In this document: positions 1 through 64,000 of the stretch, in pieces
Layout of the letters: each line of letters starts with the position of its first letter
Position numbering within the stretch: the first letter of the stretch is position 1
Source of the DNA: Trebouxia sp. TZW2008
Taxonomy: Eukaryota > Chlorophyta > Trebouxiophyceae > Trebouxiales > Trebouxiaceae
Assembly: GCA_002118135.1 (NCBI GenBank)
Contig: BDIU01000235.1
Coordinates: 62,001-126,000, forward strand
Length of the DNA: 64,000 nt
Direction: 5' to 3'
The notes under the pieces: generated by a model
Database searches by the model: none
Told to the model about the DNA's origin: nothing
What the model saw: only the letters and a program-made list of their open reading frames with translations
Position numbers and translations under genes: made by a program

Positions 1-3000
1 CCCAACGGCGTAGACTATTCCTTTTTCTTCCTTCTATCAACACTGACTGAGATCATTAAAGTGCTAACCTTCCACAAGGCTTTGCACAGCAGGAGTGTCT
101 GACTTCTTGTCAGTGTCGGCCTCAATGGCAGCAGTGAGGGCTGGTGGGGGCGAAGCCTCCCCCTTGGCCCCCTCTGTGCTGGAAAGGTTCTCTTTACTAG
201 GCTGCTGAGTAGTTTCTGGCTGAAAGCGCTCTTTCAAGCTTTCAAAGAAACCGCCAAAGCCGCCTGAGGAGGCCTCAGCTGCTTTGCTTGACTCTGCAGA
301 ACATAGCAGATGCTGCTGCCTGGCATTGCTTCAGGAGTGCCCTTGTCTACGACTTTGCATGGACGTCAGCCAAGGACTGCAAAGTTGCAGAATTGAGCAT
401 ACGCCACTTGACAAACTAGAAAATTTGAAACCCATGACATCCAGTTCCGCAGACAAAGCTGCTGATATCGCACCAACACTGCCACGTTGTCCCACCCTGC
501 CAAGCAGAGCGTGATCTCTTTTCTTTGTGATTGGTGTCGAGCAATCATGTCCATTGGCTCACAAGAAGAATCCTATCTCGCATTTGCGAGGACACAGGTG
601 TCAAAGCAGTCAAGAGAAGCATACCTTCAGTAAGCTTGCCAGCTTCTTCCACTTGGCTTGCTACCTTGTCAGGGATGGCCTCTGCTGCTGCTTCCTTCCC
701 CTCTGCAAAAGCAGACACAGTTGTCAGGCTGCAGAAAATGACTCAGCTTCAAAAGCAATGAAGCCAGCTTGCATTACAACAGTGGTACTGGTAGCTGTTG
801 TACATGCCGTGAATCCACAAGCCGAGTTTCTCTGGGACTCTTTTGCAGAACCATGGCCCGAATATGATATGTAACTGGTCACAGGTCAACACAAAGTAGG
901 GCATTACATTGCAAACAGCCAGCACTGAATGATGCCAGCATTGGACGTATTGACAGAGATGGCATGACTCAGCATCTGACAGAGCTGGCATGTATACAGA
1001 ATGAGGGCTACTGGCTTGCGAACTGCAAGTGGAAAGCGTCGCAAACAAGCGCATCTGCAAAGACACTTCACAGGGTCGTGTCCTGTTCAGGCCTATTTTC
1101 TAAGTCATACGCCGCATCGTTGTAATGCTGACCTTCCATGAGGCTCTGAACAGCAGGTGTGTCAGACTTCTTGTCAGTGTCGGCCTCAATGCCAGCAGTG
1201 AGGGCTGGTGGCGGCGAGGCCTCCCCCTTGGCCCCTTCTGTCTCAGACAGGCCCTCTGTGCTAGGTGGCTTGGCAGCTTCTGGCTGGAACCTCTCCTTCA
1301 AGCTTTCAAAAAGCCCGCCAAACCCGCGTGACTGGGCTGCTGCAGGTTCTGAAGCCCCTTGGCTGCTGGATGGACCTGAATCTGTGCTGCTTGGGGTCTC
1401 CTGGGTTGAGCTGGGGGGGCTCGTGGGGGTCTGTTCCTGCAGGGGTGGAGGTATGGTTGGGCTGGGCTCTTCTGGAGAAGAAGTAGGGGTTGTCTCTGCC
1501 TTTGATTCCTCTTTTGAGCTGTCCACAGCCGGTACAGCTGCATCAGCATGAAGCCACTGCTTAGTCACTGACAGAGTCAGATAGTTTATGCTCCACAGTG
1601 CTGTCTGCATGATGCTGCAGAAAAATCTGCCAAACTTGATTTCAGCAGTGCAGCCCTTCCTAAAGCATCGCAAAGCAGGCAAGAGGGCCTGACGGATCAG
1701 CTGTTCCAAAACCCAGCAGGCTTGACATGCTCAATTTCTGGTGACACTGATACACATCAGCCCCTCCCAAAAACATTGCTGGTATCGGTTTTACGCTCAA
1801 AAAGTGTAAACCAAGAGAGAGAAAAAGGAATGAAAATGGGTAAGAGACTTTCCTTTCTTTTTCTGTTATATACGCTTGACATGCACTCACACACACAGTG
1901 AAATTATAATCTGATTGAATCAGTGAGCTCATCCTACGGGCTGTGATGAAAGTAACAGTAAGCAGAACTCAAATGATTATGCTTTGCATTCACTGAAATA
2001 CACAGCAAAGCATACTGCAGCTGCTTCAGTGACCCTGTCATTTGATCTGCCGTGGACAACAACAATACCCAAACGATGCGGCATCCGCCTGCGTTCATAG
2101 TGGTGGGGTAAGAACACGGGGTGGGGTAAGAACACGGGTGGGGGTGGACACAGGGGCAGGGTTGAATTTTTGTGTGTACAGAGACTTCTCTTTGTAAGGT
2201 TGCTTTGGGTACCAAGGAAACAGTCCTCCTGCCAAATTGTTTGTATTGAGAGGTGCCATTGCAGTCAGAACACAGTGATCGGTCCCCAATTGCATTGTCC
2301 TTACATCAAGAGTGTCCTTAAATCGAGTGTCCTTACAAAGAGAAGGTACTGTCGCAGCTGCAATGAGCCACAGCCAGGAGGTCAGGGCACTGACCTGAAG
2401 GAGCTGGGGCAGGGGTGGGGGCAGGGGGAGGGGTAGGGGTGAAGCTTGGGGTGGGCGTGGGGACAGGGGCAGGGCTGGGAGCTGGCTCTTTGCTGTCTGC
2501 CTGCTTTTGTGGCTGTTCAGGAGGGCTCTGGGGTTTGCTTTCCTGCTGTTGTGAAGCCCCTGCAATGCAAGAAGCGCATGAAAGTTTGTCTGTGGAGGCT
2601 TGCTGTCAAATACTGTGTCTGATGTGATGACGGTGACTACATCAGTCAGCACGGATGATGGAACCACGTTCACTGTATTCATCTGGTAAAGAGAGACAAG
2701 TCATGCAGCTGGACAGATGACCTCAACAATTGGCCATCAAGAGCAGACTATAATCTCTGCATGATGCAGCCTATGGCAGCAGCATGCAGCTGACCACAAA
2801 CATGCACGGGCACAGATGACGACAAGATTTGCAGGTATTGCACACACATTGCTTTATAGGCAAGGTGTTGCACACAATTGCAGCAGTTGGCATGCCAACA
2901 AACACTTCAACACAACTTGTGTTTTTGAACCAGCGTTCTGAACATGTTTTCTGGCGGCCAAATGCACCTTTTGAAAATCTTTTGTCTTGAGCCTCCTGCC

Positions 3001-4372
3001 TTGCCTCTTTCCTCTCTGCTGGTGATGGCTGGGCTGGAACTGCAATACGCAAACAACTTTGCAGCCTCAACAGGACTGGGGGAAGAGAAATGCAAACATC
3101 GCTTTCATTCCAGCTCCTTTACAGCCACTGACAAATGCTATGAGTGCGGCTGTATGGTAAAACCATGTCCAAGCTATCATGGAGCAAACTGTGTGGGTCT
3201 TGCAGACTTTTTGGCTAACAGCACTTGAAGGCAAGCGGCACCTGAAGGGGCTCTGCTGGGCTCCCCAGGCTGCCCGGAGAGCGGTCCAGGCTGAGCCTTG
3301 CCCGCATTGGCTCCTTGTACCCTGCACCACATTTCACAAGCCACGTTAGTCATGGCTACAAGGCCTCTATGATGTAGACCATGTGCAGAGCTTGGACTAG
3401 CAATTGCAGCAACAAGCTGTATGCTCAAAGCAACTGGACCAGCGTATCAATTGTGTGGCAGTGGAGAAGGCGTACCCCCTGATCATGGCTGTGGGCTTTG
3501 TGATGGGTATCTCTGAAAGGCTGTTGTCTATAAAGTGTGGGGTTGCAAGTGACAAAAGCTTGTGGGCAAATGGGTGCAGTGAAGAAAAGTGCCTGGCAAC
3601 ATGCCACACATTATGTGCTGCAGTCGGCCTGCACATTTGTGAATATCATGCAAAAACACATACGCCCTATGCTGACATACTTGCGCTGAAGTGTACTATA
3701 CTCATGAGCGTGGGTCTCAGAACAACAGCCAGCAGGCAGTGACATCAAGCAGAGTGTCTGGTGGACTCACTGGCTAGACTTGCGGACTGGGGCTTGAAGC
3801 CTAAACTGATCTGACTTTTCGTCTTGTTTGCCAGGCTTTGCTTCGGCCTCATCTTGCTGCCTAATAGAATCAATCTGCAGCAAAACGCAATTTGTGCCCA
3901 ATGCCCACGTTGAACACAGAACCTGATGGTGTGATTTTGTGTCTTGAGGGTGGATGTCACGTAAGAAAAGCCAGGCTGACCTGGGGGAACCCTCCTCTGC
4001 TTCTAATGATCTCCTCAATCTCATTTTGGTTCTGCTGAGATGACTTGTACAGCCTCGGAGCCAGTCTCGCATTGGCTGGCTCAACCTGTATAGGGGTACG
4101 CATAGACAATTGTGCAGTGCGATGGACACGCTTAAGCTGTAAATGCCAAAACACAGCAAACACACCATTAAGATGGCGGCAGCGGCCATAGTTGCAACCT
4201 TTTGCCCGAGCTGAAGCAATTGCTGCTGTGTTCGATCGCGATCAAAGGACGAGTCTGGTCGATGTTGGCATTTCACGCAATGGACAGCTCGTCGTGGTTG
4301 CAATGTACACAAGCGAGGTCGACCCCCAAAACATGAGCCCGGGCGCAAACGCGCCTGCTGTAAAGTATTCAT
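1..4372 (-). CDS. Pro/Ser-rich repeat protein with transit-peptide-like start (partial, runs off left edge)
   Basis: Eight exons on the minus strand join in phase: 4372-4199, 4136-3981, 3874-3771, 3321-3242, 3039-2968, 2559-2395, 1537-1133 and 293-69; the gene continues past position 1. The first 58 residues start at the ATG at 4372, are Arg/Ser/Cys-rich and almost lack acidic residues until residue 40, like a chloroplast transit peptide (contains RRAVHCVKC). Exon 2 is charged (NQNEIEEIIRSRGGF), exon 5 is Lys/Glu-rich, and exons 6 and 7 are Pro/Ser/Thr-rich linkers. Exon 7 (second half) and exon 8 encode two copies of one module, FGG(L/F)FESLKERFQPE followed by EGAKGEASPPPALTA and a DTDKKSDTPAVQSL tail. 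No family is recognised. Intron 1 would be only 62 nt; reading through it instead gives a hydrophobic stretch but puts exon 2 in a less natural frame. Exon assignments rest on phase and splice sites only. Confidence 0.55.
69..1340. repeat. Duplicated exon module, two copies about 1.06 kb apart
   Basis: Positions about 69-293 and 1133-1340 are clearly the same sequence with scattered substitutions; on the minus strand both encode an FGG-FESLKERFQPE module. Both copies end at a splice donor (GTTAGC at 68-63, GTCAGC at 1132-1127) and both keep an open frame, so unlike other junction copies in this window they look like retained, translated exons. More copies may lie beyond position 1. Confidence 0.75.
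2178..2352. mobile_element. 175-bp MITE-like element, copy 1
   Basis: A perfect 15-bp inverted repeat (CTTCTCTTTGTAAGG at 2185-2199, its complement at 2331-2345) lies just inside ACAG...CTGT ends. The element has no coding capacity. It sits inside intron 6 of the minus-strand repeat-protein gene, 42 nt from the 5' splice site. Two more copies of the same length lie at 13144-13319 and 45874-46048. No clear target-site duplication can be read, so the superfamily is not assigned. Confidence 0.75.
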
Positions 4373-4951
4373 TCTGCGCTGTGCAATCACTAAATCGAAC
4401 TGCAATGCCTATCAATATCGACACTAGGGCCCACGGTCAAGCCATCGGCCGCATATGCCGCGCTGCTGATCCTGGACGACCACGAAGATGAGATCAAAAA
4501 TAACGCCTGCACATTCAGTCGGACATTGCTGTCAAACCAGCACAGGCAGCATCATTTGCAACATCTCGCTGTCAACCATACGGTATGCAGCATGCAGCAG
4601 GATGCCGCACAATGTGCAGCAGCTGAAGTGTGTCCGATATGAAGGTCATATAATGCGATTGCAAAAAGTTACCATTGGCCCAGAATTTCTTGGCCAGAAG
4701 CTTGTGTCAAATTTTGATGCACTGTCACATCATCTTCATGAAACAACTAAAAGCGCACACTGTGCTTGCAAATGCGCCACACTAGCTCGTGCTGCTGACA
4801 TGCATACAGAGGCTGCACTAAATTTGCGTGCATGGGGACTTTGCGTTGACTTTGCACTTTCGCCTTGACCTAACATCGACTTGAAGAACGGGAACGGTGC
4901 GGCCAGTCCGACTTGGCTGGAATCTCACTCATCTGGAAGTAATTCACAGCA
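4373..4951. other. Divergent intergenic region (579 bp)
   Basis: Lies between the divergent starts of the repeat-protein gene (minus) and the Aha1 gene (plus), so it should hold both promoters and 5' UTRs. Open frames here are short and lack family features. No regulatory motif is called. Confidence 0.6.
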
Positions 4952-6928
4952 ATGGCAAAGGTCGGAGAAGGAGATGCTCGTTGGATCGTGCAAGAAAGGG
5001 CAGATGGCACCAACGTGCATGGGTGGCACTGGCAGGAAAGAGACGTCCTGAAGTGGAGCCAGGCCCGCTTGACAGAGCTGCTGTCAGACCACAAGTTGCT
5101 GGACGGGGAGGGTCAGGTGTACATTACGACCGCCGCTGTCGACAGTGTTTCCGGGGAAGCTTTGATCAACAACAGAAAGAAAAAGCTGATACCTTCTTAT
5201 GAGCTAGCAGTCAAGGGCTCATGGAAAGGGGAGATCAAAGATGGCAGCGGCACCACAGTGGTGTCTGCTTCTGGTTCATACCAGTTGCCATACATTTCGG
5301 ATGAGAACGCAGATGAAGACCCAGAGCTGACAGTCTCTTTGACAGAGGAAGGAGCTTCACAGCAGCGACTGAAGCAAGCCTTTGTCAATAAAGGCAAGAA
5401 GGCAAGCTCTTAGCTTTTGGCTGTCTCTTCAGATCCCTTTCTGATCTTTTGTACTCTATCATGAGGCAGTCCCCATACACAGACATCGAGTTATGGTGCA
5501 GACAACTGCAGCTACAGTTCTGAGTTCTACATTTTGTGATAAATTGCGACTTGCTGACTGCAGAAGGTGTTCAAAATTGTTGCACAATTTGTTAAAGAGA
5601 TTCAGGCAGGAGGGCCAGTACAAAAGAACGGTGAAGTTGAAGCGCAACCAGACAAGCCTTTAGCTAAAACAGCAACAAACGCCACCAGCATATCAAGTTC
5701 AGCGCCTTCACAGGTAAAGCTGCTCACACAGCAGAATTCAGGTTGGGTTTTCATAAGGTGACAACCCAGAATGGTTCTTCATTCCTCTTCGTCGTGAGCC
5801 TGAGTGCTGAATCAACTTTTTGTAAGATCATGCTCAGACCTCAAGTGGTGCACAGCGCTGCAAGTCCTGCAATGATGTTTGTGCTGAAACAGGGTCAGGA
5901 TGCATCTGGTGCTCCTTGTGCATGCTCTGCTGGAAGCATGGCATGCCTTACCTGCAGTCATATGTGAGTTTCTGCCTTGAGGTCATGACAAAACGTTGCA
6001 TTGTAGCTCACGCAGTGTTTTGTGCAGACCAAGGGTGCAGCAGCCCCCAGCACAAAACCTAAGCCTAAAGCAGCGCCAAAGAGCAGCTCTGACACCCACA
6101 CTATAGACATTACAGAGACCTTCTATGCGCGGTCACAAGACATCTATGAGTGCTTCACACAAGCTACCAAGATCCAAGCGTTCACGCAGAGCCCTGCACA
6201 AGCGCAGCCGCAAGTGGGTGGCAACTTTTCCATGTTTGGTGGCAGCGTGCAAGGCAGCTATAAAGAGCTGACGCCCTTTAGCAGACTCAGACTTGACTGG
6301 CGGTTTGGCAACTGGCCTGATGATGCAAAGTCTCAGGTGGGCTCCAGCATCGGTCGGCAGTTCATGTCGTTCCTGCCCTGGCACAAGGGGCCAGCAGGGA
6401 CCGCGCAAACAGTACAGCCTAACTGTTGCCACAGGCATGCTGTGAGTTTGCGCTGCATGCAATGTGGTGTTGCCAACAGTCTGGAAGCAGAAAATGCTGA
6501 AAGTTCTGCAAGCTTTTTCTATAGCAATCTTGCATTGCAAGCAGGCAGCACAGCTAGCATATGGGGTCCACTTATTTTCTCTAGGCGCTGCGCTGATGGC
6601 ATGCTTGATGCTTCACAGCAGACTTATCAACATGGCACCTGAGAGCCACAACACTGTTGCAGAAAGCTTTGTGTGCTGTGTTCTGAGGTACTGTCTTCCA
6701 CGACTGGTGGCACCTTTATGTACAGGCAGAAATTTTTACTTGTACTTTGTGCAGGTGGACATCAAGCTAGATGAGCCTGAACATGGCACAACGGTGCTGA
6801 CTCTACATCACACAGGCATCCCACATGAAGACAAGTATGGCAACTCAGACGTTGAGGGTACGACCAGAGATGGGTGGCAACAGCTCATTTTGCATAGGAT
6901 CAAAGCTGTGTTTGGGTATGGTCTATGA
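4952..6928 (+). CDS. AHA1: Aha1, activator of Hsp90 ATPase (co-chaperone)
   Basis: Four exons, 4952-5401, 5564-5713, 6028-6336 and 6755-6928, give 360 residues, the usual Aha1 length. Aha1 is a cytosolic co-chaperone that binds the middle domain of Hsp90 and stimulates its ATPase. The N-terminal Aha1_N domain (about residues 5-165) contains NVHGWHWQERDVLKWS, the conserved WHW region of the family. A Pro/Ala/Lys linker (exon 2 to start of exon 3) leads to the C-terminal AHSA1 (SRPBCC-fold) domain with TEFYARS-like start (TETFYARSQDIYECF), WRFGNWPDD, and the ending GWQQLILHRIKAVFGYG. Intron 1 (5402-5563) begins with GC (AAG|GCAAGC) instead of GT; the phase and the family alignment both require this. 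Exon 3 could read on past 6336, but only the GT at 6337 restores homology. Confidence 0.93.
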
Positions 6929-7742
6929 TTGCCCGCCACCTGACAGTACATGCTTGGTGTGAGCAGGTCCAGTTGCCTTTGGGACATGAACCTAGTCCAC
7001 ATAACTCTGGCATCATGTTCAATTACGCACAGCTGCAGCATGTGCCATCCACAAGCAGGCCTATGGAACTTGCTTGGATCGTGGCCTCTATTGGTGTTAG
7101 TCCTGTAAGTTCATGCTGGTTTCAATGCGACACATCCTAATTATTATAGGCCATCACACTCTATCAGCTCAAGGCCAAGCTTCAAAGCTGTGATGGACTT
7201 TGTGGCACAAAGCTGCCTGTCATCAGTGCATGTCATGCAGCAGATGGTTGTGACATTCAACTCGGTCACAATATACACATGACGCATGGTCATGGCTGCG
7301 GAAGCCTTTCTCCACCGCTTGAAAAGTTGGCACTACGATCATCACGTTGATCAATGCATGAATGATGACCGCAGTGAAACCTGATTCAAAAGTTCCAATG
7401 GGACGCTGGAAAATGCGTATCGGTTGTGCAGACAACAAAATGGCAAGAGCAGAAGTTGAAGCACGTTTCACAAAATACAGTACATATTGTCATGGAAGAA
7501 AGTATGCCATCAACCCCACAACACCCTATTGACTTTAAGGTCCACCAGTACTGGTCATACAACTAACACTCACTGCAGTATTGTCAGTACTAAACCCTGC
7601 AAATGTTGTCAAAGCACATCAAATGGCAAACTGCAGACCGCTCACACTGCAGAGCACATCAGCTGCAACCGTGGAGACCACCGGTCCACAGACCAGGGAA
7701 TTGGCTGATGAAAAGCCCCATGCGTCCATGGCATGAAAATGG
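6929..7742. other. Convergent intergenic region (814 bp)
   Basis: Holds the 3' ends of the Aha1 gene (plus) and the VTC1-like gene (minus). Only short open frames without homology are present; presumed 3' UTRs and spacer. Confidence 0.6.
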
Positions 7743-8495
7743 TCATCGGAAAAAGTCCACGATGCTCATGATCATTATTGTTGTCAAGCTCAGAATAATG
7801 AGGCCACATAGCACCACAGGGCCTATCACATCATTGAAGAAGCCCATCTGCAACAACGACAGCAAGTTTGTGCATTTAGGATCCTGTAACGCAAATCACA
7901 AGCAGTCATACACCCCAGCAAATAAGTTGAGAAGATGTGAAGCTGTGTGCAGTAAGTTTGTGGGCAAAATGCTCATGCAGTGCAGCAATGGTAGCTAGCA
8001 GCAAGCCAAAAGCAGCTTACTTGCTTGCGCTCCATACACCTGCTTCGCCAGTAGAAAGTGAAGAGTGCATATGCTATCATGGCGATAGAAATTGGCAGGA
8101 GCATCATGACAATGGCTTCTGTTGTTCTCCTGGTCACAGGAGCAGAACCAGGTTTGTGCGGAGCCTCATTGTCAGACTCCACTGAGAAGCTGGCTAGAGC
8201 TGTTGTGATGCCTCCCATGGTGATAGCCATATGCATCCATGCCAAGAATGTCCTCTCATTGGCTGCAAGCATGTGAGACTAGCTTCAGCTTTGTCCAAGC
8301 AGTGGTCTAGTATGCATGGCTTTGCATAACAAGCGTGATTGTGTGTGGGCTGCCAGCTCTACACTAGCACAGCTCGGAAATCATACCAAAGAATGACTTG
8401 GGCTCTATGCGCAGCGGTACTTTGCGTGGTAGCTGCAAGTCAGCCCCCTGTGTGAAGTATTTGGTGCCGAACAGTGTGTCTGTCACATGCTCCAT
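7743..8495 (-). CDS. VTC1: VTC1-like membrane protein (DUF202), polyphosphate polymerase complex subunit
   Basis: Three exons on the minus strand, 8495-8387, 8262-8021 and 7847-7743, give 151 residues. The protein has the VTC1 layout: a short cytosolic N-terminus ending LRIEPKSFFANERTFLAWMH, then three hydrophobic segments (about residues 44-60, 85-104 and 121-148). The ANERTFLAW motif is the signature of the VTC1/DUF202 family. VTC1 is the small membrane subunit of the vacuolar transporter chaperone complex, which makes polyphosphate and moves it into acidocalcisomes or vacuoles in yeast, trypanosomes and green algae. No SPX or catalytic tunnel domain is present, as expected for VTC1 rather than VTC4. 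The start is the first in-frame ATG; upstream in-frame codons lack another ATG before 8588. VTC1 is slightly shorter in yeast (129 residues). Confidence 0.88.
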
Positions 8496-9749
8496 TACCG
8501 GCCTCGCGAGCTGCTCGTGCAGCCCTGCCGCTTTGCAACGCAATGCACGTCCTACGAGATCGTGTTGTGCTCTTGCGCTGCGCTGCAACGACCGACCGAA
8601 TTGCAGGATCGCAGTTGGCAGCAGTGACTAACCCCCTGATCACGACGTGACCCCTCTTTGAGCCCCACCCCAGAACCCTGGTGGGCTGAGGTACTGCTAG
8701 CAATTGCAACCAATCCTTGATCAATCCTTGCGTGATGCATGATTCGCCATCGTTTGGCCTGAAGGCAAAGCTTTCAAAATCTACAGTTGGCCCACATGCA
8801 GCAAGCGCTGCCTGATTGGCATCTATAGCCTTCAGGAGGCACAGTATGCTATATTGGTAGCATCCATCAATCGTCTGCCATTCATGAAGGCATCAGCATT
8901 GGCAAGTCATTGCTTCGATTGCTGTGGAGAACACTGATGGTATTCAACAGGCTATTGGCATGTCACAGCATTAGCGGTACAGAAGTCAACAAAGTCACCA
9001 CACATCTAGTGATGAACTACAAAATCGCCAGCATGCGAACAGCTCTCATCACAACAAAGAACAGCAAGAATTGCCTTGAAGTCTGAACAATAGCCAGCAG
9101 TTTGACCATTGGCTTTGCTAAATGTGCATTGACTGTCAAAATTGTCACAGCGCAACCTGAGGGTCACTCTTGACAGCTGCAGGCTGCAGACTTGTAATCA
9201 TGAGCTTTTTGTCTTGCAGGTGATGCTTGCGTTGATCAGCCTTCTTGGTCTGCTTTTCTGGCGACTCAAGAGAACGCACAAATTGCACTACACACGCTGC
9301 AGGCTCATGATTCTACCACCTTTCCCCTCCCTTCAAGGAGCTTGCATTATGCGTGTGAAGGCTTCCGCTGGTGCCGCTTAGGCTTCAGTGGAGTTCTTAA
9401 AGCGTTTGCACAGCCACACTGTCAAGCATGTCACAAATTTTGCTGGAGCTTGAGCTGAATGGAAGATGCATACACACCAAAAGCAGCAAGTGCTAGCTGC
9501 ATTTAGCTGCCTGGAAGTACAGCATCTACTTGTACAACACAGCAGGCTCAATTCCACTCCTCATGTCTAGGCCAACCAAGGCAGCAGAGATTTTCTGGTT
9601 CAGATGCTTCTGGAGCTATGCTATATGCAACTAGCTGCCTGCATGCAACCCTTCTGCATTCTCCCGTCGCTCTTTTGCTGTCAACAGCTGTGCAGTGCCA
9701 GAGATGTACTGTAGAGCTGCAAATCGGTTGATGTAGACGCTAACAATGG
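8496..9749. other. Intergenic region (1254 bp)
   Basis: Between the start of the VTC1-like gene and the end of the small membrane protein gene, both on the minus strand. Contains the VTC1 promoter. An open frame at 9142-9381 (plus) shows no family features and is not called. Confidence 0.5.
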
Positions 9750-10395
9750 TCAATCTTGTTTCTTGGAGTTTGGCTTGGCAAAGGCACTGGCTATGATTGT
9801 GAAGAACATGGCAACAACCAAAATTGCTGAAACGACCACAAACCCGCCCAACAGTATGCTCAGAATCACAAGGAGAGGCCCTTTTAGGTGGTTATGAGCA
9901 GCGTCAGTTGCGAAGCTCGTGACGGCGTCCAGGCTATCGCTGATGAGCAGCAAACCATCCCTGCATGGCCATTACATCACTTGTCTGGAAAAGCAATCTT
10001 CAGCTGCAGCCTGTCGTATGTTGCTATGCCGTCTCCTATGCCATGTGCCGTGATTGAGTGAAGGCACCAGTCAGAGCTGATGAGTGATGTGATGGTGGAA
10101 GGTGAGTGCAGCGCTCACCATGCTCCCATAGCTTCAAACTGTCCAGAGCATGCCGTGCTGTCACGAACTTGTCTGCGTGATTTCGTCTGCGAGTTGCAGC
10201 TGCTTAGGGCGTTTTGCAGAGGGCGCTTGGATCGTGCGAGGGAGAAGCCACAACTCACTTCAGCTTAAAGATGAGCATTGACCGTGCATGTCCGCTGACA
10301 TCACCGCTGAAGGTTGACGCGGAGGCCTCCATTTGCTGCAATGAGTCTTGCAGCAGGCTCTTCGTCGCGTTTGGCTGGTCTACTCCCAGCGACAT
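9750..10395 (-). CDS. Small single-span membrane protein, unknown
   Basis: Two exons on the minus strand, 10395-10259 and 9960-9750, joined by a GTGAGT donor and a GCATGGCCATGCAG acceptor, give 115 residues. The first 70 residues are polar. One strong hydrophobic segment (about residues 69-99, rich in Val/Ile/Leu, containing LLVILSILLGGFVVVSAILV) is followed by a basic tail ending KPNSKKQD, so a C-tail or type-II anchored protein is likely. No known family is recognised. The exon junction is supported by phase (AA|G) and by the absence of any in-frame ATG in exon 2 before the hydrophobic segment. Its start codon is only 44 bp from the start codon of the divergent large gene at 10440. Confidence 0.6.
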
Positions 10396-10439
10396 GCCGT
10401 TGTGAGCTGTAGCAGTCCGCGGAGTTTGCTGCTTCAACC

Positions 10440-13400
10440 ATGGTTTGGAGCAATGTGCCGGGAGTTAACACTCATAGAGGTGCAGAGGGAGACAACACGC
10501 AGAGGAGAGCTGAACAGGCATGTATCAAACGCAGCACCTACCCTTCTGATGACTCAGCAGCATTGCAGCAAGGCCAGCCCAACAGCAGACAGCCTGCAGC
10601 CGTTGCGCGTCACAGCAGCAGGTATCATAACTCAGCTGCCGTGCTCAGCTTTGCAGCATGCAGCCTCGACTCAAACACCTGCCTGACTGCAGGCAGCACA
10701 GTGCGACTCACAATACTACCTTTGGTCCCACTGTTTGTCCTGGTGCGCTGAAGGTGAGATCTGAATGCATTGCAAAGCTCTTGTATCAAATTTTGCTTTG
10801 GCTGAGGGCTTGCATGTATTGCAGACCAAAGTTATTGGCGGCAACACCGTGGTGAGGTTCAACAATCAGTATTGTCCTGAATTGGGAGTAGCAATGGCAC
10901 TAGGTATGTAGCTCAACATGCTTGTATGCTGTCAAATGACATTCATGAGCAAGATGCAGACTTGGCACATCTGTACGCGTTGCAAAGGGTTTTCAGCGTG
11001 TCACCTCAATGCCGACAAGTCTGCCAAACAGCAGTTGTGGTGATGCTGGCAAAAGTGGCAACTCATCATTGACATGCGTAGCTTGTCTTGAGCAGCTTTG
11101 CCAAGCACTTGACTGCACCTGCTGCATTTGCATGCGCATTGCCTGCTGACTCCAAGCAATGTAGATTCTAGTTGCATGCTGCATCAAAATTCAGCTGGAT
11201 GTGCCGTTGCCTCTGTCGCCGGGCCATGCAGAACTCTGTTTCTGCACCTGCATTTGCTGTGATGAATCTACAGCAGCATGACCCTTGTGCAGTCATGACA
11301 CATACACATTGAGCGCTACTTCAGACCCAGACATGACAGTTTGCATGCTGATGTGCAGCAAGGCAGGAGGTGTTTGGGTCACATCCAGCGGCTGGCGCCT
11401 CAGATCTAATTACCAGCAGACCGGCGGCCAGAGCTTTTGAAACCTTCACTGATGTAAGCCCACCAACCACAGACTTAGACACTACTGCAATGCTGTTGCT
11501 CAGATGCTCAAATTCCTTGTGCACTGGCAGCTTGCACCTGCAAAGTTGTTGCACAGTCTGTGGGACTTTCTGATTAGGTCAGTGCCAGCAATGTCAGCAT
11601 GTCAGCATCTTTGTCAGTCAGTCAGAGCAAGCAAAGTATTACCAGATGCACGCAGCCCAGGCATTCTGCGTTGGCACAAGATCTCATGAGGATGCTTCGT
11701 ACTACTATAGGCTTGATCAAGCACAGGTCTGGACAAGACCATTAGTACATGTGGCAAAACATGCCAATTATATGCAGGGATGCAAGCAACAAGCGCTCTC
11801 TGTGCGTTATGTCAAAGATCCACAAGTCTGGTCACAGATCTTCAACTTATACATTGTTGCATGGGCTGATATCCAGTTTGTTTGCACCAGGTGCCAAGAT
11901 TGGTGGACACACTGAGCCTGTTAAGACGGCATGCTCCCTCTGACCCCCATGCCTACCCCCCCTCAGCCCCCCTGCACCACTTCCAGCATGGCTTTGGCTC
12001 CCTGCGCACCATCAGGCCCAACATGAGCAGCCCAGCTCCTGGCTGGTACTACTATGGACAAAACAAGGTACAGCACTCATCCATCTGTCTGCCTGCCTGC
12101 CTGCCTGCCTGTTTACCTACTGGCTGTGAATGATATGGAATAACCAGGATACTTTAATTCTCTGTCTAGCTGCCCTTCTGTCCGTCAATTTGTCCAGCAC
12201 CATTTCAATATACATATCTTGACGGGTATGCCTGAAACAGAAAGAACCTCAGACTCAAGAGACACATATCAGATATCTCAGTCTATATTTCCTGCACAAG
12301 GTAGTGATGTGCAAAGCATCTACTGACCTGTCTAAGCTTTATTTGCTCTTGTGGTCCGTACATACTCTGACAACCCAAACTCCTGACTGTGATGCAGGCA
12401 GTGGGTACAACAGCTGAATTGGGGTCAGGGGTGGGGTCAGAAGGGGGTCCACCTGACCCTCGCCCTGCTGGTCAATGTGCAGCTGCCCGTCCACACAGCC
12501 ACAGCCGGGCTGTGCAAACTGCACCTTCTGCTGCCCACAACTCCTCCAAACAACAGGTGCGCTGTTTAAAGCGCTGAGAGCAGACCTGATCCTGAGTTGC
12601 AGGCAGTTACAGCAGGAAGTTTCTGAATGGTACAAGCCTGTTGATTCAGTGGAGTGCAGCTTTGCACTGTGTGCACTGACAATGTGTCATTCAATATTTA
12701 TGGGCTGCTGTTGACAATCGCTTTTCATACTGGTCACTGTCCCCAGCACCTCCTTTTGAATGATCTGGCTGCCTTACTTTTGCTTTCTGTAACAACACCA
12801 GGATGCATTTGTGGGCAGGTAAACGCCCTTGCAGAAGCATAGACCAATTTTCAACACTTGGCTTTTGATTTCAACACACTGACTATTCCCTCAGGTGCAA
12901 AGTGATGGCAGGCAGCAGGAACCGCTTCCAATCCAGGTTCCAAGAGGCAGCTGCCTAGACACTGCCTCCATGCTGCAGCTTCTGCACCAGCAGCGCAATG
13001 AGTCACCACCCCCAGGGGCAGAAGAGGGGTCAAAGGGGGTGTCAGTGGGGTGCCAAACTAGGCAAGGGGACAGCTGGAGGGTGCTTAATCAGCCCTGCCA
13101 GGGTGAAGCTGCTGAGGAATCTGGCTGCTGGGCTCATCATGGTACAGTAGAGTTCTTCCTGATAACAAGTGCGTTCATTACCAACAGCATCATCCTTATA
13201 TTTATTTACTTCCTGCTGAGCAGGACAATTGCAGTCAGGATGCAGTGATTAGGTCCTAGCTGCACTGTTGTCTCAGCAAAAATGTCCTTACGAGTGTCCT
13301 GGTATGGAGAAATTACTGTGTACAGCATCAATTTGTGACCCATCACCCTTGGAAGTCTCTGCAGAAGCTTGAAAGCATGCGTGTTTGCTGCATTCAGCCA

Positions 13401-16400
13401 ATTGCACCATGTTGTCATCGCAGCATCTCATAACTGACCATGAGCGGGGCAGTGCACAGCATGGACAGTTTGTGTGTCATGCTTGATGTTGAGCCCAGCA
13501 GTCTGGCTTAGCTTTCACTGGCAATGATTAACAGCTGCAACATTTGCATCACATCTCTTCTGGCGCTTTCCTGTGACATTTGCCTTGTACATGCGCAGAC
13601 AAAGCCTGGGTCCCAGCCGGCACACATTACTTGGACAAACAAGCTCATGATGCCCTAGCCCCAAAACGCCCTCCCAACAGCCCTCAAGGCAACAGATGTC
13701 CTTCCCCAGCCTCGTCGCGCCGCTACAGGTCCCCTGCCTCTGCCTCGTGGCAGGGCAGAGCTGCTCCTAGCAGCCCCTCACGGCCTCCCTGGAACTCGTA
13801 TACTGTACACAGCACGGAGCCTGTAAGGGCTGTTGGGAGCAGCCCCTGCAGCAGCCCCAGGGTTAATGCAAGCAGCCCCAGCAGGGTTGCGCTGAAGAAG
13901 ATGACTGCCAGCTGGTCACCGGGCCGCCAAGGTTTTGTCAAACCCAAACTTGCTCAAAATGAGGAGAATGCTTTTTCTCACAGCAGTATGCCAAAAGCCA
14001 GAGGACATACAGACAGGAAGAAAACGTCTTCCCCAAAACGGCGAGCAGTGAGCAAGAAGGCAGGGCGGCAAGAGCAAATGGAGGGAAGCTTTCCCGCCAA
14101 GACAGGCAGCGGTGGCAGCATTTGGGAAGGAAAGCTGGCAGGGCCTCAGACTTCATTCTTGCAGCCAATCCTGCACTCTCAAAACGACATTGCCCGGCCT
14201 GACGCTTCGAACAGCCCTGACGGCATGCAGCTAAACAGCCACATGCAGGCTGACTCAAAGCATGTCACCAAGAAGAAGAGAAGGAGCAGCAGCAGCAAGC
14301 ATGCACGTGCACACAGACAGCAAGCCAGTGTTGATAAGGAAGGCGTAGTGGACAGTGGCTCTGAAACCAATGACAGCCCTTCCAAGATCTACACACTGCA
14401 CCAAAGCCCTAGGGGCTCTTACATCAGCCCCTTGAAATGGCCCTCCTACAGGGCCCTGTCAGACCGGCATTCTCCTTCTTCACTGGTGGTGCTGCCGCAG
14501 CAGGCACAGCAAGCGCTTAATTCAAAGCGCTCTATCGACTTCCTCTCTCATGGTGAGAAGGCCAGACGCCGAGAACTGCCAGCTGGCTCACTCAGCGCTC
14601 AGAGCTCAGCGCTTGGCGCTCAGTCGCCAGCTGCTTGCAGCTCATCGCTCAATTCTGAGTGCTCATGCTGTGATGACACAATTGCTCAGAGCTTCAGCCG
14701 GGAGAGCGACTTCTCAGCAGAAGCTGACTCACAAGATGAAGAGGCTCAGAGCTGGCCGGCACACAGCATGAGGAGTTCAACAGGTCACTCTGCTGCTTGA
14801 TTTGCATGTATGCTGATGTATCTCAAATGCAGTCTTTGCTGCACAGATGACAAGCAATGTATTTTCCTGAAGTCTGCAAGTGATTGGCCAAAATGATTGT
14901 CACTTTGGATTGTTACTTGTCTCAAAGCGAGCATGCAAGACATTGGTCAAAATGAACATTACCATTGGTGCTTGCCTGCTTGCTTGTAGACAAGCACTAA
15001 CAGTAATGATCAAGGCTGCATGCAAGCAGACGAGGGACTGTCCCAAACAAACCTGACTTCATGTGCTTGTCTGAAAGCAAGCAGGCACAAGCTGCTGGTT
15101 GTATTAGGCAGATCTGAGAACTTGGCAGTGTGTCAGCCTTTTTAGAGCATCGCTGCCAGACTGCATCAACAACAGCTCACATTTCATTTGATGTCTACTC
15201 ACAACAGCGCTGTGCCTCTGGCTGCTAGCCTCGCAGCATGGACAGACAAGTCCTGCCTGCTTTATAATACCTGCTGATCTGTTGGTCTGCTGTATACACA
15301 CCCATAGCTACTGCTTCAATCTGCAGAGCAGCAAACCAGGCAGGGAGTCAAGACAACAGGCGGGCAAGCAGATTTTGGGAAGCTGAATGGCGGGAAGTCC
15401 AATGTCGGGAAATGGAAAGGCAAGAAATCAAATGGCGGCAAAGCTGGGTCGGTGAGCAGCTCAGGGTTTAGGCAGGAGGTACAGGACTCCCTGAGTGAGC
15501 TGGAACGCCTCATTGAGCAGCAGCACCGCCAGGTCAGCAGACATATGATGTTCCATTTGTCAGAAACCTGTTCTTCCTGTTTGACAAAATGTTTGATCTG
15601 TCTGGTTATGCAGACGTCTGCTTTGTCCATGTGTAAAACACATGTGGCCTGTCTGTTTGTCCGTTTGTGAAGTTCTGTGATCTGCATATATGTGAGTTAT
15701 GGCATCACCTCAACTTCAAAGACCAACAATCTGTCTGTGTCCAGAACTTCCTAATGTTTCCAATGATAGGAAGTAGACAACTTCTCGTGATGAGTTGACT
15801 CGCAGAATTATGCTGAAATGGTTTGCTTGCTCTGGGTTGCAGCTGATTGCAAGGGGGATTCTGGTGCTAGAGGAGCCTAGTAGTGACTCGGTCTCGGCAT
15901 CTGAACTGGACTTTAGCACCCTGTCACTGGACAGCGGCATGGACAGACTTAGCAGGCTGGCTGACTCACTCATCCAGGGTATGTCACCAGCTAGCCTGGG
16001 TGAAGCTCAGCCACCCCCAGGGGTCTCCCATCATTCCCCCTTAGACTCGGCAAAGGCTCAGTACCCTCCCAGGGTGCCCCAGAACCCCCCCAGGGGCATT
16101 GGGGGCTTTCAGCATCCCCAAACAAGACTGGGGTCTGCCCAAAATACCCAATCAGATCTTGATTTGCACCAGGGTGCCCAGCCAAGGTTTGCATCACGGC
16201 AGCATGCACAGCGCGATGTTGCTGACAATGCATCAGGCAGCAAGAGCAGTGAGGCTCAACTCAGAGCTCATGAGTCGACTCAGCCTCAGAGTGCTCATGG
16301 CAGCGTGATAGCAGCAGGTTCAGATACTGCTAGTATGGGGTCACAGAAGCTGTCAGGCAGCTGCTGCGACCCTGATTGCCAGCTGGAAGCGTCAGACGCA

Positions 16401-17920
16401 CATCCGCACATACCTGCACAGAATGACGCAATCAGAGATCAATGTTCCAGTGCCTGTTCTGACACAGTCAGAGAAGCCAATGAGTTGCAGAGAAGCTTTC
16501 TTGCCAGTGACACAGCACAGGCGGGCAGCAAAGCACATGCTCCCAGCAGTAGTGCGTATGCACATAGTGTGACTTCACAGCACTCTGCCAATGTCGGCAG
16601 GTCTGTCCAGATGAGCGAAGCCTCTGTGTCGTCTGATACAGTACCACTATGGCATCACAGCTTACCGGAAGCGCAGCGCATGAGCGGTGCACAGCAAGCT
16701 CAAAGCTCAGCTGAGCATGAGAGCAGCGACTCAGCGCATCCTTTGAGTCACCTAGCTGTGCAGAGCAGCACACAAGCTTGGCATGCTGTGTCACAGCCAC
16801 AAGCAAGGGATAGGAATGCATCACTCAGTCAGGCCAACAGCAGTGCATTGTGTGATGCTACTGGTGTCTGTGCGTCTGAGGCCAGCTCACCACAGCCGGC
16901 CAGCAGTTACGCGGCATCAGAGCAGAAGTCACAGCATGAGCCAGCGTGCTGTAGGGATGATCTGAGGAGGGGTGTGGACTCAGTCTCAGTGTCTGTGGTT
17001 TCAGAGCAACAGCAAGAAGAAGGCCTGCCATCTGACTCTGAAGATGAGTTTGAGAGGTCCATCGAGAATGCTAGGATGCTCAGACCCATCACTGCCTCAC
17101 AGCCAGCTGATAGGTATGTTCTGCTGCTGTATGGCTTGCACATGCAGCCAACTGAACATGACAGCTGCCAATTGAATAAATCGCCCCAGCTGATCCAAGA
17201 CCACTGTTTGTCAGCATGCACAATGCTCAATTACTCAAAGCCAAATGAGCAAAAGGCTGCAGGTCAACCGCCCATATAATGTCATTTCCGTTGAGCAACA
17301 CTTGTGCTGTTCTGCTGCGGGCTTCTGCAGCTACATCTGCTCAAATGTTCTTTGTTCATTGTCCCAGGTCATTGCATTGGTGTCCTAGGCTGCTGCAGCG
17401 TGTGGTGTCATGAGCCCAAACAAGCCTATCATCCCCAAACATTGCTTTTATTACATCAAGCATTATACATATGATTTTGCAATGAGAGCAGCACTCTCTG
17501 GCCGCATTTGCACACAGAAGCGCCTGTTCTGAGGTTGGCTGCCAAAGCCGTTTCTTTCCTGGTCTGGCAGCTGCATATGCATCAAAGTCAAGCAGCAGAG
17601 TCAGTTACGCACGGAGTTCTGGTATTTACGGCATCATGCAAGCTTATTCATGCTGCTGCAGGTCTGTGCATGTCCACACTGACGGCAATGCACACTCTGT
17701 GGCAATGAGTGCTCAATACAGCCTCAAAATGAAAGCAGCTGACGGCCAGGCCATGGCTTTCAGCACAATCTTCAGACAGACGCCCACAGAGCCAACTGCT
17801 GCAGAGGGTTATGAAGAAGCATGTTTGGAAGAGTTTAGTGACTTTGGTGAATCTGAGTATAGTGGGGGCTTGTCAGGGGAGCCCTCTGCTGCCCATTGGG
17901 CTGACTTGCAAGATACCTAA
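10440..17920 (+). CDS. Large low-complexity Ser/Ala/Gln-rich protein, unknown
   Basis: Eleven exons join in phase: 10440-10621, 10693-10753, 10825-10903, 11359-11453, 11891-12067, 12398-12556, 12895-13141, 13599-14783, 15327-15532, 15843-17113 and 17662-17920, giving 1306 residues. The N-terminal third (exons 3-5) is the least repetitive part (VVRFNNQYCPELGVAMAL, ARAFETFTDVPRLVDTLSLL, GWYYYGQNK) and may hold a small folded domain. Exon 8 is Pro/Ser/Lys-rich with basic patches such as KKKRRSSSSKHARAHR that could act in nuclear import or microtubule/nucleic-acid binding. Exon 9 has a Gly/Lys repeat and one short coiled-coil (SLSELERLIEQQHR). Exon 10 is mostly Ser/Gln/Ala/His disorder, ending in an acidic DSEDEFERS stretch. 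Exons 1-2 are the least certain. A MITE-like element begins 2 nt after the exon 7 donor. The function is not known. Confidence 0.65.
12094..12114. repeat. CTGC microsatellite
   Basis: About five tandem CTGC/CTGCCTGC units lie just inside intron 5 of the large low-complexity gene, shortly after its GTACAG donor. Confidence 0.7.
13144..13319. mobile_element. 175-bp MITE-like element, copy 2
   Basis: Runs from ACAGTAG to TTACTGT and shares the internal block GCAGTCAG-ATGCAGTGATT and the terminal GTCCTTACGAGTGTCC block with copies 1 and 3. Its left inverted repeat is more decayed. It starts two bases after the exon 7 junction of the large low-complexity gene, so the 5' splice site GTACAG overlaps the element edge. 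Confidence 0.65.
14784..15326 (+). other. Intron 8 of the large gene with internal near-duplicates
   Basis: Contains two near-copies of a segment reading CATTGGTCAAAATGAACATTAC / GATTGGCCAAAATGATTGTCAC (about 14880-14965) and several CTTGCTTGT/AAGCAAGC words. No coding evidence. Confidence 0.45.
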
Positions 17921-18434
17921 ACTGCAGCAATGATGTAGCAATGTATTGCCGAGTATTTTGTGTAAATGAACCCCAGCAGTTGAAGCTGAATTTGCATGCA
18001 GAGCAGTCCAAGCTTGCACTTGCAGTATTGCCATCATTGGCGTCACAAGTTACAGCCCCTTCAATTTAATCTGGGCTTGCATGTGAGAGTTTTGGAAGGG
18101 ACCTAAAGACCCTGCTCACTGGTTTGTTCTACTGGAGAGCTGTGCCAATCGTTTTCACCACCACATTGGAAATGCACATACATCAGTACCTCAGCAGTTC
18201 CTGACAAGTGAAGACAGGAGATTTATATCACGTCTTAGATCCTGGCACAGGGCCAAGACAAAACATTTGACTTTCAGGCTGATCAAGGCATAACAAGCTG
18301 AGAGATCTAATGGTGCCTTGGGATCTGTGTTGCCTAGGACTTTTGAACTGCACAAGGCAATCATCTTTGTGACAAGCAGCTGGCATTAGTGTACAAGCAC
18401 AACCCTCTAAATATACAGTGAATCGAGAAGTTTG
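17921..18434. other. Convergent intergenic region (514 bp)
   Basis: Between the stop of the large plus-strand gene and the stop of the UhpC-like gene on the minus strand. No open frame with homology is visible. Confidence 0.6.
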
Positions 18435-21400
18435 TCAGGCATCAGCAGCGTGCAGCTGCGAGTGGCTCTGAGCATTGACCATTGGCAGCAGAAGCACCAC
18501 GACCACACCACAAGAGGCAATCAGGAAACCAAACAAGGCGCCCCACCCAGAATGCTGCATCACCAGTGACAGCGGCAGGCCAGCCACAGACGACCCTACA
18601 TGTGGAACAACAACATTGCGATGTGTGCTGTAAATGCAACCATGCGAGCACGCCATTGTGATTGGGCTCTTGCAGATGCTGCACTGGCATTGCATGCATG
18701 CTGCTTCCAGTGCAGTCCAGCTGAATAATGAGGGCTGAAGCATAGCTATGCAAGTGGAAGACGCTGATATTGGCAAGTACTCAAGAGCTGCTAGACAATT
18801 GCATGCTGTGCGCGATCAGGGAATGCAGTATTTGCAGCTTAGGCTGCGGTCAAAAGATCCCCTACAAACACAATTTGCAGCACATGCTGAGCGTCATGGT
18901 GGCCACCTGTGCAGTAAATCCTCCCTGGGGATTGACATGACAAGCATGAGGGGCTCCAATCACACCAGTATACGTCTGCAACCCTGTCTCAAAGGGTTTG
19001 CTTCAGGCAAGGGTAAGCATGTATTGCACAGACCTAAGTAGGAGATCCAGCCCAAGAAGCCTTGTGAGGCCCCCACAGCCGAGGGGCTGACCACTTCTGC
19101 CCCACACAGCCCTATCAGCATCTGAGGGCCATACAGGAAGAAGCCCACAGTGGCCACCGCCAGCCACTGGGCTGTGGGCTGATTAGGGCAGGCCCAGAAA
19201 GCGGCCAGGGCTGCTGCTGTGCCCAGTGCATACGTAATCACCACCTGAAGAAGGGGAGCAGCGGGTTGCAGAACTAGGCATAACATTACTAATGATGCAT
19301 CAGTGTTAGTCTCAGTAAAAGTTCTGACAGTAGCATCAATAGCAGTAATGATGATGACAGTGATGATAACAGACAAATTTAAGCATGACAAATAAGCAAC
19401 CTCAATCAAGCAGTTTCATCATGGTCAATGTGATCTGTGAAAACTCTGACCACGCAGGACACATACTGCTTGCAGGGGCCAAGTCAGCTGCTGGCTCACC
19501 TTGACGCGCAAGCCTACAGAAGGGCTGTTGCTCCACTTGCGGATGGCATAGTCACTAATGGCACCTGCAGCGCATACCAAGGCCTCACAAGTGGTGTTTT
19601 GAACATCAAAGTCATGCGCATCCTGTAACCCCTTGCTTTCAAAAGCTGATGCACAGAGTAATTTGAGTGCTCACCCAGCAGGCAGACCACACAGCAACCA
19701 CCCAACATGGTAGCTAAAAGTAGCTTGAAAGCATTGTAGTACGTCCATGTGCGCAGATCCTCCTCAGCAGGATTTTGACGTCGTGATGGGCTCATAGTTG
19801 ATATATTTGTCAAATTTGCAGGAATGTATCAATAGCTGACCTGCAGAGAGGCTGCCAGCCAGGCCGCCCAGCTCCAATCCTGACACCCTTACTGCTGCAG
19901 CTGCCGTGTCCAATCCCTTGCTCTGCAATGCATGAGTGGGTTGTTGCTCTATAAAGCGCAAACGGTCCACAGCAGTGCAGTGCATAGTTTGCAGCGCTGC
20001 AGCAGGTAAGGGAGACAATGCTCTGCAATGCACACGCAAATCACAGCGCCGCAGTGCATGAGCGAACTGATGCTCTGCAATGAATGATTGAAACAACGCT
20101 CTGCAGTGCATGAGATTTCAACTGCCTTTTTATGATTGAATGCTCTGCAAATTCTGCATGATTGATTGCTCTGTGGACCAAGATATGCACTTTGCACCCA
20201 CAAGCAAATGCCCTGGTAGAAAGCTACAGAGATCGGATGTACTATGTATACCAAGTGCCTGATACTTTGTGCTTGTAAGGTGATACTGCAACAGCAAGGT
20301 CGCAAGCACTTCTAGGAACACTTGGGAACCCAGTCTTGAATGATACATTGGCTGCAAAGAAGCAACAAGATACGTGCCAAAGGAAAAAATATACCCTGTG
20401 CAGAAAGTGCACAAACCAGGCTGTGACGCCTGTTCTGACAATGTACACAAAGAAGTAGCTGATAGCAAAAAGCCAGGTGTAGGGGTTCTTCAGGCATTCC
20501 TCTCTCAAAGATTCAATGATACTGGGCTTGTCTTTGGCTCCAGCTGCAGGCACACAAATCATGTTCGGGCAATTTTGAATACTCGTTGTAAAGTGCAAGG
20601 GTGGACAATACAGTCAAAAGTATCAAATGAATTACATCCCTTGCGACTGTAACTGATCTTTTGTATGGCCCAGCTTCAGCAGCGAGCAGAAGGCTCTGCA
20701 CAGAAAGCTCTTACTCATGCCTGTGCATTCTGCATTGGGCTGCCACAAGGGTACTTAAGCAATGAGTTGTAAGTAAGCCATAGTGGCATCTGCATGGGCA
20801 TGTCATGGGAAGCAGACTTACGGGCATGAGTCTTCTTGGGCTCAATGGGTGGGTAGCCCAGGCTCTCAGGGCTGTCCTTCATGATCAGCAGGATGAGCAC
20901 CCCCACTGCAATACCCACCACCCCTGGGGCATACATCCCCCACCTGCACATGTCAAGCTCACCTGTTGCAACACCACCTCATTGTTAAAGAAGACTGGCA
21001 TTGTAGTTGACGGCCCCAGAATGGCGTTTCTGTCACACATTCAAGAGACTTACCTTTTCTTTTCCATGGTTAGCCAAAACAGTCAGATACAGGTCCACAG
21101 CTCATGACCGACCACAGAACTGTTGCTGCTTACTCCTGCTGCTGTTCTGCAAGCTGACATCAGGTCAGATGGGCTCAGGCAGGCTGCTACTGCTTGTATG
21201 GTACAGAAACAACTTTAAGGCTGTGAAGCCTGAGTGCCTGGCAGAAAACAACATTTGAAGAGCAGATGACAGATGGCAGACGGAGCTTATGCTGACCTCC
21301 AGCCATAATGGCGTGCAGCATATCCTGCCAGCAGGGGTGCAAGGAAGCCCCCAACGTTGTTGGAAGCTGTCCAGAAGCCCCAGAAGGTGCCACGCTCCTT

Positions 21401-23247
21401 GCCGGCAAACCAAGCTGTCAAAAAGCGCGCACATGCTGGTGCTCCCAAGCCCTGTGTTGTGACATATACACTGGTGTAGAGCATGGGCATGGCAAGCAGG
21501 GCTATCACACACATTAATCTGTTGCTTTCTTACTGCTGGATCCCTGCAACAGTATGGTAAGGGCAGGAGGGCAGGAGGGCAGGATCAAAGGGCATTGAAA
21601 GGCAGCATGTGCATGTAGGCAACATACCATGCATAGCCTGTTGCTGCATATGATTGCGGTCCAAAACGGTCAGGCAGGACTTGGTGCTTGAGCAGGAGCT
21701 CAACAGAGAGATGGTAAAGGCAAAAGGCAGAGGCAAAGGGCAATGACCAAGGGCAAAGGGCAAACGCATGTACCTGAAGAGCGCCGTTCGCTCCCCAGCA
21801 CACACAAAACCAGAGGTAGGCATGCCCAAAGCCAAAGGCAATGTTGACCAGTGCTGTTGCCATCAGCCCTCCTACAAAACACATAGTAAGATGTTGTGAA
21901 CATTACAGAACAGAGTTTCATTGTCGCTAGCTATTGTGTCACAACACGGATGGCGACTTGGAATGCATGGTGGCCAGGCAATGGACAGCCAGGCTGCAAG
22001 TCTTGACCAGTATGCTGGAGCCAGAATAATGGATGGCCATTGTTGCATACGAATCAACCTTTCAGGGGTCAGTCACATATGTACAGCAATGCATCGCTTT
22101 GACAGCCCTGGCCAAGAAGCACATCATGCTGATGGTGCCGCGTCTGACTTGACCTACTTGGTGCACATACACATGGGTGTCAGATGTGCTGTCAATGCGT
22201 TTGTTGCAGGTGATTGTGGATGTTGTTTGCATACCTGCCAGAAGAATAGTAGGCGATGTGCGTGCACCCAAGACGCCACTCGCAAACTTGCTCGCACCTG
22301 AGCATAGTATCAAAGTGTTGAATTGAGGGTCAAACCTGCATGCGCTGTTTTTCATGATGTTGGGTGCAAATTAGAGTGGTGCAATGCAGCAGCATTGCAG
22401 ATCAGGTTGGAGTATTGATACGTGCTGACTAGCACGTTTGCATCAACGCATAAACTTGCATACAAATACTGAATCTTTTGAGCTGTTGCAACTGGATTTT
22501 GCTTAGTGACTTCTCTAGTAGACAATTTTGCACACTGAGAGCAAACTGTTGTATGCTCCTGCACGCAGCCTTTTTGAGACATGAGGCTTGACTAGTGGAT
22601 CACAAATAGCACACTTGCAGTGATCTTACCATACGCCACAGGCAAGATACTTGTGAGACCTCCAATCTGCGTGTAGCTCAAGGACAGAGCCTTGTCTTGC
22701 ATCATCACTGGTGTGACATAGTTCAGCGAGTTTCTTGTAAGGTAGTAGCTGGCATCTGCAGATCACAGCAGGGTCTGACATTGCCGCTGCAATGTGTGCA
22801 CGTACAAAACACTTCAGTGTACTGTTTGGAGTGGAACTGCATATGAAGTTGCCAAGCAGAACATTTTGAGCTGCAACATGCAAAACCTACATCCAGTGAC
22901 CATGATGGCAAATGCCAGGAACCTTGTGCGCTGGAAGGCAGCTGAAGCATGAAGTTTTTCCTGCAATGAAAAACGTCCAGTCCAGGTCAAGTTGGACTGA
23001 TACTGATTGCTGTAAAGGTGTTGCCCTGTCGCTGGCTCACAGGTGGTTGCTGTGCAGCAGCATCACCAGATGCTGCTGCATCAGCAGAGGCTGCCTTTGG
23101 TTGCTGTACTGAACGTTCGCGAGCTTTCAATCCCAATCTTGCAGTGTGTCTTTGCACGAATAGTTGAGGTGGCGACCTTCTTGACGACTTGGATGTCGAC
23201 GGCCTGCAGCCATATGCATGAGCACGTCTGACGGAGGTGTGCAACAT
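18435..23247 (-). CDS. UHPC: UhpC-type hexose-phosphate permease, plastid-targeted
   Basis: Twelve exons on the minus strand: 23247-23041, 22960-22891, 22755-22630, 22297-22235, 21871-21774, 21451-21297, 20943-20822, 20543-20395, 19922-19841, 19564-19500, 19244-19034 and 18595-18435. All phases match and the product is 502 residues. It belongs to the organophosphate:phosphate antiporter branch of the major facilitator superfamily: GYASYYLTRNSLNYV early, GLGAPACARFLTAWFAGKER mid-protein, KDSPESLGYPP before the central loop, SYFFVYIVRTGVTAWFV, and FLYGPQMLIGLCGAE near the end, with about 12 spans. The first 69 residues are Arg/Ser/Ala-rich with almost no acids, as in a chloroplast transit peptide. 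The family moves glucose-6-phosphate in exchange for phosphate. UhpC-like permeases in Archaeplastida have been proposed to come from Chlamydiae. Plastid location is inferred from the leader only. Confidence 0.92.
19921..20180. repeat. Array of decoy 3' splice sites in UhpC intron 8
   Basis: Read on the minus strand, the exon 9 acceptor edge (CATTGCAG|AGCA) recurs at about 19921, 20021, 20072, 20098, 20142 and 20168 with mutations. Spacing is irregular, 25-100 bp. All copies lie in the intron just upstream of exon 9. Confidence 0.6.
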
Positions 23248-24273
23248 AGATCACAATGTTGCGAAAGCGTTGCCGCTGTATGTGTACCTGATCGCCTGAA
23301 CAGAAAGCGCGGATGCTCCCCGAATGCCATGTCTCCGGCACGAAGGCGATGCTCGGACAATTGGAGGCTGACTAAGGTGCACTGATGCTGTCGAGTACAG
23401 CATCGCCTCTTACAGACTCGCACCGGCGGACCGACGCTGCAATGACTCGGCTGATGTGCGGATCGCACCTAAAGGTATAGCTAGGCGCTTTGTCTGATAC
23501 GTGCGGCAAGTCAACGCAACCGATGTGCCGCACGGCAAGCACTCAAAGCATGCAGCATGTGCACCATGTGTGCCCGCTCAAATGGCTAGTATTACGTATG
23601 AATTTCTATGTCAGCAGCTTTTCGATCAGCAAGGAGTCGACAAGAGTGCCCTGCAACCTTTCCAGCTGTAATTTGTGAGGGTGTCGACGTTGAAGAGCTA
23701 TGATATCAGAGCTGCACTCAAGACGTGGGCCTGCACATGGACAGCAATGATCATCACTAGTCGTAAAGCACTTCTTCTTGTGTTCTGACAAGCCTCCTAC
23801 AAATTTGTTCTCCCCTTCGCAATTGGTCCGCAGCAATTGTTGCAATCTGGCATGCAAATGTGACAAAATACGCGCCAGTTGCTTCCACAGACTGCAGTGC
23901 ACTGCTTGACGGTATGCTTGAGACTTCTTTGGCTTGAATCTGTGGGGGGCCAGGGGGATCGTGCCCCCCCCCAGGGTTACCCACCTCCACTCACATAAGT
24001 TTGAATGCAGCTGACTGCTTTTGCAATGCCGTATCGACATCGCACCTGCACACGCAACTCACGCCACAAGCAGACGGCGGACTACAAGCTCTGTCGCGTG
24101 CAGTTTTTGGAGACTAGCGATACGGCGTGCGCTTCTAACGGCGACCCTCGTTCTGATTCTTGCTGCAACACGCGACAGCAAGCCTTGTTTCGCCTGCAGT
24201 GCTACCGTAGACGTGGGCTGCAGTCGCCACACAGACAGCTGCTGACATCTTTTGCGCCGGTTTGCAGACACCG
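23248..24273. other. Divergent intergenic region (1026 bp)
   Basis: Between the starts of the UhpC-like gene (minus) and the GDSL esterase gene (plus). It contains a GC-rich potential hairpin (GGGGGGCC...GCCCCCCCCC at 23943-23973). The open frame at 23606-24040 (minus) lacks any recognisable feature. Confidence 0.55.
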
Positions 24274-26696
24274 ATGGACTTGGAAAAGGCGCTGCTACCG
24301 CGAGCCCGAGCAACCCTTATATGTCTCTTAGTAGGGCTCTGCGTTCAAGCTCGCGCGTTGTCAAGTATTGTCGCGTTCGGAGATTCATTGACCGATGATG
24401 GCGGTGCGCACGGTGCAACAGCGCTGGTCGACAGCACCCTTAACACAAATATGGTGAGGCCTGCAGTGCCTGCGTTTGACCTTGTGCGACAGCGGGCTGC
24501 ACGTCAGCGGCAGTTCACAGCTGCCCAAGCACATTCGATGTTTGCCATGTCCTTCCGATCAGCCACTGATGTGCTTGCAGCCGTACCCCGGCACCCCGTA
24601 CTATGAAGGTCGTATTTTCAGCAACGGCATCCCTTACTCTGTTGTAGCGGCAGACATCCTGGGTGTCAAACTGACAGACTACGCTATCGGCGGGGCTACA
24701 TCTGGTGCAGCTCCAGGCATTCTCAGGGTCCCAGCAAGCTACAGCAATGTGTCCAGCCCAAACACTCTTGAGGTGCCTTCCACGGTGGAACAGGTAATGT
24801 TCCGTCGCAGGTGTCCAATTTGGTGTGGTCACTTGCTTGCCAGGCAGGATCACTAACACAGCTGATCATGCAACATGCAATTGCATGTCTTTACACAACT
24901 CAGCTGTTTGCTGTTTTGTGCTTTTCATGCAGTTTCTGAGCTCTGCTGCTGATGATGCTCTTCAACCTGCACATGTGCAGGGACGTCGACAGAGGCAAAC
25001 TCTGCAACAAGCCAATGCATGTCAAGACATGTTGGCACGCATGACCAATGCGCTGTAAAAGAAGCTGCCACCTCCAGTATTTCTGGTTCAGATGTTGAGC
25101 CTTGCTTTGCCAATTTGTCTCAATCACATGTGCCTCTGCTGTAATTACTGCTGTTTCTGCAGGTTCAGAACTATGTTGAAGCCAGTGGCGGCAAGCTGTC
25201 AAATCAGACGCTGTATCTCCTATTCATTGGTGCCAATGACTACATCAACACTCTCGCCGGCCAGGCAAATGCGACTGTTGAGGAGGTTCTGGAAGCTACA
25301 GCAGAAGCTTTGGATAGCTTGTATCAGGCTGGTGCAAGAGCGTACGATTTCTCGCATGGCAACGCATTACTTTGCAGTTGTGTTTGACAGCCTCCTCCTC
25401 AAAATCAGCCACCAATCTGGCCATGCATGTCTTAGCATGAAGAGGTATATGGCATACTGATGAGTTGCTCAGGTCAGTCTCCACGCCTTCAGCAAACCCT
25501 TTCTGGAGTGTAGAACAACACAGCAGCTTCAGGGCAAGGCCTGTATGCAGTAAGCACAGCTGCACACATGTTTGTAAGCCATGTGATGTCATTGCACGCC
25601 TGCAACATGCATCACCATCTGATGTGTCTTTGTGTATGCGGATCTGCAGCTCTGCACAACATGAAAGGGGTGATTGCGTCAGCGTTCTATCATTCAGTTT
25701 GGTGCGATCAACCAATTTGCCTTTGTACAAACAAAGCGCAATTATGAGCTGTGCTTGTTGGATGTCAGCCACAATGCTGTCTTGTGTCAAACAAGTGCAG
25801 CGTACAGCAGTTTGTGCAGCTCATATTGCCATGGCACAAATCGCATGCAGCCTCTGTTCTCTGGTTTGTGCAACCGCGTGTGGCCCTGCAGGTTTCACAT
25901 ACAGACCATACCATACCTGGGCTACACACCGGAGGTTGCATCTGGAGGGGCTGAAGCAACAGTCAGCGCCTTGTCTCATGGACTACATCACTGTCCTGAC
26001 TTTTGTGCATTGCCATCACTGGTTACAATGTGTCATCGCCGTCGAGAGCTGGTGTTGCTGTACGACAGCAAACAAGTGGAAGGAGAATAAGATAGAGAAC
26101 AGAGCAAATAGTCATCACACGGCAACAATGCCATGCTGCGCATGCTGTGTGGGTCAATCACCCAAGAATCAGACTTTCAAGGCATAGCAATGCTTCAATC
26201 ATGCGTTAGCCTTGGGTTGCTGGCTGCTGGTGCATCCTGCTTGACTGAAGGCAAGACGTCAATCACATAGTCACCCTGAACAACTCTTGAGTGCAAGGCA
26301 TTGCATGAAGCACATGAGCTCTCCTGCTCTGACTCTTGATCTGTTATGTGGCTGCAGGCAGTTGCAAATGAGCTCACTGATGCTCACAATGGTGCCTTGG
26401 CTGAGCTACTGCCAGAGTTTTTGGCTGATCATCAAGAGGCATCAGTCATTCTCTTCAACTTTGAGGCATTTTTGCTGAATTTGATGTCAAATGCAGCTCT
26501 ATATGGCATCACAGATGTGACTACACCATGCTATGCTGGTGCTGTTGCTGGCACAGCTTTCAGCCCTGCAAACCTATCAGCTGTGTGCCCTGATCCCAAC
26601 ACTCATGCATATTGGGATGGGGTTCATCCCACAGGTGTTGTACATCAGCTTTGGGGTCAGGCAATTGCTGGACAGCTGCAACCATACTTCAGCTAA
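24274..26696 (+). CDS. GDSL-type esterase/lipase (SGNH hydrolase)
   Basis: Five exons, 24274-24453, 24581-24793, 25163-25341, 25892-25961 and 26358-26696, give 326 residues. Three of the four SGNH blocks are plain: block I FGDSLTDDG with the nucleophile Ser38, block III GANDYIN with Asn156, and block V YWDGVHPT with the Asp301/His304 pair of the triad. Block II is the weakly conserved Gly region GGATSGAAPG. The N-terminus (LLPRARATLICLLVGLCVQA) is a signal peptide, so the enzyme is probably secreted or goes to the cell wall. GDSL enzymes cleave acyl or acetyl esters, including those on lipids and wall polysaccharides; the substrate cannot be told here. The exon 4 donor (GTCAGC at 25962) was chosen because it alone keeps phase with exon 5. 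Confidence 0.88.
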
Positions 26697-27963
26697 ATGC
26701 CTGAAATTGCAGAAGCCAATGTGACCTGGGCTCCCAGGCTTGCAGCAATTTTGGGCTGATTCTGCTGCCACAGGCTCCTTTTATGACGCTTAACAATACA
26801 CAGCTTTCGTTTTTTGCCTTTTTTCCCCCTTGCAGTTTGTTGGACTACCCAAGGCTGGCTAGTGATGGCCAAAGCCCTTGATCAGCTGTCATTGCGCCAC
26901 ACTCATTTGGTGCTGCAGCATTTAGGCCTTCTACCGGCACGCTTGCTATCAGAACTTGTACAAACGTACAACACTGTATGCTGTCCAGTGTTCAAAGTGT
27001 TGACCGCGGACTCAACAACATTATCTGCTGATAGATGTGAAGTCTGCAGGTTGTGAATAAGCCAACTCTCCTGACTAGCTCTGTGATAATACTGTGTTTG
27101 ATAAAATTGCAATGATTGACGCCAAACATCTTTCATGCTGCCTCGTGAGGAGCAATGCAATATGGGATGTGTGTACATATGTACTGCAGCAAGTAGCAGT
27201 AACGATGATAGTAGTTTACGATTACCCGGACAAGCATTGTGTATGCACATTTTGTAGGTCATCCAATGGCTGGCCAAGTTTGCTTACCACTGAGTAATAC
27301 TTGACCACTCACTGACAACACAAATCGCCAGTGGCAGGCAGGCGCATATTTGCACTACCAACACAACTAGTCAATGTAGCTTTGGCTTTGGTGCTTGCAG
27401 GTAGCTGCTTGCACAGCATGGCCATGGCTAGCATGCAGTTGAAGCCCCCACCCAACCCCCATTCTGCCCCCCAGGGGCCCTAGATGCTTCGCTGGCTACA
27501 CGAACGACATCGGCTGCCGCAACAGTGTGATCACAGTTGCCGTGCTCGCAACTGCCGCAAACAAAGCTGATCTGCCGGCATCTTCTGCTGTGAGCACCGA
27601 CTACTCTTGCATCGGCCGACAACGCTGCACGCGACGTTACTGTCACGAGCCCAGACGCCTGGTCGTTGAGACGTAAGTCCTGAAACGCTGTGGTATACCC
27701 TTTGCACCCGCGTCCCCCGTCACATGTGTCGCCGTTCTAGCGCCTGCGTAGCGGGAGATCGCGTCCATCCAACGCTCACAACAGCTTCCCGACTCAACCG
27801 TTAGGTTTCTGCAGGCACGACTGTCAGCCTTTGCTTGGGAGTGTTCGCGAGACTCATACACGGTAGGACTCGATCTCAGCTGCTGTATACAGTCGTGTTG
27901 CAGAAGGTTAGCTCGGCACTCAATTCGAGATGCAATTGCAGACAGCAAGCCTAAGCAGGCAGC
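26697..27963. other. Intergenic region (1267 bp)
   Basis: Between the GDSL esterase stop and the DnaJ start, both on the plus strand. The right half (27480-27960) is more GC-rich and should contain the DnaJ promoter and 5' UTR. No gene is called. Confidence 0.5.
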
Positions 27964-30900
27964 ATGGCCTTTGCTGGCACCTTGCCTGACAGGCAAATAC
28001 CACAGCCAGTGATGAGCCAATTCGGCTCTCGCGCCCATGCCCACAGCCATAGCACAGTCAGAGCCCATGCTGCGCATCAGTGTAGGCTCGAGCATCAGCT
28101 TCGACGAAACAGCAGATCAGCATGGGGCAGCAGCGCAGGCCTTAGGCAGCAGCGGCAAACCCCCCGCCAGAAGCGTGGTCACTCTGCTATTGTCTATGCT
28201 GACCAGGACTATTACAGCGTGCTGGGTATCAACAAGAGCGCAGACAAGCAGGCCATCAAGTCAGCCTACAGACAGAAGGCGCGCAAGTTTCACCCTGATG
28301 TGAACAAAGAGCCTGGGGCAGAGGACACATTCAAATCCATCAGTAATGCGTATGAGGTCTTGTCAGATGATGAGAAGCGTGGCATCTATGACAGGTGAAA
28401 TGCCTGCAATGTTGCTGCTGGTACATGCAATGTGCAAACCCCGTGTATTGACCTGCATAGTCATCCCTATCCATTACCACCAGGCATGAACTCACCATTG
28501 TAGTCTGCAAGCAGATTTGGATTAAGCCTTTCAGACATGGTAGGCTGCACCTGAGCCATTGAGAGCTTTGCAGATATTGTTGCACCACTGGTATAGCACA
28601 CTCCACTTGGCCTTGCAGATGTCTTCCAAAATTCCACCCTGAATGTAAACAGGCTACATCCGCAAGAGATATTGCCTCTGCATTTGTGTGTGGGTGCAGC
28701 ATGGCTGATCCTCTGGGGATGACTAGCATGTTGCTGTCCTTTGTATGGGGCTGGGTTGATGTCTTCATGCTGTTGCAGATATGGTGAGGCTGGGTTGAAG
28801 GGGGGTATGGGTGGCATGGGTGGGGGTGGCGAGTACGGTGGCAACCCCTTTGACATCTTTGAGCAGTTCTTTGGCGGTGGAGGTAACATTGTAGCTCTAC
28901 TTGTGCACAACTGTTGCAGTCAGTCTGCCAATATTTGCAGTAATGACGCAGTCTCAAGAGGTTGTCTTAGGTAGCATGCACCACATGTCTGAATACTGCT
29001 GGTTCTCCTATCCTGCAAGGCAAGCCATCCAGAGCAGGCAGGTCATATTCACAAACAGCGATTGTCATGAGGGTTAGCAGCTTCGGGCAGTGCAGGCTTT
29101 TTACTAATGGTTCACTGCTGGCGAATTGTGTCCTTTGCCAAATCATGTTTGTGGCCATCAAGGACAGCTCCTTTTCACAAGCATGGTCCAGCTAAGGTTC
29201 AGCGTGCTCAAGCTGCACTTTTAGGGTGGTGATGCCGTTCATGTGGCTCAGGTATGGGAGAAATGGGGCAGGGCGGGCAGCAGCAAAGGAATAAGCCCAC
29301 CCAGGGCAAAGATCAATGGTGCTTATGGTTCAGAGTGCTCAAGCTGAAACCCTAAGGTTCTTAAGCTGTTAGTATGTTGCAGGTATGGGAGGCATGGGGC
29401 AGGGCGGACAGCAGCGAAGGAACAGGCCTACTCAGGGTGAAGATGAACGGCATGAGGTGCAGCTGGACTTCCTCGATGCTGTCTTTGGCACCCAGTAAGC
29501 CTCTCTTGCTTACTGATTCACAACAGCTGGTTGATCATGGCTTTTTGACAGCAGGTTCTGATCAGAGCTGGTCACATGCAGACTTGATACCTGAGCACAC
29601 TGATCTGACTACATCAACCCTTGCACCCGTCAGCATCAGCAAACTGTGACGGAATCAGGCGCTTGCTGTCGCTGCTGAATGTCGATTAAGTGCTTGCTGT
29701 TGTTTTTCCATTGCATGATCATTTTTTGGTTGAAATGTTTGCCAAGCATGCTTTCAAACTTCACTGATGATGTTGTGGCCTGATGAAAAGTGCATCATAT
29801 TCAGCACTGTATGCACTGTCTGCAGGAAGGATCTTTCAGTCAGCCGCTTGGAGGAGTGCGGGGTGTGCTCAGGCAGCGGCAACAAGGCAGGCACCACGCC
29901 CTCCACCTGTGGCACCTGTGGCGGTCAAGGCCAGGTGGTGTCTGTGCAGCGCACCCCTATCGGCTCCTTCCAACAGGTACATGTCCGCCAAGTATGCCTT
30001 CTCACAGTCAATTGTTCTCTTTTCCACTTTCACCCGCCGGTCTTGAACCACTTGTGCATTACTTTCAACATGTTCGCTGTATACACCTTTTCCACAGCCT
30101 GTCAGGGTAGAAATGCACAATGGCTCATCTGTCATGAATGACAATGTTTGATCTGGAGTTCACCAATTCCCCGTGTGCGGCTGTACGCCTTTCCATGCTG
30201 AAGATTCCAAGTGCATTCTCTGCAACTGATACATGCAAACTCCACCTTTGGCATCCGTCATGATTGCCATCAGGCATTTCAAGCAGGCCACGGCTGGAAA
30301 TACCTGTGGGGTTAATATGGCATTTCCAAACCGACACTACCTATCCTTTACACAGTCAAGTCTAGCGACGCTTAGAAGACCCTCCTGTGTTGCAGATATC
30401 AACGTGTCCAGACTGTGAGGGGTCAGGCGAGCGGGCCACGCCTTGCAACACCTGTGGGGGTGATGGCCGCGTACGCCGCACCAAGAAGATCAACCTAAAT
30501 GTGCCAGCTGGTGTTGATGACAGCAGCAGGCTCAGAGTCCGAGGAGAGGGCAACGCCGGCAGAAAAGGTATGTATACAGTGCAACACCATACAATCCATT
30601 TCAGAGATTGATGCTGAAAGAGTTGCACGTTGGATGTTTTGTAGTGCCATAGCGCAGGGTCAAGGAAGTGCTAGTGCGCTGTAAGCTATTGCTTGAGGAT
30701 TCTGTTACTTCAAGCAGCTCAACAGCACACATGCAGGGCAAAGTGGGCAGCGACGTACATTGGTGTTAGGAAGTTGACAGGAATGTATAGCTTTTGGGCG
30801 GTCCAGCAGTGTTGTAAGCAAGGATGTCAACCGGCCTGAGTATGCAATATATAAACAGGCAATCTTGAGTTGTTGACACCTTTGCTTTCAATGCTGCTTG

Positions 30901-33292
30901 ACTGTCCAACTTCATGGACTGTGATGGGCGAAAATAAAATGTCAAACGTTGCGTTATGGTCAGAAAACTCATCAGTGTGTTTGCTGTGAGCTGCCAAGTT
31001 GAAGCAAATAGGCAATCTGGGGTCCCTTTGTATTCTTGCTTGCACTGCTGCTCAAGTCTCCAATGTCATGGATTGTTCAGTGTAATGGCTGCAATCAATC
31101 ATCAGATGCGAAACTTTGAGACTGTCAAGTTCAGTTCATATCTAAGTTCCACATCGTGACAGAAGTCTTAGCAGCGTGTTGTGGTTGCAGGTTGGAGCTC
31201 CAGTATGCAGCCATGCAAATGGGCAGTCAAGGCAATGACACCTTACATCCTTGCTTGCAATGCTGCTGACTGCCTAGTGTAATGGCTGCAGTTATGGCAT
31301 CACATGCAAGTGTGCAATGACACAAATCCCAGCAGTCAGAAATTTGAGCAGTGTGATGATTGAAAGCAGCAATTGCGGGCTGCCTCTTTAGACAGAGGCT
31401 CCCGCTATGACGCCTGATGGCGTAGACTTTTCCTTTTCTTCTTTTCTCTGACAACATAATTGTCAGCAGTGCAGTGGCAGACCATTCAGCAGTTGCAAAC
31501 AGCAGCAATGTGGTGACAGGAGTCTCCGCAGCTGTGTTGTGCTTGCAGGTGGACCCTAGGATGCAGCCGTGCAAATTGGCAATGTGACCCCTTGTGTCTC
31601 TGCTTGCAATGCTGTTGGCCTGTCATGTTTATTGCATGCAAAACAGACATCAGACATGGAGCTGTGATGATAGGGTTCTTAGCATTGTGTCGTGATTGCA
31701 GGTGGGCCGCCAGGAGACCTCATTGTGAAGACTAAAGTCAAGCAGCACAACGAGCTGAGGCGAGAGCAGCTGACCATCCATTCAGATGTGGCCGTCTCCT
31801 ATGTGGATGCCATCCTAGGTATGCATATTCCCGTTTGTGCAAATTCCGTTTAAATTGGTTGTGGGCGCACTTGCCGAGACAGATTGCAGCTGCTTGACTT
31901 GAAGGGAGACTCTTCTGACAATTTGTGCAATATGCCAATTTGCAAGACTGGGAGCTCGTCTAGCAATCACAGGGTGATTCCAGACTCAGATAAGTTGTTG
32001 AACTCTCATTTGTGGCTGTCTCATATGTGATGCCGTCTTAGGTATGCTTCTCCTCTCTATCCAGACTCTGGTCAGCGCATCGGTGGTCACACGTCATCAG
32101 ACAATTTGCAGTTGTTCCAAGGCAGGCGTGCAGCTGTTGTTTGTGAGTGATCTTGGCTCACACGTCAAATGATCGATGCTTTGGAATGGAATGGCCTCAA
32201 AAGGTCTCAACTGATATTTTGCAGTCAGCTATTGGCTATCTACTGCCGGTGACTTGTCATGCAAATGCACAAAAGCCAGCAGGAAAAAGTCAACAAACCG
32301 CTCAGAATTTCACAGGTCAGGGACAATTTTGTCTGATTGATCTGCGAAGCCTGGGTAGTGTGTTGAGGTGGTCCTGCTGGCCTTTAGCCTTTAAAGGACA
32401 ACTCACAGTTGCAATATGAGTAGCCAGCAGCTGACTGCACAGGTGTACAATTGCACTCACCTCTCTGTTGCTGCACTATTGCAGCAATACCGTACTTGCA
32501 TTATCCACAGCCATTGTTGTGTTCTGTCCGCTGCCCTCTTCACAATGTCATGCAGTGTCTGCCATCAGGCTGTCAAATTGATACTTTCTGTGACCAGGCA
32601 AGCTGTCAAAAACATGACAAGCATAATCAATTGCAATGTTGGCTGGCAAAGGCATCACAGGCAGTGCAGACTGGCTGCACAGCATGTGACTATCTGCACC
32701 CATTCGTGAATTACGGCTTAACATTCAAGCAACCAGTGTGGATCAGCCTGAGTATGAGGCTGGTATGCATACAGTTTGCTCAATTTGTGATGCCGTACTA
32801 ATTGCTGCAAGAAGCGCAGCCGCTCAAGCTTTCTGGTTATGAATGAAGACAGCATTGTCTGCTGTGCAGGCACTACAGTCAAGGTCACTACAGTGGATGG
32901 TCTGGTTGACCTGAAGATACCTGGTGGCACACAGCCTGGCACCACCTTGGTCATGTCCAAAAGAGGGGTACCCCGGCTTGGAAATGCTAACTCAAGAGGC
33001 GATCACCAGGTATGTGTGAGGTTTTGGGTTAGAATGGATGAGATTTTGCATGTCGGTTGCAGCTTTGATGTCTGTTTGTGTATGTGTGGCTCCCACATAT
33101 ATCAGCAGAGTTCTGTGCCAATGTCTTTGGCACTTTATGCTGACTCAGCAGCTGCCTGTTGGTCTGCAGGTGCATGTCAGAGTTGAAATCCCAACCAAGC
33201 TGACTAATGATGAACGTAAGATTGTGGAGGAACTGAAGGAGATACAGCTGACTAAGCCAGCAAAGAAGAAGGGTTTCTCCTTGTTTTCCTAG
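27964..33292 (+). CDS. Chloroplast type-I DnaJ (Hsp40) co-chaperone
   Basis: Eight exons, 27964-28394, 28779-28882, 29383-29494, 29826-29976, 30396-30567, 31702-31818, 32870-33009 and 33170-33292, give 449 residues. A basic, Arg/Ser/Gln/His-rich leader of about 77 residues runs into [13 protein letters not shown], the usual start of the mature plastid J domain. The J domain holds the HPD tripeptide (110-112) that stimulates Hsp70. A Gly/Met/Phe-rich segment follows (exons 2-3), then a zinc finger of four CxxCxGxG repeats with cysteines at 227/230, 244/247, 270/273 and 283/286, and the C-terminal substrate-binding domain ending KKKGFSLFS. This full J-G/F-Zn-CTD layout defines type I (DnaJ). 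It likely partners plastid Hsp70. Introns 2, 5 and 6 contain copies of neighbouring exon edges. Confidence 0.93.
29194..29480 (+). repeat. Tandem duplicate of DnaJ exon 3 acceptor and 5' half (pseudo-exon)
   Basis: The segment around 29194-29327 repeats as 29328-29460. Both carry a CAG|GTATGGGAG acceptor edge followed by ATGGGGCAGGGCGG. The first copy has changes and ends in AATGGTGCTTATG rather than continuing to a donor in phase. The second copy contains the exon used in the model (29383-29494). Confidence 0.7.
31165..31705 (+). repeat. Repeated 3' splice-site regions in DnaJ intron 5
   Basis: The segment before exon 6 (TTAGCATTGTGTCGTGATTGCAG, ending 31701) has two earlier relatives ending at about 31191 (GTTGTGGTTGCAG) and 31549 (GTTGTGCTTGCAG). 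Each is followed by a G-rich word and then a GCAGCC-TGCAAA-TGGCA-TG stretch. The repeat is imperfect, with a spacing of about 150-360 bp. Confidence 0.5.
32008..32047 (+). repeat. Copy of DnaJ exon 6 end and its donor
   Basis: GTGGCTGTCTCATATGTG..ATGCCGTCTTAG|GTATGC at about 32010-32046 matches the real exon 6 end (31784-31824) with a one-base deletion that would shift the frame. It lies 226 bp downstream in intron 6. Confidence 0.65.
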
Positions 33293-33594
33293 TTCCTACA
33301 TTCCCATAATGTCATCACCTGTTCATCGTGTGTTTCTGAACACCTGCATTCTTTATTTTCAGTTTGACTGGTCAGTGACAGCTTGACTCATTGCTCTTTA
33401 ATGCAATTTCGCGCCATTTGCACTCGTAGATCTTGAGGCCCCGATAATGTAGCAACAAGATGATGGTGTTTGTAAAGTTTCAGACGGATAGACTCGACAC
33501 AACCTGCATTGTGAAGATAACTGCATGCTGTCCTTAGTGATAAGTTTGCAACATTGTCATTTGTTCAAGCTTCAGCCAGCAGCAGCTGGTGATA
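33293..33594. other. Convergent intergenic region (302 bp)
   Basis: Separates the DnaJ stop (plus) from the gamma-tubulin complex gene stop (minus). Holds both 3' UTRs; nothing else is seen. Confidence 0.6.
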
Positions 33595-36500
33595 TCATAT
33601 TGTGCCATTTGCCAGCATTGCTCTATAGTCAGGCTTTGGTTTGAAGTAATCATTGAAGTCCAGCCTGCCAATGAGGTTGGACAGGCTGTCAAGCTCCTCT
33701 CGCGACTCCCTGGTGTCATTTTGAGCAGCTTGGTGCATGTCTTGAAGCTCTGCAAAACACATACATTGTTGATGATAGGCCTTGCCATTGTGTGCAAAGG
33801 CATAGCATACAATTCATAGCATACAAATCGCTGTGAATTCCACTCAGATGGACAGGGCAATACACGACAACTTGCACGGATTATGCTTTCAAATAGATGC
33901 TGCATCGTGAGGCTGACGGCAGGTCAATCTATGCCAGCTTTGGCAATACCTGTTATGAATTCAATGAACTTGCCACCAAAGCTGGTTTCCAGCTCTTGGA
34001 TCGCTGTGCTAAATTTCTCATCACTGATGATGCTCTGCAAGAGTGCTGCAGCTGTGGCGGCACTGTCTTGCCTTTGCATCCTTCGTCTCTGGGATTTGTC
34101 ACCTGCACGTCATCATTCATTGTGAGCTTGTCATCACATACACACGCTTGCCCTGATTTCAAGTGGAAAATTCCTCTGCAGCTCACTTTCACAGCGCCAG
34201 ATACCGGCCACAGCAGTCAGCTTCAACTTCATTCAGGATCATGAGAGTTGCAGCTTACAAGGTTTGCAAGTGAATGTCGCATAGGGTGCTAAGATGCATC
34301 AGGCAGTAGGACATAGTATTCAGGTTGAGCCATGCTGTCAAATGAAGGCTGACGCATGTGATGACCTATTGTAATGTTATGATGTTACGAGCAGTGCAGA
34401 TTTGACGCAAATGTGGCAGTCTGAAGAATATGCAAACAGCAGACCTGTTGGCACAATATCCACGGCTGCTGTGCATCAAGAGCTGTGCTGTTCATTGTTG
34501 TGCAGGCCAGCAAAGATGTTGGTGAAACTGCCGATGGCAAAGCGTTTGTGGCAGAGTGACAAGCGTTGCAGATTTAGCAAGGCGTACCTGCTGGCACAAT
34601 GTCCAGGTCCGCTGTGCTGCGAGAGCTGTGCTCTACATCGACGTGTAGGCTGGCAGTGATCTTTGTGAAGGTGCCAGCATGATGCTTGAGCTGCGTGAGG
34701 GAGTTGAGCAGCGCGAGCTTGCGTGACAGCAGGCAGCCCTTTAACACCTTGCGCTGGAAGTCTGAGTGGTGTCCAATGACCTGTGAGCAGGCAAGCAAGC
34801 TGTCTTATCACAAGGGAGTTGCAATAGGCAAAAGGCTTGAACTTTCTCCTGATCATTGCGTGTCATCACTGACAGCCATGTGATCAGTCAGCTGTTGCCA
34901 AGCTTTGTTGCCAGCGACTATATTGGTTGTTTGTGGCGGCAAATGCCAGACACAAAGTTCCTGAGTTTAGATTCACACACTCGTATGTGGTGATTAATTT
35001 TTGGGAAAACTGTTGCATCCACTGGATGCTGCCAATGAAAGCAACTGAACTTTTGCCATGAGCATTGGGCTGCACAAAAAGGGCTTGAGCATATGCACTA
35101 ACTCACAACAACAATGTGCACAGTAGCTCCTCACCTCGTCAAGAGTTTTGGCGTCACGGCACTGAATGCTCATGGTGTGCCACAAGGGCTCCAAGACCTC
35201 AAAGGTGACATACAGCAGGAACTGGTGGAAGAAGTGCATCATGTGCTGGCACAGACTGTAGCACTTCTTCAGCGTGTCACTTGGCCACCTGCAGGTGCCT
35301 TTGGCTCAGTTGTGCAAAGAACAGTCATGCTGATGACAACATCCAGAATATCACTGCAAACTGTGCGCACACCAGCCTTATTGCTAGGTGCAGGCAGCCT
35401 AAACATTCACCAGCCATGCTCAAGATGACTGGCAAGAATTGAGACGTTACTGGTCTGCCTTGGCTGTGTTAAGAAGGTGCCCAAATAGGTGCAAAGACTT
35501 GTGGTAAATGTGTCCGTCAGAGCTTCAGTCATGCAAGGTTTACCATGCTACGCTGCCTGACTCAGCATCGATGTATACAGACTGATTGCAATTTGTGATA
35601 CTGTTCATTCCATTGAGGGTTGAGGGTCTGCAGATCAAGGCAGATCACCAAAAGTCATCGCGTCATGTTTCACTACAATACACGTAGTATTGTGTTGTGT
35701 TCTGATATAACATCAATGAGGACAGCTCGTCAGGCCAGTAAGTTGCAACATCAGTAATACATCTGCCCTCACCGGAAGAGGCCCCGGGTCGCTTGGAGGG
35801 TCTGCCAGACGCCCACCAGCTGCCGCTCCACATACTTCAGCTCAAACAGGTGGCGGAACACCAGCTGGTACTGAGTCATGGCCTGTTGGCTGATCACTAT
35901 GCTCAGTGGCCACTCAATCTGCACACAAGCAAGCGAGCCTGTTTTGCATCGCAATGAAAGACTGCATGCCGCTGCCCAGGTGCTCACTTCTTGCTCAAGT
36001 GTTGTCAACACATGCATGCAGATTGCAATGTGGCCTGGTGTTTCTGCATCGCATTGGCGGGGCCACAGCACTCGGCAACATCAGGCACCACAACTGTATC
36101 ACACACCTTGTAGCCTAGCAGGAAAGCTTCTCTGCCAGAGCGTGAAGTGTATAGGCCAGGGTCAGTGCCGGCTGTTTGTCTGGGTGAAATCTGCAAACCG
36201 TGTCAAACATCAAGCGTGCATCGTATGCTGAGCTTGTCTATGATGTACTTGTTTGGGCACAGCATGCATTTGAGATTTGGACTTGCGTATGATGCATACA
36301 TGCTGCTGTCTGCTTGCAATTCGTGCTGTGATGCATGCAGAACATGCAGCCTCCACACATGAGTCCACGCAAAATCTGTGATTGCATTGTTTAATGTCCT
36401 TTCACCGCAATGGCCCAGTGGGGCATCCAGCATTACCCAACAGCACCCACCACCATTCAGCCACCCACAACAGCCGATAGACTTTTAGTGTGACACCCAA

Positions 36501-39500
36501 AACAACATGATTTGGCAAGACAAGACATTGGCTACACAAAGTGAGCACCTGTGCTGGTGGTGGCAGTCATTGCCATCAATGCAGCCACGACAGCGCTTAC
36601 CAAGGGTCTAGGGTCTTGCAGAGCCGCTGCATCATCTGCTGTACACTGCGTCAGCATGCCCATCAGGCTGCGCTGGTCCAGGAAGCACTCCAGCTTCTCT
36701 GTGCTTGGGTCACTGGCTGCACCGCTGCTCCTCACAGCTGCAGGCCATACAGTGAAAGTCACCTTCTATACCAATTGCTGCGACCAAACAAGACAACAAA
36801 TGCTCAAAAGTTGCATGGCACATGCTTATCACCATGACATATAGCCAAACTTCTGTTTGTGCTTGGGTCATTGGCTGCACTGCCGTTCCTCACATCTGCA
36901 CGTGCAAATTGGAGTCAAAGCTGTCAAGGTTTGCAGAGGTGCTGCAGCTCAGAGTCAAACACAAACAGCAAGTGTTGCTCAATCAGTATGTCAGCTGCAT
37001 AATCTACTTCAGATTGAATGTTCAGCGCAGAACCTTCACTGCAATGATACTACAGAAAAAGGACGTCATGTGCAGCTATCAGGATGGTGCACCAGAGATG
37101 CAGAGCCGACGCAGCTTTGACTATAGCATGAGTACAGCTGAAACTCACCTAAGTCCAGGAGGGACTGCAACCTGATGACAGACACCTGGCCAGCAGGCTT
37201 GGCCAGCTCTTCTTCAGCACTGTCCAAGAAGGACAGCAGCAGGTCTCCCTGGTCCAGCAGAAAGTAGTGCTTGAGGGCAGCCAGGGTGTGATTGAGGCCC
37301 AGGTCATGCTGCAGCAGGCGCAGTAACGCTAGGCTGGACCCCTCAAAGGCTGCCTGGATGTGCTGCATGTAGTTGCCAGACCCATACTCTGCATTTCCAA
37401 CAGCTCTTTTGGGCTCATGATAATTGAGATAGCCGGAAGCTTGATTGCCGCAGGACCAAGCCTTGAATCAAGATTGTTGTATATGATCAATGCTGCACAC
37501 TGACAGCAAGCTCAGGAGCATTTTCTTCTTAAGACACGTTCTTTTGATCTTGCTCTACAATTGAGCCATGCCAGCTCTACAATTGAGCCATGCAAGGGAG
37601 TGAGTCCATGCATTGTTTGATGCATCTCATCATTGGCATACTTCAGTGGTTTTGGCAGGACCTTGCAAATGCGTGGCGATGCATAAATTTACGCAACTTG
37701 CGAGCTACAGCACCATAAAGAAACAGGGCTATACCTATGTGTACATCGGGTGGCAAGGGGCGATGCACCTCCCTCCCACACTCCCTGATGGCATTCAGAT
37801 ACTTGCCAGTCGTCAGGATGCTGTCTTTGGCCTCTGCCAAGATAGCAGGCACATCATGGACAGCAGCACCTGCAGCAACAGGCATTGAACTGCATGAAGG
37901 ATGCAGCAACATCATGCACACGTCATGAATGGCTTGAAATGGGTGACTGTGTTCTGTTTATTGTACACAGCATGCTTTGGTTTTCCTTGAACACAGGATG
38001 ACCATGACATAGCAGCCAACTGAGCATGCACTACAGTGCTACAGACGCCGGCAAGGCAAAAGATACACAGCACCTTTGGAGGTCAGAGAGACATGGCCTT
38101 GAGTGTCTAGCAGCGGCCTCAGGCTATAGCGGTGGTACCAGTAGGCACTCTGGTCATCGTTGCTGACGCTGTCCTTGGTGATGTCCTGCAGAACCAAAAC
38201 GTCTGTCATGGATGCGATGTGACTTGGCTGCTTCATGTCAATTGAAGGCAGTACAGAAACACAAGCCAAGTGTGACACTGCTGAAATGTGTAGGGCAAGA
38301 CAAGCTGCTTGAGCTGAGCACAACATTACACCAGATGATAAGCCTGATGACCTGTAGTTAGGTGCTTCAGGATAAGCTGTGCAGGATGTACTGAGGTGCA
38401 GAAGAGCTTGATCAAGTGACAATCATCTTCTAATTGCTCAGGAAGATCAGCTTGAAAGCAGATGGCACTCAAGTGCTCAAAAGCGCAAGTTTGTGCAAAA
38501 TCAACTTGTGATCTCATGAAGTGCATCCACAGTTCTCACACATTTTTTGCATCAATGACTCAACAGCAAGAAATTTGCCATATTTACCTTATGCTCTTGG
38601 ACCATGAACTCCCCATATGGGTCATGCACCACTCCCTCACACAGCCATCGTTCCAACACCCTGCACAACACGTTTGATTGAAATGCTGCTTGCTAAGCAA
38701 TTTGTTGTATTCACCATTCATCAACACACTGTCACAGTCGCTAGCAGTACATGTTGCATGGAGATCTAGTGGTGTTGTTATCAATGTTGTTATTGCGCAT
38801 CAGCCAGCAGCTTTCTGGTGCAAATGCATACTTGTGTCCAACAAACAGCTGTTGATCCAGCAGCAGATACTGCAAGCATTGCACTTGCTAGATAGAGTGC
38901 ACACCCCATTCAACAGCTTGCTAGAGCCATGCTGACTGTTGCAACATGAATACGCGAATCTTATCAGGAAAAATTGCATTCAACCCACCTTATTGCCATT
39001 TTTTGACGGGCTCTGATCATGACTGTGTCATGCTCTGCACAGACGGCAGCTTATCACACAATAAACTTGCACATGAAAGACGTACAAGACTGCAGATGCA
39101 GCAGGCATAATGCAGGCCAAGGAGTGCTGGTGCCTGTGACTTTGACTTGCAAACACCTGAAGTAAGGCGCACAGGCAGCCTGCATCAGCTTTTGCAGCAG
39201 GCGCCAGGCTTCATCATCTCCCCCAGCTCTGCTCAGACGATGGTGCAATAGGTTGAGTAATGCACTGCCACGTAGCTTGCCAGCAGCAGCTTCTGTGGCG
39301 ATTGCTGCCAGCATCTGCAATGATGCCAAGGGAGGCTGGCAGTAGTACCACAAAGCCTGCAGGTTCAGCAGAACTGTCACAGCATATGCTATCTGGAATG
39401 CTTTGTGTGCTTGCGCTTGTGCTAGTATACTCTGCTGCTGTAAGCCTGTTGGACCGTTGTTTGCTGCTGCGAGCTGCTGGACAGAGGCAATAGGCTACAC

Positions 39501-42500
39501 CATGCCATTTCCACAAAAGACCAGTTCAGCACCAGCAGCAGAGCCTTTTGAAAACGCAGTACAGGGGCTGGCTGAGCTAGTGGAAGGATCCTCATGCAGC
39601 AAAAACATCACTGCAAAGTCCTTTTTCCGCAGAGATGATTGCCCTGTCTGTCAAATGACATGTGACAAAGCAGCAAGTGTAAGGGCTGATTGCAAGCAGC
39701 TGCTTGGTCCTGTGGGCAAATCAGGGCCAATCAGCTGCTGAGCACCTGGGCACTTATCCAGCCAAGCATGCATGTTGATGGGGAGAAGACTGCAACAGGT
39801 ATGGATCACTGAACCAGCATCAAACAGGCCCCAAATACCTGAAGGGTAAGTCTGCCTGTACGCAAATGGTGCTCCAGCTGAGTCACCATCAGGCTCCAGT
39901 CTTGCAGCACTGACTGCATGGTGGCTGCAACCGCATGACAAACCAGCCTGCACTGTAACACATGCCATGTGCAGTGCATACACGATATTGCAGTCCAGAA
40001 ACATTCAGCTATGCCAGCATGTGGCAAAATGCAAAACTATGATGCAACTTTTGACAGACTCAGCCCAGAACACAGATAGAATGTGTGCCACACGTAGCAC
40101 TGATGCTGCAGCGTCACTGTCATGATTACTACGAGGACCTAGTCAGACTGCTGGAGCGCATGCTGGAGCATGTGTGGTTGTGACAGTGTAGCTCAGCACA
40201 CAAATGATAAAAACGTATGAATGCCAATGGTCGAAAGCTATGGAGCTGTCAATGCTGGCAATGGCATCTGCAGCTGTCGCAGCTACATGTGCAGCACACA
40301 TCCATGCAAGGAATAGGCACAACTTCTGACAGAAGCCAAGTGCAGTTTGGTGGGCCACAACATTACATCTGTTCATGCTGCATGCAAGTAGACAAGTTGC
40401 AAAGGTAGCCTGCTTACCCCCACTGGTATGCTGAGCGAGTCTCCACAAACCGCTGTACAACCACAACGCTTTCACTGCACGGACACACAAACATGGTCAG
40501 TGTAGTCTGTGCCAAGCTGAAGCAAAGCTCTGAGTGCATGGTGGCTCATGGAAATTGCACAAAGCAGGTAGGGGTACGTGAAAACGTGGTATGTGGCAAC
40601 GGAGTATGTGGCACATTTCAGACAAGCTAGCAAGCAAGCAAGCTCTTACAGTCAAGGGCTGAGTTGCGTTTGGGTTTGTTTGTTGATCAGAAATGACAGG
40701 TGCATTAGCCCACCAACACAAAGGACAGCATGGTGGGGTGGTATCACCAGTATGAGCAAGGGCCGCAACAATGTTCAATCCTGCTTGAAGCAAAGATACG
40801 CAATGTTGCAAGCCATTCACAATGCTACTATCAAACCTTGGAACAGCAGTTATGTCCCGGTCTGACCTGATTGGAAGCATCTTCAGTACAAGATCATGGG
40901 CAGACAGGTCCAGATTGCCATTGACGGCAAAGCTGATGCCAGTCTTGGGCGCTTTAGACCTGTCAAGCCTGATGTACTTGCCTTCAAAACCCATGAAGCC
41001 CCATAACAGGTCCTCCAGCACTGCAGCAGTGACGAGTTTCAGCCTTACATGCTGTGCTGCTGTATAGTACCAGATGAAAGCTGGTGCGCCTTCACCTTAT
41101 GGCCTCGAATGGCATTGAGATGCAGGCAGTATGGGGCCACAGAACATCTGTGCATTCCCCAGGCAAGTTGCATGGTGTTGGGGGAAGAGTGATGCCAACG
41201 CATTTGAGGCAGCCAAGGTGGTTTAGCTGTAGCACTATAATGAATGGGACACTGAGATGCTTTGTCACACCAATCGCATTGCTCTTGCGTGCTCAGCAGG
41301 ACTAGATGCTGGGAGCAAAGGGCTCAGTAGAAGGTGTATATCTTTGAAAGGCATAGCATGGCAAAGCTAGCTCACCAACCAGCTCCTGGACTGCAGGCGA
41401 GAATGACTCCAATGCTTGATGCCTGCTGGCAGAGGCATCTTCTAGCTGTAGTGACTCCAGCAGATACTGCCCCGTCAAGTAGGGTCGTTGCTGGTTCCAG
41501 GCTGGCAGGGCAGGGCACTCAGGGATTGCTACATTAGGCAAGCTGCCTCCAGGTGGCCGAAACAAGTCTCCAACCCCCAGCACAGTTGCTGAGGTGGGTG
41601 CTGCTTGGGCGCCTAGGGGGCTTGGGCCCCTAGGTGCTGGCAGGGCATTCTTGAGGGCTGGGGTATAGGCTGGGCCAGACTTGATAGGTGAAAAGCCATC
41701 CTCCTGTGCATTAAGTGGTCAAGACCGTTGGCCATCTAGAAATGTGGCAGGGACATCGTGAAGTTCAAGTGGACTGCAAATTTCCTGCAAATGCGTTGAC
41801 ACCAATTCATGCAGATCACTCAGCATTAGCATTGCATGATGCCAAATGATGCAGGAAGGCCGTACTGTTACAGCTATACCAGCATCTGCAGTATGCAGCA
41901 GCTACAGCACCTATCGTTCTTGATCTTTGTTGCAATCTGTAAGTTGTTTCTGGCCGAGGCATTGATGTAGTTGTGATGCAGAGGGCATGTCTTCAGTGCT
42001 ACCTGACCAAAGACAGGATTTCTGTACTCTGTCTGATTTGGACTTTGTAAAGCTTGCTGCTCATTGGACTGGGAGGCTGGCAGATTGCGCTGCTGCAAGG
42101 CTTGACGCTTGAGAGTGCTTGCTGCAGCAACTCTCTCAGCAGTCTGCAAGCCATTTCTGGAAAGTGGTGTAGGGGCAACAGAAGATGGATCTGTGCGCCT
42201 GGCCTGATTATGTACATGCCGAGGTGCTGTTGCTTGTGGCGCTGCTGGCGTTTGGTTCTGGGTTGGCATGTCTTGTAGCAGTGCCAGCTGATTTTGGATG
42301 GTGGAGGGTATATGCAGCGCATTTGCTGTGTTCCGCCCCAATGGCGGCCTAGCTGACAGTGCCTGCTTGGTGTATGTGTTTGTCTGGACCATGTGCAGGA
42401 TGATCAGCAATGCCTCAACCAGTGGGGTTCTGCGCATGCATGAGCAGGGCTGAAAAAGACAGTTGTTTGGTGCATAGCAGCAAGCTTGCTTCTGCTTACC

Positions 42501-42850
42501 CTTTGGCATCAAGGTGCTGCAGCTGCTGCTCAAGCTGAGCGCCTTTTGCTGCAGACTGCAACAGGTTGGTTTTTGCTGTTTGTACATCCTGCAGAATTGT
42601 TATCCATGCAATTGGCAGCTTGCAAATGTGCACAGCCACTATGAAGCAAAGCGCAGCATCAAAACACAGCCATTACCCGCTCCCACTTTTCAGTAGAGAC
42701 TGCTTTCTCACTGCTCAAGACAGAGACCGCAGTCTGGATCAATTTGGCAGGGAAAGCTTTGCCGCCGACTGCGTTGTGAACATCTTCAGCTAGCTTTGTC
42801 ACCAATTTCTCGATCTGCTCCGGCCGGGGACGCTGGGCGTAACCGCTCAT
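33595..42850 (-). CDS. GCP2: Gamma-tubulin complex component 2 (Spc97/Spc98 family)
   Basis: Nineteen exons on the minus strand: 42850-42677, 42588-42500, 42429-42003, 41703-41376, 41059-40837, 40474-40418, 39947-39839, 39356-39157, 38660-38588, 38185-38074, 37869-37735, 37388-37149, 36737-36601, 36190-36107, 35918-35773, 35288-35135, 34780-34588, 34045-33950 and 33749-33595. Every phase matches; the product is 1043 residues. GCP2 pairs with GCP3 to form the gamma-tubulin small complex that nucleates microtubules. GRIP1 features: QQRPYLTGQYLLESL, EDLLWGFMGFEGKYI, RFVETRSAYQWG, GLVCHAVAATM, QLEHHLRTGRLTLQ, AYWYHRYSL, ILTTGKYLNAIREC, and KHYFLLDQGDLLLSFLDSA. GRIP2 features: WPLSIVISQQAMTQYQLVFR, HLFELKYVERQL and LLYVTFEVLEPLWH. 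Residues about 90-235 are a Gln/Pro-rich variable region. Introns 12 and 17 hold exon-edge copies. Confidence 0.93.
34440..34545 (-). repeat. Decayed copy of GCP2 exon 17 3' end
   Basis: On the minus strand this stretch resembles the last 100 bases of exon 17 (34588-34690), including a matching ATTGTGCCAACAG|GTCTGC donor edge. It reads FTNIFAGLHNNEQHSS then a stop, against FTKITASLHVDVEHSS in the true exon. It lies in intron 17. Confidence 0.65.
36848..36910 (-). repeat. Copy of GCP2 exon 13 5' end in intron 12
   Basis: On the minus strand, CACGTGCAG|ATGTGAGGAACGGCAGTGCAGCCAATGACCCAAGCACA mirrors the real exon 13 start (GGCCTGCAG|CTGTGAGGAGC...). It includes the acceptor and the first 50 or so coding bases, then diverges. 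Confidence 0.65.
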
Positions 42851-43717
42851 CGCGTTTGATCAGCCATACTGTAGTAGTCGGCTTCTAACCGCTACGCATT
42901 GCATTGATGTCAGCAGCTGGTGTCTGAGTCGGGCAATACTCACGAAGGCTCGCAGATTGGTCAGATGCACTCCAGACTCTCTTCACCAAACGGCGAGAAG
43001 TAGGCTCTGCGCCACTTTGCTTGATCGCGACAGGTGCGACGCCGGTGAACGATACAGCAAAGAGCAAGGCAGCGCAATGTCAAAATTTGTTATTGAGATC
43101 TGGTTCTTTGCCTGTGATCACACGCAGCAGAAAGTTTCCCCCGGAAGTTTTGCCTTGAGTCCTGAGCACCAACCTAGCAAAGCTTGATTTGCCTGTTCTT
43201 CTTCAGCTCATGTCCATTGAATGCTCTTGGCTGGCTAAAGCATGTACCTATTCGTCCTCTTTACGTGCGTACATGAGACTTTGCTCGTCCTTGAACCAGT
43301 ATCGCTGCTTGAACAGTATCGCTGTCAGCACACCACGACCCATCATGAATTGAACCTGCAGCTGTTGTCAGTGCCACCACTCATGGTAATGCTATGACAC
43401 TCTGGCTTGAAAGCTGGCTGGTCTGTGCTGGAATGACAGAGCAGGCTCATCCAGGTGTCGATCACAGATGTCTGTGTCAGTTGCAGGATACATTGCAGAC
43501 GTGCGTTGACAGTGTGAAACCTAGCTGATGCAGCCGCAAATTTGGAAATCGCACGCCATTGCTTTTTCAAATGCTATTGAGTAATTGTTTCAGTCATCCA
43601 CAGCACAACACTGCAACTGAAAGTGTCAAAGGCGACTCCATAGTATGAATTGAATGAGGCCTTCACTACAGTACTTACAGCATTTGTGAGCAACCTTGTG
43701 TCATGTCTCTCATCATG
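42851..43717. other. Intergenic region (867 bp)
   Basis: Between the start of the GCP2 gene and the end of the short-chain dehydrogenase gene, both minus. Presumed GCP2 promoter plus 3' UTR of the dehydrogenase gene. No gene is supported. Confidence 0.5.
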
Positions 43718-46700
43718 CTACCATGGGATAGCTTCATGCTTGTAATCATACCATTTTCCATTAAGCGGCAGATCACTTTCCAAAACTGACAGCAGCCCTG
43801 ACACACTTTGGTCAACATTGATCAAGCCATTGCCATTTGTCATGTCAGTCCTGACATAGCCTGGGTGGAGAAGGACACATGTCACACCATCGCCTTCCAG
43901 ATCAATGGACATGGACTTGTTCACTGCAGAGCATCCACTCAAGTGTTTGTCTTGACTGACAACAAGCAAGTAGACCAAAGATGTTGTATGCCATGGGCGT
44001 CATGCGTCGAGGAGTTCTCAATCCACAGTCCCAATAAGTTTGATAAGGCAACAAGTATCTCAGATTGTCAGGTCATGGCAATCTGATGCATCAGGTGGAA
44101 GGAATGCTGAGGGAAAAAAAAGGTTGCTGCCAAGTCAGAAGAAGACATGCAGAGGACCTGAATGCTCACAAACACTGAGCCACAAACACAAGCATGACAA
44201 CTACTAGTCAAGGGGAGACATCCAATGCAACTGCATCCAGCCCAAATGCAAAAGTTGTCACTGTAAAACATGCAGCCGATGTCATGATAGCCAATTAAGC
44301 CCAGTAAAGGTGTGCATCAGCATCAGTAGCATGCTTGCCATTGTTGAGTGCCGACTTGGAAGCTCTGTATGCATAAGACCCTCCGGAGCCATTGTCTTCA
44401 ACTGAGCCAACCTGCAAAGCACACAAGCTGTCAGAACAGACCTGGCTGGCCCTAGCACTGCTGCATGCACATTGAAGCCGCACAGCCCATCACTGTGCAT
44501 AGCACCCTGTTTATGTAGCAAAAGAGCTGCTGATGACACGGGCATCAATGCTAGCAAGGTGAGAAATGTCATGCGAGCAAAAGACAGGTGCCCAAGAAAG
44601 CCTCCCATTGGCATTGCAGAACACAGCATCACGCACAGAGGCAGGTCATTATGATACAAGAGGGCAAGACATTTCCAGTTGACAGACATTTGTGCAGCGA
44701 AAGCTGAGAAGGAGCAGTGGTGAAGGTGAAGCACGCATTGAAAATTGTGCAAGACTGCCTGCCTTTGAGGTAAAATTGCCAACAATGGCCAGCTTGCCAC
44801 AAAACATAACACATGCTGAGAGGCACAAATACATGCGCACCGGGAAGTGTGACAGAAGTTCAAGAGCAGCATGTGAGGGACAGAGGCTGCCTACCTTTGA
44901 GGTCGTATTGCCCACTAGATAGCCCAGCTTGCCATATCCAAAAGCCACACGCATGTCAGATGCATACACTCATGCGCAAAAAGAGGTGTGAGAGAAGTTC
45001 AACAGCAGTACATGTGAGGGACGAAGGTTGCCTGCCTTGAGATGTTGAGAAACCAAAAGCCTGTTCGGAGGCATACACACATGCATGAGGGGAAGTAGGA
45101 AGAGAACTATAGGAGCACTAAAAATGCAGCATACAGGCTGCCTGCCTTTCAGGTGACATTGCCCACCACGGAGCACGTCTTGCCCAGTCCATAAGCCACA
45201 CACATGTCGATATGAATACATTCATGCTGACTGGGTTGAGATCACCCAAAGCAATCAGTGTGAAGGACGCAGGCAATAGGAAGTTCTGCTTGCTGGATCC
45301 ATGGATGCGTAGGGTGATGCTCAGTAGGAAATGGGATTCCAAATGCAAAAGCAGTGAAGGTTGCAGGCTGCCTGCCTTTGAGGTGACATTGCCCACTAGG
45401 GAGCCCGGCTTGCCAATCAGCTTGTTCCTCAACAGCTGCTGCACCACCAGCAGAGGCCCTATTGTGTTAGCCTGGTATGTGAACAGCATGTCTTCAGCAG
45501 TCACTGTCTCCAGGCTAATCTGAGGTCCATATACACCGGCATTGTTAATGACTACCTGCAAAAGCAAAGTCTGACGTTGCAACTTGAATGTCTTGGGTTG
45601 AGAACTGCTTACTTTGCCCTTGTGTGTCAACAGCATGATGCGCATAGCAGCGCAACATGGACGCAAGCGGGCGCTGTCAAAGTAGTCACAAGCTGACCAA
45701 CCACGCTCACAGAATGACCAAATCACATGCTCGTCAGTGACTCCGTTACAGCCTGAAGACAGGACGTTGATATGGGTCTTCAGCACAATATTGCTCAGCT
45801 CATAAATGTTTTCTGACAGCAGCCCAAATGTAGGTATGCATGCTTTGCAACATTCAGATGGCTGGTGCAGACTACAGTAACAACTCTTTGTTAGGACACT
45901 TGGTGTAAGGACAATCTTGATGTAAGGGCAATGCCATTGGTAACCAATCACTGCATTCTGACTGCAGTGGTCCCTCTGAGTAAGAACAATATCATGTAAA
46001 GGCATTTTTCTGGGTACCCAAAGCAGTCATTACAAAGAGAGCTTACTTCAGGAGTAAGCAAGTAAGGGCTTACATCAATGTGCTTGGTGTGCCCGGCCAA
46101 CTCTTTGGCCCAAGCCTGCATTCGGCAATAGTGTAATGCAAGTGAACCTCATCTGACATTTCATCTGCATGCATTGACAAACAGAACTACCATTGCATGT
46201 GTGTACAAGACAAGACTAGTACAAATACTGCTGTTGTCACTAGCTTAGATTTGGCAGATGGCTGTAGAGTGTATGCAGCACTGATAAATTTGATTCACCA
46301 ATACACCATGGCCTGGGGGATGAGACATTTGCAACACATGCTGGCATGCATGCACAAGGGTGACTACAACGCGTCAGTTGAATCTGGATGGCCACGTGAC
46401 CATGGACTTGGCATGCAGACTTGATCTTGCTGTCATGCTTTGAATGCTGCGTGTTACATGATTGTCTGCTGTGTTCACTTGAACAAGGTTGCATGTACTG
46501 CTGAGCGCCCTGAGTGGCATTTCATGCTTAGTCATGCCATTCTGTGTGCAAGGCCATACCTCAATTGATGCTGGATCTGAGACATCTAGCTTGACAACAT
46601 GGGCCACACCAACTTTGTTCAGCTCAGCTGCATCAGCAGGGTTCCGGCAACTTGCTATGACTGTGTTGCCCTTTGCCAAAAGCTGCTTGGTCCACTGCAA

Positions 46701-47038
46701 AGCAGCAGTTGAGGACACTCAGCAACAGCAAATGCAGATGATGCCATCGCACCCCAATTAGATAAGCATGTCAGATTTTCTGTGACAGGCAGCAGGCCAA
46801 ATCTTGCTCAGCGTCTTTTGATATCGGGCAAGGGTGCACTTACCCAGCAGCAAATCAGGCAAACACAACACTACGATTCACTCACAGACAAATCTTTGGA
46901 CCACTGCATAGCGTTTCAGGCAGGCAGCAAAATTTACTATTAGCAAGCAACAGAGGTGTCATGCCTTGCCTCCAGACCAAGGCCTCTGTTTGCTCCTGTG
47001 ACAAGCACAGTCTTGTCTCGTATTGCTGAGCCAGCCAT
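43718..47038 (-). CDS. Short-chain dehydrogenase/reductase (classical SDR)
   Basis: Six exons on the minus strand, 47038-46970, 46694-46560, 46115-46074, 45555-45376, 44411-44339 and 43923-43718, give 234 residues, close to the usual SDR length. The Rossmann cofactor site is TGANRGLG (14-21), the structural motif INNAG (85-89), and the active site Y157-x-x-x-K161 in SYAYRASKSALN, with Ser141 or Ser145 as the likely third residue. The ending GVTCVLLHPGYVRTDMTN is typical of C-factor-like SDRs. The substrate is unknown; NADP is not proven. Introns 1, 4 and 5 all start with GC (GAG|GCAAGG, AAG|GCAGGC, ATG|GCAAGC); phase and homology both demand these donors. Intron 3 holds a MITE-like element and intron 4 an array of copies of the exon 4 end. 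Confidence 0.9.
44560..45430. repeat. Tandem array of exon 4 3' ends in SDR intron 4
   Basis: The last 50-60 bases of exon 4 plus donor (minus strand, ...GGCAATGTCACCTCAAAG|GCAGGC) recur at about 45130-45190, 44880-44935 and 44735-44800, with decayed traces near 45020 and 44580. Flanking words such as GAAGTTCAACAGCAGTACATGTGAGGG also repeat, giving units of roughly 95-240 bp. The copy at 44880-44935 carries a GT donor (AAAG|GTAGGC) where the true exon has GC. Confidence 0.75.
45874..46048. mobile_element. 175-bp MITE-like element, copy 3
   Basis: In reverse orientation to copy 1. Shared words include TGCTTTGGGTACC, GCAGTCAGAATGCAGTGATTGG, CCTTACATCAAGA-TGTCCTTACACCAAGTGTCC and AACAAAGAG near the end. 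It lies in intron 3 of the SDR gene, about 25 nt from the 5' splice site. Confidence 0.75.
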
Positions 47039-48027
47039 CACAGCAAGTCTAGAAGAGCGAGGTGGGCAACCTGCAAAAGTGCCATGCTAGCATTTTGCGA
47101 GCAGACACGGGACGAAAATTGTTCTGCTCACGGCCGTTGTTGCCTGCTGCTGACCTGCAGAGATGCTCCGTCCTCCACGAACTTTTGCGCAAGAAAACGG
47201 AACCCTGCATAGAGCGTGATCGGTCCGGTGCAGAGCTCGGTGATGGCCTAGGCACAGGCCTGTGCAAGCTGACCCAGGGTTCGCAGCGGCAGGAGCAGTT
47301 GTAGAGCGCAGAGACAACCCATTTTGGTCAAATTGGCCACCTTGTGAACTGCTGTCGAGCAAGCATTCCCCGCACGAGCTATCCTCTAGTCAGGTCAGGA
47401 AGCTCCGAGTTGCCAAGTAGGCGAGCAAAGCTGTCGCCGGCTGCGGTGTCTGCGGAACGATTGGCCGCGAGGAGTCGACCTCTGACGTACTGCACAAGTG
47501 CAACAATGCTGCGTTTGCACTCGTCCAACAGAAGTCACCTGTCGTTATCCAGTTCATACGCAACTTATTGTGCGGCGTTGTTGGAAGTGGCTGCGACGAA
47601 ATCCCGACCCGATGTCACATTTGGCAAATTTGGTCAGAACCCCAGTGCGAAATCAATTTAAAGGGGTGACATTTGTGTCACATTTTTCGAGCCGCTTCAA
47701 TTGGGGAATTGATTCAAGCGGAGGTTGAAGCAGCGGGCTAACACCCTTTACACAGCGCCACCTGTGGCGTAGCCAACCCCAGCCGCTCCCATCGACTGCG
47801 TCACCTTTGTGCCCTGTTTAATTTGTTGCTCCTGCGGCATTGCTCGGCATCAACGCTTGTCGGGGAGCAGGACCGCAAACAGAGGCAGCGACCGCATTAC
47901 GCAAAGACATTTCAGCTGCAGCTGCCTACAGCACCTCTGCAAGCAATAGGTCTTCAAGGACAAATTTGGCGACATTCTTGGGCGCATAAGCTAATGCAGC
48001 GGTGATTGCGATTGTCGGTCACGCAGT
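47039..48027. other. Divergent intergenic region (989 bp)
   Basis: Between the SDR start (minus) and the GT2-GH9 fusion start (plus). It is more GC-rich than the flanks, as expected for shared promoter sequence. Open frames at 47062-47304 and 47344-47661 (plus) and 47087-47362 (minus) overlap each other and show no family features. Confidence 0.5.
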
Positions 48028-51000
48028 ATGGCTGATCAGTACGAGCACGCCCGGACACATAGTGCAGAGTCCTACGAGTCAGGCTCAGGCCCTTCAAGTC
48101 AAGCTAGCACCCTGCCTGGTGGTCATGTCTATAGTCATCAGCAGGCCGGTGGCAGATCAGCGTACGACGACTACAGCCAAGACGACTTGGTACGGCGAGT
48201 CAGCTTCCGTTTAAATCGCCATCTGGCCCCTTCAGCACATACTGCTAGCGCTTTGCAAGCAGCACACTTGTTTCATATGATTGATTTTATACGTGTGTGT
48301 ACTGCAGGATAGCCGTCAGCCCAGTTTCATCCACAAGAAAGGGGGAGACAACGTAGGCACCTTGGCAAGGTAGGCTTCAGTTTGGCGCTACCTCTGTGCG
48401 CACTGTTCTCACATTGCAGTAGCAGAATTTGAGGTTTGCGGGAACAATGCGCAGATTGGTAGAAGCACTTGAAGACTACGAGGGTGGCGATCCAGATGCA
48501 TACTCTGATGTATCTGCTGAAAACTCCCTTTTGTCTGGCGGTCACAAGCGGCGGGTGAGCATCGTCTTTTCCATCGCTGCCTACAGCAGAATAGCTGTGA
48601 TATTGCTGTGCAAGCTGCACATTGCATGCGCTTGTGTTGAGCTTGCAGGATGCTATTTGTAGTTGTTCCAAGCATAGCAGCCTGCTACAAATTGTGCTTT
48701 CACATGCTCTTTCCTGGAAATTGTGGGAATGCATTACACAGAGCTCTCACCATACGTCGGACTTGTGAACAGCTTGCTCGCCAAGACAGACAAGCAATTT
48801 GGGTGCACAGCCTGCTGCTCTGGGCTGGCGCGCTGTGCACACGGCCTGACTTGTATGTCTCCAATAGCTTGTGGAGTTCACACTCACAGGGGCACCTCAA
48901 GGCTCATACAAATTCCAAAACAAGTTGCAACATACGTACGTTGGCGTGCGACATGTTCTGTATAGTGATGAACTGTGTGAGGTGCCTATGCTGCTGGGAA
49001 TTTTGATCTGACCCACCTTCACAATGCTAGGGCAAAGCTGCATCTCTGCAGACTGTACGGCCAATGCTTTGTGTTCTGACCCAGCCATTGTTGAGAGTGC
49101 TGGGAGGAAGCAGCTGCATTTTTGCAGACTGTCTCAGCCATGCAATGCATTCTGACTCGATGGCTGTTGAGACTGCTGGTATAAGGCTGCACTTTTGCAG
49201 ACTGTACTACTTTGAGTCAGCCAACGTTGCCACTCCTGTGAGGAAAGTGCGTCTTTGCAAACTGTGCTACCTGTGCACAGCTTCTGAGCTTGCCTCTCTT
49301 TGGTGCAGATCACCTCCTCCCTGCTTGAGTCAGACTTCCCGATGCCTCACAAGCCCCGCAAAGGGGTGCCTTTCTATGATGAGGAGACAGAGGAAGAGTC
49401 GTATTGTGCAGCTCCTTTCAACATGAATGCTCATGACGTTGAGGCACCTTTGCCAACATCTTTCACTGAAGACGGGGAGGAAGCAACAGGTACTCACTTG
49501 GTGTTGCAAGCACAGCTCACTTATGGCTTCATGCATTCATGCTCTAAACGCATGCAAGGCATGCCTGCTGCTGAGCACCATCAGCAAGGACTCAATGTCT
49601 TGCTGATGGCATGTTCTCTTCTATTTTCTCTTGCGGAGCATGTCGTCTCAGAGCATTGCAACTGCAACTATCTCACAGCAGTGTTGTCCACTAGCTTCTG
49701 CCTAGCTTTTTGGGCACTCCAAGTAGGGCAAACTGACAATGGGGGCCTCGTATTGCTGCAGGCCCAGGCACACCTACCAAGTTCAAGAGAGGCAGAAAGT
49801 TCAGCTTGCACGGCTGCCTAGTCACCTTCCTCTACTTGTGTGCTTTCGGCTTCTATCTGTACGTCCGTATTGCCAAGACACTAGACCTGGGCAGCTACGT
49901 CTGGTATGGAGTGATAGTGTTGGTTGTGGAGCTTGCTGGTGCCACCACAACACTGGTGTGGTGCCTCAATATCATCATGGACCCTGTACATGAGCCCCTC
50001 AGAATGGATCCTGATAACCCAGGCCTGACTCTGGTACGTATGCGTCTTGCTTACCTCGTCATCAACACTGAAGCTGTCTTCAAGCATTGATTCCTCTTTA
50101 TTTGTGCGCATTGCATGCTAGTCACTGCTGCTTGCTGCCCTGTACACGTGTCTTCTAGTTACAGGTGTTCAAGTGTTTGTGGCAAAGCTGGCTGTCAACT
50201 CTAAGACTTCGGTATTGCTGCTCAAACCAGCAGGTTTGCTGTTCACCTGCATTGTCAAAAAGCTTGCCAGAACCTGCAAAATTAAGGACTCAAGCCTAGG
50301 AATCTCAGGGGACTACAGCCTAAATAGCAGCAAACTGAGAAACTTTGTCTGTGTGCAGACTGCAAGGCGGTATCATGTGCGGGTGCTCATACCCTGCTAC
50401 AATGAGTCTCTGGAGATTGTTGGCAAGACTGCTATGGCTGCATTGGATGCCATGATGCCAGCTGGCTGTGAGCGCACTGTCTACATCTGTGATGATGGCA
50501 AAGACGCTGCAAAGCGCAAGTGGTGAGTCCTGTTCCTCTTCTGCTGTTCCATGCGTTCTTACAGCCATTTGCTATCTTACGCTGTTTCACATCCATGTGA
50601 CAGACGCCAGACAGCTGTTAAAGGCAAGCATCGGACATTGTCCCGAGCGCTTGTGGTTGCAGCAGACTTTGTGACACTTTTTCAGTTGATTGCATTCTGA
50701 AACGCTTCATACCAAGCACAATAGCAACCATATTTGTTAGCACATAGGCTAGGTGTGTGTGTTTTGCCAGGCTGTGTTGTCAGCATCACAGCAGGGACGT
50801 GTGATGTTCATCTGATGTTCATCTGCTTAGTGTTAGACAATTCAATGTCACACTGGATATCTGAATGTATGCATTTAGGCACTCAGCATGTGCTTGGCTG
50901 GCTGCAGGGCTCGTCAGATGGGTTCAGACCTGGTTTATGTGTCAGGCCGCAAGCGCGCACCTGGTGAGATGAATGGGAAGTCTTGCAACCTGAACAACTG

Positions 51001-54000
51001 CCTGAAGCAGGTTTACCCCGAAGGCGTTCCCATTCCAATCACTGAGCTCGTCTGCATCTTTGATGCTGATCAGGTACAAACAACTTGCAATGTCAGCAGT
51101 CTTGCCTGTTACAAATTGCAAACTCGGGCTGCTTTGCATCTTTGATGCTGATCAGGTGCAAACATTCGCAATGGCATCACTTTTGCTGTGCCTGCCTGTT
51201 TTCAGTGCCTTGCGAAGCAAGACGCTTACCAGGTGCAAAAAGCTGCAGTGCTGCCAGTTTTGCTGTGCCTGCTTGTTTTTGAGTTGCGAAACTTGAACTT
51301 GTGAAGCAAAATGCTGACCAGGTACAAAAGCCCCAGTGCTATTGGTCTTGCTGCTCTTTTCTGTGTGACGTCACAAACTGTGACCTTGCAAGATGTTGGA
51401 AACTTGTGATTATTGTGGTAGTGTGCTGTATAAAGATTGTGGTTATTGTGTGCGTGTGATCTATGAGCGTTACATGCAACATATGAGGTGATTTCTGATC
51501 ATGCTGGTTCATTGCCATGAGTTGTTGCTTCGAGTGCTTTCTGACACAGCAAGTTCATTGCGCAGTGGATTGCTGCTGTTTGCTTTGGTGGCAACGCTCA
51601 GCTGCTGCATGCTGCTGACAATAACTTTGTGACTCTGCACAGGTCGCCAATATGGATTTCTTCACCAAGATGATCCCCCTCTTTGATGCTGGCGATGATG
51701 TTGGCATGGTGCTGTCCCCCCAGTGCTTCCACAACGTCAATGTTGGAGCAGACATCTTCAACCATTGCAACATCAACTTCTGGGAGTATGCACAGCATGG
51801 ATATGACGCCTTTGGCTTCATTTCCTGCACTGGTACCAACTTTCTCACAAGATCAGTGGCCTTTGAACAGTCTGGCTGGTCACCTGAGTACACTTTGACA
51901 GAGGATTACGCCCTTGGCATGGAGTTGACCAAGCGTAAGTGGGCCTGCCGATATGTGGAAGAGTATTTGGCTATTGGTGAAGCTCCAGAGCAAGTGCGTA
52001 ACTGCTTCCAGCAGAGGTCACGTTGGTGCAAGGTGAGTCTGTGATCTTCTTCTTTGACATTGCCTTGCCTAGTGTTGCCACACATATGTTATTACATGCA
52101 TGGAATTTGATCACTCAATTGCATTGGGCTGGTTTCTTTTGGCATCTGGCTGAACTCATGGTGTACATGGTCTTTCTTTCTGCTGCCTGCGAGTGCTTGC
52201 ACACTGACCAATAGTACGCAGTGCTGCATGCTCCTACTGCAACATGTAGCACTGCAAGGCTAAGGCTTCTACCACAGTGTGCTGTAGCGTCGCGGAGTAA
52301 ATGTTTGGTGAGAATTGTTATTGACTGAGCATGCGCTGTTGTGCAGGGTCACTTCCAAATTGTGCTAAACAACGACCACTGCCCCCTCTTCCAGAAGGAC
52401 CTAAGCTGGTTCCAGCGTCTCATGTACTGCTCTGGTGTGTGGGCCTACATTGTGGGAGCCATCACCACTCCCATGTTTATTGTCATCCCCCTGGTAAGTG
52501 CTGAAGTTTGCTGCCCATGCTACTTTGTTGTGGCTGTGTTCTGCATCAGCATTTTCAAGCTTGTCGACTGTATGCATTTTCATGGAGACTTCCCTGGTGA
52601 GTTACACATCTTGCTGCCTGTGCTGTCAACAATGCTATGTTCAGGGTCAGCATGTTGTTCCTTGCATGCGTGCAGGCACAGGTGTCGAAACAGTCAATAA
52701 ATGATCTAGCTTGCCTAACAATTGCATTGCTGAAGCGGATTATCTGCTGTCGCAGGTCACAGTGTGGGCTGGTGTGTTTCCCATTGTGGTGTCCTGGTGG
52801 GCAGCTGTTGCCTTAACTGCCTTCATCACAGCTCAGACCCTGGTCACCAGTTACTGCAGAAACCGCAAGCACTTCAAGCCACTGTGGTTCAACAGCGTCT
52901 CTAACAATATCCTTTGGTTCACCTTTGTCAAGGTGAGCCCCTGTTGTGCTGCCTGCACCTGCATGCAGTTTCTGGGTTATTCAACTCACCAAGGGTCCCC
53001 AAGGCCCCATTGTGGCCTGCTTGAAAGCTTTTACACTGTACCTGTCAAGGATTAAGCGGCAAATCTGCTGCTGCTACTATAGTTCCTCATTCTATGGTAG
53101 CCAGCTCAGTGCGTCAGTTTCCCATGGCTTGTCTCTCACATGCCATCAATATCTCTGTTGTTCACAATCTGACTTGGGCAGCATGCCTTGGGTTCTTGGA
53201 AAGTGCTGATGTTGAGTGATATGCAGGGTTGCTGGCGTGCCCTGGGTGCATCCTTTGGAAAGTCCATCACCTTCAAGACCACCCTGAAAGGAAACAACAT
53301 GCTGATGAAGAACGGTTTAGGAGACTTGTGGATGCCTTGCCTCTGCTTCTTGGGCCTGTTGGCCTCCCTGGGCTTTGGCTTGCACAAGGTGATTACAGAA
53401 TTCCTCATTTCCAGAACTCAATTGCTTGATTTCCTTCAGACATGAAAGTACATGCCCTGCACCATAACATTGATTGACAGCAGAAACTGCATTCAGATGC
53501 TGCTCTGGGCTTTACCTTGCACAAGGGTGACTAGGCTCCTTTGCATTACCTCAAGCTGACATCAACTGCTGTTGACTCTGACTGCATCTGTCAGCTTCAT
53601 GTTCTGCATGATGGGTTGCCCGGGTCTTGTCAGAGCTGTCAAGAGCATTCAGAGGTGGCCCTTCATCAAATTTTCTTGCACTCATCTCTGGGTCATATCG
53701 TGCTTCACCAATGCAGACCACTGTTGTTGCAGCTAGCATCAGTCCGTCGTTAACTGTGCCCTCTTGTCAAGCCAGGGCTGCACACGGTCGTGCCTGATCA
53801 CCGCAATGTTCATGTTGAATGCAATGTTGGAATGTGCAGGTCATCACGCAAGGCAGCGGTGTGATCACCACTCTGACTTTGTCCCTGGTGTGGATTGTGT
53901 ACTCCATCATTCCACAGTACCTGCTGCTGCACTACACCTGGGTGGGCAGAGGCACCACCCTTAGATACGCCTGCCAGCTGGGATTCTACATCTCATCCCT

Positions 54001-57000
54001 GTGTGGAGTGTGCGCCATCATTCTGTTGTGGCTTGTCTACCCCAAGACGGTGAGCACACACATCATATCTTTGTTTGCAGGCTGACATGACTGTGTATGA
54101 AAGCACATCATGCTTTTGCATATCACAGACGTTTTGTCTCTGCTGCTCTGCTCAGCAACTGGTGATGCCATCTGTACAGACAGGTTTTGGCTGTTGTCCT
54201 TCTGATGGCAGTTGTGTATCAGGCAACAAGTAGGCAAAGATATAAATCACATGAGCTTGTTCTGTCAAAACCTGCATCACAATATTTAGCCTGTCAGCTC
54301 CCCAAGATTGTCCTGACTGCATTCACAACAAGCCAGTTCAGAGCTGTATTGCTTTTGAAAGCTGCAACATTATCTGCAGCTGTTGGGTCATGTCAGCAGT
54401 CGTTGGCATTTGATCTGAATTGGCATTGCTGTTGCTGCAGTACAACTACGGGTCACGTCAGCAGTCGTTGGGACTTGTTTTCAGTTGTCGTTGCTGTTGC
54501 TGCAGTACAACTACGGCACCATGCTGACCAACTCCCACCAGTTCTACCGATCCCAGTGGATTGGAGCACTTCCAGATGGCTATGACATCCCTTGGAGGCA
54601 AAACGCTTTCACCACAGATGTTGGGCCGCCCACATTGAACTGGGGAGACATGTCTGGTGGCATCATGGAGGGTAGAGAAGCAGGTAATGCTCAAAATACT
54701 GCTTGTGGTACTGTAATGCATTCTGGTGGTACAGTGCATTCAGCATAGATGTTGGGCCGTGCACACACATTGAGCTGGGGTGACATATCTGGAGGCATTA
54801 TGGAGGGTAGAGAAGCAGGTGTTGCACATCTCTCTGCAGATTGCAGCATCAATGAAAAGCTGGTTGCCATTCACACGGCTTCTTGTGGGTCTCCTCATCT
54901 TGCATTGGAACATTGTGCAGTACCTTGTATCTTGCATGGGGAGCTTGTGATGTATCAACAGTCCTGTCATACGCACTACAGCTGTTGAATTGCCTGACGT
55001 TGCAAAGCTGCAACTAGCCTGTAGGGCTGTACATGCTTGCTTTGCTTTTGCACCACTGCTGCCTGGAGCACCAGCGCCACCATCATCAGTTGTAGGTACA
55101 ATTGTTCTTGGTACATACTTTCACACGAGTGATGCATTTTGCAGGTTCTCTGAAGATCACACCCACCATTGCATGGAGCACTGCCATGTTGGCTTGGGGC
55201 ATGCTGAGCTTTGGGGAGGGCTACAACAAGTCCAGTGCCTGGGAGACCGGCATGCAGACTCTGAGGTGGAACACTGACTACCTGCTGAAGACCATCAAGG
55301 ACGACCCCGACAGCACAGCCCTCTCCATGGGCAGTGAAGGGGGTGGTCCAGAGTATTTCATTGTGTATCAGGTGAGCTGGCAAGTGCTTTGAGCGAACAT
55401 TCATTTGCATTTGCATTGAATGTGTATACACTGGCTTGCAGCAAGTTTGCCAACCATAGCAGCAAAACCTTGCTGTCCATGCTCATGAGCAGCAGAACCT
55501 CACTCCCTGTGTTCACGAGTTGTTGCTATGGGAAGCCTGTTTGCGTTTTGAATTTAGCATTTCAGATGTCAGGTCCTGTACACAGCAACCGAGTCTGCTA
55601 GCTTCCTTGCTGGTGCAGTGCATGTTTGGCTGTGTGTGTGCCCTCTGTGCCGCACATCCGTGCTTGAGAATGACACTGCTATTGCTCTGCAGCTCGGAAA
55701 TGAGACATTGGAGAAGGCTACTTGGACAAGGCCTGAGGACGAGCAGCAGACCGATCGTCCAGCGTACTACACGACCACCTACAACGGAACCTCTGATCTG
55801 GCGGGTCAGATCTCTGCTGCATTTGCGTCCACGGCCATGATCTTCCGAGACTCCGACCCAATCTACTACAATAAGTTGATGAACTACTCTACACTTGTGT
55901 ACGCTGCTGGCGCCCGCAACAGGCGTGGTTACACCGCCGAGTTCCTGTACCCTTGCGCCGAAGATGCAGACAGCACAGACGTTGTTAAGACGGGCACTCC
56001 CAAGTGTTTGCCCGGGGATGAAATGTTCTCTGGCGCCATGATTGCAACTTACAACAGCACCAGCTACCTGGACGATCTGACCTGGGCAGCTGCCTGGCTG
56101 AATATGGCCACTGGAGATCCTGCTTACAGGGATGACGCCTACAGGCAAGATTCTGCTTTCTAATGCAAAGAGCTGATGCATGCTGCAGCTTCATGAGCAT
56201 TCTTGCAGCAGCGCTCATGTCTTTTGCTGACACCACTGCATTGATCTCTGCTGCTTTGTCTACGTTCATTTGAGTATTGTGTCTAATCAGTGCTGACAAA
56301 GCAGGAAAGGACATGCCATGTGCTGTAAGCAAGTGATGACTGCTCATCTACATCTTGACAAGGCTCAGATTTGAACATCTGACCATGCGCCATGCATATG
56401 GGGCAGTAGTTGCTCATGGCCAGTCTTGCTTGCTGATCATGATCAAGTGCAGTGTTATTCTATGCCTTCTGGAGAGCTGTACAGTCAATGTGTAAAGGCA
56501 GATCTCCTCTAAGACATTCTATGTTTGCAGGTGGTTCAACCTACATGCAAATTCAGCAGAAGCCAGCTACGACACAGAGTACATCTCAGACTGGAATCAG
56601 CTCATTTGGCCATCCACAGTGTTGCTGGCCAACATCACAGATGACACAGCCTTCCATTACCGTATCCAGCAGTACCTGCGTAACTGGCTGTGTACCTCTG
56701 GTAACACCATTGAGTACTCCAAGATGGGCCGTGCCTTCAACACAAATGATGCCTCCCTAGCTCAAGGCATGAACTCAGCTTTCTTAGCCCTCATCTACGC
56801 CCAGATGGTGCAAGACTCAGAGGCAAACATTGAGGCAGACAGATACACCAACCCCAATTATGCCAGGCGGTATCTGTGCTGGGCTCAAGCGCAAGCTAGG
56901 TACATTTTGGGGGATGACACACGCAGCTTCTTCGTTGGAGTTGACAATGACCCTCCCAAGCACATCTATGACAGAGCGTCTTCCTGCCCCAAGAACAACC

Positions 57001-57287
57001 AGACACAGTGCAATGCACTCAACTCGTTGTACACTCCCCAGCCGAACCCAAACATCCCTACTGGGGCACTTGTCTACGGCCCTGGCCTCAATGGTGACTA
57101 TTTTGTTGACCAAAGGTCAACGTCCAATGAGACATATGTCTCCCACGAGTGGAATGCTGGTATTACCGGCACCTTTGCTGGTCTGAACCAGTTGGTCTCT
57201 GGTAACAGCGGTTATGACCAGTGTCTACAAGGTTATGGTGTGCTGAGCAAGACCATCTCAATCTGTAATGACGGAGCAGTTGCGTAG
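48028..57287 (+). CDS. Cellulose-synthase-like GT2 fused to a GH9 endoglucanase domain
   Basis: Sixteen exons: 48028-48189, 48308-48352, 48426-48554, 49309-49489, 49762-50033, 50359-50522, 50908-51073, 51643-52032, 52347-52493, 52756-52932, 53227-53388, 53840-54049, 54506-54683, 55145-55371, 55693-56144 and 56531-57287; 1272 residues. Residues 1-170 are polar and probably disordered; two spans follow (about 189-240). The GT2 domain (264-520) has ICDDG (D308/D309), FDADQ (D370/D372), TLTED (D461) and FQQRSRW (Q497..R500-W501): the processive glucan-synthase set. About five more spans (510-735) follow, then a GH9 domain (736-1272) with AWGMLSFGEGY, RWNTDYLLK, WTRPED, YILGDD, GDYFVDQR and VSHEWNAGITGTFAG. 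No PilZ or RING domain is seen. Intron 15 has a GC donor. Likely product: a beta-glucan such as cellulose at the plasma membrane; this is inferred from motifs. Confidence 0.85.
49015..49300 (+). repeat. Tandem repeat (about 75-80 bp, four copies) in GT2-GH9 intron 3
   Basis: The words GCTGCATCTCTGCAGACTGTACGGCCAATGC / GCTGCATTTTTGCAGACTGTCTCAGCCATGC / GCTGCACTTTTGCAGACTGTACTACTTTG / GTGCGTCTTTGCAAACTGTGCTACC recur. Each copy has its own TGCAG and so offers a decoy 3' splice site upstream of exon 4 (49309). Confidence 0.7.
51055..51345 (+). repeat. Tandem copies of exon 7 end plus donor in GT2-GH9 intron 7
   Basis: The true exon end TTTGATGCTGATCAG|GTACAA (donor after 51073) is followed by TTTGATGCTGATCAG|GTGCAA (after 51155), GACGCTTACCAG|GTGCAA (after 51232) and AATGCTGACCAG|GTACAA (after 51321). 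The period is 77-89 bp and identity decays with distance. The exon end encodes the catalytic DxD. Confidence 0.75.
54385..54516 (+). repeat. 65-bp tandem duplication across the exon 13 acceptor
   Basis: Two adjacent units, each beginning GGGTCAYGTCAGCAGTCGTTGG and ending TTGCTGCAG|TACAACTAC, put a copy of the 3' splice site and first three codons of exon 13 just upstream (acceptor at 54440) of the true one (54505). Confidence 0.8.
54731..54820 (+). repeat. Copy of exon 13 3' half and donor
   Basis: GATGTTGGGCCG...GGGGTGACATATCTGGAGGCATTATGGAGGGTAGAGAAGCAG|GTGTTG repeats the true exon end (about 54616-54683) 135 bp downstream in intron 13. A small insertion breaks the frame. Confidence 0.75.
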
Positions 57288-58486
57288 CACGGGCAAAGTC
57301 CAGACCGGATCCGCTAGATATGTACTGCAGCCTATTTGTGTAAGTACAAGTGTTGTTCAGCTAGCTTAGGCAGCAGCTTTGCTGCTTGTTTTATGCCGTG
57401 TGAGCAATTGTCTCAGCGCTGCTTGCGCTAGGCTCAAGTATTTTGTGCCAATACATTGTGGGTTTTGCTGTCCAGTCTTGTATCTTGCCCCTTATTTTTG
57501 ACATGCTATGGAGCAGCTTTGTTTGCGCAGCTGGGTCACAACATGCTTCAAGACGATCAATCTGTCACAGTGTTTCCTGGGAAACCTGGAATAAACAAGG
57601 CGGTACCAAGTCCTGATTTCATGACGCTTTGACTGAAAGTGAAAGTTGTGACGCTCATTTTACCTTTACAATGTAATGAATTGATCAGCGCTCTGACAGA
57701 TAGCGACTCTCTGCATACAAGGAATTTCAGTGATGTCATGTCGTTGAGGCATGCAATCCCACAAAATGCATGCAGCTGCGGCAAAGAAAGCCATAATCCC
57801 TCAGCAACACCCAAATCTGAACAACACAACATACAGACTGCACTGAATCAGTCTGGAATGCACATGCGCATACTTCAGAATCATCAAGGGCTCATCATCT
57901 GCTCTGTTGCTCTAACGGTGTTGGCTGCAGCAAAGCCATCTTATTTTGGCAAGGCGTCTCGAAGTCTGTGAGTTCTGCAATACAGTGCACTTTATTGCAG
58001 CACTTGCTGGGAATGCCTGCAATCACTGCTGATCTTCGAGACAGCTTGTAGCGACCAGCAAGCTCCTTCCCATGGGCCAAAACATGTCCAAGACATACCC
58101 TCAAACCTCCGTGACCATGCATGCCATATGAACTGACAGCTGCTGCAAGTGGTCAAGACATATGAGCGGGCATCCACAGCAGATTTGTTTTGGCTTTCTG
58201 GCTTGTGGCAAGCTTACACTTTCTCAAATGAAATGATGAAGTTGCTTTTATGATAAACGCCAAGGTAATTGCCCCTGACTGTCATCAGAAACGCTCTAGG
58301 TCTACTGATAGTCACCAAGCAGACTCCTGTAGGCATGGCTCAACAGACAGGACATAGCAAACCAGACTCTCAAGGACACAGTCACGGTATGGTCTGTGAC
58401 GATTACAGTATGGTAAGACCTTCATCAAGTACATGTGGCTGAGCCTACAATGTCTTATGACTGTCGTCAACTACATAAGACTGAAC
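57288..58486. other. Convergent intergenic region (1199 bp)
   Basis: Between the GT2-GH9 stop and the aquaporin stop. A TGTAA word at about 57338, 50 nt past the stop, could serve as an algal polyadenylation signal. No gene is supported. Confidence 0.5.
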
Positions 58487-61401
58487 CTATACTATGGTGT
58501 GGCCTTCATCAAGCACATATGGCTGAGCCTTCTTAGGACCAGAAGATGTGGTGCCAGGGCGTGCTTCGTACAAGGGTGTCTGCAGCTCAAGCTCTCTAGC
58601 ATTGCCGCTCTGGTCTTGCAGCTCATTGTTGTCCCCAGTGGGCTCTTCTGTGGGACGGATCCAGGGCAGCATCTTCTTCAGCCAGGGGGCGCCAGCACCA
58701 TACAAGGGGCCTGCTGCCAGTCCTGCTGCTACACCTCCTATTGCCTCTGCAGTTGTCACAACAAGGTTATCACTATACTTATATTATGCATTCTAGCACA
58801 AGCGCCTGCAACGTACAACGACCCCCGCCTGTGAGTCCTGATGCCACAGCTCCCACTGCCTCTACAGCAGCGACAGCAGCAGTCACGGTATGAATTGTGT
58901 CCACTGCTTCTGCTGTAGTGACACTAATGGAAAATGCAGCATCTTCTTCAGCCTCTGCAGTGATGATAGCAGTACTAACAATAATATCAGATTACACTCT
59001 GGTGCAGATGCAACAGGTGTGGGGCGAATTCTGGACGGTATGCTCTTGAGCCAGGGGGCGCCAGCCCCGTACAAGGGCCCTGCTGCCACACCTCCCACTG
59101 CCTCTGCCGTAGTGGTAGCAGTAATTGTTATAACAGTGGATTACACATTCTAGTGCAGGTGCAACAGGTGTGGGACAAATCCAGGGCAGAGCAGGTGCTG
59201 CAGACAGGGAGCGCCAGCACCAAAAAATGGTCCTGCTGTGGTATGGCCTCTAGCACAACACAGCACATGGGTCTCAATGCCATAAGCGCCTGAGTCCCCC
59301 TGTATGCTTCAAGGGCAGCCAGCAGTAAACAACTGGGAGTTTGAGCCAGTCTTTTGCAACACACCCCTATGACCAGATGACCTTCTCAATCACTGCAACA
59401 CTGCTGCGTAAGGCGGCACATAAAGATACAGTCAGTGCAGTGCAGCGCTGTGCATATGCTCTTCTTCTGCCGCACTACTTCTGCTAGTAGCAGGGAAGGC
59501 AGCCATGCCTAGGCAATACTGCCACAGTGTGCTTGCAGGAATCTTGCTCACAGATCAGCAGAGGCTGTGTGCAGCTGGACATGCCTTGCAGTATCGCCAT
59601 TCAGGTCAAGGAAGAGATGCGTTGTCATACATTGACACTTGCTGTTTGCTCACCTGCAATGAGGTACAGCCAGACCTTGTTCCAGTGGCAGTGGAAGACA
59701 ACTGCTGGCCCCAAAGCTCTTGCAGGGTTGATGGCTGTTCCTGTAAATTGGGAGCCTGCAGAAACAAAAAAGTTCAGAAACAGGCTGAAACACGAGCACC
59801 TTCATGCATGCTGTGACTCAACACAACTGCAAAGTGCATCAGACAATGCCTCCAGCTGATAGCTGAGCTCTTAACTGGGGCGTTCAGCAGTACAACCTCT
59901 TGCATCAAACACGCTAAATCAGTCATGTTTTGCACACAGAAAGATGCATGCTGGTTGCATGTCAGTGATGTATCAGCAAGGACAGGTAGTGCATGAGGGT
60001 CTCACCAGCAAAGACCATGGCAAAGAGTGACAGGCCCACAGCGAAAGGTCCCACGACACCAAATTGAGGCTCTCCAATGGCAACAGCGTACACCACTGAC
60101 ACCAGCACAAAGGTCATCACAGTCTCCCAGCCAAACAACATTCCTGCAGGTGCAAGGCCCCAGTGAGAGTCTTGCATTGTCACTGTAGCACTTGCATGCA
60201 TGCCTTGCTTGTGACAGCGCTTGGTCAAGCCAAATGCAGTGTGAAGGATGCTCACTTATGGCGGCGCACTGGAAGCACATGACACTGCAATTCTGCAAGC
60301 TGTCCACAGCACTGACTGATGGCATCCTTTAACCTAATGTGCAAAGCACTGTGTGCCTCAGCTGTTTTGAGGAGTGGATCTTAGGCGTTTTGCAGCTGAG
60401 GCTGCTTCCAGCTGTGCCGCTGTGACTGCTGCTCCCAAGCAGTAGCGCACACAAAATGAAGTCCAGGCAATAAAGCATTGTTGAGATTGGCACCTAGTGT
60501 GACATCAGTCCCTGTGGTGAAGCAGCCAGTCCCGCCATTACCCATACCCACATATGACCCAGGCACCAGCCCAGCCTGTACAATGCCACTTTCTAACCTG
60601 AATTATGTTGAGCTTATCATGCGCCTCACAAAAGGTAGTACTGAAGCTGAGTCATGTCAGTACAAGTGCACAAGCACAACTGCAACACCATTGCTGCTGC
60701 CCAGTATTTTGCCAAGCTCATGCCAAAATGCAAGCATGCAAGTCAGAAGAAATCTGGCAATGCTTACCACCATGAGAATGCCAAAGCATGCCCCACAGAT
60801 TTGCAGAAACATGTATGCTAGGCCTCTCAGAATCTCAATGTGACCAGTGAACATGGTTGCAAGAGTTACGGCAGGATTGAGGTGGCCGCCTGAGATGTTT
60901 GCTGTGATGTATACTGCATACCAAAGAGGCAGTCAGACTGCAGGCAGACAAGCTCAGCAGCTGCTGTGGGTTTTTGTCAAGCAGGACAGCGAACTGCAGC
61001 AAAGACAGCCATGCAGGTACGTACTCATGACTGCCAGGGACATGCCATTTCCCCTGCACAGCCACTCTTACTGTCAGTGAAGGCAAGCTTGTAGGCGGAG
61101 CAAGCAGAGCAATGATGACTACCAGGGAGCCCAGTTAGCACTGCCACTAGCCTGCTGGCCTGCTGATGTGTCTGTACCTTTCTGAGTTGAGACTGCAGAA
61201 TAGCATGGCTTTGTGCAGCACAATGTGATGTCTGGATTTGGTGTTTTGTCTGTACGAAAGGATGGCTGACTCACCGTTGCCGACAGGTGTTGCAGTCCCA
61301 GCGAAAGTGAAGAGCATGGTACCCAGAAACTCAGCGACTAGTGCATATATGACCTTTGCGCTGCCGAAGCTGCCTTCCGGAGACTGCAATAGCCCTGGCA
61401 T
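58487..61401 (-). CDS. Aquaporin (MIP family water/solute channel)
   Basis: Seven exons on the minus strand, 61401-61275, 61140-61072, 60913-60768, 60575-60494, 60143-60006, 59755-59654 and 58746-58487, give 307 residues. Both pore half-helix motifs are present: SGGHLNPAVT (NPA at 78-80) and TAINPARALGPAVV (NPA at 197-199, followed by Arg200 of the selectivity filter). Other family marks are VAEFLGTMLFTFAGTATP in the first span, ITANISGGH, and VGPFAVGLSLFAMVFAG before the second NPA. The C-terminal tail of about 85 residues is polar. Substrate range (water, glycerol or other small neutral solutes) cannot be settled from the motifs. Exon 2 is the least certain exon (chosen by phase). The ATG at 61401 is the first in-frame ATG. 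Two copies of the start of the last exon lie upstream of it. Confidence 0.88.
58679..59240 (-). repeat. Three copies of the start of the aquaporin last exon
   Basis: The last exon start (minus, AG|GCAATAGGAGG..., encoding GGVAAG..GPLYGAGAPWLKK) recurs at about 59030-59110 (GGVAAGPLYGAGAPWLKS, with CTACGGCAG acceptor and an open frame of about 70 codons) and, more decayed, at about 59175-59245 (GPFFGAGAPCLQ). The middle copy could serve as an alternative last exon. Confidence 0.7.
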
Positions 61402-62066
61402 GGCTTCAAGAAGTTTTGCGGGCGATTCAACCCTCGGTTCCGACAAGACAAGCCGGTTTGTGCAGACAGAAGAAAGCTAACACAGCTGAGCTTCAGTCTT
61501 GGTCAAAATGACAGCGCATTACGATGAGCTCTCGAAGCGGGTCTCTGGCAGCGTATATGGATCATGCACAGCAACAGGGAACGGCATGAACGCCAACGTT
61601 TGCAACGCTTCGTGAGTTGAGTGAGAACTGATCAGAGAACTGATTTGAACATTTGTATCGGATTGTACTGCTTCGCCTTGATCGTTTCAGGGCTCGTTGC
61701 GGATCGCCCTTTTTCGCTGCATTCGGCCCTTTCGCCCTTGCTGCCTTCACCTTCGCCATTTTGCTGCATGACCCGTTGTCGTAGCCGCTGCGGCCTGCAA
61801 GCGCAGTCGTACTGTTCGAGTAACATTTCAATGACACGCGCACAACTTGAGATGCCTCTGGTATGCCGCGCTGGCCACACTATTGCCTTGGAGTTTCAGA
61901 CATACTGATCAAGCAAGCGTGAAGCTAGCGCCGCGTCGCACTCGCCCCTTGGCGCATTGGATTCAAGCGGCTCTGCCGCTTACCAACCTTGTCATCGGTT
62001 GTCCAGCTTCCCCTCAAGACAAAGCAGCTGAAGGACTAGTGCAAGCCGGATCCTGTCACCGGCAGC
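61402..62066. other. Divergent intergenic region (665 bp)
   Basis: Between the aquaporin start (minus) and the SLY1 start (plus). An open frame at 61562-61843 (minus) contains a short basic stretch (MAKVKAARAKGPNAAKKGD) but has no homology that can be named; it is not called as a gene. Confidence 0.5.
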
Positions 62067-64000
62067 ATGGTGCTCGATGTCCGGCAGAAGCAGATAGGTA
62101 CAAGATGCAAGCCTCAGCAAGCTTTTCTATCACGCAAACCTTTTTGACACTGACAACCGCCTGGCTGAATTACTCACTGTCTTGAGTGTGTTGCAGCTGG
62201 AGTTCAGCATATGCTGCAGTTCAACGCTGCATCAAACACACTGCGGAAAGACCAGGAGATCTACAAAGTGCTTGTAGTGGATCGCTTTACAAAGGGCATC
62301 ATTGGACCCCTTCTGAAGCTGTCAGATCTGCGCAAGCAAGGAGTGACCTTGGTCCTTGACCTGGACAACCAGCGAGAGCCCATCCCAGACGTGCCAGCAG
62401 TTTACTTCGTCCAAGCCAACGATAGCACTATAGCAGCAGTCAGCAGAGACGTTGCAGCAGGGCTGTATGACAGCTTCCACATCAACTTGGCGCTGTCTTG
62501 TCCTAGGCCACTGCTTGAAACCCTTGCCAGCAATACAGTCAGCACACAATCAGTTCAGCGGATTGCCAAAATCTATGACCAGTACATGTCTTTCATTGCC
62601 CTAGAAGCAGGACTCTTTAGCTTAGGATTACCAGACACCTACATTCAGCTGAACAACCCCCAGGCGCAAGACAGTCAAATAGAGGTGGGCTGCTTTTAAT
62701 TCCTGATTGACTCCTTTCAGCATGAGCCTCACTCCATCTTACACTTTGCATATTTTTGTGTCAGGTTCACAAGCTGCTTACGGCAAGGACACACATGTCA
62801 AGCACAGTCTCATCCCATGCTTTGCACGTTCATGTCGCATCCAGGTACTTAGATCGCTCGTAACACATGTTTTGTTCGTCACAAGCTTGAGCCAGCAGGC
62901 TTTTCAGTGTGGACCATACCTCTAGTTCAGCGTCTTGTATTTGCATGGCCATGGTCTCGGTCTGGCGTTTGGGTTGATTGCAAGTAATGTTTGTCACAGG
63001 CATGACTGTGCAGGCTGCTGTTGAGGGTATAGTGGATGGCCTGTTCAGTGCACTGGTCACCCTAGGGACTGTTCCCATCATCAAATGCCCCAAGGTGAGC
63101 TCGACAGAACCAGTTTTCGAGTGCCAAATCATGGTCCATGAAACTGTGCAAACAAGGCATACAGAAGCTCACACTGTAGAAGGACAAACCTCATCTGCAT
63201 CTTGCATGTCATCCAACAGTCACTTGCTGTGGCAACATTGTTGTTTTCATGGCATCTTGACATTCAATGCTATGACAATGGCGGCAAATCACATACAAGC
63301 AATTTGATTTGGGGGGACTATGATCTAGTTCTGCTACAGCCACAGCCATTAGCAACTTGACGTTCTGTAGTATAAGGGCTATGAAGAAGATGATGGGCAT
63401 TGGCTGTAGTGCAGGGTGGCGCAGCGCAGCATGTGGCCACTGCTTTAGGTGCCCGCCTGAGGGAGCACCTCAAATCCCGCAGCAACCTGTTTGCTGAGTC
63501 GTCCTCAGGCCTTGTCATCTCGCGACCCCTGCTCTGCCTCTTTGACCGCAACTTTGAGCTGTCTGTGGTGAGCTCTCAGCCATTCTGTCACTATGCATGC
63601 CAACTGTGAGCTGTGCTGAGCGTGCAACTACGCATGACTCACAGACCCTTGATCTGCCTCTTTGACCACAACTGTGAGCTGTCTGTGGTGAGCCTCCAAT
63701 CATGCCTGTTGGTATTGCTCTTACATTGTCCATGCCATCGCAATGTAGCCACTATACCTGAATTGGCGGAAACAACAAGTGGGTCGGGTAATCAAGAACA
63801 TTGGCCTGACAGGCATAACTGTTGACAGTGAACATGATGCTATATGTTGAGAGGTACAGCAGGTTACCTGTGTCAAGGGAAGAAGTTCAAGTACCGCATG
63901 CAAGCTTGTTGAGATTTGCTGCAGGTGCATGCACACTGCAATGACTGTCAGTACATGCAGAACACTTGGCGCTGAACCCCGAGTCTTCCAAAGTCAGCGC
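62067..64000 (+). CDS. SLY1: SLY1 (Sec1/Munc18 family), partial at right edge
   Basis: Four exons lie in the window: 62067-62097, 62197-62684, 63014-63094 and 63415-63567, covering the first 251 residues of a protein that normally has about 600. It begins MVLDVRQKQ and continues with YKVLVVDRF, DLRKQGVTLVLDLDNQREP, DVPAVYFVQ, LYDSFHINLALSCPRPLLE, DQYMSFIALEAGLFSL, GLFSALVTLGTVPIIKCP and RPLLCLFDRNFELSV. These match SLY1/SCFD1 better than Sec1, Vps33 or Vps45 (PAVYFVQ followed by the LYDSFH block). SLY1 binds syntaxin-5-type SNAREs and drives ER-to-Golgi vesicle fusion. The next exon lies beyond the window; 63568-64000 is intron. Confidence 0.9.
63632..63695 (+). repeat. Copy of SLY1 exon 4 end and donor
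   Basis: ACCCTTGATCTGCCTCTTTGACCACAACTGTGAGCTGTCTGTG|GTGAGC repeats the exon 4 end (63526-63567) about 120 bp downstream in the intron. Identity is about 90 percent and the donor is intact. Confidence 0.75.

Follow-up and report, generated by a model that had tools for sequence, protein, structure and literature searches.

A GT2-GH9 fusion protein of Trebouxia and other green algae, with loss of catalytic residues in its cellulase-family domain

The window analyzed here is a stretch of 64,000 nucleotides of Trebouxia sp. TZW2008 (contig BDIU01000235.1, forward strand), which carries on its plus strand, at 48028-57287, a gene of 16 exons that join in frame from an ATG at 48028 to a stop codon ending at 57287. 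All of its introns are GT-AG, except one GC-AG intron after exon 15, whose GC donor is at 56145. The features are given below, where P0001 is a homologue from Trebouxia sp. C0010 and residue numbers, as throughout the text, are those of a model of 1,275 residues.

48028..48189, plus strand: exon 1, with the start codon and the N-terminal cytosolic tail; its N-terminus matches P0001
48308..48369, plus strand: exon 2
48455..48554, plus strand: exon 3, with the acceptor favored by P0001; the alternative acceptor, 48434, is that of the 1,275-residue model
49309..49489, plus strand: exon 4
49762..50033, plus strand: exon 5, first two membrane spans (hydropathy scan)
50359..50522, plus strand: exon 6, GT2 catalytic domain with the DDG motif
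50908..51073, plus strand: exon 7, GT2 DAD motif
51643..52032, plus strand: exon 8, GT2 TED and QxxRW motifs
52347..52493, plus strand: exon 9, membrane region (hydropathy scan)
52756..52932, plus strand: exon 10, membrane region (hydropathy scan)
53227..53388, plus strand: exon 11, membrane region (hydropathy scan)
53840..54049, plus strand: exon 12, last membrane spans
53981..54037, plus strand: last span, residues ~716-734, ending ~5 residues before the GH9 domain
54050..54505, plus strand: intron at the junction, phase 0
54506..54683, plus strand: exon 13, start of the GH9 domain
54656..54683, plus strand: altered catalytic-Asp motif, GGIMEGREAG against GGxxDAGD; the D1 position is E793 (codon 54668-54670)
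55145..55371, plus strand: exon 14, GH9
55693..56144, plus strand: exon 15, GH9, followed by the GC donor
56531..57287, plus strand: exon 16, end of GH9 and stop codon
57135..57137, plus strand: codon of the general-acid position, Tyr1226 in place of Glu, in the context SNETYVSHEWNAG

The original prediction for this locus, made from the DNA alone, was of sixteen exons joining in phase into one protein of 1272 residues. The exons and the single long protein are borne out from the ATG to the stop, and the length differs slightly: the working model, with the exon 3 acceptor at 48434, has 1,275 residues, and P0001 fits the later acceptor at 48455 rather than 48434, which gives 1,268. The junction between the exons at 53840-54049 and 54506-54683 is of phase 0 as claimed, read-through past the unspliced donor of the synthase exon does soon run into a stop, and the GH9 part has, again as claimed, no in-frame ATG of its own near its start, the frame leading into its first exon being free of ATG from 54419 on. 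Within the intron after exon 13, positions 54766-54820 are a 55-base copy (91%) of the end of exon 13 with the same GAAGCAG/GT endpoint, which may be an alternative exon or the product of a tandem duplication. Upstream of the gene, open frames on the minus strand at 45118-47086 resemble a short-chain dehydrogenase and contain VLVTGANRGLG, which we take to be a motif of that family.

Pfam models of GT2 match the window protein at residues 273-506 and 369-569, and Glyco_hydro_9 matches at 741-1238 (E 2.6e-69, 235.1 bits against a cut-off of 27.7, profile positions 1-443 of 444); the two predicted domains are therefore found in one model, GH9 at full length. The D, DxD, TED and QxxRW motifs of processive GT2 synthases are present, so that the motif set is as complete as had been predicted, and among the scorable ones of 62 family rows they are retained residue by residue: D in 45/45, DAD in 48/48 and 48/49, TED in 55/56, 55/56 and 56/56, and QxxRW in 59/59, 59/59 and 58/59. 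The prediction of about seven membrane spans likewise agrees with a hydropathy scan, which gives about seven, and with the seven long helices in the structure model of a Coccomyxa relative. A cellulose synthase fold with a membrane channel was found, as was the GH9 barrel fold, which is retained in a relative. The C-terminal domain is GH9, with no Pfam match to GH6 in the window protein, and PilZ (PF07238) gave no match in it up to E 0.01. The cut-off of TIGR03030, the bacterial CelA/BcsA equivalog (699.1 bits), was not reached by P0001 (146.7 bits) or four other relatives (140.3-155.7 bits). By its motifs and fold, the gene product is a processive beta-glucan synthase, and within GT2 it is most likely a cellulose synthase akin to the bacterial/tunicate-like type.

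That GT2 and GH9 are fused in one polypeptide, the center of the original prediction, is confirmed by the gene model, by listed homologues and by exons that run across the joint in two paralogues. P0001, the best database match among those listed (80% over the searched part), has the same domain order and is 93% identical to the window protein in GT2 and 68% in GH9. In a set of 85 sequences (84 listed database proteins and the window protein), where a match required E <= 1e-4 to each part, both parts were matched in 56, some of them over only a small part of GH9, and one or the other domain was missing in 29. At least nine further proteins (P0085-P0093) carry both Pfam labels, and the fused proteins P0042, P0085 and P0086 have names that appear to be of the transcript-assembly ORF kind. 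Elsewhere in this genome, contigs C254, C96 (two loci) and C199 carry GT2 and GH9 matches that share one strand and follow the same order. In the paralogues on C254 and C96 (345-355 kb), a single exon encodes the last membrane span and continues into GH9 with no intron at the joint, the intron sitting instead a few codons inside GH9, so that the evidence for the fusion goes beyond splice prediction. Four proteins listed as having GT2 only (P0048, P0051, P0052 and P0053) stop within the first residues of GH9 and, because they end inside its start, look like truncated models of the fusion. A wrong joining of a GT2 synthase gene to a neighboring GH9 gene would be in keeping with the intron at the junction of the window gene and with the 29 entries that have one domain only, but we regard it as extremely improbable and reject it, given the paralogue exons through the joint, the fused homologues with their transcript-like ORFs, the same domain order in many genera and the truncated look of the four GT2-only entries.

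The architecture is not special to this genome. Three protein searches, each scoring the 8,000 (7,999) candidates that shared most words, were made, of which one gave the best 120 of 156 matches; the tallies reported here are of listed matches and not natural frequencies. Among these matches the fusion was found in Trebouxia, Coccomyxa, Myrmecia, Elliptochloris, Apatococcus, Symbiochloris, Botryococcus, Auxenochlorella, Chlorella and Micractinium, and further in Tetradesmus, Raphidocelis, Monoraphidium, Haematococcus and Chlamydomonas species. It thus recurs in Trebouxiophyceae, where the original prediction had suggested looking for it, and also in Chlorophyceae. Trees of GT2 and of GH9 were made from the same 39 algal sequences (38 chosen proteins and the window protein), plus outgroups. 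The Trebouxiophyceae group of 25 rows has support of 90 in the GT2 tree and 99 in the GH9 tree, and the Chlorophyceae group of 14 rows has support of 90 and a weak 73, respectively. Because the two trees agree, they suggest that the fusion arose once, ahead of the split between the two classes. Sequence change has been faster in GH9 than in GT2 (68% vs. 93% identity to P0001). Other arrangements were also seen: in P0040 and P0041 of Trebouxia the altered GH9 is preceded by a fasciclin domain and there is no GT2 (Pfam scan of P0040), P0188 has a GH8 in front of GT2 and PilZ (Pfam), and P0146 has GT2 followed by GH5 (Pfam), P0186 bearing the same precomputed labels as P0146.

GH9 cellulases use a pair of Asp residues (GGxxDAGD) and a Glu as general acid (NE[VP]). 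Both motifs are visible in the bacterial references P0064 and P0066 and in the alignment with the Eisenia GH9, whereas the window protein has GGIMEGREAG for the first and Tyr1226 at the acid position. The family alignment consists of 64 rows, 62 with GT2 and two with fasciclin (P0040 and P0041); P0024, P0038 and P0046, whose GH9 pieces are shorter than 351 residues, were left out. With a gap at the acid position in six rows, 58 are scorable, and none of them has Glu or Asp there, the residues being Arg (29), Trp (8), Thr (5), Gln (4), Ala (4) and others (8). An error of alignment at this position was considered and rejected, as the alignment with the Eisenia GH9 from the PDB and the multiple alignments place the same Tyr. 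Both catalytic Asp residues are kept in 2/64 rows, P0054 and P0056, each with Arg at the acid position. Because these two retain the Asp pair without the Glu, the general acid was probably lost first, as far as these few sequences tell. At the Asp-pair positions the window protein has E/G in the multiple alignment and E/E when ungapped, the second position being E796 by HMMER and G798 by MAFFT. Counts are given both ways because a two-residue insert in the DAGD region is placed differently; ungapped, two acidic residues occur in 5/63 rows, including the window protein, and are lacking in 58/63. Of other conserved residues, the Trp of DHxYW (64/64), the Asp of DELxW (62/62) and the Tyr of YYxS (56/62) are kept, while several other cleft residues are lost: only 3/64 rows keep the His of DHxYW, and the counts are 0/59 for the Arg of LRYS and 9/61 for the Trp of GLAW. 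As read from the alignment, the loss is patterned rather than ragged. The absence of the acid from all 58 scorable rows and the retention of the Asp pair in only two of 64 make hydrolysis by the known GH9 mechanism unlikely for the fused family, and on these counts the coupling of synthesis with trimming, as originally predicted, is not supported.

The stand-alone GH9 loci of the same genome differ from the fused ones. By reading of translations, four GT2-linked paralogues lack the acid, whereas NEVA is found in each of the four stand-alone GH9 loci that have a C-terminal match (three on C266 and one on C451), and the general-acid Glu is thus kept in these four loci and in the two bacterial reference rows. 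In all four loci GGWYDAG stands at an exon end, an intron splitting the DAGD motif, and a simple rule recovered the second Asp in one of these loci. The cluster on contig C266, at 79788-116161, comprises at least three such loci with NEVA and a fragment that has a stop. In chlorophycean stand-alone GH9 proteins the catalytic acids are strictly conserved, according to one paper (PMC6032398).

For the fused protein we propose, with somewhat more confidence than doubt, a cellulose-type synthase that carries on its outer face a GH9 barrel without hydrolytic activity, the barrel most likely holding or guiding the extruded glucan or fixing the synthase to it. The synthase would extrude a beta-1,4-glucan, a product suggested by similarity and a chemistry supported by motifs and fold. 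A complete (alpha/alpha) GH9 barrel would, given the predicted topology, follow the last span on its outer side, close to where the channel opens. The physical coupling of GT2 and GH9 that had been predicted is supported, with the outer face as its probable place. Lacking the acid, the barrel would, to judge from its residues, not cut. That it would hold or guide the newly extruded chain is the least certain step, and a binding role is weakened because several other cleft residues are also lost. The faster sequence change of GH9 and the weak sequon count of the window protein likewise count against the proposal.

The GH9 part may instead be a structural or trafficking module that serves in oligomer contact, folding or wall anchoring and no longer touches the glucan. 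We consider this rather unlikely: loss of the catalytic and several cleft residues with fold-level residues staying in place is what such a module might show, and the same altered GH9 does occur with fasciclin rather than GT2 in Trebouxia P0040 and P0041, but the Trp of DHxYW is invariant and the Tyr of YYxS is kept in all but six of its 62 rows. An active endoglucanase, by which the chain would be trimmed through displaced acidic residues, seems improbable on sequence grounds. In the window protein the Asp pair, aligned without a gap, is indeed replaced by Glu/Glu, and another Glu precedes the acid position by two residues; 22/58 rows, this protein included, have an acidic residue at that place. 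In plants, moreover, the GH9 protein KORRIGAN acts with CesA. Against trimming, no row has Glu or Asp at the acid position itself, 35/58 are free of acidic residues up to two places on either side, the ungapped acidic pair is missing from most rows, and the acidic residue at -2 is in many rows the middle of an N-x-S/T sequon. Asn at -3 with Ser/Thr at -1 occurs in 33/58 rows, a possible N-glycosylation site beside the former acid; for the window protein alone, the sequon count (eight, with 6.07 expected) is weak.

The preferred reading, a barrel that handles the chain and does not cut it, bears on a standing question for both plants and bacteria, why cellulose making needs a cellulase. A synthase and a cellulase-shaped domain in one chain, with the cutting residues gone and the barrel kept, separate cutting from holding, and if the barrel does hold the chain, the same idea could be applied to plant KORRIGAN and tunicate CesA. 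The family also carries a warning for annotation, as its entries are labeled cellulase or six-hairpin glycosidase and the residues do not support these labels.

In plants, KORRIGAN and CesA likewise place a GH9 next to a cellulose synthase, but they are separate proteins, and KORRIGAN is an active enzyme. In bacteria, BcsZ is a separate GH8 protein. Among PDB entries, bacterial BcsA matches the algal GT2 part best by sequence and is one of the best matches by fold; it has a PilZ domain, which the algal protein lacks. The closest precedent for the architecture is from Coccomyxa subellipsoidea C-169, of the same green-algal class, in whose genome paper a GT2-GH9 fusion was already reported (PMC3446292, 2012), so that the original statement of knowing no description does not stand. 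The Coccomyxa protein P0003 has the same architecture and matches the window protein at 73% in GT2 and 44% in GH9. In the passages covered, that paper treats the domain as a cellulase and does not mention its catalytic residues, describes the algal synthase domain as highly similar to the tunicate one, and places the algal GT2 on a branch different from land-plant CesA (PMC3446292); here the loss is shown in P0003 too, with T at D1 and W at the acid position. In the passages covered of the open-licence literature, no mention was found of missing catalytic residues in the fused GH9. The architecture is thus already in print, and the family-wide loss of hydrolase residues is absent from the literature passages covered.

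By analogy, the nearest parallel is tunicate CesA, a cellulose synthase that likewise ends in a domain of a cellulase family, and this domain lacks a catalytic Asp. The domain there is GH6 and not GH9, and the lineage is animal. From the passages covered, the fused GH6 has lost the catalytic Asp, the stand-alone GH6-1 keeps it, and the authors suggest a new function for the fused domain (PMC7464555, PMC10334666); the algal GH9 repeats this contrast between fused and stand-alone forms. We tentatively propose, with a little less than even confidence, that at least twice, in tunicates with GH6 and in green algae with GH9, a cellulose synthase captured a cellulase, whose catalytic residues were lost and whose barrel was kept as a non-cutting chain handler at the outer end, and that in the algae this capture would be old and shared by Trebouxiophyceae and Chlorophyceae, the general acid having gone first and the Asp pair later.
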